48,688 bases of DNA from Chloroflexi bacterium 13_1_40CM_65_17 (GTDB taxonomy: Bacteria; Chloroflexota; Dormibacteria; Dormibacterales; Dormibacteraceae). The stretch spans positions 1 to 48,688 of the forward strand of contig MNES01000051.1 in NCBI GenBank assembly GCA_001917815.1. The letters run 5' to 3'. Of the stretch, positions 1-48,688 are shown piece by piece. A program made the position numbers and the translations under genes. Under the pieces are notes generated by a model that saw only the letters and a list, made by a program, of their open reading frames with translations, made no database searches and had not been told where the DNA came from. Within the stretch, counting starts at the first letter, position 1; every line of letters begins with the position of its first letter.

Positions 1-1003
1 GCCCCGCGGCCCTTGGAATGGGCGCGAACGCATCGACGCGCACCCGACCGCCCTCGTACCTCCATGTGCCGGCGACGGCGCCATCGATGAGAAAGACGGG
101 GATCGAATGCGGGGTCTTGGTGTTGAAGACGATCGGCCGGAACGCCTCAGGCATGACCTGGGTCCGGCGCGCGTGGATCATCAGAAGTGCCTCGAATGTC
201 TGCAGGAATCGCACGGGCGCGCGCGCCGACGCATCGGGCAGGGGCGCTCCCGGGAGATCCACGAGCACGCGACCGCGCTCATCACGAAAGCGACGAAGCC
301 GCAGGCGCTCGATCACAGGCGCCATCTTCGAGGGCGGCAGTCCGGCCCAGCTCGCGATGTCGGCGACCGACGCCGGACCAAACCCACCGAGGTATCGGCG
401 CACCAGATGCTCCATGCCTTTGGACTCAGTGACGTCGCCCATCCGCACCCACGCCTCGGCCAGACCGTAGAGGTCAGCCCGCCTGCGCTCCCACGTGCCG
501 GATGGCGGGACGCGAATCAAGTCGAGCCACAGCCCGATCCCCGATCACCCGATCGGTGGAACGCCTTTGGCCGCCAGCAGCGCTTTCAGCTCAGACGTAC
601 GCGCAGGTCCTTGCTGCAGCCGCGCTCGCACGAGGTCGACCACCGCCTTCATGTCGAGGCCCTCCGCCTGGTGCCGGACGACCCACTGCCACCATTCGCG
701 ACGTCCGGAGCGAACACCTGCCAGCAGGACCGGATAGTCGGCGGCGGAGACGGTGTGGATCGTGCTGCGCATCAGTGTGCCCTGGATCGCGGTCCGATTC
801 ACCAGCGCTTCGGTGAGCGCCGCGCGACGGAAATTTCGCAAGCGAGACCACAGGCCTACGTAGCCGCTTGGCGCGTGCTGGGTCTGCAGTCCACCAACGG
901 CCTCGAGCGCTCGTGTGAGAGGCAATGACCATCGCTCGAGCAACAGCTGGCGCGCCAGCAGGGCGCGGTTCAGCTCGCGTGTGGAGAGGACGCGTTCCGT
1001 CAA
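1..1003 (-). pseudogene. Winged-helix DNA-binding (HTH_42/YcaQ-like) protein, interrupted by an in-frame TGA; runs off the left edge
   Basis: The ATG at 1003 opens a frame whose first 152 residues (LNRALLARQLLLERW near the N-terminus, then GGLQTQHAPSGYVGLWSRL) look like the HTH_42 winged-helix family, which includes AlkX/AlkZ-like glycosylases and many uncharacterised proteins. A TGA at 545-547 interrupts the frame. The same frame continues with clear family sequence to the window edge: VPPSGTWERRRADLYG, LVRRYLGGFGPAS, APVRFLQTFEALL and NTKTPHS. No frameshift is needed, so this is one nonsense codon in an otherwise intact gene. The stop sits where relatives usually have Trp or another ordinary residue, so TGG-to-TGA mutation or a sequencing error is likelier than recoding. 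The far C-terminus is outside the window. Confidence 0.7.
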
Positions 1004-1229
1004 GTGCGTCTAGATTCGCACGAGCTACGCGATGGCGCCGGAAGCGATGCCGCCGGGCGAGAAGTGGGCGGCCGGCGCATGGAATCCCGCGGCCTGGGCG
1101 ACGACCAGCCCGACCACGACCAGAGGTAATCTCTCCGCTGTGCCGACATATCGGGCCGGGTAAAGCCCCTGTAAACGCTCCAAAGCGCCACGCGCCCGTG
1201 TCAAGGAATAGGCGCGCGAGGCGGCTTTA
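1004..1229. other. Intergenic stretch, nothing recognised
   Basis: This is a 226-bp gap between the pncB stop and the start of the winged-helix gene. Short open frames cross it on both strands, but none has a family motif, a ribosome binding site or a convincing start. No tRNA-like cloverleaf and no strong terminator hairpin were seen. Confidence 0.5.
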
Positions 1230-2558
1230 CTACCCGAAACCAAGGCCGGCGAGCCTCCGCCGCGTCTCCTGAGTCAGCTGTCGCAGCGCCGCGGTCGACC
1301 GCGCCACGGGGGGTCGCGGCGAGCTCACCGATCGCGCGCCTGTGGGCAGTCGGTCGAGGTCGGCTTTGAACCGCGCCCTGGTCTCGCCGATGGGTTCTCG
1401 GGCGCCGCGGCGCGAGCCGCCGATCATCATCGGCTCCAGCAGGCGCTCGGTACCGGCCGGCACCTGCTCGTCATACAGCCCGACCAGATCGGCGAAAGGC
1501 CTGGTTCGCCGGAACACCTGTTTGCGGCCGGGCGCGGTGACCTTCCCGCGTGACAGCTTCATGACCGGCCCGCCCTCGTAGGAAACCAGCTTGTACGCGG
1601 TGTCGAGATATGGGTGGTCCGCCGAGACACCCATCCTGGTGCCGACACCGAACGCGTCGACGACCGCACCGCCATGCACCAGCTGGTCGATCGACGTCTC
1701 GTCGAGGCCGCCGCTGACGAATATGCGCACGTCGCGGAGCCCGGCCTGGTCGAGAATGCGACGACCGCGCTTCGAGAGAGCGACGAGGTCGCCGCTGTCG
1801 ATGCGAATGCCCAGCCGGCCGCTGAGGCCAAGCTCTTTGATGATCGCGATCGCGCGCTTGATCCCCGTGATGGTGTCGTAGGTGTCGACTAGAAAAGTCG
1901 CGCGGCCGGGAAAGTCCTGAGCGAAAGCGCGGAACGCGGCCGCTTCGTCGGCGAACGCCTCGACGTACGAATGGGCCATGGTGCCCGCCGCAACCAGTCC
2001 AAAGCGCCTTGCCGCCTCCACATTGCTGGTGGCCGCAAACCCGACCATCGAGGAGACCCTCGCGACATCGATGCCGGCCTCGATCCCCTGCGTGCGTCGA
2101 AACGAGAAATCGACGACGTCGCGATCTCCCGCCGCGATCACGCAGCGAGCCGCCTTGCTGGCGATGGTTGTTTCGAATGTGACCTGGTTGAGGAACAGCG
2201 TCTCGACGAGCTGCGCTTCAGGCAGCGGTCCAGTGACCTCGAGGATCGGCTCGCCGGCGAGCGCGATGCGTCCTTCGGGAATCGCCCAGACGTCGCCGGT
2301 GAATCGAAGCCGGCGAAAGGCTTCGAGGTCGCGAGCCTCGAAGCCCTGCATGTCTCGGAGATATCGGATGTCGTCGTCGTCGAAGCGAAGGTCCGTGACC
2401 AGATCGAGGCACGACTCCACGCCCGCCGCGACAAGAAACCCGCGTGCAGGCGGCAGCGAACGTACGAACAGGCTGAAGGTGGCCGTGCCGGTCATGCCGC
2501 GCCGCAGATAGCTCGCGGCCATGTTGAGCTCATAGAGGTCGGTGAGCAGCGCGTTCAC
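1230..2558 (-). CDS. pncB: Nicotinate phosphoribosyltransferase
   Basis: This 442-aa protein should convert nicotinate plus PRPP to nicotinate mononucleotide, the entry step of the Preiss-Handler NAD salvage pathway in the cytoplasm. Family landmarks are the N-terminal LLTDLYELNMA motif (residues 4-14), FSFRRTQG (151-158), the GTMAHSYVEAF segment with the conserved His near residue 196, and IRIDSGD (251-257). Length is normal for the bacterial enzyme. The start is a GTG at 2558. A TAGGAT box on the minus strand (2571-2576) lies 12 nt upstream, and the divergent DUF4013 gene starts 28 bp away. The last roughly 50 residues are basic and less conserved. Confidence 0.95.
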   Translation of the reverse strand: MNALLTDLYELNMAASYLRRGMTGTATFSLFVRSLPPARGFLVAAGVESCLDLVTDLRFDDDDIRYLRDMQGFEARDLEAFRRLRFTGDVWAIPEGRIALAGEPILEVTGPLPEAQLVETLFLNQVTFETTIASKAARCVIAAGDRDVVDFSFRRTQGIEAGIDVARVSSMVGFAATSNVEAARRFGLVAAGTMAHSYVEAFADEAAAFRAFAQDFPGRATFLVDTYDTITGIKRAIAIIKELGLSGRLGIRIDSGDLVALSKRGRRILDQAGLRDVRIFVSGGLDETSIDQLVHGGAVVDAFGVGTRMGVSADHPYLDTAYKLVSYEGGPVMKLSRGKVTAPGRKQVFRRTRPFADLVGLYDEQVPAGTERLLEPMMIGGSRRGAREPIGETRARFKADLDRLPTGARSVSSPRPPVARSTAALRQLTQETRRRLAGLGFG

Positions 2559-2570
2559 GGTCGTGGCCGC

Positions 2571-2580
2571 ATCCTAAGGT
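2571..2580. promoter_or_regulatory. Back-to-back -10 boxes between pncB and the DUF4013 gene
   Basis: TAGGAT on the minus strand (2576-2571) faces pncB. TAAGGT on the plus strand (2575-2580) ends 6 nt before the GTG of the DUF4013 gene. Neither start has a Shine-Dalgarno sequence, so at least the plus-strand transcript is probably leaderless. Confidence 0.45.
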
Positions 2581-2586
2581 TTCGCT

Positions 2587-3219
2587 GTGAGGCTGGTCGC
2601 TGCGTCATTCGGGTGGCCGTTTCGCGGCGCCTGGCCCTCCAGGTTCGCCATGGGCGTGCTGATGGTCCTCCTCCTTCCGATCTCATTCATCCCTCTGCTG
2701 GGCTATGCGATCGCCGCGACGAGGACCGCAGGGGAAGATCCGACTCACGGGCCGCCGCGGTGGAGGCTGTCGCGGCGTTTGATCGCCGACGGGTTCTGGA
2801 CAGCGCTCGTGCTGCTCGTTCTCTCGGCGCCGTTCATCCTGGCGTGGAATCCGCTCGCAGACGTGATGCCGCTACAACAGGTTTATGCGCACATCGGCGC
2901 GGCATTCCTTCTCGCGCTGCCGTGGGGGCTTCTCTTGTTGCTGCTGATGCCCCACGGGACGAGCCGGTTCGCAGCGACGGGCCGCCCGCTAGACCTGTTC
3001 GACTTTCCGGCGTCGCTTCGCGGAGTCCGCCGGGATTTTCCGGCCTGGAATGTTGCCGCCGCCGCGATGGTGACCGCGTGGGCCATCGGGGTGGCTTGCG
3101 TCGGTCTCCTCTGCGTCGGCTTCTTGCCGGGCATGTTCTACGCCATTCTTGTGAGCGCACATGCGTCCGCCACGCTCCGTCCGGCCGGCATCTCGGGTAC
3201 GACTCCATCCTCTGGGTGA
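2587..3219 (+). CDS. DUF4013-like multi-pass membrane protein
   Basis: This is a 210-aa integral membrane protein of unknown function. It has about four hydrophobic segments: residues 18-45, 70-90, 98-120 and 155-190. A short charged region near the first segment reads ATRTAGEDPTHGPPRW. The organisation (N-terminal WPFRGAWPSR, a helix pair, a cytosolic loop, a helix pair) resembles DUF4013 proteins, which are common as orphans in archaea and Terrabacteria. The GTG start lies 6 nt after a TAAGGT box. The C-terminus overlaps the proposed start of pxpB by 59 nt in another frame. Confidence 0.7.
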   Translation: MRLVAASFGWPFRGAWPSRFAMGVLMVLLLPISFIPLLGYAIAATRTAGEDPTHGPPRWRLSRRLIADGFWTALVLLVLSAPFILAWNPLADVMPLQQVYAHIGAAFLLALPWGLLLLLLMPHGTSRFAATGRPLDLFDFPASLRGVRRDFPAWNVAAAAMVTAWAIGVACVGLLCVGFLPGMFYAILVSAHASATLRPAGISGTTPSSG

Positions 3220-3826
3220 CACCGCTCTGCTCGCCGAGCTCGGCACCAGGCTCGATACCGCGCTGAATACGCGGGCGATCGCCCTCGCCACCGCCCTGAA
3301 AAAGCGTCGAGACGTGCGGCAGGCGGTCGCCGGTTACGCCGGCGTGACCGTCCATTTCGACCCCGACCAGACGACGCATGAAACACTGGGCGCCGCCATC
3401 AAGAGGTTGGCGGCGAAGCGTCCGCCGATGGCCGAGCCGGGCCGCCTGCACCGGATCCCAGTCGTGTACGCAGGACCGGACCTCGAGGAGGTCGCCGCCC
3501 GCCTGAACCTGACGAGGGAGACGATCGCGGAGCTGCATTCGAAACCGATCTATCGCGTGTTCCTGGTTGGCTTCGTGCCGGGCTGGGCCTACCTCGGACC
3601 GCTGCCCGAAGAGCTCGAGCTGCCGCGGCGGCAGGTGCCCCGCACGCAGGTGCCGGCCGGCTCGGTCGCGATCGCGGGAAGGCAGACCGGTATTTATCCG
3701 TTGCCGACGCCTGGCGGCTGGCACCTGATTGGGCGGACCTCGGTGAAGCTCTTCCTGCCCGACCGCGATCCGCCGTGCCTCTTTCGCGCTGGCGACCGGG
3801 TGAAATTCTTCGCCGCAAATCTTTGA
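3161..3826 (+). CDS. pxpB: 5-oxoprolinase subunit B (KipI family)
   Basis: This 221-aa protein belongs to the KipI/PxpB family. With PxpA and PxpC it forms the ATP-dependent 5-oxoprolinase that opens pyroglutamate to glutamate. Diagnostic stretches are HPLGDTALLAELG near the N-terminus, YAGVTVHFDP, the core GFVPGWAYLG, and VPAGSVAIAGRQTG followed by YPLPTPGGWHLIG. The ATG at 3161 is the only in-frame start before the conserved region, although it overlaps the previous gene by 59 nt. The stop overlaps the likely TTG start of pxpC, implying translational coupling. PxpA is encoded separately at 6282-6962 on the other strand. Confidence 0.93.
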   Translation: MRPPRSVRPASRVRLHPLGDTALLAELGTRLDTALNTRAIALATALKKRRDVRQAVAGYAGVTVHFDPDQTTHETLGAAIKRLAAKRPPMAEPGRLHRIPVVYAGPDLEEVAARLNLTRETIAELHSKPIYRVFLVGFVPGWAYLGPLPEELELPRRQVPRTQVPAGSVAIAGRQTGIYPLPTPGGWHLIGRTSVKLFLPDRDPPCLFRAGDRVKFFAANL

Positions 3827-4767
3827 GTACCGTGCTCCGGGTGCTCGAGCCCGGTCTCTTCACGACCGTCCAGGACCTCGGCCGGCCAAACGCCATCGCC
3901 TCCGGCGTGCCTCCCGGCGGCGCGATGGATCGCTTCGCGCATCGGGCCGCGAACCTGCTCGTCGGCAATTCGGAAGGGGATGCCACTCTCGAGTGCACGC
4001 TCACCGGCCCGCACCTGCTGGCCGAGCGTTCGTGCGTGGTCGCGATCGCGGGCGCGGAGTTCGAAATTCGGATCAACGGCCAGGTCGCGCCCACGTGGAC
4101 CGGCATATTCCTTGGCAAGGGCGACCACCTGGCGTTCGGCGCCCGCCGTTCGGGAGGGCGCGCGTACGTCGCGGTCGCCGGCGGGATCCAGGCCGACCGC
4201 TGGCTGGGATCAGCGTCCACCAATCTGATGGCCGCTCGCGGCGGCATGAACGGTCGCAACATGAAAGCTGGCGACCAGATTGGCGTGGCCCGCGAAGCGT
4301 CGCGGCCAGCGGTATCCGGCCACCACCTCCCGAAACGGCTGCACCCCGACTATGGCAACCACACGCTCGCCGCAGTTGTGGGCCCGCACCTGAAACGGCT
4401 GGATCCGGACAGCCGCGGACTGCTGTTCAAGGCTGCCTTCAAGGTCAGTCGGGAGGCCGACCGCATGGGCTACCGACTGGACGGCCCGAGGCTCGGGACC
4501 TCAGGCGACGAGCTGCTCTCTTTCGGGCTCACCGCTGGCGCGGTGCAGGTTCCTCATGGCGGCCAGGCGATCCTGCTGATGGCGGACCACCAGACTGCCG
4601 GCGGCTACCCGGTGGTGGCAACTGTCGTGAGCGCGTCGATGCCGGTGGCGGCACAACTGGTCCCCGGAGACGAGCTGCATTTCGCCGAGGTCACGCTCGA
4701 CCGAGCACACCAGATGCGCCTGTCGCTGGCAAACGCGCTCGACACGCTGCGCGAGCCCGCGCGTTGA
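3823..4767 (+). CDS. pxpC: 5-oxoprolinase subunit C (KipA/biotin-dependent carboxyltransferase-like)
   Basis: This PxpC/KipA-family subunit pairs with PxpB. The family start LRVLEPGLFTTVQDLGRP is followed by GVPPGGAMDRFAHRAAN and LECTLTGP. GRAYVAVAGGI lies mid-protein, and GGQAILLMADHQTAGGYPV near the C-terminus is typical. The frame is open from an ATG at 3775, but homology begins about residue 19. The TTG at 3823 overlaps the pxpB stop as TTGA and is preferred; a GTG at 3832 is the alternative. The product is about 314 aa, normal for the family. Both subunits act in the cytoplasm. Confidence 0.92.
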   Translation: MSTVLRVLEPGLFTTVQDLGRPNAIASGVPPGGAMDRFAHRAANLLVGNSEGDATLECTLTGPHLLAERSCVVAIAGAEFEIRINGQVAPTWTGIFLGKGDHLAFGARRSGGRAYVAVAGGIQADRWLGSASTNLMAARGGMNGRNMKAGDQIGVAREASRPAVSGHHLPKRLHPDYGNHTLAAVVGPHLKRLDPDSRGLLFKAAFKVSREADRMGYRLDGPRLGTSGDELLSFGLTAGAVQVPHGGQAILLMADHQTAGGYPVVATVVSASMPVAAQLVPGDELHFAEVTLDRAHQMRLSLANALDTLREPAR

Positions 4768-4771
4768 GCCG

Positions 4772-5254
4772 TCAGCCCTGGGCCGCTTTTCGCGCCTCCT
4801 CGATCACGGCGTCGTAGTCAGGCAGCGGCTGCTCACGCGAGCCCTGCCATGCATAGCGGATCGTCCCCGAGCCGTCGATCACGAAGACGGTGCGCCGCGC
4901 CATCCCCGAATAACCTGCCACGTCGTCACGCCGCACGCCGTAGTCGGTGACCATCTTGCGTTCGAAATCGCCTATGAGGTCATAGGGCAGCCCGCCCAGC
5001 TCCTTGGCGAACGCCTGGTGCGAGAACACGGAATCGACGCTGATGCCGTAGATGCCGATGCCATCCGCGGCGGCCGCCTCGTGCCTTGACCGAAACTCGG
5101 TCAGCTCGGTCCTTCAACCACCCGTGAAATCAAGCACATAGAAAAGGAATATGAGGGCCTTGTGCTTCGCCAGCGCTTCACCGAGTGTCAGCTCCTGTCC
5201 GCTTGTCGTCGGGAGCTTGAAATCCGGCGCCTTGTCCCCGACCTGGAGCACCAT
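4772..5254 (-). CDS. Redoxin/peroxiredoxin-family protein with a selenocysteine codon (UGA at 5116-5114)
   Basis: Read from the ATG at 5254, the frame gives VGDKAPDFKLP, LGEALAKHKALIF, then FYVLDFTGG, an in-frame TGA as codon 47, then RTELTEFRSRHE and the rest of an AhpC/TSA redoxin (GIYGISVDSVFSHQAF, MARRTVFVIDGSGTIRYAW). The total is 160 residues if the TGA is read through. The TGA aligns with the peroxidatic Cys of F-T-x-x-C-x-T-E in peroxiredoxins, keeping the active-site Thr and the following T-E. That is the expected place for selenocysteine. A 6-bp hairpin starts 10 nt after the codon. Known selenoprotein redoxins have this architecture. Automatic callers would report only the C-terminal 85 residues from 5029. 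No sel genes are in this window, so decoding is inferred. The start lies 6 nt after the stop of the upstream GNAT gene. Confidence 0.82.
5087..5103 (-). promoter_or_regulatory. Candidate bacterial SECIS hairpin in the redoxin mRNA
   Basis: In the sense strand TGACCGAGTTTCGGTCA forms a perfect 6-bp stem (TGACCG/CGGTCA) with loop AGUUU; an extra A-U pair could close it to GUU. The stem begins 10 nt and the loop 16 nt downstream of the UGA codon. A G lies within the first two loop bases. As I recall the bacterial SECIS pattern (apical loop roughly 16-37 nt from UGA, G near the loop start), this fits its lower limit. Confidence 0.55.
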
Positions 5255-5260
5255 AAGAGT

Positions 5261-6049
5261 CTATCCGCGCTCGAGAACGTACCAGCCGGTGCGGGTTACG
5301 CCGGTCACCTGGTAGCCCGCGTCGAATGCGGATGTCAGCGCCTTGCGCACGGCCATCCGCCACGCGCGCGCCAGCTGCGGATCGGAGCGCCGGAGGGCGA
5401 CGATGTCTTCGGGCACCTGACAGGTGACCACGCGCGCGGCTGACGACCCCGGCACTGGCTCGCCACCATCGCCTACCGAGAGCACAGTGTCGATTCGCCA
5501 GCGCTGCAGGTCCTCCGACGCCGGGTCGTGCGGCTTGCCTTCGGCCGCCTCCTTGACCTTCGGCGAGTCGAGGCGCCAGCTGATGAGAAGCCGGTCTGTC
5601 TCTTCACCCGCATTGATTCCGTCCCTCATCTCGCCGTAGAGATTGATCAGATAGCTGCTAGCTTCGGCGCCGAGCTTGTTGAGGTTGAAGTAAGCGTTGC
5701 GCCGCACGAGGGGATCAAAAGTCCATTCGATGACATTCACCCCGCGGTCGAGGCACCAGGTGCGCTGATGCTGCTTGAGGTCGAACCCGAGGCCGCGCGC
5801 CTGGCCACCGGCGACGACGCCGAGGATGTGCGAATGGAGGTGCAGGTGATCTGGCAAGCCGCCGAGCCAGCCGACCAGACCGCCTACAAGGCGCCCGTCC
5901 TGGTGCGCGCCGACGACGTAATTTCCAGAGTTCGCGAGGGCGGTGAGCACGTCGGAGCCGATGGGCGGCTCGCCCGGCCGCTCCCATACATCGGCGAAGA
6001 GCCGCTCCAGCGCCCTTAGGTCGTCAAGCTCCGTCAGCTCCGAGATCAC
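5261..6049 (-). CDS. Predicted GNAT-superfamily acetyltransferase (COG3375-like)
   Basis: This 262-aa cytoplasmic protein has a GNAT fold in its first half: ELDDLRALERLFADVW, then YVVGAHQDGRLVGGLVGW, then the acetyl-CoA loop region HSHILGVVAGGQARGLGFDLK (about residues 72-92) and IEWTFDPLVRRNAYFNLNKLG. The pattern, including the FDPL-x-x-x-NA-x-FNL-x-KLG motif and the YGEMRDGINAGEETDRLLISW segment, matches the COG3375 family of uncharacterised acetyltransferases. The substrate is unknown. The gene ends 6 nt before the selenoprotein start, so the two are probably co-transcribed. Confidence 0.8.
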   Translation of the reverse strand: MISELTELDDLRALERLFADVWERPGEPPIGSDVLTALANSGNYVVGAHQDGRLVGGLVGWLGGLPDHLHLHSHILGVVAGGQARGLGFDLKQHQRTWCLDRGVNVIEWTFDPLVRRNAYFNLNKLGAEASSYLINLYGEMRDGINAGEETDRLLISWRLDSPKVKEAAEGKPHDPASEDLQRWRIDTVLSVGDGGEPVPGSSAARVVTCQVPEDIVALRRSDPQLARAWRMAVRKALTSAFDAGYQVTGVTRTGWYVLERG

Positions 6050-6065
6050 ATTCGGACTCTAGCGG

Positions 6066-6281
6066 CTACGCGATCGCGAGCCGCCTGCCGGCAAAGAGCG
6101 AGGCGGCCGGCAGCGCGAGCGCGACGGCGGTGGCGGCGCCGAATGCGATGGCGATGCCGGCCGGCTCGAGCAGCAGCGAGACGGTGAGGAAAAACCCGGC
6201 GAACGCAAACAGTCCGAGCAGGAGGCCGCGCAGCACGCCGAACGCCGAGTCGGCGCCCTGGAGGGATTCCGCCTCCCCCAC
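6066..6281 (-). CDS. Small two-helix membrane protein
   Basis: This 71-aa protein starts at a GTG (6281-6279) immediately after the pxpA stop, with GAGG a few bases upstream inside pxpA. Two hydrophobic helices cover about residues 18-40 (VLRGLLLGLFAFAGFFLTV) and 42-64 (AGIAIAFGAATAVALALPA), leaving a short C-terminal tail with two arginines. It is the last gene of the moaC-moaB-pxpA operon. I do not recognise a family; position suggests a membrane partner or a small transporter-like accessory, but that is a guess. Confidence 0.55.
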   Translation of the reverse strand: MGEAESLQGADSAFGVLRGLLLGLFAFAGFFLTVSLLLEPAGIAIAFGAATAVALALPAASLFAGRRLAIA

Positions 6282-6962
6282 TTACTGCCTCGCGAGTGGG
6301 CCCGTCTCCACGCCCGCCTCACGAAGGGCGGCTCGAACCGCGGCGGCGACCGCAGCCGCGCCTTCGGAGTCACCGTGTATGCAGACGGTGTCGTATTGCC
6401 CCGAGCGCGCAAGGCGCACGGCTTGAGCGGCGGCGGTGGGCGCGTCGAGCACTGCTCCCGGCTGTGTCCGAGGGGCCAGGCTGCCGTCGAAAAGGAGGAG
6501 GCGATCCGCAAAGCCCTCCCGATACGCGGGCACACCCGCTCTTCTCGCAGCGGCCAGCAGCTCGAGGCCCGGCTGCCCGACCAGACCGACTCCGTGCGCC
6601 TTCGCCACCCGGGCCACGGCGTCCGCTGAAGCAGGGTCGGACTGGCAGCGGTGATAGAGCGCTCCGTGGGGCTTGACGTACGCGACAGGCACCACCGCGG
6701 CGAGGGCCGCGACCTGGAACGTCACCAAAGCCTCGATCTGTTCCGGTGAGACCTCGCGCTCCCGACGTCCAAACCCTTCCGGATCGTCGTACCCGGGATG
6801 CGCCCCGACTTCGACGCCGAGCTGGTGGCACCGCACCGCGGTCGCGATCGTGATCGATGCCGATCCCGCGTACACCCCGCAGGCGACGCTTGCGCTGTCG
6901 ATGTGGGCCATGATCATTTCGTCGGCTCCTGCGCCTTCGCCGAGGTCCGCGTTGAGGTTCAA
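6282..6962 (-). CDS. pxpA: 5-oxoprolinase subunit A (LamB/YcsF family)
   Basis: This 226-aa LamB/YcsF protein is the third subunit of 5-oxoprolinase, cleaving 5-oxoproline with PxpBC. Motifs are NLNADLGEG at the N-terminus (the usual Cys of LNCDLGE is Ala here), [44 protein letters not shown] (about residues 95-104) and CIHGDSEGA near the end. Length is slightly short for the family (about 245-255). Its ATG overlaps the moaB stop as ATGA, so it is translated from the moaC-moaB transcript and not with pxpBC, which lie about 2 kb away on the other strand. Confidence 0.93.
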
Positions 6963-7438
6963 CTGTGCGAGGTGTCGCCGTGCAGCAGCTGGATGGCATG
7001 CCCTACGACCGGCATCACCGCCTTCAGCGATTCAGTGGCGCCGCTCATGCTGCCGGGCACGCTGATGATGAGGGTGCGATCGCGCACGCCGGCAATCGAG
7101 CGGGAGAGCGCAGCCATTGGCGTGCCGGCCACGCCTGCCCGCCTCATCGCCTCACCAAAGCCCGGTACCTCATAGGCAAACAGCGCGGAGAGCGTCTGCG
7201 GGGTCACGTCGCGTGGGCCCAAGCCGGTGCCGCCAGTCGTGACGACGAGGTCGACACCACGCGCGACCGCGGTAAGGACCGCCTCCGAGATCCGCCCAGC
7301 CTCATCGGGTACGACTTCCGGGGCGCCGACCTCGAACCCACCGCGACTCAGCACGTCGACGAGCGCGGCGCCGCTCTTGTCTTCTCGCTTGCCGTGGAAC
7401 ACGCCGTCGCTGACGGTGACGACGTGGGCAGTGTTCAC
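6959..7438 (-). CDS. moaB: Molybdenum cofactor biosynthesis protein MoaB/MogA
   Basis: This 159-aa MoaB/MogA-type molybdopterin adenylyltransferase activates molybdopterin for metal insertion. The core starts [34 protein letters not shown] is the MPT-binding signature, and [11 protein letters not shown] and [17 protein letters not shown] follow. The frame stays open upstream inside moaC, but homology and spacing point to the GTG at 7438, which overlaps the moaC stop as GTGA. The gene is followed directly by pxpA (ATGA overlap). Confidence 0.92.
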
Positions 7439-7923
7439 TTTGTGTTTTTGGCCGGCGGGCGCTTCCAGCTTCCCGATCGGCCGCCCGATTTCTCGAGCAG
7501 CCGCACCGACTCGATGAACACGCCGCGCTCGATGCCCTTGGTCATGTCGATGAGGGTCAGGCCGGCCACGGCGGCCGCGGTCAGGGCTTCCATCTCGACC
7601 CCTGTCTGGCCCACCACGCGAGCACGCGCCAGCACGCGCACGCCGCCGGCGGCGAACTCGAAATCGACCTCGACGCTGGCCAGCGGCAGCGGGTGGCACA
7701 GCGGAATCAGCTCAGAGGTGCGCTTGGCGGCCATGATGCCCGCGACGCGAGCCACCGGCAGGGCGTCGCCTTTGGGAGTGCCTTCACGCACCGCGCGCAG
7801 GGTCGCCGGCGCCATGCGCACGAAGCACTCCGCGAGCGCTTCGCGCGACGTGGTCGGCTTGTCGCCGACGTCGACCATGCGGGCCGCCCCGCTCTCATCG
7901 AGGTGCGTCAGCCGTTTCGCCAC
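7435..7923 (-). CDS. moaC: Cyclic pyranopterin monophosphate synthase
   Basis: MoaC (162 aa) converts the 3',8-cyclo-GTP product of MoaA to cyclic pyranopterin monophosphate in molybdenum cofactor synthesis. It has the N-terminal [19 protein letters not shown], the [11 protein letters not shown] motif with the conserved His, [17 protein letters not shown], and the catalytic DMTKG. The last 15 residues are basic and Lys-rich. It is the first gene of the moaC-moaB-pxpA-membrane-protein operon and diverges from the HAD hydrolase, 20 bp away. No moaA, moaD or moaE is in the window. Confidence 0.95.
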
Positions 7924-7943
7924 TCGCTCAGGATATTCGCCAG

Positions 7944-8651
7944 ATGCCGGACATCGACGGAGTCCTGTTCGACTACGGGCAGACGCTGGTCACGTTCACC
8001 TACCCGAAAAGCGACCTGCTCGAGGTCATCCGCAATTTCCGGCCGACCATCGAGGAGACCCTCAATGCGCCGGCCCCTCCGGCGGAAATCATCCTCGACG
8101 ACGTCTTGCTGCCCCTGGAGCGCTATGTCTCGAGCGAGAGCGAGGACGAGGTCGACTGGCTGGACGCGGCAAAGACGTCGTGGGACATGGCCGGCCTGCC
8201 GCTGCCGGACGGTTTGCTGTACGAGATCGTCGATGCAGAGCAGATGTGCTGGGACCGGATCGTGAAGGTCGATCCCCACGCGGCGCCGGTTCTCTCGCTG
8301 CTCGGCTCTCGCGGCATCAGGCGCGCGATCTGCTCCAACGCGCCCTTTCCTCCTGAGATGATGCGCCGCCAGGTGGAAACGAACGGGATCGGCGCGCTGA
8401 TGGATGGCGTGGTGTTCTCGAGCATGGTCGGCCGGCGCAAACCGGCGCCCGAGATGTACCGCGCCGCGCTCGATGCCATCGGCGTGACGCCGGGCAGGGC
8501 TCTCTTCGTCGGCAACCGCGTGCGCGAGGACTACGACGGGCCGCGCTCGCTGGGTATGCGGGCGGTCATCTGCACCGCGCACAACTCGGAGCCCGCCCCG
8601 GCCGGGATTCCATCGATCGCCTCGCTCGGAGATCTGCCAGGGCTCCTGTGA
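7944..8651 (+). CDS. HAD-family hydrolase
   Basis: This 235-aa HAD-superfamily (subfamily IA-like) phosphatase has motif [13 protein letters not shown], where the second Asp of DxDxT is Gly. Motif II is ICSNAP, motif III is [14 protein letters not shown], and motif IV is [21 protein letters not shown] helical cap lies between motifs I and II (about residues 20-110). The substrate is unknown. The variant first motif occurs in some active HADs, but catalysis normally uses the second Asp as acid/base, so activity could be reduced. Its stop overlaps the next small membrane-protein gene as GTGA. Confidence 0.85.
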
Positions 8652-8881
8652 AGAAGCGACCGGGCAGGCTGTGGCTCTTCTTCTACGGGCGCGCCCGGCG
8701 CGGCTTTCCGTGGCTCTTGGCCGGCGTCCTGCTTGCGGTCCTGATCTTCGCGCTGTTGTTCGCGATCCCGGGGGGATCGGACCTGTCGCGCACGCTCGGC
8801 GGTGTGGTGCTCGTTCTGCTGCTGGTGGGTGCGGCGGGATTTGTCATCGCGGTCGCGTTCTTCCCCCGACGGCGTCCCTGA
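8648..8881 (+). CDS. Small two-helix membrane protein, convergent with larB
   Basis: The 77-aa product begins at a GTG that overlaps the HAD stop (GTGA). It has a basic N-terminus ([17 protein letters not shown]) and two clear transmembrane helices: about residues 22-41 (WLLAGVLLAVLIFALLF) and 49-72 (LGGVVLVLLLVGAAGFVIAV). Its whole length lies opposite the 3' extension of larB. The good start coupling and clean helix pattern argue that it is real and that the larB tail is the accidental part. Function unknown. Confidence 0.6.
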   Translation: MKKRPGRLWLFFYGRARRGFPWLLAGVLLAVLIFALLFAIPGGSDLSRTLGGVVLVLLLVGAAGFVIAVAFFPRRRP

Positions 8882-9636
8882 GCAGCCCTCGCCGCGATCA
8901 GGACCGCGGCCGCGCCGGCCCCGACCCCGTTGTCGATGTTGACCACCACGAGGCCGGTCGAGCACGACTGGAGCATCGTGTTGAGCGCGGCCTCGCCGGC
9001 ACCGCCGCGACCGTAGCCGGTCGAGACGGGGAGCCCGATGACCGGGACGTCGACGAGCCCGGCCACCAACCCCGGCAGCACTCCGTCCATGCCGGCCGCG
9101 ACGACGATGACATCGGCGCCCCATTCCAGAGTTGCGGCCAGCGGACCAACGAAGCGGTGCAGCCCGGCGACCCCGAGGTCGGCATCGAGCCGCGAGGCGA
9201 GGCCACATGCCTCAACGACCATGCGGGCCTCATCGGCCACGGGCAAATCCGAGGTTCCAGCCGTGAGGAAACCGACCTTGCCGTCGACTGGCTCCGGGGC
9301 GAATCCAGGACGAAGCACCCGCGCGGCGTGGGCGTAGTCGACGACGCTCATGCCCGCCTCAGCCGCCGCGTGGTGAAGTGCCGCGCGATGTTCCGCGGTC
9401 AGGCGGCTCACCATGCCCTGCCCCTGGCGATCGGCCAGCGCCACGGTTAGCCGCGCCGCGTCAGCGGGGGCCTTGCCGGTCGCCAGCACCACCTCGGGGA
9501 TGCCGCGTCGCATGTAGCGGCCGAGGTCGAGCTTCGCCTTGCCGCCGAGCTCCTCGAGCTGGAGGCTCCGCAGCTCGGCTAGAGCTTCGTCTTCGGTGAG
9601 CTCGCCCGCGATCAGCCTTCGGAGGATGTTCCTCAA
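8683..9636 (-). CDS. larB: Nickel pincer cofactor biosynthesis protein LarB (with long non-conserved C-terminal tail)
   Basis: LarB carboxylates and hydrolyses nicotinic acid adenine dinucleotide in synthesis of the Ni-pincer nucleotide of lactate racemase-type enzymes. Conserved parts are RNILRRLIAGELTEDEAL, KAKLDLGRYMRRGIPEVV, DGKVGFLTAGTSDLPVADEA, ADVIVVAAGMDGVLPGLV and PVIGLPVSTGYGRGGAGEAAL. The TTG at 9636 overlaps the stop of the upstream Mut7-C gene (TTGA) and fits the family N-terminus; upstream residues in the frame are not conserved. Family sequence ends near 8880, but the frame has no stop until 8683, adding about 65 low-complexity residues antisense to the small membrane-protein gene. 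larC and larE are not in the window. Confidence 0.9.
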   Translation of the reverse strand: MRNILRRLIAGELTEDEALAELRSLQLEELGGKAKLDLGRYMRRGIPEVVLATGKAPADAARLTVALADRQGQGMVSRLTAEHRAALHHAAAEAGMSVVDYAHAARVLRPGFAPEPVDGKVGFLTAGTSDLPVADEARMVVEACGLASRLDADLGVAGLHRFVGPLAATLEWGADVIVVAAGMDGVLPGLVAGLVDVPVIGLPVSTGYGRGGAGEAALNTMLQSCSTGLVVVNIDNGVGAGAAAVLIAARAAQGRRRGKNATAMTNPAAPTSSRTSTTPPSVRDRSDPPGIANNSAKIRTASRTPAKSHGKPRRARP

Positions 9637-10103
9637 AGCCCCGCGAGCACCTCGCGCATCCGCTGCCAGTGCGTCCCGGCCCAGTAGACTCGGCCACAGT
9701 CGGGGCATTCCGAGTATCGGGACTGGGTCCGGCGCACGTACGGCGGCACGCGCTCAGCCACCGTCGAAGCCACCCGCGCCTGCAGCTCGGCGTTGCACTC
9801 GATGCAGCGGGTGAGGGCTTCTTTCAGCTCCAGGCCAAGCTCCTTGAACACCTGCCGGAGCTGCGCGGTCACCTCGTCGTCGCGGATGAGGATGGCGCGC
9901 ACGATGCCTGTCTGGATCACACGACGCTTGGTCAGGTCCCGGTCACGGGTCAGGAGCACCCGGCTTTCGGCCGCGGCCTCGCGGACCAGCTCGGCGTCGT
10001 CGATTCGAGGGTGGTACGAGGCGTCGTAACCCAGCGCGCGCAGCCAGCGCGCGAGCCGCCCGACATTGCAGTCGGCGAGGAACCTGGGCTTCATTGACGT
10101 CAT
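9633..10103 (-). CDS. Mut7-C RNase-domain protein with zinc ribbon
   Basis: This 156-aa Mut7-C (COG1656) family protein has a PIN-like predicted RNase fold: FLADCNVGRLARWLRALGYD, LVREAAAESRVLLTRDRDL and AILIRDDEV give the acidic residues. A treble-clef/zinc-ribbon part follows, with CIECNAEL (about residues 99-106) and CPDCGRVYWAGTHW near the C-terminus. The stop overlaps the larB start. A role in RNA processing or decay is predicted from the family only. Confidence 0.88.
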   Translation of the reverse strand: MTSMKPRFLADCNVGRLARWLRALGYDASYHPRIDDAELVREAAAESRVLLTRDRDLTKRRVIQTGIVRAILIRDDEVTAQLRQVFKELGLELKEALTRCIECNAELQARVASTVAERVPPYVRRTQSRYSECPDCGRVYWAGTHWQRMREVLAGL

Positions 10104-10105
10104 CT

Positions 10106-10111
10106 TAGAAT
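10106..10111 (+). promoter_or_regulatory. -10 box (TAGAAT) of the cupin gene
   Basis: TAGAAT ends 6 nt before the ATG at 10118. The spacer CGGGGC leaves no room for a 5' leader with a separate ribosome binding site, so a leaderless start is likely. Confidence 0.5.
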
Positions 10112-10117
10112 CGGGGC

Positions 10118-10393
10118 ATGGCTGGGACGGAGGATCTGATGACCGCGCTGCGTAGAGAGGCGGTCTCCTGCTATTCGTGGTCGAATGGACCGCACGATCG
10201 CTATGCCGCTCACAGCCACTCGTACGAGAAGGTCCTGTACTGCGTGGACGGCTCGATCACTTTCATGCTTGAGCGCGAGGGCAGGCGGCTCGAGCTGAAG
10301 CCAGGTGACCGGATGGTGCTGCCCGCCGGCACCGTGCACTCGGCGATCGTCGGACCGGCGGGCTGCAAGTGCATCGAGGGCCAGCGCCCTTAG
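10118..10393 (+). CDS. Single-domain cupin protein
   Basis: The 91-aa product is a compact beta-barrel cupin. Motif 1 is HSHSYEKVLYCVDGSITF (about residues 32-49), giving two His and a Glu as metal ligands. Motif 2 is LKPGDRMVLPAGTVHSAIVG (about 60-79), with Pro-Gly-x-x-x-x-Pro and the last His ligand. It probably binds Fe, Mn or Zn. Neighbours give no substrate clue. The ATG is 6 nt from a TAGAAT -10 box. Confidence 0.82.
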   Translation: MAGTEDLMTALRREAVSCYSWSNGPHDRYAAHSHSYEKVLYCVDGSITFMLEREGRRLELKPGDRMVLPAGTVHSAIVGPAGCKCIEGQRP

Positions 10394-10419
10394 GCAGGTG
10401 GTCGCCAACACTCGCGGCG

Positions 10420-10425
10420 TAATAT
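10420..10425 (+). promoter_or_regulatory. -10 box (TAATAT) for the 114-aa zinc-binding protein
   Basis: TAATAT overlaps an in-frame ATG at 10424 and ends 10 nt before the ATG at 10436. Transcription from it would begin close to 10432-10436, which favours the second ATG as the start. Confidence 0.45.
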
Positions 10426-10435
10426 GAGATTGCCG

Positions 10436-10780
10436 ATGAGCATCATCGAGTTCATCCGCGATCGGGCTCGGTTCTACAACTGCCCGGTGTGCGGGCGCAG
10501 CTTGAAAGGCTGCGAGATACAGGTCCTCAGCCACGAGGAGGAGCGGTTCCACCTGCAGGTCACGTGCGCGCAGTGCCAGGTGACCTTCATCGTCGTGCTG
10601 GCGATCGCGGGCGGCGCGGTCGAAGAGATCGAGAGCGTTGAGCCGGCCGCCAGCGTGGAGGCCGCACCGGCGCGGGAGCCGATCAGCGTCGATGAGATCC
10701 TCGACCTGCATCTCTACATGAAGAGCTTCCAGGGCACCCTGAAGGAGCTCATTCACCAGCCGGATCACAGCCGCGGCTGA
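10436..10780 (+). CDS. Small zinc-binding protein of unknown function
   Basis: The 114-aa protein starts SIIEFIRDRARFYNCPVCG. CPVC at about residues 16-19 and CAQC at about 45-48 form a likely four-Cys zinc site, spaced as in zinc-ribbon proteins. A hydrophobic strand FIVVLAIAGGAVEEIE follows, then an Ala/Pro linker and a C-terminal helix (VDEILDLHLYMKSFQGTLKELI). No family assignment is certain. The C-terminal helix resembles a docking helix. The earlier ATG at 10424 lies inside the predicted -10 box and is disfavoured. Confidence 0.65.
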   Translation: MSIIEFIRDRARFYNCPVCGRSLKGCEIQVLSHEEERFHLQVTCAQCQVTFIVVLAIAGGAVEEIESVEPAASVEAAPAREPISVDEILDLHLYMKSFQGTLKELIHQPDHSRG

Positions 10781-10810
10781 GAGCCGGCCCGCGACTTCGT
10801 CGCGACCCGA

Positions 10811-11911
10811 GTGAAGCGCATCTTTCTCGACGACGCCGGCGGGGCGCCTCTCCTCGACGATGTCACCGCCGCTCTGCGCGACGTCCCCGATGGCAACCCG
10901 TCCAGCCCGCACGCGGAAGGGCGGACGTCTCGCGCCGCGCTCGACCGCGCGCGCGACCTCGCCGCGAGCGCGCTCGGCGCCAATCGCACCGAGATCACGT
11001 TCACTTCATCCGGCACAGAGGCCGTGAATCTTGCGTTGTTCGGCGCGGTTCGCCGGATGCCGAAGTCCGGCGCCATCCTCACGTGGGCGGCCGAGCACCA
11101 GGCCGTGTTGGGCGCCGCACGCCGGCTGCAGGCAGAAGGCCGCCACGTCGAGATCGCGCCGGTCGATCACGCCGGTCGCGTCGACCCCGACGCTATCGCC
11201 CCGGGCACAGCACTGGTGTCGATCGGCCTGGCCAACAACGAGGTTGGCACCATCCAGCCGGTGCGGGAAGTCATCGACCGGGCGCACGAGCACGGCGCGC
11301 TCGTGCACGTGGACGCGTGCGCCGGTCCCCGATGGATTCCGATCCCCGATCGCGCCGACCTCGTCTCCTTCAGCGGGCACAAGCTGGGCGCGGGGCGCGG
11401 CGGCGCGCTCTACGTCAGAGATGGAGTGCGTATCGATCCGCTGTTTTACGGTGGCCCGCAGGAGTGGGGTCGCCGGGCCGGGCGCGAGGACGTGGCTTCT
11501 GCAACCGCCTTCGCCACCGCGATCGCGACATGCACGAATCAGCGGCAATCGCGTTCCGGCGCCGCCGAGAAGCGGTCGGAGCTGCTCCGCAGTCGCCTCG
11601 CTGAGCTCGGTGGGCGCTTGACCGGGGCGCGAGAGCGCCTTCCCAACTTCGCCACATGCGCGTTCGACGGCCGCAAAGGCGAGGACATGCTGCTAGCGCT
11701 CGACGTCGCCGGTGTCGCTGCGTCGAGCGGGTCGGCCTGCGCTTCGGGTTCGCTCGATCCCTCCCATGTGCTGCTGGCCATGGGCCTCAGCCTCAACGCC
11801 GCGCTCGGCAGCCTTCGTCTCTCAACCGGGTATGCGACCACAGATGAAGAGATCGCGCGCGCGCGCGACATCCTATCCAGCGTGTTCACCCGCTCGACAG
11901 CCCGTGCCTAG
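10811..11911 (+). CDS. Cysteine desulfurase (NifS/IscS-like, class V aminotransferase)
   Basis: This 366-aa PLP enzyme would release sulfur from cysteine as an enzyme persulfide. It has TFTSSGTEAVNLALFG (phosphate loop), AAEHQAVLGAARRL, LANNEVGTIQPV, HVDACAGPRW with the PLP-binding Asp, SFSGHKLGAGRGGALYV with the PLP Lys, and ASSGSACASGSLDPSHVL, whose Cys is the persulfide site, on the short loop typical of NifS/IscS group I. It overlaps the XdhC-family gene by 8 nt. In Rhodobacter capsulatus a NifS4 desulfurase works with XdhC to sulfurate molybdenum cofactor, so this pair probably does the same. Confidence 0.9.
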   Translation: MKRIFLDDAGGAPLLDDVTAALRDVPDGNPSSPHAEGRTSRAALDRARDLAASALGANRTEITFTSSGTEAVNLALFGAVRRMPKSGAILTWAAEHQAVLGAARRLQAEGRHVEIAPVDHAGRVDPDAIAPGTALVSIGLANNEVGTIQPVREVIDRAHEHGALVHVDACAGPRWIPIPDRADLVSFSGHKLGAGRGGALYVRDGVRIDPLFYGGPQEWGRRAGREDVASATAFATAIATCTNQRQSRSGAAEKRSELLRSRLAELGGRLTGARERLPNFATCAFDGRKGEDMLLALDVAGVAASSGSACASGSLDPSHVLLAMGLSLNAALGSLRLSTGYATTDEEIARARDILSSVFTRSTARA

Positions 11912-12653
11912 CCTCGAGGAAGAGCTCGCGACTCGCCTCGCCAAAGGCGAAGAGGTGGTGCTGGCCACAGTGATCCGCCTGGACGGCGCGCCACCGTCGC
12001 GAACGGGCGCCAAGCTGCTGCTCTCCCGCGATGCGACGCTTGCTGGCACGCTTGGCTGCAGCGAGTTCGACGCGGCCGCCCTGGAGGACGCGGGCCGCAT
12101 CACTGATGCGGGCGCGCCGCAGCTGCGCACGTACCGTCACGACCTGGGCTCGATCGAGGTCTACATGGAACCCCACGCGCCCGCGCCGACGCTGGTTGTC
12201 TTCAGCGCCACTCCGATCGCAAAGGCGTTGCTGCGCTGGGCGGTCGATCTTGGCTTCCGGCCGGTGTTCGTGGAAACCCGCACCGAGCGCATGGCCGGCG
12301 CCGAGTGGCCTCGGGCCGTCACCGACCTCGGACAGCTGGCCGCGGCACTGGGAGCTGACGTCTATGCGGTCCATACCGACCACGACGCTCCTGACCTGGT
12401 CCAGTCTCTTGAGGTGATCCTGCCGTGCAATCCGCGCTTCATCGGCCTTGTCGGCAGCCGGCGCCACACCGGCCATCACCTGGAAGTCCTGCGAGCCAAG
12501 GGCGTCGAAGAAAGCGTGATCGAGCGGATTCAGAGCCCTGTTGGCCTCGACCTTGGCGCGGTCACACCCTCCGAGATCGCTCTTTCCATCCTGGCCGGGC
12601 TCGTGGCAGTTCGGAGGCAGGGCAGGGGAGGCTGGAAGCAGGGGGGTCGTTAA
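11904..12653 (+). CDS. XdhC/CoxI-family molybdenum cofactor maturation protein
   Basis: This 249-aa protein has the XdhC N-terminal domain (LATVIRLDGAPPSRTGAKLLL and GTLGCSEFDAAALEDA) and the C-terminal Rossmann part: LVVFSATPIAKALLRWAVDLGFRPVFVE, VILPCNPRFIGLVGSRRHTGH and GLDLGAVTPSEIALSILAGLVAVRR. XdhC proteins bind Moco, promote its sulfuration and insert it into xanthine dehydrogenase-type enzymes. The GTG at 11904 overlaps the desulfurase stop and fits the family N-terminus; the frame is open further upstream without homology. No molybdoenzyme lies in the window. Confidence 0.9.
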   Translation: MPSLEEELATRLAKGEEVVLATVIRLDGAPPSRTGAKLLLSRDATLAGTLGCSEFDAAALEDAGRITDAGAPQLRTYRHDLGSIEVYMEPHAPAPTLVVFSATPIAKALLRWAVDLGFRPVFVETRTERMAGAEWPRAVTDLGQLAAALGADVYAVHTDHDAPDLVQSLEVILPCNPRFIGLVGSRRHTGHHLEVLRAKGVEESVIERIQSPVGLDLGAVTPSEIALSILAGLVAVRRQGRGGWKQGGR

Positions 12654-12684
12654 CTGACGAGGATCGGCCTCGCGAACGCGACCC

Positions 12685-12690
12685 CATAAT
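12685..12690 (+). promoter_or_regulatory. -10 box (CATAAT) of the Ser/Thr kinase gene
   Basis: CATAAT ends 8 nt before the GTG start at 12699, with no spaced Shine-Dalgarno sequence. This is the leaderless layout seen repeatedly in the window. Confidence 0.45.
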
Positions 12691-12698
12691 CAGGACCC

Positions 12699-13817
12699 GT
12701 GTCGATCCAAACCGGGACCAGACTCGGCCAATACGAGGTCCAGGACTTCATAGGGCAGGGCGCTATGGGTGTCGTCTACCGTGCGTATAACGTGCAGCTC
12801 ACGCGCACGGGAGCGGTCAAGTTCATGCAGGCGATAACCCCCGACGAAGACTCGATCGCCCGCTTCCGTCGCGAGGCGCAGGCCATCGCCCAGATGCGCC
12901 ACCCGAACATCCTCAACGTCTTCGACTTCGGTGAGTACGAGGGAACGCCGTACACGATCGTGGAGTACGTGCCCGGCGGCAGCCTGGCGAGCCGGATCAA
13001 ACACAGCCCGATCGATACCGCGGCCGCACTCGAGTACCTGGACGGCATTGCCAGCGGCCTCGATTACGCGCATTCCCTGGGCATCGTCCACCGCGACATC
13101 AAGCCCGCGAACGTGCTTCTAGAGAAGGACGGCACGCCGATCATCGCCGACTTCGGCCTCGCCAAGCTGCTGCAGTCCTCGTCCCTGAAATCAATGACGG
13201 GGGTCGCGACTGGGACCCCCGCGTACATGGCGCCGGAGCAAGTGACTGGGAGCAAGGTCGGACCGCCTGCCGATCGCTACTCGCTGGCGACCATGGCGTA
13301 CGAGATGCTGACCGGCTCGATTCCGTTCGAGGACGAAGGCGTTCTCGAGCTTTTGTACGCGCAGGTCCATCGCGACCCTCCCGCGCCAAGCTCGCGACGC
13401 CCCGAGCTCGGGCTCCGTGTCGATGCAGTCATCATGCGCGGGCTGGCCAAGGACCCCAGCGCGCGCTGGGAGAGTTGCACCGCGTTCGTCACCGCGCTGG
13501 GCCAGGCCCTCGCGCATGTGGCGGCTCCGGCCGTTGAACCCACGGTGGTGATGGCTCCGCCAGTGGCGGCGACGATGCCCTTCAGCGTGCCAGCACCGCC
13601 GCCGGCGGTTATCAAGCGCCGGTCGCACAAACGCCGAAACATCCTGATCGCCGTCGCTGCGCTGCTCGTGCTAGCGGTCGGGTTGCTGGTTGTTGCTTCG
13701 GCGCTTGCTAAACCAAGGCTGTCGCTGTCGGCTTCCACAGTCACGGCCGGCGATACCGTGGTCGTCACCGCCGGCAATCTGCCGGCCAACCAGGTCGGCG
13801 AGAGATCGAGCTATTGA
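12699..13817 (+). CDS. Membrane-anchored Ser/Thr protein kinase; C-terminal extracellular domain frameshifted
   Basis: The kinase domain spans about residues 11-270 of 372: GQGAMGVVYRAY (Gly loop), ATP Lys41, HRDIKPANVL with catalytic Asp133, DFG at 151-153, and TGTPAYMAPEQ. A Pro-rich juxtamembrane stretch precedes one transmembrane helix (about 306-332). An extracellular Ig-like domain begins LSLSASTVTAGDTVVVTAG and is cut short by a stop at 13815. Skipping two bases of the GAGAGA run at 13800-13805 restores a frame that continues the same beta-rich domain (LLTFAFRANASGSVSVPVLV, GAGDHTIKVCW) to a TAG at 13970-13972. The full protein would have about 423 residues. There are no PASTA repeats. 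Whether the shift is real or a sequencing artefact cannot be decided here. Confidence 0.88.
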   Translation: MSIQTGTRLGQYEVQDFIGQGAMGVVYRAYNVQLTRTGAVKFMQAITPDEDSIARFRREAQAIAQMRHPNILNVFDFGEYEGTPYTIVEYVPGGSLASRIKHSPIDTAAALEYLDGIASGLDYAHSLGIVHRDIKPANVLLEKDGTPIIADFGLAKLLQSSSLKSMTGVATGTPAYMAPEQVTGSKVGPPADRYSLATMAYEMLTGSIPFEDEGVLELLYAQVHRDPPAPSSRRPELGLRVDAVIMRGLAKDPSARWESCTAFVTALGQALAHVAAPAVEPTVVMAPPVAATMPFSVPAPPPAVIKRRSHKRRNILIAVAALLVLAVGLLVVASALAKPRLSLSASTVTAGDTVVVTAGNLPANQVGERSSY

Positions 13818-13968
13818 GCACCCTCCTCACCTTTGCGTTTCGGGCCAACGCAAGCGGCAGCGTCAGCGTCCCGGTACTGGTCCCGCGGAACATCGGCGCC
13901 GGCGATCACACGATTAAGGTGTGTTGGGCCGCGCTGTGCCGCGCGTCGGCGACCCTCAACGTGACGGA

Positions 13969-15252
13969 CTAGAACACCTCGGCGGCGATCAGGTCGTCGA
14001 GAGTTTCGCGGCGGCGCATCACGTGAGCTTGGCCGTCCCCCACCATCAGCACCTCAGGACGCGGGATGCCGTTGTAGTTGCTCGACATCGCCAGGCAGTA
14101 GGCGCCCGCGGCGGGCATCGCGATGATGTCGCCGGTCTTGAGCTCGGGCATCTCGATGTCGGTGATCAGGATGTCCGTTGACTCGCAGTATTTGCCTGCG
14201 ATCGTCACCATGCGGTCGGGCGCGTGATCGGGGTTGGAGGCAAGAAACGCCTCGTATCTGGCTCCGTACAGCTTCGGCCTGATGTTGTCGCCCATGCCTC
14301 CATCGACCGCAACGTAGCGACGGACTTCAGGAATGTCCTTGATCGAGCCGACTGTATACACGGCCATGCCCGCCGGCCCCGCTATGGAGCGGCCGGGCTC
14401 GACCACCAGCCCGGGCACCTTCAGATCACGGCGCGCGCAGCCGGTCTCGAGCGCGTGACGAATGGTCTCGACGAACTGGCGTGGAGTGGGAGGGTCGTCG
14501 TCACGCGTATACGCGATTCCGAGGCCACCGCCCGCACCAAGCTTGCGCGGCTCGAAGTGCAGCTCGTCCCGCAGCAGGACCAGAAGGTCGAGCATGATCT
14601 CCATTGCCTGCATGTACGCGCCCAGGGCAAGGATCTGAGACCCGAGGTGGGAATGCAGCCCGACCACCTCCAGGCGGGGGTGCTGGAGGGCCTCGGCGAT
14701 GGCTTTGAACGCGGCGCCTGACTCGATGGAGAACCCGAACTTCGAGTCGAGCTGACCGGTGGAGATGTGCGAGTGAGTGTCCGGCTTGACTCCAGGCGAG
14801 AGGCGCAGCATGACCGGCGTCCGCTTGCCCTCGGGCACGATCTCGCGGAGCAGTTCGAACTCGTATGCACCGTCGACGACGATGGTGGCACCCGCTCGAT
14901 AGGCGGCTTCCAGGTCTTCGTGGCTCTTGTTGTTGCCGAGAAAGTGGATGCGGTCACCCGTGGCTCCCGACTTCTGTGCCAGGTAGAGCTCGCCGGCGGA
15001 CACGACATCGAGCCCCAGACCCTCTTCCGCTATGACGCGGAGGAATCTCGGCGAGGCGAAGGCCTTCGCCGAGTACAGGACCTGGCCCGCGGAGCCCATC
15101 GCGGCGACGTATTCGGAGGCGCGCTGCCGCACAGTGGCCTCGTCGTACACGTAGAGGGGCGTGCCATGCTCGCGCGCGAGCTTCACCAGGTCGCATCCGC
15201 CCACCTCCATGTGGCCGGCGGCGTTGACCCGGTACGTGACCGGGAACAGCAA
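13969..15252 (-). CDS. lysA: Diaminopimelate decarboxylase
   Basis: LysA (427 aa) decarboxylates meso-diaminopimelate to L-lysine, the last lysine step. It is a fold-III PLP enzyme: TPLYVYDEATVRQRA, YSAKAFASP with the PLP Lys, GLDVVSAGELYLA, GLHSHLGSQI, LGAGGGLGIAYT, VEPGRSIAGPAG, AGKYCESTDIL with the catalytic Cys, and MSSNYNGIPRPEVL. Length is typical. The gene is convergent with the kinase and ends almost exactly where the restored kinase frame would end. It lies 9 nt downstream of the FmdB-type gene and is probably co-transcribed with it. Confidence 0.96.
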   Translation of the reverse strand: MLFPVTYRVNAAGHMEVGGCDLVKLAREHGTPLYVYDEATVRQRASEYVAAMGSAGQVLYSAKAFASPRFLRVIAEEGLGLDVVSAGELYLAQKSGATGDRIHFLGNNKSHEDLEAAYRAGATIVVDGAYEFELLREIVPEGKRTPVMLRLSPGVKPDTHSHISTGQLDSKFGFSIESGAAFKAIAEALQHPRLEVVGLHSHLGSQILALGAYMQAMEIMLDLLVLLRDELHFEPRKLGAGGGLGIAYTRDDDPPTPRQFVETIRHALETGCARRDLKVPGLVVEPGRSIAGPAGMAVYTVGSIKDIPEVRRYVAVDGGMGDNIRPKLYGARYEAFLASNPDHAPDRMVTIAGKYCESTDILITDIEMPELKTGDIIAMPAAGAYCLAMSSNYNGIPRPEVLMVGDGQAHVMRRRETLDDLIAAEVF

Positions 15253-15261
15253 ACTAGATCG

Positions 15262-15507
15262 TCAGTTCGGCCCGGAGCCGCAAGAGCCGCAGGCGCCTCC
15301 GCAGCAGCCGCCGCCGCCCTGCTCGCTCCCGAAATCGAGAGCGGAAGACGATTCGCCGCCGCCCGCCACGGCGAAGCTCGACACCAGCACCCTGGTCCTG
15401 GTCGACTCGCAGGCCGGGCAGATCTGGCTGGTATCCCTTTCGGCGAACCTGGTCAGGACCTCGAACCTCTCGGAGCAGCTCTCGCACCGATACTCGTAGA
15501 TGGGCAT
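15262..15507 (-). CDS. FmdB-family zinc ribbon protein
   Basis: The 81-aa product starts with the FmdB signature MPIYEYRCESCSERFEVL. Its two Cys knuckles (CESC at 8-11 and CPAC at 30-33) form a zinc ribbon. The C-terminus is Gly/Cys-rich (GGGGCCGGACGSCGSG), a common ending in this putative regulatory family. Its ATG (15507-15505) is only 4 bp from the divergent ATG of the rsmG remnant at 15512, so the two 5' regions must overlap. Function beyond metal binding is unknown. Confidence 0.88.
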   Translation of the reverse strand: MPIYEYRCESCSERFEVLTRFAERDTSQICPACESTRTRVLVSSFAVAGGGESSSALDFGSEQGGGGCCGGACGSCGSGPN

Positions 15508-15511
15508 CTCA

Positions 15512-16041
15512 ATGACAAATTCTAAGCTGGAAGAGTTCGCGCAGCTGATTCGGGCCTGGCCCGGGCTTATGGCCAGGACGGACCGGGCGCTGATCGACGA
15601 TGGCCTCGTGCTGTTGGACCATCTCGGCAGCGCGCGAAGCCTGGTCGACGTGGGGTCCGGGGCAGGCCTGCCGGGAATCCCGATCAAGATCGAACGGCCT
15701 GACCTGGACGTGACGCTCATCGAGGCCGACCAGTCGAAGGCGGCCTTCCTCGTCCATGCGTGCGCGGCGCTCCAGCTCCAGCACGTCTGCCGGTGTTGGT
15801 GGAGCTGTGCCTGCCCCTGGTGAGAATCGGCGGGCGCCTGCTGGCGCAGAAGACGGAGGCCGAGGATCCCGCGGCAGCTAGGCACGCGATCGAGCTTCTG
15901 GGAGGCGAGCTGCTCGAGGTGCACGCATCGCCGTCGGCGGCGCGAGGTGCCGGAACGATAGTCGAGATCGGCAAATCGCGATGGACGCCAGAGCGCTACC
16001 CACGGCGCCCTGGCATCCCTGCCCGCAAACCCCTCGGATAA
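15512..16041 (+). pseudogene. rsmG: 16S rRNA (guanine-N7)-methyltransferase RsmG, with internal deletion and frameshift
   Basis: The 5' part reads KLEEFAQLIRAWPG, SLVDVGSGAGLPGIPIKIERPDL and VTLIEADQSKAAFLVHA, the SAM-binding half of RsmG/GidB. After LQLQHV, at about 15786, the sequence jumps into another frame with LPVLVELCLPLVRIGGRLLAQK, then ELLGGELLEV and RYPRRPGIPARKPLG, the normal C-terminus. The roughly 30-40 residues that usually join these parts, including the second half of the SAM pocket, are missing, and the junction is out of frame. The gene cannot make an active enzyme as given. Natural loss is plausible because rsmG is dispensable in many bacteria, but a misassembly would look the same. 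Confidence 0.8.
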
Positions 16042-16059
16042 CCGAGGAGGGACTACCGA

Positions 16060-17139
16060 CTAGCTCAGTACCGGTTTGCCGCCTGCCTGGATGGTCTTGA
16101 GGTTGGTGAGCGCGAGGGTCTGCACCGGCTTGGGCAGCGCGGCATATTGGAGCGACGTCCCCTCGGTCTGACCGTCCGTGACCAGCCACTTGAACAGGTT
16201 GGCCAGAGCCTTGCCCTTGCCGGCATCGCTGACCGATGTCGGCAGTATCACCCAGCTGAAGCCTGCGAGCGGATACGTGTCGGCGCCGGCCATGTTGGTG
16301 ATGGAGAAGTTGGAAGGGCTGACGTCGGAGTTGTGCGAGGCGGCGGCGGTCGCGCCGGCGACGCTCGCCTGCACGAAGTTACCGTCGGCGTTCTTGATGT
16401 AAGCCTGGCTCATGCCGGTCTGAACCACATACGCGAGCTCGACGTAACCGATCGCACCCGCCGTCGACGTCACAGCCTGCGCAACTCCCTGGTTGCCGCT
16501 GCCGCCGATGCCGGCCGGCCACGAGACCGCCTTGCCGACGCCCACCCTCGACTTCCACTCGGGCGAAACCTTGGCGAGATAGTCGGTGAAGTGGTAGCTG
16601 GTGCCGCTGCCATCGGAGCGATGGACGACCTGGATCGCGCTGCTGGGAAGGCTCACGCCGGAGTTCATCGCGGTGATCGCGGGGTCATTCCACTTCGTGA
16701 TGCGACCGAGATAGATGTTCGCGAGTGTCGGGCCGTCGAGCTGAAGCTTGCTGACCCCCGACAGGTTGTACGCAACCGAGATGACGCCAAGGGTCGTCGG
16801 CACCTGAACCAGCGCGGTCGCACCGCCCGGAACCTTGGCGATGTCAGCGTCAGTCATTGGCACGTCGCTGGCGCCGAAGTCAACGGTGCCTTTTTGAAAC
16901 TGGGAGATGCCGGCGCCCGAGCCGACAGCCTGATAGTTGATCGTCACCTGGGGATACATCGTTGTGTAGTCGAAGAATGCCTTGGTATAGAACGGTGCCG
17001 GGAAAGTCGCGCCGGCGCCGGTGAGCGATCCGCTTCCCACGTCGACCGGTGACGGTGTTGCCGAGCCGCACGCGGCGGCGAACATCGCGGCCGCAACGCC
17101 GGCGAGCATCGCACGCCCAATTGGTCTGCCTGACAGCAT
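16060..17139 (-). CDS. pstS: Phosphate ABC transporter substrate-binding lipoprotein
   Basis: PstS (359 aa from the ATG at 17139) captures phosphate for PstCAB. A lipoprotein signal precedes Cys24 (AAMFAAACGS). The mature part has SLTGAGATFPAPFY, the PstS opening, then INYQAVGSGAGISQF, VDFGASDVPMTD, IYLGRITKWNDPAI and HRSDGSGTSYHFTDYL, all phosphate-binding loop sequences. A TTG five codons upstream also opens the frame, but GGAGGAGGG lies just before the ATG at 17139, which is preferred. It diverges from phoR across a PHO box; a TAGCTT box (17189-17184) on the minus strand is the likely -10. Confidence 0.95.
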   Translation of the reverse strand: MLSGRPIGRAMLAGVAAAMFAAACGSATPSPVDVGSGSLTGAGATFPAPFYTKAFFDYTTMYPQVTINYQAVGSGAGISQFQKGTVDFGASDVPMTDADIAKVPGGATALVQVPTTLGVISVAYNLSGVSKLQLDGPTLANIYLGRITKWNDPAITAMNSGVSLPSSAIQVVHRSDGSGTSYHFTDYLAKVSPEWKSRVGVGKAVSWPAGIGGSGNQGVAQAVTSTAGAIGYVELAYVVQTGMSQAYIKNADGNFVQASVAGATAAASHNSDVSPSNFSITNMAGADTYPLAGFSWVILPTSVSDAGKGKALANLFKWLVTDGQTEGTSLQYAALPKPVQTLALTNLKTIQAGGKPVLS

Positions 17140-17183
17140 CGAACCCTCCTCCAACCGTTTGAAACCGATGTCTGTTGGCTTTC

Positions 17184-17227
17184 AAGCTAGCGGGGCCCGT
17201 TTAAGGAGGGATTAACTCGTGCTTAAG
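17184..17227. promoter_or_regulatory. PHO box (three 11-bp-spaced repeats) and pstS -10 box
   Basis: TTTAAG (17200-17205), ATTAAC (17211-17216) and CTTAAG (17222-17227) are hexamers with a TTAA core starting exactly 11 bp apart, the periodicity of PhoB/PhoP sites. On the pstS side TAGCTT (minus strand, 17189-17184) lies 10 bp beyond the last repeat, so the box covers the -35 position of pstS. On the other side it is 23 bp from the phoR -10 box. The same three-repeat design recurs before pstB. Confidence 0.7.
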
Positions 17228-17250
17228 CATCCGCGCGATCGCGTCGCTCA

Positions 17251-17256
17251 TATACT
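17251..17256 (+). promoter_or_regulatory. -10 box (TATACT) of phoR
   Basis: TATACT ends 6 nt before the GTG start of the histidine kinase gene. There is no leader and no Shine-Dalgarno sequence. Confidence 0.55.
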
Positions 17257-17262
17257 CCGGCC

Positions 17263-18300
17263 GTGATCTGGGATCGAGGCCGCAACGAGCAGCAACCGGA
17301 AAGGCGGGTCGCGCAGCGCGATCCGTTTGGCGCGCTGCTCGAGAGCGCACCCGTCATGGCGCTCCTGCTGGATGCCGAAGGTCACGTCGTGGCCGCGAAC
17401 CGGGAGGCGCGCGAATTCTTCGAAATCGAGCAGGACCGATTGCCGGCAAGCCTGGTCGAGGTGACCCTGGAGGCAAGCCTGCTCGAGGTCCTCGACAGCA
17501 CCACCACGGAGGCCGAGGCCCACCTGGTGCACCATCGCCGCACCGTGCTCGTCAAGCTCGAGCCGGGAATGCGTGCCGGAGAAACCCTCATGTTCATGAC
17601 GGACGTCACCGAGCTGCGCCGGTTGGCGACGGTGCGCCAGGAGTTCGTGGCCAACCTGGTCCACGAGCTGAAGACCCCAATCACATCTTTGCGCCTCACC
17701 GCGGAGAGCCTGCTGGGCGACCCATCCCCGAAAGACCGGCACCGATTTGCGGACCGGCTGGTGAGGGAAGCGGATCTGCTTAGCAAGATCATCGACAACC
17801 TACGGCAGCTGGGCGACATCGAAGCCCGCACGATGGCGGTCGAGACGGCGCAGTTCGACCTGGGTGAGCTGGTGCTGGAAAGCGTGACCAGGCTTGGCAT
17901 CGAACGGCCGGTCAACACCGACATCCCCCCGTCCTTGAGCGTGACTAGCGACCGGCCGAAGCTGGTGCAGGCTCTGGACAACCTGCTCGACAACGCCGCC
18001 AAGTTCTCGCCTCCCGGCTCGGCGATCGATGTCACCGCCTCCGTAGCCGGTGACGAGGTGCTGGTCAGCGTCCGTGACCGCGGCCCCGGGATCTCTCCCG
18101 AGCACTGGAGCCGGGTTTTCGAACGCTTCTACAAGGTAGACCGCGCCCGCCCGCGCGAGGCAGGAGGCTTTGGGTTGGGGCTTGCGATCACCAAGCACCT
18201 GGTGCAGGTGCTGGGAGGACGGATCTGGACGGAAACTGCCCGGGACGGCGGCCAGGTGTTCACCATCGCCCTACCGCGGGAAGTCTTAACGAACCCATAA
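17263..18300 (+). CDS. phoR: Phosphate-responsive sensor histidine kinase (PhoR-like), soluble
   Basis: This 345-aa kinase has an N-terminal PAS domain (ESAPVMALLLDAEGHVVAANREAREFF, about residues 27-53, on to TDVTELRRL). The HisKA domain has FVANLVHELKTPITSL with phospho-acceptor His134. The HATPase domain has LDNLLDNAAKFSPPG (N box), VRDRGPGISPEHW (G1) and GGFGLGLAITKHLV (G2). No transmembrane segment is visible, unlike most PhoR proteins, so signal input is probably via the PAS domain or PhoU/Pst contact. It sits in the pst-phoU-phoB cluster, and its partner is almost certainly PhoB at 19852. The 3' end contains the first repeats of the second PHO box. Confidence 0.9.
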   Translation: MIWDRGRNEQQPERRVAQRDPFGALLESAPVMALLLDAEGHVVAANREAREFFEIEQDRLPASLVEVTLEASLLEVLDSTTTEAEAHLVHHRRTVLVKLEPGMRAGETLMFMTDVTELRRLATVRQEFVANLVHELKTPITSLRLTAESLLGDPSPKDRHRFADRLVREADLLSKIIDNLRQLGDIEARTMAVETAQFDLGELVLESVTRLGIERPVNTDIPPSLSVTSDRPKLVQALDNLLDNAAKFSPPGSAIDVTASVAGDEVLVSVRDRGPGISPEHWSRVFERFYKVDRARPREAGGFGLGLAITKHLVQVLGGRIWTETARDGGQVFTIALPREVLTNP

Positions 18301-18312
18301 ACCAGCGTTAAC
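18285..18312 (+). promoter_or_regulatory. PHO box upstream of pstB
   Basis: CTTAAC (18285-18290), CATAAA (18296-18301) and GTTAAC (18307-18312) start exactly 11 bp apart, overlapping the last codons of phoR. An 11-bp gap separates them from the TATTCT -10 box at 18324, the same layout as at pstS. PhoB bound here would occupy the -35 region. Confidence 0.7.
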
Positions 18313-18323
18313 CCGGGAGGCCG

Positions 18324-18329
18324 TATTCT
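18324..18329 (+). promoter_or_regulatory. -10 box (TATTCT) of the pstB-phoU-phoB-pstCA operon
   Basis: TATTCT ends 9 nt before the GTG at 18339. There is no recognisable -35 hexamer; the PHO box occupies that position, as expected for an activator-dependent promoter. Confidence 0.55.
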
Positions 18330-18338
18330 GCTCATCGA

Positions 18339-19181
18339 GTGGCGGACGCTAGACCGATCATTCAGCCTCTGGCGCGACTAGGGAGGCCCGAGCTTCGAGC
18401 GATGCCGGGATCCGCAGGAACGAAGCTCGAGGTCGGGTCCCTCTCCTTCTTCTATGGCAAGACGCGCGCCCTCAAGGACGTGACCTTCGACATTCCCGAA
18501 CGCCGCATCACGGCCATCATCGGGCCGTCGGGGTGCGGCAAGACCACGCTGTTGCGGGTCTTCAACCGTATGTACGATCTTGTGCCCGGCGCGCGAGCCC
18601 AGGGCACCGTGATGTTCGACGGGACGGACATCGTCACCACCACCAAGCTCCTCGACCTGCGGCAGAAGGTGGGCATGGTCTTTCAGCGTCCAAGCCCCTT
18701 CCCGATGTCGATTCGCGACAACGTCGCGTTCGGCCCGCGGCTCCTGGGCTGGAGCAAGACCCGCATCGACGACGTCGTTCGCCGAAGTCTCGAGGCCGCG
18801 GCCTTGTGGGACGAGGTCTCCGACCGGCTGGACGCCCCCGGCACCTCGCTCTCCGGTGGGCAGCAGCAGCGGCTGGTCATCGCGCGATGCCTCGCGGTGA
18901 GCCCCGAGGTGATCCTCATGGACGAGCCCTGTTCGGCGCTCGACCCGGTTGCGACACTGAAAATCGAAGACCTGATGGTCGAGCTGGCGCGGGACTACAC
19001 CATCGTCATCGTCACGCACAACATGCAGCAGGCAGCTCGCGTCTCCGACTTCACAGCCTTCATGCTCATGAACCCCGAGGGGCGGCATGGCGAGTTGATC
19101 GAGTTCGCGCCGACCGCCGATCTCTTCAATGCGCCGAGGGATCCGAGGACAGAGGCTTACATCACAGGGCGCTTCGGGTAA
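18339..19181 (+). CDS. pstB: Phosphate import ATP-binding protein
   Basis: PstB (280 aa) is the ATPase of the PstSCAB phosphate importer. It has Walker [10 protein letters not shown] (62-70), the Q loop [14 protein letters not shown], the signature [18 protein letters not shown], Walker [14 protein letters not shown], and the switch [11 protein letters not shown]. The GTG start gives about 21 extra N-terminal residues relative to the typical protein; an in-frame ATG at 18402 is an alternative. The TATTCT box 9 nt before the GTG and the PHO box above it favour the GTG. It is followed by phoU, phoB, pstC and pstA on the same strand. Confidence 0.95.
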
Positions 19182-19192
19182 TTGATATCTAA

Positions 19193-19851
19193 TTGCCTCG
19201 CCTGACATTCGAAAAAGAGCTCGCGAGCCTTCGCGAATCGGTGGTCCGCATGGGCACCCTCGTGGAGTCGCAGATCGAAGCGTCCCTCGATGCATTACGT
19301 CGACGGGATGGCGCCGCAGCGGAGAAGGTCCGCTCGCAGGACCAATATCTCAACGAGCTCTTCAAGCAGATCCGCGAGCAGATATTCATGGTCATCGCCA
19401 CGCAGCAGCCGGTGGCACGAGACCTGCGCCGCCTGATGGGCATCCAGTACATCGCCACGGAGCTCGAGCGGATGGGCGACTACGCCGTCCGCATCGGCCG
19501 CATGACCAAGACGCTCGTCGGGCTTCCTGACCGGCCGCTCCGCGCGGAGTTTGGGTTGATGGGAGACCTTGCAATCGGCCAGGTGCACGACATCCTGGAG
19601 GCCCTCATCGACGAAAACGAGGCGCATGCCCGCGAGGTCGCCGGCCGCGACAACGAGATCGATCGCCTCTATCACCGCACATTCGACGAGCTCATATCTG
19701 AGATGGGCAGGGGCAACACCGATTCCGATGGCGCGCTCAGGGCGGTGACGCTGCTGCTGGTCGCCCACAACCTCGAACGGATCGCCGACCGGGTCACGAA
19801 CGTGGCCGAGGACATCGTGTTTCTCGAAACGGGCCAGGTGGTGGAGCTGGG

Positions 19852-19855
<4 letters not shown>
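19193..19855 (+). CDS. phoU: Phosphate signalling complex protein PhoU
   Basis: PhoU (220 aa) is a two-repeat helical protein that links Pst transport to PhoR signalling. It has the family start FEKELASLRESVVRMGTLVE, a first repeat with RDLRRLMGIQYIATELERMGDYAV, and a second with LRAVTLLLVAHNLERIADRVTNVAED. The start is a TTG at 19193. Its stop overlaps the phoB ATG (ATGA). Confidence 0.95.
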
Positions 19856-20605
<750 letters not shown>

Positions 20606-20625
<20 letters not shown>

Positions 20626-21556
20626 CGCGGCCGTCGCGCCCGTCGAGATCCCCCGGCCCCCAGACCGTTATCGGACGTTCACCGCCTTCGTGAGCTGGGC
20701 GGCACCGGCATCGCTCATCCTCATCGTCGCGGTCCTCATCCAGCAGGCGTGGCCATCGGTGACCAGGTTTGGAGCCGGCTTTCTGATCGGCACCGAATGG
20801 AACCAGGTGACCAACAGCTTCGGCGCTCTTCCTTTCATCTTCGGAACCGTCGTCACGAGCGCAATCGCGCTGGCAATCGCTCTTCCGGTCGGGGTCGCCG
20901 TCGCGGTTCTTCTTGCGGAGCCCGGAGCGCAGGGCGTGCGTGGAGCGCTCGGCACGGGCATCGAGCTCCTGGCGGCGATCCCAAGCGTCGTTTACGGCAT
21001 CTGGGCCCTGTATGTGCTCGCGCCGTGGACGCTGCTGCACATCGAGACTCCCGTCACAGACCGCTTGGGCTTCATTCCATTCCTGGGCGGCGTTCCGCGG
21101 CAGACGAGCCTGTTCACCGCGTCGCTGGTGCTCGCGGTCATGATCCTACCCACCCTGTCGGCGGTCTCGCGGGACGTGATCCGATCGGTCCCCCGCGGTC
21201 TGCGCGAGTCAACCGTTGCGATCGGTGCCACATGGTGGGAGACGACCTGGCACGTGATCCTGCCGGCGGCGCGCGCCGGCATCTTCGGCGCCACCGTGCT
21301 CGCGCTCGGCCGCGCGCTGGCGGAGACGGTTGCCGTGGCGATGGTGATCGGCAACCGGCCCGAGATCCCCCATTCGGTGTTTTCGCCGGGCTACACCCTG
21401 GCGGCAGTCATCGCCAACGAGTTCGCAGAGGCGACCGGTGACATCTATCAGGGCGCGCTGGTCGAGATCGGGCTGGTCCTCATCCTGGTCACCCTGACGG
21501 TCAACGTCCTGGCCCTCCTGCTGGTCCAATCGGCGAGGGCGAGAGCGCTGGTATGA
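20606..21556 (+). CDS. pstC: Phosphate ABC transporter permease PstC
   Basis: PstC (316 aa) is an inner-membrane permease with six predicted helices. It has the EAA-type loop LRESTVAIGATWWETTWHVILPAARAG (split here as LRESTVAIGATWW and HVILPAARAG), plus FIFGTVVTSAIALAIALPVG, AAIPSVVYGIWALYVLAPW and ALGRALAETVAVAMVIGN, all typical of PstC. The TTG at 20606 is preceded by AGAGGA about 6 nt upstream and overlaps the phoB 3' end by 20 nt. The frame is open further upstream but lacks homology. Confidence 0.93.
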
Positions 21557-21563
21557 AAAACCT

Positions 21564-22418
21564 ATGAGACACATCGTCATGCGTCGATTCGGCAACACTT
21601 TCGCGCAGGGCGTGATGTACGCGTTCACCGTGCTCGCTCTCATCCCCCTCGGGCTGGTGCTTTGGTTCACCGCCTCCAACGGCCTGCCGGCGGTGTCCCA
21701 CCTGGAATTTTTTCTGAACTCGCAGCGGCCGACCGGAATTCCTGGCGGCGGGGTGGCCAACGCCATCGCCGGCACCGCGATCATCGTCGGCATCGCCTCG
21801 CTGGCCGCAATTCCAGTCGGCGTCCTGAGCGGCATCTACCTCGCCGAGTACGGGGCAGGTCGGTGGGCGAGCTGGGTCAGGCTGGCCAGCGACGTGCTGG
21901 TCGGCGCGCCTTCGATCGCGCTCGGTCTCTTTGCGTATGCGCTGGTGGTCGTGCCACAGCACCACTTCTCGGGAATCTCCGCCTCGGTCGCGTTGGCGAT
22001 CCTCATGCTCCCCGTCGTCGTTCGCACCACCGAAGGCGCAGTCGGGCTCATTCCCAATGGACTGCGCGAGTCAGGCCTTGCTCTTGGCCTGCCCCGATGG
22101 CGGGTGTCGCTGCAGCTCATACTGCCGGCTGCCGCCCCGGGCGTGATCACGGGAGCGCTGCTCGCGGTCGCGCGAGCCGCGGGCGAGACGGCGCCGGTGC
22201 TGTTCACGGCTTTCGGCAACCAGTTCCTGACGTTGGACCCGAACCGTTTCATGTCGACGCTGCCGCTCGTGGTCTTCCGCGACGCCCTGACGCCATACAA
22301 AGACCTGCAGCAGGAAGCGTGGGGCGCCGCGCTCGTGCTGGTGGTGATGGTGCTGGTGATCAACCTCGGCAGTCGCTGGGTGTTGCGACGCCAGATCCGC
22401 CTGGCGAGGCAGTTGTAG
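21564..22418 (+). CDS. pstA: Phosphate ABC transporter permease PstA
   Basis: PstA (284 aa) is the second permease of the phosphate importer. Hydrophobic helices surround GGVANAIAGTAIIVGIASLAA, IYLAEYGAG, LVGAPSIALGLFAYALVV, the EAA loop LRESGLALGLPRWRVSLQLILP (read in two parts) and AVARAAGETAPVLFTAFGNQF. The ATG at 21564 follows the pstC stop by 7 nt. It is the last gene of the pst operon; a 130-bp gap follows. Confidence 0.94.
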   Translation: MRHIVMRRFGNTFAQGVMYAFTVLALIPLGLVLWFTASNGLPAVSHLEFFLNSQRPTGIPGGGVANAIAGTAIIVGIASLAAIPVGVLSGIYLAEYGAGRWASWVRLASDVLVGAPSIALGLFAYALVVVPQHHFSGISASVALAILMLPVVVRTTEGAVGLIPNGLRESGLALGLPRWRVSLQLILPAAAPGVITGALLAVARAAGETAPVLFTAFGNQFLTLDPNRFMSTLPLVVFRDALTPYKDLQQEAWGAALVLVVMVLVINLGSRWVLRRQIRLARQL

Positions 22419-22548
22419 CGGCGCAGGGTTTTCATTAAGGTTGTTGGAACCCGGGGGCCTGCGCAGGTAAACTCAGAGCCCTGTGTCGATCGCATCGGTA
22501 AATGAATAGAAGACGTCCTACCCCGCCGATCAACCAGACGAAGGAGCA

Positions 22549-22977
22549 ATGTTGGCCACCAAAATCCTCGAGTTGACCGATGTGAGCGTGATCCGTGCGG
22601 CAGGCGGAGTCGTCTATCGCACCGATCCATCCGGCGAGACCGAGTTCGCGATCATCCATCGCCCTGCCTATGACGACTGGACGCTGCCCAAGGGCAAGGT
22701 CGAGCCCGACGAGTCGCCGGAGGACTGCGCCCTGCGCGAGGTGCGCGAGGAGACCGGGCTGCGCTGCGAGATCGAGCGGCCGCTCGGCTGCACCGCCTAC
22801 GTCGACCGGCGCGGGCGCGACAAGGTGGCGTGCTACTGGCTCATGGAGGCAAAGGGCGGGCGGTTCCGGTCGGGGATCGAAGTCGACAAGCTGGCCTGGT
22901 TGCCCGTTGCCGACGCGATCAACCGGTTGACATACCCGCGCGACAAGAAGCTGCTGGAGCAGCAAGACATCCCCTAG
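22549..22977 (+). CDS. NUDIX hydrolase (MutT/diadenosine polyphosphatase-like)
   Basis: This 142-aa NUDIX protein begins its domain with IRAAGGVVYRTDPSGE. The NUDIX box runs from GKVEPDE through SPEDCALREVREETGL (about residues 49-71), keeping the REVxEExG acidic helix. PKGK before the box and YWLMEAKGG after it resemble the Ap4A hydrolase/MutT1 type found next to phosphate or polyphosphate genes in actinobacteria. AAGGAG lies only 2 nt before the ATG; a TTG immediately after it has better spacing (5 nt), so the true start may be 22552. A TAAACT box about 80 nt upstream is a possible promoter. Confidence 0.88.
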   Translation: MLATKILELTDVSVIRAAGGVVYRTDPSGETEFAIIHRPAYDDWTLPKGKVEPDESPEDCALREVREETGLRCEIERPLGCTAYVDRRGRDKVACYWLMEAKGGRFRSGIEVDKLAWLPVADAINRLTYPRDKKLLEQQDIP

Positions 22978-23003
22978 ACACCGGGCCGCGCCGCACCACT
23001 CGG

Positions 23004-23009
23004 TAAGCT
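23004..23009 (+). promoter_or_regulatory. -10 box (TAAGCT) of the thi genes
   Basis: TAAGCT ends 3 nt before the first and 6 nt before the second of two tandem GTG codons. The 6-nt spacing seen at several other genes favours the second GTG (23016). Confidence 0.45.
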
Positions 23010-23015
23010 GAGGTG

Positions 23016-23810
23016 GTGCAAACCGTGACCGCCGACCGGCTGGTGATCGCCGGCGTCGAGCTTCGCTCGCGCCTGTTCCTCGGAACAGGCAAGTACGCCG
23101 ACAACGAGACGATGCTCGGGGCCCTTGAAGCGTCAGGTTGCGAAGTCGTGACTGTGGCGCTGCGCCGCCTCGACCTCGACGATCCCAAGAAGAAAACGAT
23201 CCTCGATGTCATCGATTGGAAGCGATTCCGAATCCTTCCGAACACGGCGGGTTGCCGCACGGCCGACGAGGCCATCCGCATCGCCCGCCTTGCGCGCTCG
23301 ATGGGGCTGTCGGAGTGGGTGAAGCTCGAAGTCATCCCGGACCCGCGCTACCTGTTCCCCGACCCCGAGGAGACGCTGAAGGCCGCGCGATCGCTCGTGA
23401 CCGAGGGCTTCAAGGTGCTGCCCTACATCAACGCGGATCCCGTGCTGGCGAAGAAGCTCGAGGAGATCGGAACGGTCACCGTCATGCCGCTGGGTTCGCC
23501 CATCGGCTCGGCTCAGGGTCTGCAGACTCTGCAGCAGATTCGCATCATCATCGACCAGGCGAAGGTGCCCGTCGTCGTCGACGCCGGAATCGGCTCGCCG
23601 TCGGACGCGGCGCTCGCCATGGAGATCGGAGCCCACGCTGTGTTGGTCAACACAGCGATCGCGCTTGCCCAGGACCCGCAGCTGATGGCCGAGGCGATCG
23701 CCGGCGGCGTCGAGGCGGGCCGTAAGGCATACAGCGCCGGCCTCATCCCCAAAGGCGAACGCGCAAGCCCGAGCTCCCCCACCGAGGGCATCTCGCGCCC
23801 CGCCGGCTAG
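23016..23810 (+). CDS. thiG: Thiazole synthase
   Basis: ThiG (264 aa) condenses 1-deoxy-xylulose-5-phosphate, dehydroglycine and ThiS thiocarboxylate into the thiazole of thiamine. Landmarks are [66 protein letters not shown] with the Schiff-base Lys, [36 protein letters not shown], and [13 protein letters not shown]. Two tandem GTG codons could start it (23013 or 23016). thiE and thiS follow, but thiF, thiO/thiH and thiC are not in the window. Confidence 0.95.
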
Positions 23811-23824
23811 TCACTCCAGTCGCG

Positions 23825-24331
23825 ATGGCGATCGTGACGAGCGCGAGCGCAGGCATGAGGGCGGCCGGGCGCGCCACGATCCTCCAGTTGCGTGACCCAG
23901 GCTCGATCGCGCGTGCGATCGAGGAAGTGGCGGTCGAGCTCGTGGCGACGTCCCCGGTTCCCGTCGTCATCAGCTCGCGATGCGATATCGCTCTGGCCGT
24001 CGGGGCAGCCGGCGTCAATCTGCCCGAAAGCGACATCTCCGTCGAGACCGCTCGCGGCCTGCTGGGCGAGCGGCTGGTCGGACGGTCCGTGCATTCGGTC
24101 GATGGCGCGTTGCGCGCCGAGACCGAGGGTGCGGACTACGTGATCTTCGGTCCGGTCTGGGCCAGCGCGAGCCATGCTGCGTCCGAGCCCGCGGGCATCG
24201 CCGCGCTGGCCGAGGTCGCGCGCAGTGTCCGCATCCCGGTGCTCGCGATCGGTGGCGTCACGGAGGAGCGCATCGCAGAGTGCCTGGGCGCGGGCGCTGC
24301 CGGCTACGCCGCGATCCGGTTGTTCGAATGA
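23825..24331 (+). CDS. thiE: Thiamine phosphate synthase (ThiE/TenI family), short form
   Basis: The 168-aa TIM-barrel protein keeps ThiE landmarks: ILQLRDPGSIARAIEE, PVPVVISSRCDIALAVGAAGVNLPESD, VGRSVHSVDGALRAETEGADYVIFGPVWASASH, and RIPVLAIGGVTEERIAECLGAGAAG. It is about 40 residues shorter than typical ThiE, mainly at the N-terminus, so TenI-like activity (thiazole tautomerase) is an alternative. Its place between thiG and thiS supports either. The stop overlaps thiS as ATGA. Confidence 0.82.
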   Translation: MAIVTSASAGMRAAGRATILQLRDPGSIARAIEEVAVELVATSPVPVVISSRCDIALAVGAAGVNLPESDISVETARGLLGERLVGRSVHSVDGALRAETEGADYVIFGPVWASASHAASEPAGIAALAEVARSVRIPVLAIGGVTEERIAECLGAGAAGYAAIRLFE

Positions 24332-24534
24332 TTTCTTTGCAGATCAACGGCCGGCACGTCGAGCTCGAAGGCCCGATCAGCCTGCTGGCCTATCTCGAAA
24401 AGCTGGACGTCAATCCACGCTCGGTCGCGGTCGAGCACAACGGGGTCATCATCGACCGATCCACCTACGCCGACGCCCGCCTCGACGATGGCGACGTGGT
24501 CGAGATCGTGCGCATGGTCGGCGGTGGCGCTTAG
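24328..24534 (+). CDS. thiS: Sulfur carrier protein ThiS
   Basis: The 68-aa ubiquitin-like protein carries sulfur to ThiG. It has ISLQINGRHVELEG, LLAYLEKLDVNPRSVAVEHNG and the end RLDDGDVVEIVRMVGGGA. ThiS normally ends exactly in Gly-Gly, which ThiF adenylates; here an extra Ala follows three Gly, so the tail may need trimming. Its TAG overlaps the convergent murE TAA on the other strand (24531-24534). Confidence 0.9.
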   Translation: MISLQINGRHVELEGPISLLAYLEKLDVNPRSVAVEHNGVIIDRSTYADARLDDGDVVEIVRMVGGGA

Positions 24535-26024
24535 CGCCGGCCGGCCCTGTCCTTTATCGCCGACTCGGCCTCCGCGCGCTCGTCCCATGGCTCTGCGCCC
24601 TCCGCCATCTGCATCGTGCGCTCGTGTCCCTTGCCGGCCAGCAGCACCGTGTCGCCCGGGCGTGCGACCTCGATCGCGCGACGGATCGCGGAGCGCCGGT
24701 CGATCACGACCTCGTAGTCGCGGCCCGGAGCCTTCCCCGAGACCCCCGACTGCACGTCCCTCGCGATCTCCGTCGGGTCCTCTCGGAGCGGGTCGTCGGT
24801 CGTAATGATGAAAAAGTCGGCAAGGTCTGCGGCCGCTTTGCCCATTCCGGGCCGATCGTGGTCGGAACGCGCGGTCGAGCCGAAGACCGCGATCAGCCGT
24901 CCGCGCGTGAAAGGGCGCAGCTCGGCAAGCGCGCTGGCCAGGGCGCCGGCCGAGTGGGCGAAATCGATGAACACGCTGAAGTCCTGGCCCAGGTCGACGC
25001 GTTCCAGGCGCCCACGAACGCCATCGAAGCCGGCAAGCCCCGGTCCGATCTCTTCGACCGGCACGCCCACGGCGAGGCAGACGCCGGCCGCGCAAAGCGC
25101 GTTGTAGACGTTGAAGCGGGCCGGCACCGCCAGCGTCACCTCGGTTTCGCCCAGCGGCGTCTTCAGGCGGAAGCGCGAGCCAGTGGCGCTCATGGTCAGG
25201 TCCAGCGGATGAATGTCCGCCGCGGTCGTGAGGCCATATGACCAACGCCGCGCGATCGAGCGGCGCGACAGCCGTTCGTAGCTTGGATCGTCGCGGTTCA
25301 GCACGGCGGTTTTCTCGATGCCCTTGTCAGCGCCGGCGGCGGTGAGGTCGATGAGGCGCGCCTTCGCCTCCAGGTAGTCCTCCCACGTCGCGTGATAGTC
25401 CATGTGGTCGTGGCCGACGTTGGTGAACGCCGCGACGTCGAAGTCGCAGGCGAGGACTCGGTCCTGCACGAGTGCGTGCGATGTGGTCTCGATGACGGCG
25501 CACCGGACCCCTGCATCGACCATCCGTCGCAGCCACTCCTGCACCTGCGGGGCCTCGGTCGTCGTCTGCCCGCTGGTATTGACGGTTTCGGCTCCGCGCA
25601 CCGAGAACGCGACCGTGCTCATGGCGCCGGCCACGATCCCACCGGCCATCAGCACGTGCTCTGCCATGTGGGTGACGGTCGTCTTGCCGTCGGTGCCGGT
25701 CACACCCGCCACATAGAGATGACGCGAGGGCCGTCCGTAGAACTCGGCGGCGATCTCGCCAAGGCCGGTCCTGGTCGACGGCACCTTGAGCACCGGCGTG
25801 TCGGGCGGAAGCTCGACCGGGCGCTCGATCGCGACGGCGACCGCGCCGGCCGCGACGGCATCGCCCGCATATGCGTGTCCGTCGGCCCTGATCCCGCTTA
25901 CAGCCACGAACAGGTCGCCGCGCTTGACGTGCCGCGAGTCGTAAGCAATCCCGCTCACCTCAACGTCGCCGCTGCCTTCGAGCGTGGCCCCCGGCACACC
26001 GCGCGCCAGGTCTTCGAGCCTCAT
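24531..26024 (-). CDS. murE: UDP-N-acetylmuramyl-tripeptide synthetase (MurE-type Mur ligase)
   Basis: This 497-aa Mur ligase adds the third amino acid of the peptidoglycan stem. It has IAYDSRHVKRGDLFVA (UDP-MurNAc binding), VAGVTGTDGKTTVTHM (ATP loop), TSGQTTTEAPQVQEWL, ETTSHALVQDRV, TNVGHDHMDYHATWEDYLEAK, VFIDFAHSAGALASAL, and LIAVFGSTARSDHDRPGMG. The selectivity motif reads TTDDPLREDP. Meso-DAP ligases normally have DNPR there, so DDPL suggests another diamine such as lysine or ornithine, or a divergent enzyme. The ATG at 26024 fits the family N-terminus (MRLEDLARGVPG); the frame is open further upstream without homology. Confidence 0.9.
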   Translation of the reverse strand: MRLEDLARGVPGATLEGSGDVEVSGIAYDSRHVKRGDLFVAVSGIRADGHAYAGDAVAAGAVAVAIERPVELPPDTPVLKVPSTRTGLGEIAAEFYGRPSRHLYVAGVTGTDGKTTVTHMAEHVLMAGGIVAGAMSTVAFSVRGAETVNTSGQTTTEAPQVQEWLRRMVDAGVRCAVIETTSHALVQDRVLACDFDVAAFTNVGHDHMDYHATWEDYLEAKARLIDLTAAGADKGIEKTAVLNRDDPSYERLSRRSIARRWSYGLTTAADIHPLDLTMSATGSRFRLKTPLGETEVTLAVPARFNVYNALCAAGVCLAVGVPVEEIGPGLAGFDGVRGRLERVDLGQDFSVFIDFAHSAGALASALAELRPFTRGRLIAVFGSTARSDHDRPGMGKAAADLADFFIITTDDPLREDPTEIARDVQSGVSGKAPGRDYEVVIDRRSAIRRAIEVARPGDTVLLAGKGHERTMQMAEGAEPWDERAEAESAIKDRAGRR

Positions 26025-26035
26025 GTCAGATTCGC

Positions 26036-26043
26036 AGCATAAT
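26036..26043. promoter_or_regulatory. Overlapping divergent -10 boxes of murE and folP
   Basis: CATAAT (plus, 26038-26043) ends 6 nt before the folP GTG. TATGCT (minus, 26041-26036) ends 11 nt before the murE ATG. The two boxes share bases, so the promoters probably compete. Confidence 0.45.
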
Positions 26044-26049
26044 CGGCCG

Positions 26050-26859
26050 GTGATCGCAGACATAGGTGGGCACCGGTTCGTGTGGGGCAGCCGCACATAT
26101 GTGATGGGGATCGTGAACGTCACGCCGGATTCGTTCAGCGGTGACGGACTTGCGGATGATCGGGAGGCCGCCGTGGCGCAAGGCCTTCGAATGGTCGACG
26201 AAGGGGCGGATCTTCTCGACGTCGGTGGTGAATCGACACGACCCGGTCATGTGCCCATCAGCGGGGCAGACGAGATCGACCGTACGGAGGAGGTCGTCCG
26301 GCGCCTGTCACGCGAGTCGCACGTGCCGGTATCGATCGACACGTACAAGCTCGAGGTTGCCGAGGCGGCGGTGGCCGCCGGCGCCACGATCGTCAACGAC
26401 ATCTGGGGCCTTACGCGCTCACCCGCGCTGGCCGAGCTGGCGGCGCGATACGACTGCGCGCTCGTATTGATGCACAACCAGGACAGCACCGATTACCCAG
26501 GCGATCTCATGACCGAGGTCAAGCGCTTTCTCCGGACGGCGGTCGACGCAGCGGTAGCCGCGGGCGCGCCTCGCGAGCGCATCCTCGTCGACCCGGGCAT
26601 CGGGTTCGGGAAAACGGCGGAGCAGAACTGGGAGGTCATGCGCCGGCTCGAGGAGCTCAAAGAGCTCGGACAACCGGTGCTGGTCGGGACCTCGCGCAAA
26701 TCGTTCATCGGCAAGCTGCTCGACCTGCCGGTGACGGAGCGGGTGGAGGGAACTGCGGCCACCGTGACCGCGTCGGTTCTGCGCGGCGCGGACGTGGTCC
26801 GGGTCCATGACGTGCGCGAGATGATGCGAGTGGTGCGCGTCGCGGACCGCATGCGTTGA
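26050..26859 (+). CDS. folP: Dihydropteroate synthase
   Basis: FolP (269 aa) joins 6-hydroxymethyl-dihydropterin pyrophosphate with p-aminobenzoate in folate synthesis. It has VMGIVNVTPDSFSGDG, LLDVGGESTRPGHVPIS, VPVSIDTYKLEVAEAA, TIVNDIWGL, RILVDPGIGFGKT, VLVGTSRKSFIG, and DVVRVHDVREMM. The GTG at 26050, 6 nt from a CATAAT box, is preferred to the ATG at 26023, which overlaps the murE start. The stop overlaps the folK TTG start. Confidence 0.95.
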   Translation: MIADIGGHRFVWGSRTYVMGIVNVTPDSFSGDGLADDREAAVAQGLRMVDEGADLLDVGGESTRPGHVPISGADEIDRTEEVVRRLSRESHVPVSIDTYKLEVAEAAVAAGATIVNDIWGLTRSPALAELAARYDCALVLMHNQDSTDYPGDLMTEVKRFLRTAVDAAVAAGAPRERILVDPGIGFGKTAEQNWEVMRRLEELKELGQPVLVGTSRKSFIGKLLDLPVTERVEGTAATVTASVLRGADVVRVHDVREMMRVVRVADRMR

Positions 26860-27284
26860 GCGTTGCGTTTTTGGGCCTCGGATCAAACCTGGGAAGCCGC
26901 GCCCGGAACCTATCGGCTGCGCGGCGAAGGCTGCGTCAAAAAGGCGCACGCATCTTGCGTCAAAGTCGCGTCATCGAGACGGAGCCGTGGGGCGTCACCG
27001 AGCAGCCGCGCTTCCTGAACCAGGTGCTCGAAGTCGAGTGGCCGGGTTCGCCGCGCCAGCTCCTTGCCGCGGCCAAAGCGGTGGAGCGCGAAGGCGGCCG
27101 TAAGCCCGCGCGCCGCTGGGGTCCGCGAGCGATCGACATCGACATACTTCTATTCGGCGGAGTCAGCGTCTCCGACCCCGACCTGCAGATCCCGCACCCG
27201 CGCATCGCCGAGCGACCGTTCGTTGTGGCGGGCCTCAGCGAGCTTGGCGTGAAGGCGGAAATCAGGTCGGTCGCGCGTTCGTGA
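26856..27284 (+). CDS. folK: 2-amino-4-hydroxy-6-hydroxymethyldihydropteridine pyrophosphokinase
   Basis: FolK (142 aa) pyrophosphorylates the pterin used by FolP. It has VAFLGLGSNLGSRARNL, VIETEPWGVTEQPRFLNQV, RRWGPRAIDIDILLFGG with the Mg-binding Asp residues, and IPHPRIAERPFVVAGL. The TTG start overlaps the folP stop as TTGA. It is slightly short (usual about 160). The 3' end overlaps the convergent response regulator by 23 bp. folB is not adjacent. Confidence 0.93.
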   Translation: MSVAFLGLGSNLGSRARNLSAARRRLRQKGARILRQSRVIETEPWGVTEQPRFLNQVLEVEWPGSPRQLLAAAKAVEREGGRKPARRWGPRAIDIDILLFGGVSVSDPDLQIPHPRIAERPFVVAGLSELGVKAEIRSVARS

Positions 27285-27984
27285 ACCGGTAGCCGATGCC
27301 AGGCACAGCGAGGATGTAGTACGGCCGCGAGGGCTGGCTCTCGATCTTACGTCGCAGGTTGCGGATGTGGACGTCGATCACGCGCGTCTCGATTGGGTAC
27401 TCGTAGCCCCAGATCGAGTTGAGGATCTTCTCGCGGCTCAGCACCTTGCCCGCGTTGCTGGCGAGGAACGTCAGCAGGTCGAACTCGGTGTGGGTAAGCT
27501 CGATTTCCTCCCCCGCCCGGTAGATGCGCCGCTCGTTGACGTCGATGACCAGGTCACGGAACTCCAATCGATTGCGCGTCGTCTCGGCCGACTCCATCCG
27601 CGTCCGGCGCAGGTGCGCAGCGATCCGCGCCGCAAGCTCCCGCAGGCGGAGCGGCTTCACGACGTAGTCGTCGGCGCCGATCTCGAGCGCCACGACGGCG
27701 TCGATCTCGTCTGAGCGCGAGCTCATCATGATCACCGGAACCGCGCTGTCCTTCTTGCGCAGCTCGCGGCACACGTCGAATCCAGATGCATCGGGAAGCG
27801 CAACCTCGAGCAGCACCAGGCTGGGTCTGACGGCGTCGACCTGTCGCAGCCCATCCGCGCCGGTGTCCGCCTCCAGCACCTGATAGCCATCCTGGACGCA
27901 CGCGGAGCGAACCTCGCGGCGCGTGGTCGAATCCCCATCCACGATCAGGACTTTTCGCGCTCCGTTCGGTGATTGCGCCATCAC
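27262..27984 (-). CDS. OmpR-family response regulator with Glu at the phosphoacceptor position
   Basis: The 240-aa regulator has a receiver domain (VLIVDGDSTTRREV; PVIMMSSRSDE; DDYVVKPLRLREL) and a winged-helix DNA-binding domain (LTHTEFDLLTFLASNAGKVLSRE; VIDVHIRNLRRKIE; VPGIGYRFT). The usual phospho-Asp in LLDxxLP is Glu60 here (LVLLEVALPDASG), and the first acidic pair reads D-G-D. Glu can mimic phospho-Asp, so the protein may be constitutively active or controlled without phosphorylation. No partner kinase is adjacent. Start is GTG 27984 or ATG 27981; a TAGGAT box on the minus strand (27995-27990) ends 5 or 8 nt before them. Confidence 0.9.
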   Translation of the reverse strand: MMAQSPNGARKVLIVDGDSTTRREVRSACVQDGYQVLEADTGADGLRQVDAVRPSLVLLEVALPDASGFDVCRELRKKDSAVPVIMMSSRSDEIDAVVALEIGADDYVVKPLRLRELAARIAAHLRRTRMESAETTRNRLEFRDLVIDVNERRIYRAGEEIELTHTEFDLLTFLASNAGKVLSREKILNSIWGYEYPIETRVIDVHIRNLRRKIESQPSRPYYILAVPGIGYRFTNARPT

Positions 27985-27989
27985 ATCGA

Positions 27990-27995
27990 ATCCTA
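27990..27995 (-). promoter_or_regulatory. -10 box (TAGGAT) of the atypical response regulator
   Basis: TAGGAT on the minus strand ends 5 nt before the GTG and 8 nt before the ATG. It overlaps one arm of the inverted repeat TCCTAAC/GTTAGGA (27991-27997 and 28012-28018), which could serve as an operator. Confidence 0.45.
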
Positions 27996-28012
27996 ACCGA
28001 TCTGAAGGATTG

Positions 28013-28990
28013 TTAGGAGATGTTGCGTTTCAAGCCCCGAACGCGGCCACGCGCCTTCTTCTCCAGGCCGAGCAGCCGTGCCGCCCCAGCCGACAGCACC
28101 AGCTCCCAGGCGCCCGCATAAGCGACCTCCTCTCCTCCGAACTCGGCCTTGAAGAAACCGAGGCCGTGCCACGGATGGTCGATGCCTGCTCCCGGCGGCG
28201 GCACGCCCCACAGGTCGTAGTCACGGCAGCCGGCCGCCGCGGCCGCTTTGATCGCCGCCCACCACGCGAGATCGTTGGCCATGAGCTCCGGATGCGCGCC
28301 GCTTCGACCGGCGAACAGGTGGTATGCGCGGCCCGCGTGACGCGCGACCAGGACCGCCGCCAGCGCCTCATGGGTCTCCGGGTGGCGGGCGACATACGTA
28401 CGGCACCAGGGAAGCTCGTCCAGCAGCAGCTGGTAGTAGCCCTTCGCCGGGAGGTGGATCGACTCCCGGCGCTCGACCGCTTCGGACTGCCGTTCCAGCT
28501 CCGCGGCGTCTTTGCCTTCTTCGACCACGACGCCGCGCCTCTCGCCGGCGCGGATGTTGTATCGCCTGCCTTGCTTGAAGGAGGCGAGCATCTCGGCAGG
28601 CGCCGCCAGTTTGAGGATTCGCGTGTGCTGAGGCTGCACGACGCGAGCAGGGGTGAAGCCACGCTCGCGCATCACGGCGCTAAACGTCGCGGGCGCCTCG
28701 GGCTCGACGGTGATGCGAGCGACTTTCGCTTTCCGCGACCAGTCGACCAGCGCATCTACGGCTTCGGGCGTCGCGGGCACCGGCCCGCGCGGTACGTACG
28801 CCTCGCGCACGGGACCCAGGCCACGCAATTGGACGCTCGCCATCGCTCCGCCCGCGAGCCGCACTCGGTCCACAGTCCAGCCGGCGCGCGACTGTACGGT
28901 CCCCCATCCCCATGTCTGGAGGAGCGGAGCGGGGGAGGCGCGCTCACCGAGCTCGCGATCCCAGCTGTCCTTCTCCTCCGCGCCGCTCAT
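28013..28990 (-). CDS. FemX/FemAB-family peptidoglycan bridge aminoacyltransferase
   Basis: The 325-aa protein has the paired GNAT folds of FemABX enzymes, which add amino acids from aminoacyl-tRNA to the side chain of the third stem residue of lipid II. Family marks are LLQTWGWGTVQSRAGW, RGPVPATPEAVDALVDW, QPQHTRILKL, MLASFKQGRRYNIRAGERRGV, HLFAGRSGAHPELMANDLAWW, DYDLWGVPPPG and GLGFFKAEFGGEEV. The last pattern (G-x-x-x-FK-x-x-FGG) is typical. It is translationally coupled (ATGA) to the upstream histidine phosphatase. It supports an interpeptide bridge in this organism's wall. Confidence 0.9.
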   Translation of the reverse strand: MSGAEEKDSWDRELGERASPAPLLQTWGWGTVQSRAGWTVDRVRLAGGAMASVQLRGLGPVREAYVPRGPVPATPEAVDALVDWSRKAKVARITVEPEAPATFSAVMRERGFTPARVVQPQHTRILKLAAPAEMLASFKQGRRYNIRAGERRGVVVEEGKDAAELERQSEAVERRESIHLPAKGYYQLLLDELPWCRTYVARHPETHEALAAVLVARHAGRAYHLFAGRSGAHPELMANDLAWWAAIKAAAAAGCRDYDLWGVPPPGAGIDHPWHGLGFFKAEFGGEEVAYAGAWELVLSAGAARLLGLEKKARGRVRGLKRNIS

Positions 28991-29592
28991 TCAGGGCCTT
29001 CGAGGTGGCCCGTGTCGTTGACACCCGAGACGACGAACCGGCCGTTTCGTTTCTCGATGGTGGAGATCGACGCGTTGTCGATTCGAAACGGGAAGAGTCC
29101 ATGATTCGCCCGTCCTATTACCCGATGCAATGCGACCTGGATGACCCCGCCATGAGTCACGATCAAAACGTCGCCGTGCTCGTGGCGCGCCAGGATGGAA
29201 TCCAGCTCAGCGTTGACCCTGGTCTCGAAGGCTTTTTCGCCCTCACCGCCTGGGACGACGTCCCACCTCGGCTCTTTCGTCCACAGCATCCAGGCCTCTG
29301 GGAACCGCTGCTCGATCTCGGCGACGTTGAGACCTTCCCACCGACCCAGGTAAACCTCGCGCAGGCCCGCGGTGGGGACCGGCGACATATCGGTTGCCTC
29401 GCCGATCAGTCTGGCCGTCTCCATGGCACGCTTCAAGTCGCTGGAGTAGGCCGCCACGAAGCTGCAGCTTGCCAGGCGACGACCGAGACGCTCGGCCTGG
29501 CGGCGCCCATCCGTCGACAGCGGGGGATCGAGCTGGCCCTGGATTCGATGCTCGCGGTTCCAGGTCGATTGGCCATGGCGGACCAGCAACAA
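28987..29592 (-). CDS. Histidine phosphatase family protein (phosphoglycerate mutase-like)
   Basis: This protein of about 201 aa starts its domain with LLLVRHGQSTWNREHRIQGQLDPPLS, which holds the catalytic His (written here in two parts: LLLVRHGQSTWN and HRIQGQLDPPLS). YSSDLKRAMETARLI, LREVYLGRWEGLNVAEI and VLIVTHGGVIQVAL (second His) follow. It belongs to the broad histidine phosphatase family; the substrate is unknown. The frame is open to 29751, but homology starts near the TTG codons at 29592-29587, and no good start lies closer upstream, so the N-terminus is uncertain. It overlaps femX. Confidence 0.85.
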   Translation of the reverse strand: MLLVRHGQSTWNREHRIQGQLDPPLSTDGRRQAERLGRRLASCSFVAAYSSDLKRAMETARLIGEATDMSPVPTAGLREVYLGRWEGLNVAEIEQRFPEAWMLWTKEPRWDVVPGGEGEKAFETRVNAELDSILARHEHGDVLIVTHGGVIQVALHRVIGRANHGLFPFRIDNASISTIEKRNGRFVVSGVNDTGHLEGPE

Positions 29593-29675
29593 TCGCGCAG
29601 GCGAGGGCTTCGGGGAAAGCGGGAGTTCAGGAGGCTCGGGGCGCGCGAATCTGATCTCGATATCTATACTAGCTT

Positions 29676-29701
29676 CTCTTAGACCATCGACTCTTAGACC
29701 A
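29676..29701. repeat. Direct repeat between divergent genes
   Basis: CTCTTAGACCA occurs at 29676-29686 and again at 29691-29701, 15 bp apart, in the intergenic region between the histidine phosphatase and the DUF4388 gene. It may be an operator. Confidence 0.5.
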
Positions 29702-29734
29702 CGATCGGAGTTGGGCCGATCTCGGGAGACGCCA

Positions 29735-31261
29735 TTGCATTCACACGGCACGCTGGCCGAAATTCCCCTTCGCTCGCTTCTGGAATCTGCCCAGGGCGAG
29801 AGGTCGACAGGTACGCTTACGCTCCGGAATGGGAATGGGGAGTCGACCGCGCTCTATTTTCTGTTCGGCCACCTCTTCCACGCCGAGGGCAACGGCAAGG
29901 CGGGGGACGATGCCGTCATCAGCGCGCTCAACTGGACGAGGGGAGAATTCGAGTTCGATGCCAAGGCCAAGCTGCCTGCGGACGAGACTGTCAAGGCCGG
30001 AATCCCGGAGCTGGTTCAAGCGGCCAACGCCGCCCCACCGAAGCCCGCGCCTGCCGAGATTGCGCCCCCGAGCGGCAACGCAAACGCCGAAGCACAGTCC
30101 GAGCGCCGAGAGCAACCTGAACCGGAGAGAAAGGTGGAAGCACCCCAGCCGAGACGAGGCGTGAAGCACAGACCGTCGCCCAAGCACGGCCGAGAGCCGA
30201 TTCCGGTCCCCGCCGGGCAGGTGATCTACGACTCGCTCAAGACTTCGTTCGTCGACTTCCCGCGTTTGATCACGACCCTCGAGAAGGAGGGCTACACAGG
30301 CTACGTCCGCCTCCTCACGGACGACGCATCGGGACTGATCCTCTTCAGGGAGGGCTTGGCGCTGGAGTGCATGTATGACGGCGCGGGAGAAGCCACCGGC
30401 CTCGTGCTGGGCAAGCAGGCGCTGCACCAGTTCAACGAAGACGTGACGGCCGGGCACGGTGTGCTCGACGTCGTTGGCCTTTCGGCCGAGCTGATCGATG
30501 GTCTTTACGAGCTGACCGTCTCCAAGCCGATGTACACCGAGCTCTATGCGGCCTGGGTCGACATGAAGGCACTGCTCAAGTTCCTCAGCGATCGCAAGCT
30601 GAGCGGCAGCGTGATGATCCGCGCGGCTGCCGGGACCGGGGTGATCATCCTCTCGGAAGGCGAGCTCGCCGGCGCGTACACGAGCGAATCGCGCGACATC
30701 TCCGACAAGCCAGACCGCGCGCTTGCCCTCTGTGACGATCCGAGCGCGATGATCGAGGTCAAGTCGGCCGACGCCACCAAGCATCCGCCGCTCGACGTCG
30801 ACGAGGTCGTGGCCGGGCATCGGTCGGGATCGCGAAACCCGGCTCCGGCACCGCCTGCAGAACCCGCTCCCGCCCCGGCCGCGCAACCACCGACCCAGCA
30901 GTTTCCCGCATTCGCGACGCAGCCCGCGTCACAGCCGCCACCGCCTCCGGCCGGATACGTGTCTCCCAACCCGCCGTCGCAGCAGGTATCTGTCGCGCCG
31001 ACGACACCGCCGGCCCCTTCGGGTGGCGGCCCGCAGCTCGACTGGGGGTCGGTCGTCGCCGAGCTCCAGGCAATGGCCGAGGACTCGCTTGGCAACCGCG
31101 CGCGCAAGGTCAAGGACATACTCGGCGCAGCGGACCCGTCACTTTCGGGCATCGAAGCCGCCATCGACCAGGTGCCGAGCATCTCACTTCTCTTCGTCGA
31201 CTCCTCGCGGCTGGAGCAGCTCGCGCAGGAGATGAGGGCGCGGCTCAAGTCGCACCTCTAG
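29735..31261 (+). CDS. DUF4388-domain protein with Pro-rich linkers
   Basis: The protein has about 508 aa. The N-terminal DUF4388 module (GTLAEIPLRSLLESAQGERSTGTLTL, then YFLFGHLFHAEGNGKAGDDAV and WTRGEFEFDAK, about residues 1-85) resembles PATAN-like domains of regulatory proteins in Myxococcota, Chloroflexota and Deinococcota. A Pro/Glu-rich linker leads to a second and third related module (YTGYVRLLTDDASGLILFREG about 190; LSGSVMIRAAAGTGVIILSEG about 295). A long Pro/Ala/Gln linker precedes a C-terminal helical tail. No enzyme motif is seen; it is probably a scaffold or signalling adaptor. The TTG at 29735 has GGGAG 6-7 nt upstream; an earlier TTG at 29711 is an alternative. Confidence 0.75.
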   Translation: MHSHGTLAEIPLRSLLESAQGERSTGTLTLRNGNGESTALYFLFGHLFHAEGNGKAGDDAVISALNWTRGEFEFDAKAKLPADETVKAGIPELVQAANAAPPKPAPAEIAPPSGNANAEAQSERREQPEPERKVEAPQPRRGVKHRPSPKHGREPIPVPAGQVIYDSLKTSFVDFPRLITTLEKEGYTGYVRLLTDDASGLILFREGLALECMYDGAGEATGLVLGKQALHQFNEDVTAGHGVLDVVGLSAELIDGLYELTVSKPMYTELYAAWVDMKALLKFLSDRKLSGSVMIRAAAGTGVIILSEGELAGAYTSESRDISDKPDRALALCDDPSAMIEVKSADATKHPPLDVDEVVAGHRSGSRNPAPAPPAEPAPAPAAQPPTQQFPAFATQPASQPPPPPAGYVSPNPPSQQVSVAPTTPPAPSGGGPQLDWGSVVAELQAMAEDSLGNRARKVKDILGAADPSLSGIEAAIDQVPSISLLFVDSSRLEQLAQEMRARLKSHL

Positions 31262-31294
31262 GCCGTCGGGTCGAGCGGACACTACGAAGCCCGG

Positions 31295-31300
31295 TAGTCT
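31295..31300 (+). promoter_or_regulatory. -10 box (TAGTCT) of the lipoprotein gene
   Basis: TAGTCT ends exactly 6 nt before the GTG at 31307, with no Shine-Dalgarno sequence. Confidence 0.45.
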
Positions 31301-31306
31301 GACGAT

Positions 31307-32893
31307 GTGAGACAGGCGGCGATCGCGGCGGCGATGCTCACCTTGAGCGCCATCGCGGCGTGTGGAAGCAGTCCACCGCAGATCATCAGCTACTCGCCCG
31401 AGCGCGGCACCATCGACGTTTCGACGGCGGCCCCGATCCGCATCGCGTTCGACCACGACGTTGACAAGGAGTCGGTGGCAATCAGGCTCTCGATGCTGCC
31501 CGCCACGAATGGAACCGTGGTGTGGCTCGGCCCGCGACAGCTGGAGTATCAGCACGCGACTCTTCAGCCGAGCACCCTGTACGAGGTCGTGCTGGAGGCC
31601 GGCTACAAGGACGTCGCCGGCAATGCATACGCGCTTCGACACCATTGGTCTTTCAACACCGAGCGCGCCCCGAGCGTCGCCGGCTCGACTCCTGCCAACC
31701 TCGAGGGCGACGTCGATCCCGCGTCGTACGTCTCCATTGACTTCACTCGCGAGATGGACGTCGCCGCACTGAAGAGCGCGATCACCATCGAGCCGTCGGT
31801 GCCCTTCTCGGTCCGGCTGGACCCAGCCGACGCAAAGCGTGCCGTCGTCGTCCCGGACTCGCTGCTCGACCCCTCGACGAGCTATTCGGTGGATGTCAGC
31901 ACCGCGGCGCTCGATGCGCACGGCAACCAGCTGCTGCGCGACCAGAGCTTTGTGTTCCACACCGGCCTGGCGAGACCGCTGCGCCACTGGGTCGCATTTG
32001 CCACCGCCTTCGCCGACGGCTCCTCAGGGGGCGTCTGGATCGTGAACGAGTCCGGCTTTCCCCGCCAGCTGTTCGACGGACCCGCGGTGCAATCGTTCAG
32101 CTGGTCGCCCGAAGGAACCAGCCTGTTGATCCATACGAACGGGACCTGGTCGGTTTTCACGCCCGGTGTCACCTCGGTGTCCTTGCCCTTCAAGGCCGGC
32201 TGGGCCGCCCCGCTTGCGGCCGGGCGCGGGTATGTCTACATCGACGCGATCGGCACGCTGCACCGCTGGTCCGCGGACGGCGCCGACGAGGTCATCGCCA
32301 CGAACGTGTCGCAGGCAGCGACGGCGCCGGGCGGCCTGCGAGTCGCGTACGTGCAGCCCGGCTTGTCATCGTCGACCGTGTGGGGCTACGACGTGGGACT
32401 GAGGTCGCGATACGAGCTCTCGGCGGAGCCTGCGGCAGTCAGAGATTTGAGCTGGTCACCGGCCGGCAACCGGATCGCCTATCTGCGTCAGGACGCTCAA
32501 GCGATCACGCTGCGAGTGCGGAACCTCACCGGGCAAGCGGCGACGACGACCATCGCGAGTGGGGATATCGGCCACGCGACGTGGCTGCCCGACTCCACGC
32601 ATCTGGTGTTTGCGGCAAGCATCGCAGCGGCGAGCGGCGCCGTGCGAAAAGCATTCCTGGTCAACGTGATCGCTCCGCCGGCGGTGCTGACGGCTGCGCT
32701 CGCGATCCCTTCCACATCCGCGCTGGACGTCACCAATCCTGTCCCATCGCCCGACGGCCATCAGATCGCATTCGTCAGCAGCGACCAGGTGTGGATGATG
32801 AACGCCGACGGCACCAGGCCGACGGCGCTCACGCGGTTCGATTCGGAGTCGTTCCCCTACTCGTGCCGGATGCCTGCCTGGACGCGACTTTAG
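31307..32893 (+). CDS. Secreted lipoprotein with Big_5-type Ig domains and a TolB-like beta-propeller
   Basis: The 528-aa protein has a lipoprotein signal with lipobox LSAIAACGSS (Cys19). Two Big_5/SbsA-like Ig domains follow: IISYSPERGTIDVSTAAPIRIAF, about residues 26-115, and VAGSTPANLEGDVDPASYVSIDF, about 120-215. A beta-propeller makes up the rest, with repeats such as FSWSPEGTSLLIH, LSWSPAGNRIAYLR, ATWLPDSTHLVFAAS, and PSPDGHQIAFVSSDQVWMMNADG, typical of TolB/PD40 blades. It is likely surface-anchored on the outer face of the cytoplasmic membrane. The ligand is unknown. Confidence 0.8.
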   Translation: MRQAAIAAAMLTLSAIAACGSSPPQIISYSPERGTIDVSTAAPIRIAFDHDVDKESVAIRLSMLPATNGTVVWLGPRQLEYQHATLQPSTLYEVVLEAGYKDVAGNAYALRHHWSFNTERAPSVAGSTPANLEGDVDPASYVSIDFTREMDVAALKSAITIEPSVPFSVRLDPADAKRAVVVPDSLLDPSTSYSVDVSTAALDAHGNQLLRDQSFVFHTGLARPLRHWVAFATAFADGSSGGVWIVNESGFPRQLFDGPAVQSFSWSPEGTSLLIHTNGTWSVFTPGVTSVSLPFKAGWAAPLAAGRGYVYIDAIGTLHRWSADGADEVIATNVSQAATAPGGLRVAYVQPGLSSSTVWGYDVGLRSRYELSAEPAAVRDLSWSPAGNRIAYLRQDAQAITLRVRNLTGQAATTTIASGDIGHATWLPDSTHLVFAASIAAASGAVRKAFLVNVIAPPAVLTAALAIPSTSALDVTNPVPSPDGHQIAFVSSDQVWMMNADGTRPTALTRFDSESFPYSCRMPAWTRL

Positions 32894-34218
32894 TCGCGTC
32901 CGACATTCAGCTGGACTCGGGCTTGACCGTCTTCGATCACCCGGTCGAACAAAGTCTCGAGACGATCCGCGGTGCGATTCCACGAGAACCGCTGCGCGAG
33001 CAGGCTGCCATGGCGGCCCATCTGCTGCGCCATCTGAGGATCGGCGAGCAGGCGACCGATGCGCTCGGCGTATGCGGCGGGATCGTTGCCATGGATGAGG
33101 TAGCCGCTGACCTCGTCGCGGACGACGGACCGAAGCCCCGGCACGTCCGACGAGACCACAGGGCAGCCACATGCTTGCGCCTCCAATCCGACGAGCCCGA
33201 ACGACTCGCTGTACGAAGGCATGACACACGCATCGGCGGCCGAGTAGAAGTACGGCAGCTCGTGGTGCGCGACCGATCCGAGAAAATCGACGCGGTCGCG
33301 AACGCCGAGCACGCTCGCGATAGCCTTGAGCCGGTCCTTTTCGCTTTCGTCGGCGTCGCGACTATCTTCACCCAGGACCATCAGGCGCAGGTCGGGATGG
33401 GCGCGGTCGCTCAGCAGGGCGAGGGCGCGGATCGCGATCTCGACTCCCTTCAACCGCTCGAGCCGGCCGACGAAGAGGAGCAGGGGTCCACCGCTGTAGC
33501 CGATCTTGCGGCGCGCCTCGGCCCGATCGAGCGGGCGGAAGCTGGTGAGGTCGACTCCGGGCGGAACCACGAAGACCCGGTCCGGGTTTGCGCCGTAGGA
33601 GGTGACGAGCTCGTCGACTTCATCCGAAGTCGAGGCGACCAGCAGGTCGGCCTGCTGCGCGATCTCAGCCTCGATTCTGATGCGAAGGGCCGGCTCAGGC
33701 CGCGCGCCGCTGGCCAGGCTTCGGTTCTTGACCAGGCCAAGCGTGTGCGCGATGTGCACCCAGCGCGCGGCCAGCTGCGGCCGAAGCAGGCATGCGACCT
33801 CGCCTGAGAGCCAGTAGTGCGAGAAGAGGAGGTCGTACTGGATCCCAGCGCTCGCGGCGAAAGCCGCGACCTGGGAGGCGAACGAAGGCACCTCGTTGAT
33901 GAGCGAGTATTTGTCGAGTCCGTTGCCCGCCGGGAGGTAGATCACGCGGGATAGCGGCGCGAGGGCTTCGAAGACGGGATCTTCGCTCGACTGCAATCGC
34001 GTGAAGATGTCGGTGGCGATGCCCCGGTCACTGAACGCGCTGCAGACCTCGCGGACGTACACGTTGAGGCCTCCGTTGGCGTTCTTGCCCAGGGATGCGG
34101 TGGGCGAGGTGTGCATGGAGATCACCGCGATGCGCCTGCGCGCGTCGCGATCCGACGTCAATCGGCTCTGCTCAGCCACGGTACGCCGATCTCGCGTCCA
34201 GCCAGCGCCTCGAGACAC
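32890..34218 (-). CDS. Glycosyltransferase family 4, MshA/sucrose-phosphate-synthase-like
   Basis: The protein has up to 442 aa. Its GT4 fold has an N-terminal acceptor domain (VISMHTSPTASLGKNANGGLNVYVRE, i.e. the GG-x-NVYV loop; IYLPAG; LLFSHYWLSGEVA) and a UDP-sugar-binding C-terminal domain (VPPGVDLTSFRPLDR; LLLFVGRLERLKGVEIAI; VDFLGSVAHHELPYFYSAAD; MPSYSESFGLVGLEAQACGCPVV with the E-x7-E motif). The N-terminal SPxxxxG...GGLNVYV pattern matches D-inositol-3-phosphate glycosyltransferase (mycothiol) and relatives, but no other mycothiol gene is here. The conserved part begins near residue 30; GTG 34218 and GTG 34179 are both possible starts. Confidence 0.87.
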   Translation of the reverse strand: MSRGAGWTRDRRTVAEQSRLTSDRDARRRIAVISMHTSPTASLGKNANGGLNVYVREVCSAFSDRGIATDIFTRLQSSEDPVFEALAPLSRVIYLPAGNGLDKYSLINEVPSFASQVAAFAASAGIQYDLLFSHYWLSGEVACLLRPQLAARWVHIAHTLGLVKNRSLASGARPEPALRIRIEAEIAQQADLLVASTSDEVDELVTSYGANPDRVFVVPPGVDLTSFRPLDRAEARRKIGYSGGPLLLFVGRLERLKGVEIAIRALALLSDRAHPDLRLMVLGEDSRDADESEKDRLKAIASVLGVRDRVDFLGSVAHHELPYFYSAADACVMPSYSESFGLVGLEAQACGCPVVSSDVPGLRSVVRDEVSGYLIHGNDPAAYAERIGRLLADPQMAQQMGRHGSLLAQRFSWNRTADRLETLFDRVIEDGQARVQLNVGRD

Positions 34219-34323
34219 AGCAGAACCCGGACCGTGAGACCGGCGAACAAGACCCCATACCGAGTAAAAACGTACGCGGTTCCCGGCTATTCCCGCTCGG
34301 AAGGCCCCCGAAGCCGGTGAGGT

Positions 34324-34329
34324 TATGAT
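34324..34329 (+). promoter_or_regulatory. -10 box (TATGAT) of the cytochrome c gene
   Basis: TATGAT ends 8 nt before the ATG at 34338; no ribosome binding site fits between. Confidence 0.5.
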
Positions 34330-34337
34330 TTGGCGGC

Positions 34338-34898
34338 ATGCGCCTGCTCAAGGGCTTCAAAGTCTCCGCCCTGGTCGCGATGGCGGTTCCGGCGCTCCTC
34401 GTGCTCACCGCCATAACAACCTTTGCCGACGCCTCTCCCGCTCGTACTCCGCTGCCGGGGGACCCCAATAAAGGCGGAACCCTTTACGGCCAGAACTGCG
34501 CCACCTGCCACGGAGTGAACCTGGAAGGAAACATCGGCCCGGCCCTCAACCCGATCTTCAAGCTGCCAGGCGTGACCGATCCCCTCGACCCCGACTTCCT
34601 CATCCAGATCATCACAAACGGCCGCAAGCACCAGGCGGGTGATCCGGGAACCGTGGACATGCCGGCGAAGGGCGGCAATGCCAACCTGACCCCTCAGGAC
34701 GTCAGGGACCTCGCGGCTTACGTCATCCAGCAGAACCAGCTGCCACCCGGATCGGCGCCCCTCCCGCCGGGAGAACTCGCCAAGCGCACAATCCTCTGGG
34801 TCTTCATCGGGATTGCGGCCATGGTCTTCGTGACGTTCCTGCTGGCCCAGTACAACATGCGCTGGATCGCGCGCCGGGCGGCGGCGCGACACAAGTAA
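34338..34898 (+). CDS. Membrane-anchored c-type cytochrome
   Basis: The 186-aa protein has an N-terminal signal/anchor (about residues 8-30), one haem c site CATCH (54-58), a distal Met in TVDMPAKGG (about 106), and ANLTPQDVRDLAAYVI, the usual C-terminal helix of class I mono-haem domains. A second transmembrane helix lies near the end (about 150-172, ILWVFIGIAAMVFVTFLLA), leaving a short basic tail. It faces outside the cytoplasmic membrane and probably shuttles electrons. No oxidase or quinol oxidoreductase genes are adjacent. Confidence 0.88.
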   Translation: MRLLKGFKVSALVAMAVPALLVLTAITTFADASPARTPLPGDPNKGGTLYGQNCATCHGVNLEGNIGPALNPIFKLPGVTDPLDPDFLIQIITNGRKHQAGDPGTVDMPAKGGNANLTPQDVRDLAAYVIQQNQLPPGSAPLPPGELAKRTILWVFIGIAAMVFVTFLLAQYNMRWIARRAAARHK

Positions 34899-34936
34899 GC
34901 GCGCAGGGGGCGGACGCAAGCCCTCGTCGCGCGCCG

Positions 34937-36112
34937 GTGCCGATTCCGACCCCGAAGGGCGCCTCGCCCAGGGTCCTCATCCTCTTCAGCGACACCGGCG
35001 GCGGCCATCGTGCCGCGGCGCGTGCTCTTACCGACGCGCTGAAACAGCTCGATCCGACCTGTGTCGTGACGGTTGCCGATCCACTCATCACACAGGGACC
35101 TGAGGTGGTGCGAAGGCTCGCTTCGCTGTACTCGCCTTTGATCCAGCGGTCCCGCGTCGCGTGGGGTGCGGTGTACCACTCGAGCAACACCAAGCCAACC
35201 TTCGCCGCCATCCGCGCCGTGTTCGGCCGCGGCGTGCGCAACGCCATCTCCGAGCTGCTCCAGCAACACGACCCTGACGTCGTACTTTCAGTGCATCCCC
35301 TGCTGAACCATGTCGCCCACCAGGCCATTCAGAAAGGCGGCCGGCCGCGAGCGCTGATGACGGTCATCACGGACCTTGTCGATTTCCATCGCGGCTGGAC
35401 CTTCAGTCAGGCCGACCTCGTCGTGGCACCGACCGAGCTGGCGCGAAAGGTGGCTCTTCGCCGCCGCGTGCCGGCAGACCGCGTCAAGCTGCTCGGGCTG
35501 CCGGTCGACCTCCGTTTTCGCCCACCCGCCCCGGGCGAAAAGCTTGCGCTGCGACGCCGCTTCGGCCTCGATGAAACGCGATTCACAGTCCTGGTGATGG
35601 GAGGAGCGGCCGGCGTCGGCAACTTGCTGAAGCAGGTGCGCGTGCTCGCGTGGGAGCCGCATCAGTGGCAGGTCGTCGCAGTGTGCGGGCGAAACGAGAA
35701 GCTGCGCCGTCGGTTGGCCCGCGTCCGTTTCGCCACGCCGACTTTGATCCTCGGCTTCGTCGACTACATGCCCGAGCTCATGCGCGCATGCGACGCCGTG
35801 GTGACGAAGGCCGGACCTGGTGCCATCGCCGAGGCGCTGGCGACCGGTGTGCCGGTGCTGATCACCGGCTTCCTGCCGGGACAAGAATCGCCAAACGTCG
35901 ACTTTGTCGTCGAGTCCGGCTTCGGCGCCTTCACCCCCAAGGAAAACGAGCTGCTCGACGGCATGCGGGTACTCGCCGAGGGTGGGCCGACATGGCAGGA
36001 GATGTCGCGCAAGGCCGCCGAGATGGCGCACCCGTATGCGTCCTCGGACATTGCGCGCGAGTGCCTGCTGCTCGCCGCCCGCTACAGGGCGTCAGCGCAG
36101 ACGAGGCGGTAG
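34937..36112 (+). CDS. MGDG synthase/MurG-like glycosyltransferase (GT28)
   Basis: The 391-aa protein resembles diacylglycerol glycosyltransferases such as UgtP and MGDG synthase. It starts RVLILFSDTGGGHRAAARAL, the GGGH loop of this group. VVLSVHPLLNHVAHQAI and MTVITDLVDFHRGWTFSQADLVVAPTE follow (the second as MTVITDLVDFHRGWTF). In the nucleotide-sugar domain it has VLVMGGAAGVGNLLKQV, LILGFVDYMPELMRACDAVVTKAGPGAIAEALA (the GT-B donor site, key residues KAGPGA), and VLITGFLPGQESPNVDFV. It probably makes membrane glycolipids from UDP-sugar. The GTG start overlaps nothing; the 3' end overlaps the convergent helicase by 31 bp. Confidence 0.87.
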   Translation: MPIPTPKGASPRVLILFSDTGGGHRAAARALTDALKQLDPTCVVTVADPLITQGPEVVRRLASLYSPLIQRSRVAWGAVYHSSNTKPTFAAIRAVFGRGVRNAISELLQQHDPDVVLSVHPLLNHVAHQAIQKGGRPRALMTVITDLVDFHRGWTFSQADLVVAPTELARKVALRRRVPADRVKLLGLPVDLRFRPPAPGEKLALRRRFGLDETRFTVLVMGGAAGVGNLLKQVRVLAWEPHQWQVVAVCGRNEKLRRRLARVRFATPTLILGFVDYMPELMRACDAVVTKAGPGAIAEALATGVPVLITGFLPGQESPNVDFVVESGFGAFTPKENELLDGMRVLAEGGPTWQEMSRKAAEMAHPYASSDIARECLLLAARYRASAQTRR

Positions 36113-38811
36113 GGACAGAGGCGGCAGCGACGCCGGTCGGGTCTCGCATCGAAGCGACCAGACCTCACTCCTTCCGCAACCTCCGCACCCTGCTTCGCCG
36201 CTTCGGCCACCGACGCGCTGGAGTGATCGACGCTCGTGGAGGTTCCCGAGGCCAGGTAAACGATCTCGAGCTCGATGGGATCGAGCTGCAGCGCCGACTC
36301 GGCGCCCAGTGCGTAGAGCGCCACCTGCAAATCGCGCCGGCCTCGCGCGAGCGGCCGGCCTGACTTGTAGTCGATGATGTGCCAGCCCTCAGCCGTGCGG
36401 TCGATGCGGTCGATGATGCCGTTGAGCGTCCAGCCGTCGACCGCAACCGAGAATGATTGCTCGAGGAACTCGGGACGAGCGTCCAGCCCGCCCCGCTTGC
36501 GATAGGCCTCCAGCTGCTCCACACCGTTGCGTTCGAACGTGGCAGCGCGACGGGGGTCGGGAAAGGTGGTCTCGCCCCAGACGTCGTGATGTAGCGCCCT
36601 GAGCATGCTCGAGGTCACATCCGCGCCCGCGCGCCTGGCTTCTCCGGCGCGACGCAGCGTCTCGTGGATGATGACGCCCTGTACCGCCTCCGCGGACTGG
36701 ACCACGGGCAGCCGCTGGACGTGGCGGTACCAGTACTGGCGAGGACAATCGCGGTAAGAGGCAATAGAAGAGTAGGAAAGAACGACAGCGGGTGCGCCCT
36801 CCCCGCTCGCGGGGAGGGCAGGGGGTGGGGAGACGCGGTCTTCCGCGACGTCGCGGCGCTCGACGGTACGTGTACCCGCCTGTCGCACCTCCTCGAGGAA
36901 CCTCGAATCCCTCCACCGCCGCCCTCCCTCGTAGTGCGACGCTCGCGTGAGATACAGCAGCCGGCGCGCGCGCGTCATCGCTACATAGAGGAGGCGCCTC
37001 TCTTCCGCGATGACATCCTCCCGCCCGCGGACGAGTGGCTCCAGCACTGTCGCCGGCAGCTCGAACCGTGGCGAACGCCCCGACTGCGGCAGCCTCCCCT
37101 CCACGAGCCCGGGCACGAAGACGCCGTCGAACTCGAGACCCTTCGCCTGATGGATGGTCATCACCTGCACAGCGTCGGCGAGACCCTCCACCTCCGCCGG
37201 CCTTTCGTCCTCCTGCGACAGCAGCACCAGGTCGAGGTGGCGCATATAGGCCTGGAGCGAGCGGTCGGCCTGCACCTCGCAGTACTCCGCGATCAGCTCG
37301 GCAAAGCGGCTTACGTTGGCCACCGCCAGCGCGGCCTCGCTTCCCTCGAGCGTGGTCGAGAGCACGTCCAGGTAGCGAGTCCTCTCCATCAGCTCGAAGA
37401 AGAGGTCGCGAACGTCGAGCTCAGCAGCCTGCGCAGCTAGCGTCTGCAGCAGGTGCGCGAACAGGCCTGCGGGCGCCCACGCCTTCAGCGCGTCGAGCGG
37501 AGACAGGTCCTTGCGGTCGCGCAGAACGGCGAGGGCCTGGTCGGGATCCAGCGACAGAGGCGGACGCGTCACGGCGCGAGCAATAGCAACCACATCGCCT
37601 GGGTCTCTGAGGACGCGCAGGAGCGCGACCACATCCTTGATCTCCGGACGATCGTGGAATCCATGCCCCCCGATCACCACATGGGGCACACCGTGCGCGG
37701 CCAGCGCGGTTGCGATGGGGCGGGCGATCGCATTGGTGCGGCACAACACCGCGATCTCAGCGACGGGCAACCCAGACGCGATCAGCCGCGCCGCCTCCCG
37801 CGCGATGGCGTCTGCCTCGATGGCGCCATCCGGACATGCCCACACCTGCACCTTTTCGCCGGTCCGGCCCGAACGCAGCTGCTTGGGAAGCCGATCCGCG
37901 TTGTGGCCGACGAGGGCTGATGCAGCAGCGACGATGCGGCGCGAGCTGCGGTGGTTGCGGCCGAGCGTCACCGTCGTGGCCGCGGGAAATGCGTTTCGGA
38001 AACGCTCGAGGCTGGCGCGCGATGCGCCCCGAAACCGATAGATGCTCTGATCGTCATCGCCGACGACAAACGGTTCGCCACCGCCAGCGACAAGCTCGAC
38101 CAGGCGTTCCTGCGCCAGGTTGAGGTCCTGATACTCGTCGACGAGCACGTGTGGATAGCGGGCGCGATAGGCCTCGAGCACTTGGGGCCGCTGTTCGAGC
38201 ATCCTCACCGCGAGCGCCAGCAGGTCCTCGAAATCGACCAGCCTCTGTTTGCGGCACTCGACCTCGTAGGCGCGAAAGAGGCGAACGCACGCCTGCATCA
38301 GCTCGCCCCTGTCTCGATCCTCCGCCTCTCGCGCCCATATGCCCAGGCGTTCCAGCGGAACGAGCTCCTGCTTCAGCCGCTCCAGCATCAGCAGCGCCGG
38401 TGCCACCAGGTCGTCGGGTCGCTCGTCTCCGGTGAGCGCGAGGTCGCCGAGCTGCCACATCAGCTCGCGGGCGAGGATCCAGCGGTCGGCGCCGGTGAGG
38501 ATCCGGAATCCCGCCGGCACGCCAATCGCACGCCCGTCCGCGCGCAGCCAGGAAAGGGCGATCGCGTGAAACGTCCCCACGCCCGGAGCCGCGGACCCGG
38601 TGAGGTCTTCGATGCGTTCGCGCATCTCCGCAGCGGCGCGGTCGGTGAACGTCATGACCAGGATCGAGCCCGGCAGAGCGCCGGCCTTCACAAGCCGCCG
38701 GAACCGTTCGGCGATGACCGCCGTCTTGCCAGTGCCGGCCCCGGCCACCACACGCACCGGCCCGCGGCCGATGGCCGCCGCGGCGCGCTGCTCGGCATCC
38801 AGCCGGATCAA
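36082..38811 (-). CDS. UvrD-type helicase fused to a PD-(D/E)XK Fe-S nuclease
   Basis: The protein has 909 aa. The helicase part has AGAGTGKTAV (Walker A, residues 23-32), MTFTDRAAAEMRERI, LVDEYQDLNLAQERLV (motif II), VVGDDDQSIYRFRGA, VTLGRNHRSSRRIV (motif IV), VMTIHQAKGLEFDGVFVPGLV and LLYVAMTRARRLLYL (motif VI). The nuclease part has IIHETLRRAGE, LNGIIDRIDRTAEGWHIIDYKSG with catalytic Asp...DYK, and LQVALYALGAE. Cys689 (YRDCPRQYW) and C896-C899-C905 at the end form an AddB/AdnA-like Fe-S site. It probably processes double-strand breaks. The TTG at 38811 overlaps the dciA stop as TTGA; the frame is open further upstream without homology. A palindromic repeat lies in the linker (36796-36819). 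Confidence 0.92.
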   Translation of the reverse strand: MIRLDAEQRAAAAIGRGPVRVVAGAGTGKTAVIAERFRRLVKAGALPGSILVMTFTDRAAAEMRERIEDLTGSAAPGVGTFHAIALSWLRADGRAIGVPAGFRILTGADRWILARELMWQLGDLALTGDERPDDLVAPALLMLERLKQELVPLERLGIWAREAEDRDRGELMQACVRLFRAYEVECRKQRLVDFEDLLALAVRMLEQRPQVLEAYRARYPHVLVDEYQDLNLAQERLVELVAGGGEPFVVGDDDQSIYRFRGASRASLERFRNAFPAATTVTLGRNHRSSRRIVAAASALVGHNADRLPKQLRSGRTGEKVQVWACPDGAIEADAIAREAARLIASGLPVAEIAVLCRTNAIARPIATALAAHGVPHVVIGGHGFHDRPEIKDVVALLRVLRDPGDVVAIARAVTRPPLSLDPDQALAVLRDRKDLSPLDALKAWAPAGLFAHLLQTLAAQAAELDVRDLFFELMERTRYLDVLSTTLEGSEAALAVANVSRFAELIAEYCEVQADRSLQAYMRHLDLVLLSQEDERPAEVEGLADAVQVMTIHQAKGLEFDGVFVPGLVEGRLPQSGRSPRFELPATVLEPLVRGREDVIAEERRLLYVAMTRARRLLYLTRASHYEGGRRWRDSRFLEEVRQAGTRTVERRDVAEDRVSPPPALPASGEGAPAVVLSYSSIASYRDCPRQYWYRHVQRLPVVQSAEAVQGVIIHETLRRAGEARRAGADVTSSMLRALHHDVWGETTFPDPRRAATFERNGVEQLEAYRKRGGLDARPEFLEQSFSVAVDGWTLNGIIDRIDRTAEGWHIIDYKSGRPLARGRRDLQVALYALGAESALQLDPIELEIVYLASGTSTSVDHSSASVAEAAKQGAEVAEGVRSGRFDARPDRRRCRLCPYRLVCADAL
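36796..36819. repeat. Palindromic repeat inside the helicase-nuclease gene
   Basis: GCCCTCCCCG (36796-36805), CTCG, CGGGGAGGGC (36810-36819) is a perfect 10-bp-arm hairpin, followed by the G-rich AGGGGGTGGGG. In the protein it encodes part of VSPPPALPASGEGAP, a low-complexity stretch between the helicase and nuclease domains. The form is that of palindromic repeats dispersed in many high-GC genomes, here kept in frame. Confidence 0.65.
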
Positions 38812-39107
38812 TCGACGACCGTCGAACGCCCGATGCGCACGCGCAGCGCGCGGACCCGGCGGCCAAGGTCCAGTCCGTTCAGGCGCTCGACGATCGTTTC
38901 GGCGTCGAGTCGCAGCTGGTGGGCCAAGGCTGGGCTCGACGTGGTCACGAGCAGGGTCCCTGAACGGAGCTCCACCTCGTCGCACAACCGGGCCGGTTCC
39001 GCACCGATGATCGACCGAAAAGCCACAGCTACCTGGGTCCCCAGCAGGCGGCCTCCGCCAGGCTGACGGCGGAGCACCTGCGGCAGGATCTTGCCCAGCT
39101 TATCCAC
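38808..39107 (-). CDS. dciA: DciA-like protein (DUF721)
   Basis: The 99-aa product has the DUF721/DciA pattern: LGKILPQVLRRQPGGGRLLG at the N-terminus, VAFRSIIGAEPARLCDEVEL, GTLLVTTSSPALAHQLRLDAETIVERLNG (written in parts: GTLLVTTSSPALAHQLRL), then basic strands. DciA loads the replicative helicase in bacteria lacking DnaC/DnaI. Its place after recF, as in actinobacteria, supports that. It overlaps recF by 8 nt and the helicase gene by 4 nt, forming one operon with dnaN-recF. Confidence 0.85.
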   Translation of the reverse strand: MDKLGKILPQVLRRQPGGGRLLGTQVAVAFRSIIGAEPARLCDEVELRSGTLLVTTSSPALAHQLRLDAETIVERLNGLDLGRRVRALRVRIGRSTVVD

Positions 39108-40185
39108 AGGGTTTCACCGTCCCTGCTTCGACGTTCCAGACAGCGGCCTCGGCAATGAGATCCGCTGGAAAGGGGCCGGCATCGACGGATGTGATCACGA
39201 CCTGTCCGTCGGTCGCCACGCGGCGCAGGAGCGCGCCACGCCGCTCGAGATCGAGCTCCGACAGGACGTCGTCCAGCAAGAGCACCGGCCGCTCGCCGGT
39301 GCGCGTGGTCACGAGCTCGGCCTCCGCCAGCTTCAGGCTCACCACAGCGGTCCGCTGCTGACCTTGCGATCCAAAGCTTCGAGCGTCCCGCCCGTCCAGC
39401 AGCACGCGCACGTCGTCGCGATGTGGCCCGATGCTGGTGGCGCCGCGGCGCAGGTCCTCCGCTAGCGAGTTATGCACAGCCGCCGCCATGTCCGACGGCG
39501 GTCCCAGATACTCGATCTCGAGATGCTCCCCAGCCCCGATTTCCGAGTGGCAGCGGGCGGCCGCCGGCGCGAGCTCGCGCACTGCCTTGGCCCTGGCCGC
39601 GGCGACCTCCGAGCCCGTTCGGACCAGCTCCGCGTCCCACACGTCGAGCACTGCCTGGGCCTCCTCGCCGGACGCGATTCGCTTGAGCAGGCTGTTGCGC
39701 TGCTCGAGGATCCGGCGCAGCCCCGACAAGGCGCGCGCATACCCGGGCTCGACCTGGACGAGGAGCTGATTGAGGAATCGCCGGCGCTGATCCGGCCCAG
39801 CCTTGATCAACCCGAGGTCGTCAGGCCAGAAGAGGGTGACCCGAAAGTGCCCAGGTAGGTCGACGGCCCGGCGCCGCGCGCCATCGACCTCGATCGTGCG
39901 GTGCGCCCGGTCCCCCTCGACGTTGAGGGCGATGGTCAGCTCCATACGCCTGCCCGAGCTCTCGACCACGGCCTCGATGCGCGAAGCCGGTGCGACCGGC
40001 CCCACGAGCTCGACTTCGCGGCGAGCGCGAGGCGACGTGGAGAGGGCCAGCATCGCCACCGCCTCGAGCAGATTCGTTTTGCCCTGGCCGTTGGCGCCCA
40101 TGAAAACATTGACCCCGGGCTCCATCGAAAGGTCCAGATGGGCGTAGTTGCGATGGTTCCTGAGTTGGAGGCGCCGGAGGAGCAC
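39100..40185 (-). CDS. recF: DNA replication and repair protein RecF
   Basis: RecF (361 aa) is an SMC-like ATPase that helps load RecA at gapped DNA. It has the N-terminal LLRRLQLRNHRNYAHLDL, Walker A GANGQGKTNLLEA (about residues 31-43), LFWPDDLGLIKAGPDQRRRFLN, GPHRDDVRVLL, the signature SFGSQGQQRTAVVSLKLAEA, and Walker B PVLLLDDVLSELD. Length is typical. It is downstream of dnaN, 17 bp apart, in the classical dnaA-dnaN-recF order. Confidence 0.96.
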   Translation of the reverse strand: MLLRRLQLRNHRNYAHLDLSMEPGVNVFMGANGQGKTNLLEAVAMLALSTSPRARREVELVGPVAPASRIEAVVESSGRRMELTIALNVEGDRAHRTIEVDGARRRAVDLPGHFRVTLFWPDDLGLIKAGPDQRRRFLNQLLVQVEPGYARALSGLRRILEQRNSLLKRIASGEEAQAVLDVWDAELVRTGSEVAAARAKAVRELAPAAARCHSEIGAGEHLEIEYLGPPSDMAAAVHNSLAEDLRRGATSIGPHRDDVRVLLDGRDARSFGSQGQQRTAVVSLKLAEAELVTTRTGERPVLLLDDVLSELDLERRGALLRRVATDGQVVITSVDAGPFPADLIAEAAVWNVEAGTVKPCG

Positions 40186-40202
40186 GCAGGCTTTGACGGA
40201 CC

Positions 40203-41348
40203 TTAGGACATCGCCACCCGAACGGGCATGATCACGTAGAGGTAGTGCTCCTTGCCTGGCGGGCGCAGCAGGCCGGGGCTCAGCGGCCCGTCGAAGAGGA
40301 GCTCGACCTGATCCTCACCCATCACGCCCAGCGCATCGAGGACGTAGCGGGCATTGAACGCGATCTGGATGTCGGAGCCGTCGACTTCCGCCGGCATCTC
40401 CGCCCGGCTGTCGCCCACCTCATTGGTGGTCGCCGACAGCACGAGCGAACCTGACTGGGCTTTGACCCGGATGACGTTTGCGCTGTCACGCGCGAAAAGG
40501 GATACAGCCCGCACGGTCTGGGTGAGCTCGGATGTCGAGACCTTGACTGTGGTTGAGCTCTTGCTGGGGATAACCTGTGCGTAGTTGGGATACTTGCCGT
40601 CGATCAGGCGGGAAGTCAGCTCCGAGCTCCCGGCTCTGAAGAAGATCTGGTTGCGGGCCTTCGAGATGATCACTTCCACCCGGCCCGGTTCCCCTTTCAA
40701 GACTCTCGATAGCTCGGCCAGGGCGCGGGCCGGCACGATCAGGCTTGCCTCGAGATCGGCCGCTCCAGCCGCACCAAGCTTCCGCACCGCCAGGCGGTGA
40801 CCGTCGGTGGCCGCGAACGTGAGGTTGCCGCCTTGAACCTGGACCAGCACGCCGGTGAGCACCGGGCGCGCTTCGTCTGTTGAGGCCGCCATCTGAGTCT
40901 GCTCGACAGCGCTTACCAGGTCGTCCAGCGCGACTTCGATGCGGTCGCCTTCGTCTGGTCGCGGACCGGGAGGAAACTCCTCGGCCTCGATGCACTTGAT
41001 GTGGGTGTCAAACCGAGCGCACCGCAGGTTGAGCGACTGCGTGGCTCCGTCAAGCGTCATCTCGAGATCCTGGTCAGGGAGCGTGCTTACAAAATCGGTG
41101 AGCAACCGCGCCGGCGCGGTGGTGCTGCCCTCCATCGCCACCTCCGCCGCCACCAGCTTCCTGATTCCAATCTCGAGGTTGGTCGCCGTCAGCGCGAGGC
41201 CTTCCGATGTCGTCTCGATCAGGATGTTGTTGAGGATGGGCAGCGTGGTGCGGCTCGAGATCGCTCGCGATACGACTTGCAGCGCCTGACCGAGAACAGC
41301 AGGTCTGCATGTCACCTTCAGCTGGGTTTCGATCGCTTTGGCTTTCAA
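40203..41348 (-). CDS. dnaN: DNA polymerase III beta subunit (sliding clamp)
   Basis: DnaN (381 aa) has the three clamp domains: LGQALQVVSRAISSRTTLPILNNILIET (key part SRTTLPILNNI), ATNLEIGIRKLV; then the middle domain with TGVLVQVQGGNLTFAATDGHRLAV and VIVPARALAELSRVL; then LTSRLIDGKYPNYAQVIP and FNARYVLDALGVMGEDQVELLFDGPLSP, ending YLYVIMPVRV, the canonical C-terminal hydrophobic-pocket region (the usual ending is VMPVR[IL]). The gene lies 253 bp downstream of dnaA across a DnaA-box cluster. Confidence 0.97.
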   Translation of the reverse strand: MKAKAIETQLKVTCRPAVLGQALQVVSRAISSRTTLPILNNILIETTSEGLALTATNLEIGIRKLVAAEVAMEGSTTAPARLLTDFVSTLPDQDLEMTLDGATQSLNLRCARFDTHIKCIEAEEFPPGPRPDEGDRIEVALDDLVSAVEQTQMAASTDEARPVLTGVLVQVQGGNLTFAATDGHRLAVRKLGAAGAADLEASLIVPARALAELSRVLKGEPGRVEVIISKARNQIFFRAGSSELTSRLIDGKYPNYAQVIPSKSSTTVKVSTSELTQTVRAVSLFARDSANVIRVKAQSGSLVLSATTNEVGDSRAEMPAEVDGSDIQIAFNARYVLDALGVMGEDQVELLFDGPLSPGLLRPPGKEHYLYVIMPVRVAMS

Positions 41349-41601
41349 GACAGTTGTCCCCCGTTTGTAGAGTTTCTCTTAATAGAGATCACCCGTAGTC
41401 GATAACAGTAAGCGCTGTGGAGAGTGTGGATGTCGAGATGCTTTACAGATCGGGCTGGGCGGGGGATAAGGTCAGGACAAGCCCGGGGGGAGGCGATGCT
41501 CCCTGTGCTATCCCTGTGGAGCAGTCGCCGGCCGGTTGACGATCCACTGCCTCTCCCGACCCAACTCGCACAACTTGTGGATAGCCGCGTCTCATTGAGC
41601 A
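41349..41601. other. dnaA-dnaN intergenic region with DnaA-box-like sites (oriC candidate)
   Basis: In 253 bp there are four DnaA-box-like 9-mers on the same strand: TGTGGAGAG (41416-41424), TGTGGATGT (41425-41433, directly abutting), TGTGGAGCA (41515-41523) and TGTGGATAG (41576-41584, one mismatch to the complement of TTATCCACA). A more A/T-rich patch with CTCTTAATAGAGATC lies at about 41370-41390. This is one of two origin candidates. Confidence 0.55.
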
Positions 41602-42987
41602 TCACTGCGCGTATAGGCGCTCGCGGATAGCCTGCACCTCGTAGCGCAGCCTCTCGTCTTCCTTGAGCTCGTTGGCGATCTTCTCGATGGAGTGGAGCGC
41701 AGTTGTGTGATCGCGGCCTCCAAACGCCTTGCCGATCGCGGGGAGCGAAGAAGGCGTCTCCTCGCGGACGAGGAACATCGCTACTTGTCGCGGGAACACG
41801 ATGTGCTTGTCGCGTCGCTTGCCCTTCATGTCGTCGAGAGTCACGTTGTAGTAGTCGGCGACGAGCGCCTGGATCCGCTCCACGTTGATCGGCTTGCGTG
41901 TGCCGGCGGGGATGATGTCGGCAAGCAGCCGCGCGGCCTCGTCGGCGTCGACAGGACGCTGGTGGACGGCGGCGAATGCCTGCACGCGTGTGAGCGCGCC
42001 CTCGAGCTCGCGGATGTTGCGCTGCACTTTGTGCGCAATGAAGCTGAGAACTTCTTCTGGGACCAGGCTGCTGTTGTCGCCAAGCTTGGAATGGAGGATG
42101 GCGAGGCGAGTCTCGAAGTCGGGCGACTGGATGTCGGCGATCAGCCCCCACTCGAATCGCGAACGCAGCCTGTCCTCGAGAGTCGGGATTTCCTTCGGAG
42201 GACGGTCCGAGGAGATGACGATCTGCTTGTTGATCTCGTGCAGCGCGTTGAACGTATGGAAGAACTCTTCTTTCGTGCGATCCTTTCCGGCCAGGAACTG
42301 AACATCGTCGATCAGCAGCACATCGACGGTGCGGTACTTGTGGCGGAACTCTCCCATGCGGGCCGTGGCGATGGAGCTGATAACCTCGTTTGTGAACTGC
42401 TCCGACGTGAGGTAGACCACACGCTTGCGCGGGAAACGGTCGTGGACCTCATGCCCGATCGCATGCATGAGGTGCGTCTTGCCGAGACCCACACCACCGT
42501 AGAGGAAGAGCGGGTTGTAGCTGTCGCCGGGAGCTTCGGCGACCGCCTTGGCGGCCGCGTGTGCGAACTGTGAGTTGTGACCGACCACGAATGAAGAGAA
42601 TTTGAATCGAGCATTGAGCTCGGATGGGGTGATGACCGGAGCATCTGCGGGCACCTCCGTGCCGTTGTCATGCCCGTTGTCGCCATTGAACACGACGTCG
42701 CCGTCAGCGGTGACGAGCGAAGGCCTGTGCCCGCTCGGAGAGATGACGAAGTCGATGTCGACCTCGGAGCCGGTGACCGCCTGCAGCGTCTCCTGGATCA
42801 GCCCGGAGAAGCGGTCTTCCAGCCAGTCCTTGGCCAGCTTGCTCGGCACGCCGATGCGGAAAGTGTTGCCCTCAGCAGATACCACCGAGGTGTTCTTCAG
42901 CCACATGTCGTAGGTCCGTTTCGCGAGCTGGAAGCGGAGCTCCTCCTGGACCTGCGACCAGATCTGGTCCTGGTTCACCTCACGCAT
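41602..42987 (-). CDS. dnaA: Chromosomal replication initiator DnaA
   Basis: DnaA (461 aa) has domain I (IWSQVQEELRFQLAKRTYDMWL as NQDQIWSQVQEEL), a short acidic domain II, and the AAA+ domain III with FVVGHNSQFAHAAAKAVAE, YGGVGLGKTHLMHAIG (Walker A), VLLIDDVQFLAGKDRTKEEFFH (Walker B) and SDRPPKEIPTLEDRLRSRFEWGL. Domain IV has ARQVAMFLVREETP-like FPRQVAMFLVREE and the signature GGRDHTTALHSIEKI. The ATG at 42987 fits the usual N-terminus; a GTG at 42978 is an alternative. The frame is open upstream without homology. Confidence 0.97.
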   Translation of the reverse strand: MREVNQDQIWSQVQEELRFQLAKRTYDMWLKNTSVVSAEGNTFRIGVPSKLAKDWLEDRFSGLIQETLQAVTGSEVDIDFVISPSGHRPSLVTADGDVVFNGDNGHDNGTEVPADAPVITPSELNARFKFSSFVVGHNSQFAHAAAKAVAEAPGDSYNPLFLYGGVGLGKTHLMHAIGHEVHDRFPRKRVVYLTSEQFTNEVISSIATARMGEFRHKYRTVDVLLIDDVQFLAGKDRTKEEFFHTFNALHEINKQIVISSDRPPKEIPTLEDRLRSRFEWGLIADIQSPDFETRLAILHSKLGDNSSLVPEEVLSFIAHKVQRNIRELEGALTRVQAFAAVHQRPVDADEAARLLADIIPAGTRKPINVERIQALVADYYNVTLDDMKGKRRDKHIVFPRQVAMFLVREETPSSLPAIGKAFGGRDHTTALHSIEKIANELKEDERLRYEVQAIRERLYAQ

Positions 42988-43542
42988 TCCTCGCCGCCGC
43001 CGAGCCAGTCTCACGACCCGCCCTCCGGACCCTCGCGGGTTGGGGGCAACGGACCTCTCTCTTTTGCAAATGCTGTGCACAACCTGGGGTCAAAATCACC
43101 GTCCATCTCCTCTGCTCCCTCGCTCGCCGACCGAATCTTTGAACTACGCGCCGACGAGCACAGGTTCAATCGAAGCCTCGTTGTGCCGGGCTCCGTCTTC
43201 TGCCTGCCTGTGGAAAAGAGCGGACCGGATTTCCACAGGTTGGCGGTGCCGACCCGTTCGAAATCCCCTATCCGGTCTGTCCCGAAACCTGGAAGCGATG
43301 CTGTAGGCTTACAGTGGCGTTAAAAGAGCTGATCGATGAGCTCGGTCTGCGCGACTCGTACTGGATTTTTCCGCTGCTCCGACCCCGTCTGCTTCCGGGC
43401 GGGGATTGTAACAAACGGCGTAGGATGCCGCAAGGCATCGCGGTCCATGGATGACATGATACGGTCGGTATCAGGAATGAGAGGCCCATCGTCCGGTACA
43501 CTACCTCGGTTCCAGCCGGCTCCAGGCACAGGGGATTTCGCC
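42988..43542. other. rpmH-dnaA intergenic region: DnaA boxes, palindrome, rpmH promoter
   Basis: This 555-bp gap has no convincing gene. It holds the perfect DnaA boxes TGTGCACAA (43074-43082) and TGTGGAAAA (43209-43217), both fitting TGTGNANAA, and the near-match ATTTCCACA (43229-43237) in the opposite orientation. A palindrome TGATAC-N5-GTATCA lies at 43457-43473. A TACACT box at 43497-43502 is the likely rpmH -10. It is the second origin candidate. Confidence 0.55.
43497..43502 (+). promoter_or_regulatory. Likely -10 box (TACACT) of rpmH-rnpA-yidD-yidC-jag
   Basis: TACACT is 40 nt before the rpmH start and would give a leader of about 34 nt containing the AGGGGA ribosome binding site (43530-43535). 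This promoter is leadered, unlike most others in the window. Confidence 0.4.
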
Positions 43543-43677
43543 ATCAAACGAACCTTTCAACCCAAGAAACGCTACCGCCGCAGGGTGCACGGCTTCCTCC
43601 GTCGCATGGGCACGCGCGGTGGTGCGCGAGTGGTGCAAAACCGGCGCCGGAAGGGCCGTCAGCGCCTCACCCCGTAG
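43543..43677 (+). CDS. rpmH: Ribosomal protein bL34, apparently initiated at AUC
   Basis: The frame reads [18 protein letters not shown], then [12 protein letters not shown] and RRRKGRQRL, the universal bL34 sequence, in which the first residue is always Met of MKRTFQP. Here that codon is ATC (43543-43545). No ATG, GTG or TTG lies nearer than an ATG at 43477, which would add 22 unrelated residues. AGGGGA (43530-43535) is 7 nt before the ATC, ideal ribosome-binding spacing for initiation exactly there. The product is 44 aa. AUC is a rare but documented initiator; a sequencing error in ATG is the alternative. Confidence 0.85.
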
Positions 43678-43693
43678 CCGGCACACAGCGCGC

Positions 43694-44053
43694 GTGAAGC
43701 GCCGTTTCCGGCTCCGCCGCCAGTCGGATTTCCGCGCGGCGATCGGCGGCAAGCGCATCTACTCCGGCCGGGCTCTCGTCGCTTTTGCGATCCCTGGCTC
43801 GGCCCCGGAAAGCCGCGTTGGCGTGACCGTCAGCCGGAACATCAAAGGCTCGGTCCAGAGGAACCGGGCGCGCCGGCGACTCCGCGAGGTGGCGCGGTCG
43901 CGGCTGCTCGGACCTGATTCGCCGCTGAGTGGAGTGGGAATACGATATGACGTGGTTCTGATCGCCCGCCCCGCGGCTCTCGACGTGCCGTTTGCAGACC
44001 TCGAAGACGATGTGGAACAGGCGGCGCTCAGGCTCTCGAAATTGAAACCATGA
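43694..44053 (+). CDS. rnpA: Ribonuclease P protein component
   Basis: RnpA (119 aa) is the protein cofactor of RNase P. It has [60 protein letters not shown] (the RNR signature is [14 protein letters not shown]), and a C-terminal helix. The GTG at 43694 matches the family N-terminus. The gene is 16 bp after rpmH, in the usual order, and overlaps yidD by 4 nt (ATGA). Confidence 0.94.
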
Positions 44054-44259
44054 CGACGATCCTGCTGGCAATCATCCGCGGCTACCAGATGTCGATCTCG
44101 AAGATCCTTCCGCCTTCGTGTCGCTACTACCCGTCCTGTTCGCAGTACACGTACGAGGCGGTGGAGAGGTATGGCTGGCTCAGGGGCGGCTGGATGGGCG
44201 CTGTTCGGATCGCGCGCTGCCATCCGTTCGCCAAGGGCGGCTACGATCCTGTTCCCTAA
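44050..44259 (+). CDS. yidD: Membrane protein insertion efficiency factor YidD
   Basis: The 69-aa protein has the full YidD signature: [47 protein letters not shown] and [15 protein letters not shown], with the three conserved Cys. An N-terminal amphipathic/hydrophobic helix ([12 protein letters not shown]) associates with the membrane. It helps YidC-dependent insertion and sits directly before yidC. Confidence 0.95.
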
Positions 44260-44286
44260 CCGCAAGCCCTTGACGGAGATATTCGA

Positions 44287-45207
44287 CTGAACGACTTACT
44301 CAAGCTTTTAGCCCCGATCCACGACGTGTGGCAGGCAGTCGTCGAGCAGCCGCTCGCGAGTTTCTTGACGTATCTATTCGTCCACCTGCAGACGGTTCCC
44401 GTGATCTCGAGCATAGGCGCGTACGGAATCGCGATCATCATCCTCACAATCATCATCCGCCTGCTGCTGGCGCCGCTCCAGCAGTTTCAGCTGGTCACGC
44501 AGCGGCGGACGATGGTCGAGCAGCGCAAGCTCGCGCCCGAGGTTGCGGAGCTGCGGAAGAAGTTCAAGAAGGATCCGCAGCGATTGAACCAGGAGATGAT
44601 GAAGCTCTACCAGCAGCACGGGGTCAACCCGCTTGGTGGGCTGGTCGGCTGCCTGCCCCTCATCGTCCAGATTCCGATCCTGACGGCCCTGTACTACGTG
44701 TTTCAGGGCTTTGCGCACAACGCCCACGCCGCGGCGCCGTTCCTGTTCGTGCCGAACCTCAACGACACCCCGATGCATCACGTGATGTTCGCGGGCGTGC
44801 CGATCCCCTCGCCGGAATACCTGATCTTTCCCCTGCTGGCGGCCATCACGACCTTCGTGCAGTCGAAGATGCTCCAGCAGCCTCCTCCGCCCAACCCGAC
44901 GGAGCAGGAGCAGCAGACGCAGCAGATGCAAAGGACGATGGTCTGGCTGTCCCCGCTGATGATCGGGTACTTCGCGCTGCAGGTTCCGGCAGGGCTGGGG
45001 CTCTACTGGTTCGTCGGGAACCTGGTCAGTATCATTCAGCAGTACTTCGTAGTCGGGTGGGGCAATCTGAAGTTGCCGGGGCTAGGTGGGAGTGGACCGA
45101 CCCAAACCGCGATCATCAAGGGCGGTGGCGGTCCGAAGGAAGGACCCAGACCCAGCCTGAAGCCCGCGCCGCAGAATGGACCCAGGCCCAGGAGGCCAAA
45201 AAAGTGA
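44287..45207 (+). CDS. yidC: Membrane protein insertase YidC, probable CUG start
   Basis: The 60 kDa-family insertase has NDLLKLLAPIHDVWQAVVEQ, then transmembrane segments with GIAIIILTIIIRLLLAPLQQ, the cytosolic coiled loop (QRRTMVEQRKLAPEVAELRKKFKKDPQRLNQEMMKLYQQHGVNPLGG, key parts AELRKKFKKDPQRL and YQQHGVNPLGG), GCLPLIVQIPILTALYYVF, and MVWLSPLMIGYFALQVPAGLGLYW. The tail is basic. The first in-frame standard start is GTG 44326, but conserved residues begin 13 codons earlier at CTG 44287, and GGAG (44275-44278) is 8 nt before it. The product is then 306 aa. Confidence 0.92.
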   Translation: MNDLLKLLAPIHDVWQAVVEQPLASFLTYLFVHLQTVPVISSIGAYGIAIIILTIIIRLLLAPLQQFQLVTQRRTMVEQRKLAPEVAELRKKFKKDPQRLNQEMMKLYQQHGVNPLGGLVGCLPLIVQIPILTALYYVFQGFAHNAHAAAPFLFVPNLNDTPMHHVMFAGVPIPSPEYLIFPLLAAITTFVQSKMLQQPPPPNPTEQEQQTQQMQRTMVWLSPLMIGYFALQVPAGLGLYWFVGNLVSIIQQYFVVGWGNLKLPGLGGSGPTQTAIIKGGGGPKEGPRPSLKPAPQNGPRPRRPKK

Positions 45208-45229
45208 GCAATGTCGTGAGGGCATTCCG

Positions 45230-45874
45230 ATGAGATCGGCAGAAGGACGTGGGCGCACCCTCGACGAAGCGGTCGACGCCGCTTTGATCGAGCTTGGCGA
45301 GAGCCGGCGCAACGTAGACGTGCGCGTGGTCAGCGAGGGATCCGAGGAAACGGTGGTCGAGGTCAGCGTCATCGATCATGAGCCAGCGCCTGTAGGCGCT
45401 GCTCCGGCGGCAAACGGCAAGGGCGACATCGCGCGCACGCTCGTGGAGGGCTTGCTGAAGCACATGGGGGTTCGGGCCCAGGTCACGGTTCGCACCGGCA
45501 CCGACCCGATCACCCTCGACATCAGCGGCCGCGACCTGGGCGCGCTGATCGGTTGGCGCGGCGAGACGTTACGGGCGCTGCAATCGGTGACCAATGTGAT
45601 GGTCGGCCGGCACCTGGACGAGGGCGAACGCATCATCGTCGACGTCGAGCGCTATCGCCAGCGGCGCGAGCACACCGTGCGCGAGATCGCTCTGCGCGCG
45701 GCGCGGCAGGTGAAGATGACAGGCGACGCGATCACGCTGGACGCCATGCAGGCCTTCGAGCGACGGGCCATCCACCTCGCCCTGCAAGACGACCCCGACG
45801 TCGGCAGCTCGAGCATCGGTGAGGAGCCCGATCGCCGCGTGGTGGTCGGACCCCGCAAGCCCGCGAGCAGCTGA
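45230..45874 (+). CDS. jag: RNA-binding protein Jag/KhpB
   Basis: The 214-aa protein has the Jag-N domain (RSAEGRGRTLDEAVDAALIELG), a linker, a KH domain (LDISGRDLGALIGWRGETLRALQSV, with GWRG as the GxxG loop), and an R3H-type domain (VERYRQRREHTVREIALRAA; AFERRAIHLALQDDPDVGSSS). KhpB proteins bind small RNAs and regulate cell wall and division. It follows yidC. The ATG at 45230 fits the family start; GAGGG lies 8 nt upstream. Confidence 0.93.
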   Translation: MRSAEGRGRTLDEAVDAALIELGESRRNVDVRVVSEGSEETVVEVSVIDHEPAPVGAAPAANGKGDIARTLVEGLLKHMGVRAQVTVRTGTDPITLDISGRDLGALIGWRGETLRALQSVTNVMVGRHLDEGERIIVDVERYRQRREHTVREIALRAARQVKMTGDAITLDAMQAFERRAIHLALQDDPDVGSSSIGEEPDRRVVVGPRKPASS

Positions 45875-45878
45875 TCCG

Positions 45879-46154
45879 GTGGCCGGCCGGGCCGCCGCGG
45901 AGCGGATCCGGAAAGCGATCGCGTTGGTCAACGAGGTAGCAGATGGCGCAGGTGATGAAGAGATCACCCCGACGGAGATCGCCGAGGCTATCCGGGATTG
46001 CCTCGAGCTGACTGAGATCGAACAGGGATCGAATGTACGGAAATATCTCGGCGAGGCGCTCGATGCCACGTCCGACGGCATGCCCGCCGACTTCGTTGCC
46101 ATGACCCTTTACGCGGCGCTCGGTGCATTGGGGGAGAGCCGCTCCGGGGCCTAG
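45879..46154 (+). CDS. Conserved-looking 91-aa helical protein of unknown function
   Basis: The GTG at 45879 lies 5 nt after the jag stop. The product is acidic and largely helical: AERIRKAIALVNEVADGAGDE, EITPTEIAEAIRDCLELTEIEQG, and MPADFVAMTLYAALGALGES. In most bacteria mnmE follows jag here. The alternating charge and lack of low complexity suggest a real gene, but I do not recognise a family. Confidence 0.6.
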   Translation: MAGRAAAERIRKAIALVNEVADGAGDEEITPTEIAEAIRDCLELTEIEQGSNVRKYLGEALDATSDGMPADFVAMTLYAALGALGESRSGA

Positions 46155-46189
46155 CCGAGGTCCGCGGAGTGACCGCCAAAAGGGCGGCA

Positions 46190-46195
46190 TATACT
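46190..46195 (+). promoter_or_regulatory. -10 box (TATACT) of the M16 peptidase gene
   Basis: TATACT ends 10 nt before the ATG at 46206, consistent with a leaderless or very short leader. Confidence 0.5.
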
Positions 46196-46205
46196 GGCAC
46201 CTCCC

Positions 46206-47474
46206 ATGGCTCCGCACCGAGTTCATGGGCTGGCGGGCGGGGCGAAGCTGGTCACCGACGCCATGCCCGAACGGCTTTCCGCGAGCCTCGTCCTAATGTT
46301 CGGCGGTGGGTCGAGGCTTGAAGACGAGCGCCATGCAGGCGTCTCGCACTTCATCGAGCACCTTTTCTTCAAGGGCACCCAGAGGAGACCGACTTCGAAA
46401 GAGATCGCCGACGCGATCGAGGGCGTCGGCGGCTTCATCAACGCCTCCACGGACAAGGAGCTGACGGCGTACTGGACGCGCGTGCCGGCTGAACACACGG
46501 CGCTCGGCCTCGACGTGCTGCTCGACATCGTCTCGAACTCCAAGCTCGCGCCGGCAGACGTCGAGCGTGAGCGCATGGTGATCCTCGAGGAGCTGCGGAT
46601 GTACCAGGACCAGCCGCAGGACTTCGTGCAGAACCTGTTCGAGGAGATCATGTGGCCGGGCCACCCGCTCGGTCGAGACATCGCCGGCACCGAAGAGTCG
46701 GTTTCCAGGCTGACCCGCGACGACATCCTCGAGTACGCCAGCACGCACTATCGTCTGCCGAACCTCGTGATGGGGGCGGCGGGCGCCATCGACGAGCTGA
46801 CGATGCTCGGGCTCGTCAACTTGGGGTTGACACTCCCCGCAGAAGCGAACGGCCGGCTGCTCCCGGCGCCGCCAGAGCCTTTGGCCGGGCCGCGCGTGCA
46901 GATGCGCCGCCGGCGGACCGAGCAAGCACACATCTGCCTGGGCGTTCGCGCCTTCAGCTACCTGCACCCCGATCGGTACGTGCTCGACCTGATGAACACC
47001 GTGCTTGGCGAGGGCATGAGCTCTCGGCTGTTCCTCAACATTCGCGAACGGCGCGGGCTTGCGTACGACGTGCACAGCTTCACGCAGAAGCATCGCGATA
47101 CCGGACTGCTTGGCGTTTACCTCGGTGTCGATCCGAAGAACGCGGTGGGCGCGGTCAATGCGGTGATCGCTGAGATGCAGAACCTGTGCGACCAGGCGCT
47201 TGAGCAGGAGGAGCTGGATCGGGCGAAGGAATTCACCAAAGGCCGCCTGCGGCTCGAGCTCGAGAGCACCAACGGCGTGTCGTTCTGGCTGGCGTACCAG
47301 CAGCTGCTGATGGGTTCGATCAAGACGATCGACGACGAGATCGCGCTGATCGACGTCATCACCGCGGACGACGTTCGCCGTGTGGCCAACGAGGTCCTGC
47401 GCACGCCGATCCAGATGGCCGTGATCGGGCCGTTCGCGAAGGACGCCCCTTTCAGGGCAGCGCTCGGAACCTAG
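46206..47474 (+). CDS. M16-family zinc metallopeptidase (processing peptidase-like)
   Basis: The 422-aa protein has the inverted zinc motif HFIEH (His48, Glu51, His52) in GVSHFIEHLFFKGTQRR and the distal Glu in RERMVILEELRMYQDQP. Substrate-side residues are in GMSSRLFLNIRERRGLAYDVHS, the R/Y pair of M16B enzymes. It is like bacterial homologues of the mitochondrial processing peptidase beta subunit. No signal peptide is visible. It is convergent with lepB, 6 bp apart. Confidence 0.93.
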   Translation: MAPHRVHGLAGGAKLVTDAMPERLSASLVLMFGGGSRLEDERHAGVSHFIEHLFFKGTQRRPTSKEIADAIEGVGGFINASTDKELTAYWTRVPAEHTALGLDVLLDIVSNSKLAPADVERERMVILEELRMYQDQPQDFVQNLFEEIMWPGHPLGRDIAGTEESVSRLTRDDILEYASTHYRLPNLVMGAAGAIDELTMLGLVNLGLTLPAEANGRLLPAPPEPLAGPRVQMRRRRTEQAHICLGVRAFSYLHPDRYVLDLMNTVLGEGMSSRLFLNIRERRGLAYDVHSFTQKHRDTGLLGVYLGVDPKNAVGAVNAVIAEMQNLCDQALEQEELDRAKEFTKGRLRLELESTNGVSFWLAYQQLLMGSIKTIDDEIALIDVITADDVRRVANEVLRTPIQMAVIGPFAKDAPFRAALGT

Positions 47475-47480
47475 AGGGGC

Positions 47481-48086
47481 TCAGCCCCCGCCCGAGCTGC
47501 TGCTTTCGAGCGTGGGCATCTTCGAGTAGATGTTGCCGAAGTTGTTGATAGGCCAGATTCGGAACCACGCGCGGCCGTCGATGCGGTCGCGGCTGATCGG
47601 GCCGAACGTACGCGAATCCTGTGACCGGTTGCGGTTGTCGCCCATCACGAAGTACTCGTTGGGAGGGATTGTCAACGGAGCCAAATTAGCGAAGACCGTC
47701 CAGGCCTCGGGCAGGTAGGGCTCGTCCAGCCGATGTCCGTTGATCAAGACCACGCCGTCGTGAATCATCAGCTGCTCGCCCGGAAGGGCGATCACCCGCT
47801 TGATGAAGTCCTTGGAGTTGTCGGTGGGAGGCCGGAGGATGACGATGTCCCCACGTTGAGGCGCGTGGAGGCGGTAGGCGATCTTGTCGGCGATGAGGTA
47901 ATCGTTGTCGTCGAGCGTGGCGAACATCGACAGGCCTTCGACGTGCACGGTCTGCACGGCGAAGCTGATGCCGAAGTACAGGATGACCGCAAGCACGACG
48001 ACCTCGGCAAGCTCACGCAGTAGCGACGAGCCGGCCGAGGTGCGGGGTTGGTCAGCCGCGACTGCGGGCTGTTGGGGGGCAGCCAT
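47481..48086 (-). CDS. lepB: Signal peptidase I
   Basis: LepB (201 aa) cleaves Sec signal peptides. One transmembrane helix (about residues 27-47) precedes the catalytic region GLSMFATL with Ser53, then DFIKRVIALPGEQL with Lys96, and the box MGDNRNRSQDSRTFGPI. The C-terminus ends in Ser/Gly-rich sequence. The gene lies between parB (7 bp upstream) and the convergent M16 peptidase. Confidence 0.95.
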   Translation of the reverse strand: MAAPQQPAVAADQPRTSAGSSLLRELAEVVVLAVILYFGISFAVQTVHVEGLSMFATLDDNDYLIADKIAYRLHAPQRGDIVILRPPTDNSKDFIKRVIALPGEQLMIHDGVVLINGHRLDEPYLPEAWTVFANLAPLTIPPNEYFVMGDNRNRSQDSRTFGPISRDRIDGRAWFRIWPINNFGNIYSKMPTLESSSSGGG

Positions 48087-48093
48087 GAAATTT

Positions 48094-48688
48094 TTAGGAG
48101 ACGAGCTTAGCGCAGACCCGTTCCAGCTCCTCTTGACTCGAGTAACGCAGCTCGATCTTTCCCCGCTTGAGACTGCCGCTGATCTTCACCGGCACGCCGA
48201 GCCTGGATTCGGCCTCGGCGGCGATGCGTCGCAGCTCCGCCGGCGCATCCCCACGCGCTAAGCGACGCGGTCTGTAGGTCCGTACCCAGTTTTCCGTCTG
48301 GCGAACCGACAGCCTCTTCGCGATCACGACCTTGAGCCCGTGCTCCTGCGCGGCCTGGCTGTCGAGCGCGATGAGGGCGCGGGCGTGGCCGGCGGTGATC
48401 GCGCCGGCCGCCACCGAAGACTGGACCGCGGCGCAGCCGCCGAGCAATCGGAGCGACTGGGTCACGGATACGCGATGCTTGCCGATTCTCTGCGCTATCT
48501 CGTCGTGCGTGAGGCCGAACTCTTCAGTCAGGCGCTTGAGCCCGTGGGCCTCCTCGATTGCATCCAGGTCAGTGCGCTGGAGGTTTTCGATGAGCCCGAG
48601 GACCAGCTGCGCATCGTTGCCGGCATCGGTTCGGACGACCGCCGGCACCGCGCTGAGGCCGGCGAGCCGCGCCGCGCGCCACCGTCGC
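48094..48688 (-). CDS. parB: Chromosome partitioning protein ParB (5' end beyond the window)
   Basis: The frame is open to the right edge and reads RWRAARLAGLSAVPAVVRTDAG, LIENLQRTDLDAIEEAHGLKRL, and the central helix-turn-helix LTHDEIAQRIGKHRVSVTQSLRLL, with AITAGHARALIAL after it, all ParB/Spo0J core. The N-terminal CTPase motif lies outside. The C-terminal part (ISGSLKRGKIELRYSSQEELERV) is the dimerisation region. parS (TGTTTCACGTGAAACA) was looked for in the window and not found. Confidence 0.93.
   Translation of the reverse strand, partial: RRWRAARLAGLSAVPAVVRTDAGNDAQLVLGLIENLQRTDLDAIEEAHGLKRLTEEFGLTHDEIAQRIGKHRVSVTQSLRLLGGCAAVQSSVAAGAITAGHARALIALDSQAAQEHGLKVVIAKRLSVRQTENWVRTYRPRRLARGDAPAELRRIAAEAESRLGVPVKISGSLKRGKIELRYSSQEELERVCAKLVS

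Follow-up and report, generated by a model that had tools for sequence, protein, structure and literature searches.

Peroxiredoxin (Prx) selenoproteins with a T/SxxU motif were catalogued in 2006 (PMC1794560), numbered 91 proteins from 78 organisms in a 2016 count (PMC5029168) and are treated as an established class in a 2026 review (PMC13188914), where the longer motif PxxxTxxU is described as highly conserved, not defining. For bacterial SECIS elements, published constraints are a stem of 4-16 bp, a UGA-to-loop distance of 16-37 nt and an MFE of at most -7.5 kcal/mol (PMC13188914), with a loop of the pattern N1-G-U-N-N2 (PMC13188914 Fig. 2A). No paper linking selenocysteine (Sec) with Dormibacter or the Dormibacterota was found within the limited literature searched.

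Here, a redoxin gene with an in-frame TGA in a window of 48,688 nucleotides (the whole stretch of DNA that was analysed) was compared with its homologs, including those in 42 genomes of the bacterial family (Dormibacterota / Chloroflexota relatives). Judged from sequence, the locus very probably encodes a selenocysteine-containing peroxiredoxin, in which Sec would be inserted at residue 47 by way of SelB and a stem-loop, and which would reduce peroxides. This supports the initial annotation, which had read the gene as a selenoprotein redoxin and had rightly placed such proteins in a class already known.

Gene structure and genomic neighbourhood

The features of the locus, in window coordinates, are:

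4772..5254, minus strand: predicted Prx selenoprotein gene (prx), AhpC/TSA family, 160 codons plus TGA stop
5254-5252 or 5251-5249, minus strand: prx start codon, ATG or GTG respectively
5117..5119, minus strand: GGU (Gly46), the codon that precedes the UGA, unchanged throughout the family
5114..5116, minus strand: UGA of the predicted Sec47, which takes the peroxidatic position in T-G-G-U, where helix 45-63 begins
5087..5103, minus strand: candidate SECIS upper stem-loop UGACCG-AGUUU-CGGUCA, separated from the UGA by 10 nt, with its loop at a distance of 16 nt
5261..6049, minus strand: upstream gene, putative acetyltransferase, stop 6 nt before the prx start
6282..6962, minus strand: pxpA (LamB/YcsF, 5-oxoprolinase subunit A-like), conserved neighbour on the same strand as prx
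3161-3826, plus strand: pxpB, convergent with prx, conserved neighbour
3775-4767, plus strand: pxpC-like, convergent with prx, conserved neighbour

With TGA translated as Sec, the minus strand from 5254 to 4772 gives 160 amino acids, with one in-frame UGA (residue 47) and a terminal TGA. The two halves, which the initial annotation had joined by readthrough of the TGA, lie in a single frame and form one AhpC/TSA protein; in a Pfam search, PF00578 (AhpC-TSA) matched residues 5-134 with E=1e-32. The true start may be the GTG at 5251 instead of the ATG at 5254, since several orthologs start one codon later. As had been expected of normal gene calling, the ORF listing of the stretch returned only a truncated C-terminal piece of 85 aa (5029..4772). 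Automatic annotation can report only a C-terminal fragment of prx.

Most of the family has the genes moaC-mog-pxpA-[putative acetyltransferase]-prx in this order and on a single strand, with pxpC and pxpB convergent; the names moaC and mog were assigned by eye from translations. The putative acetyltransferase was not found in more distant members, where pxpA adjoins prx. A COG3375 acetyltransferase had been reported beside prx: the adjacency was confirmed and holds in most of the family, but the identity as a GNAT enzyme was not borne out, as the protein had no Pfam or NCBIfam match. The adjacency adds no function by itself. In much of the family, the 5-oxoprolinase-like genes pxpB, pxpC and pxpA flank prx on both sides (3161-6962 in the window).

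Predicted structure and active site

The AlphaFold2 model, with Sec modelled as Cys, showed a Prx fold (pLDDT 95, pTM 0.91). Its closest fold was Bcp4 (3hjp, TM 0.89), followed by other BCP/PrxQ and 2-Cys Prx structures, and residue 47 begins helix 45-63 in the model. The Prx active-site residues Thr44, Sec47 and Arg121 were invariant in the family. With an in-frame UGA at the column of the peroxidatic Cys, the window's protein carries the T/SxxU by which the class is defined. The full PxxxTxxU motif is absent, as each of the 37 distinct family sequences has Val where the motif has Pro, and peroxidase efficiency cannot be assumed from a protein with this replacement. The window's Prx has no Cys, and one Cys was found in 5 of the 37 family sequences. 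It therefore lacks an intramolecular resolving thiol and, from this absence of Cys, is probably a one-Sec enzyme that needs an external reductant. A Sec peroxiredoxin variant that lacks the motif Pro, and in most cases any Cys, is biochemically testable.

These departures bear on an alternative, in which the gene product has Sec and a Prx fold but is no classical peroxidase: its main role would be that of a thiol/selenol oxidoreductase, or its substrate would be one other than H2O2. The Val in place of Pro and the absence of a resolving Cys from most family sequences would fit it, as would the scores of the window's Prx, which fall far short of the curated cut-off for each named peroxiredoxin family in NCBIfam. 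Against it stand the invariant Thr44, Sec47 and Arg121 and the predicted fold, which is that of BCP/PrxQ enzymes, and on balance we regard it as unlikely.

Codon at the peroxidatic position across homologs

An ortholog of prx was found in 40 of the 42 family genomes, each ortholog with exactly one internal TGA; the two genomes in which prx was unmatched are 71% and 78% complete. A selenocysteine antioxidant enzyme would thus be carried by nearly all surveyed genomes of an uncultured soil lineage. Read by codon, all 57 orthologous family loci had TGA at the peroxidatic column (some loci are the same genomes in two collections, leaving 37 distinct coding sequences). TGA stood at this column also in more distant Chloroflexota and in Bacillaceae (L056, L059, L069, L099, L102, L171-L177). 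The Cys homologues that the initial annotation had suggested looking for at this column were present among distant homologs: Cys was found in Bacteroidota, Ignavibacteriota, Elusimicrobiota, Luteibacter and other homologs, with Runella, Pedobacter and PrxQ-type proteins among those carrying C exactly at the UGA column. This agrees with the placement of the TGA exactly at the peroxidatic Cys (FTGGU). Residues other than Sec or Cys were not seen at the column among the homologs read, so that no close homologue carried a sense codon for a third residue.

On a 90-row tree, 2 changes sufficed to explain the Sec label, whereas shuffled labels needed 24 on average. The 14 family sequences in this tree formed one supported clade, all Sec, with weakly supported branching at deeper levels; accordingly, no reversion from Sec to Cys was seen within the family among these 14 sequences.

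Before as well as after the UGA, differences relative to the window were mostly at third codon positions. For L025, the counts at first, second and third positions were 2/2/13 before the UGA and 10/3/46 after it. This bias after the UGA indicates that the downstream part is translated in the prx frame and is under protein-level selection. A pseudogene, or a sequencing or assembly error at the UGA, would account for the one stop codon that interrupts the frame; it was rejected as extremely improbable, since all 57 loci, from many assemblies, share this codon at this column and the divergence downstream has a third-position bias. The initial annotation had argued against a random nonsense mutation from the site-specific placement.

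Stem-loop downstream of the UGA

The hairpin that had been described 10 nt after the UGA, with 6 bp and the loop AGUUU, is present at 5103-5087. It lies within all of the published bacterial SECIS limits, with a stem of 6 bp, 16 nt from UGA to loop and about -11 to -12 kcal/mol, and the loop AGUUU fits N1-G-U-N-N2 with A-U as N1-N2. The proposed check by folding was thus passed, and both sequence and pairing are conserved. The fold energy of the single sequence gave z = -1.15, which alone is not significant, and was discarded as proof of a SECIS element; a stem of 6 bp was reached in 3.7% of synonymous-codon shuffles. As read from the alignments, the significance of the hairpin comes from its conservation and from compensatory change across orthologs.

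Across the 37 distinct family sequences, codons 48-57 had a mean relative synonymous entropy of 0.27, against 0.57 for the rest of the gene (P = 0.002, a value that is only indicative as the sequences are related). Among 54 conserved columns with at least 4 synonymous codons, the only invariant codons were Thr52 ACC, Arg55 CGG and Gly46 GGU, of which the first two make up the hairpin stem. Compared with GACCG/CGGUC in the window, the stem in distant orthologs was UUCCG/CGGAA (L170), GUCCC/GGGGC (L171), CUUUCCG/CGGAAAG (L172) and UUGUCCC/GGGACAA (L175), and the loop start AGUU was kept after the rebuilt stems of all four. These orthologs offer a small set of naturally varied SECIS elements in which pairs have changed in a compensatory way. 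In L167, and in L169, which is identical there, no more than 3 contiguous bp remain in the hairpin register, and a hairpin in this register was absent from some distant Sec homologs (L059, L069, L177 and a few others).

The codon directly before the UGA was GGU in 57/57 family loci, although GGU accounts for only about 13% of the other Gly codons of prx. In every non-family case read, the base before the UGA was U or C.

Selenocysteine machinery

The sel genes and tRNA-Sec, whose complete absence would have spoken against Sec, were searched for in the genome to which the window belongs. selA (496 bits, cut-off 268, 5e-149) and the adjoining selB (347 bits, cut-off 242, 9e-104) were found on contig C92, and selD (349 bits, cut-off 125, 3e-104) on contig C98. 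A first search of this genome, which is 84% complete, found no tRNA-Sec over the cut-off, because the assembly breaks off within the gene: contig C21 ends inside tRNA-Sec, so that all but the 3' end, the TCA anticodon included, is retained. In a sister genome, a tRNA-Sec with anticodon TCA lies downstream of a thioredoxin-like gene, and the homologous stretch here lies on C21. A complete tRNA-Sec over the cut-off was found in 32 of the 42 family genomes and in 18 of the 19 most complete. The Sec-decoding set (selA, selB, selD, tRNA-Sec) is therefore represented here, with tRNA-Sec truncated in this genome and complete in relatives. Reading of the UGA as another residue (e.g. Trp, genetic code 4) or leaky readthrough, which would also leave the frame open, has next to no probability given the alignment of the UGA column with the catalytic Cys and the presence of Sec machinery with tRNA-Sec, and code 4 was rejected in view of the TGA in which prx itself terminates.

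Further observations were made on these genes. selD (C98:42913-43824, minus strand; L018) is a selenoprotein gene too, with an in-frame UGA in GAGUACKLS; SelD is a known selenoprotein family (PMC1794560). Contig C80 (14215-14292, minus strand; L190) carries 78 nt that repeat the 3' part of tRNA-Sec, with 96% identity to the gene of the sister genome, and lack the 5' part. Elements that integrate into tRNA genes may leave such pieces behind; no integrase was recognised near it. In sister genome G037, contigs C111 and C213 also end shortly past a tRNA-Sec gene.

Proposed mechanism and comparison with known systems

For a Sec-containing peroxiredoxin, SelB with Sec-tRNA-Sec(UCA) would bind the stem-loop that starts 10 nt past the UGA. 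Given the machinery and the element seen in the sequence, Sec would be inserted at residue 47 with no termination. Sec47 would lie at the start of the helix with Thr44 and Arg121 as conserved catalytic partners, and its selenolate, by analogy with the family, would reduce peroxides and be converted to selenenic acid. As the protein has no Cys to act as an intramolecular resolving thiol, regeneration would have to be external, presumably by a thiol or a thioredoxin/glutaredoxin-type partner. We tentatively suggest, as a possibility short of even odds, a Chloroflexota/Dormibacterota clade of one-Sec Prx in which the catalytic Pro was lost, Cys was mostly dispensed with, a single selenol carries out all of the chemistry with an external reductant and Sec did not revert to Cys anywhere in a family of soil bacteria.

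Relatives also encode another, separate protein of Prx fold whose gene has an in-frame UGA, read within GDWUPYCNG (UxxC type; L183, L184, L185, L186). The Prx-like thiol:disulfide oxidoreductase selenoproteins (PMC13188914) share the PF00578 fold and an active-site Sec with the window's Prx, but their Sec lies in UxxC. With PrxU (NF040737, thioredoxin-dependent peroxiredoxin, NCBIfam), the AhpC/TSA domain is common to both (E=1.7e-14); membership was rejected at 54.1 bits against a cut-off of 270. The best sequence and fold matches were Cys Prx of the BCP/PrxQ type (Aeropyrum pernix 2cx3/4gqf, Sulfolobus Bcp4 3hjp), which have Cys where the window has Sec and of which 2cx3, like 2ywn, retains the motif Pro. 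Closest are the bacterial selenoprotein Prx (PMC1794560, PMC5029168, PMC13188914), which likewise have an AhpC/TSA domain, a peroxidatic Sec in TxxU, a SECIS element directly after the UGA and widespread Cys homologs; in contrast to them, the protein described here has Val for Pro in PxxxTxxU and no Cys. The window's Prx belongs to this known selenoprotein class, with small distinguishing features.
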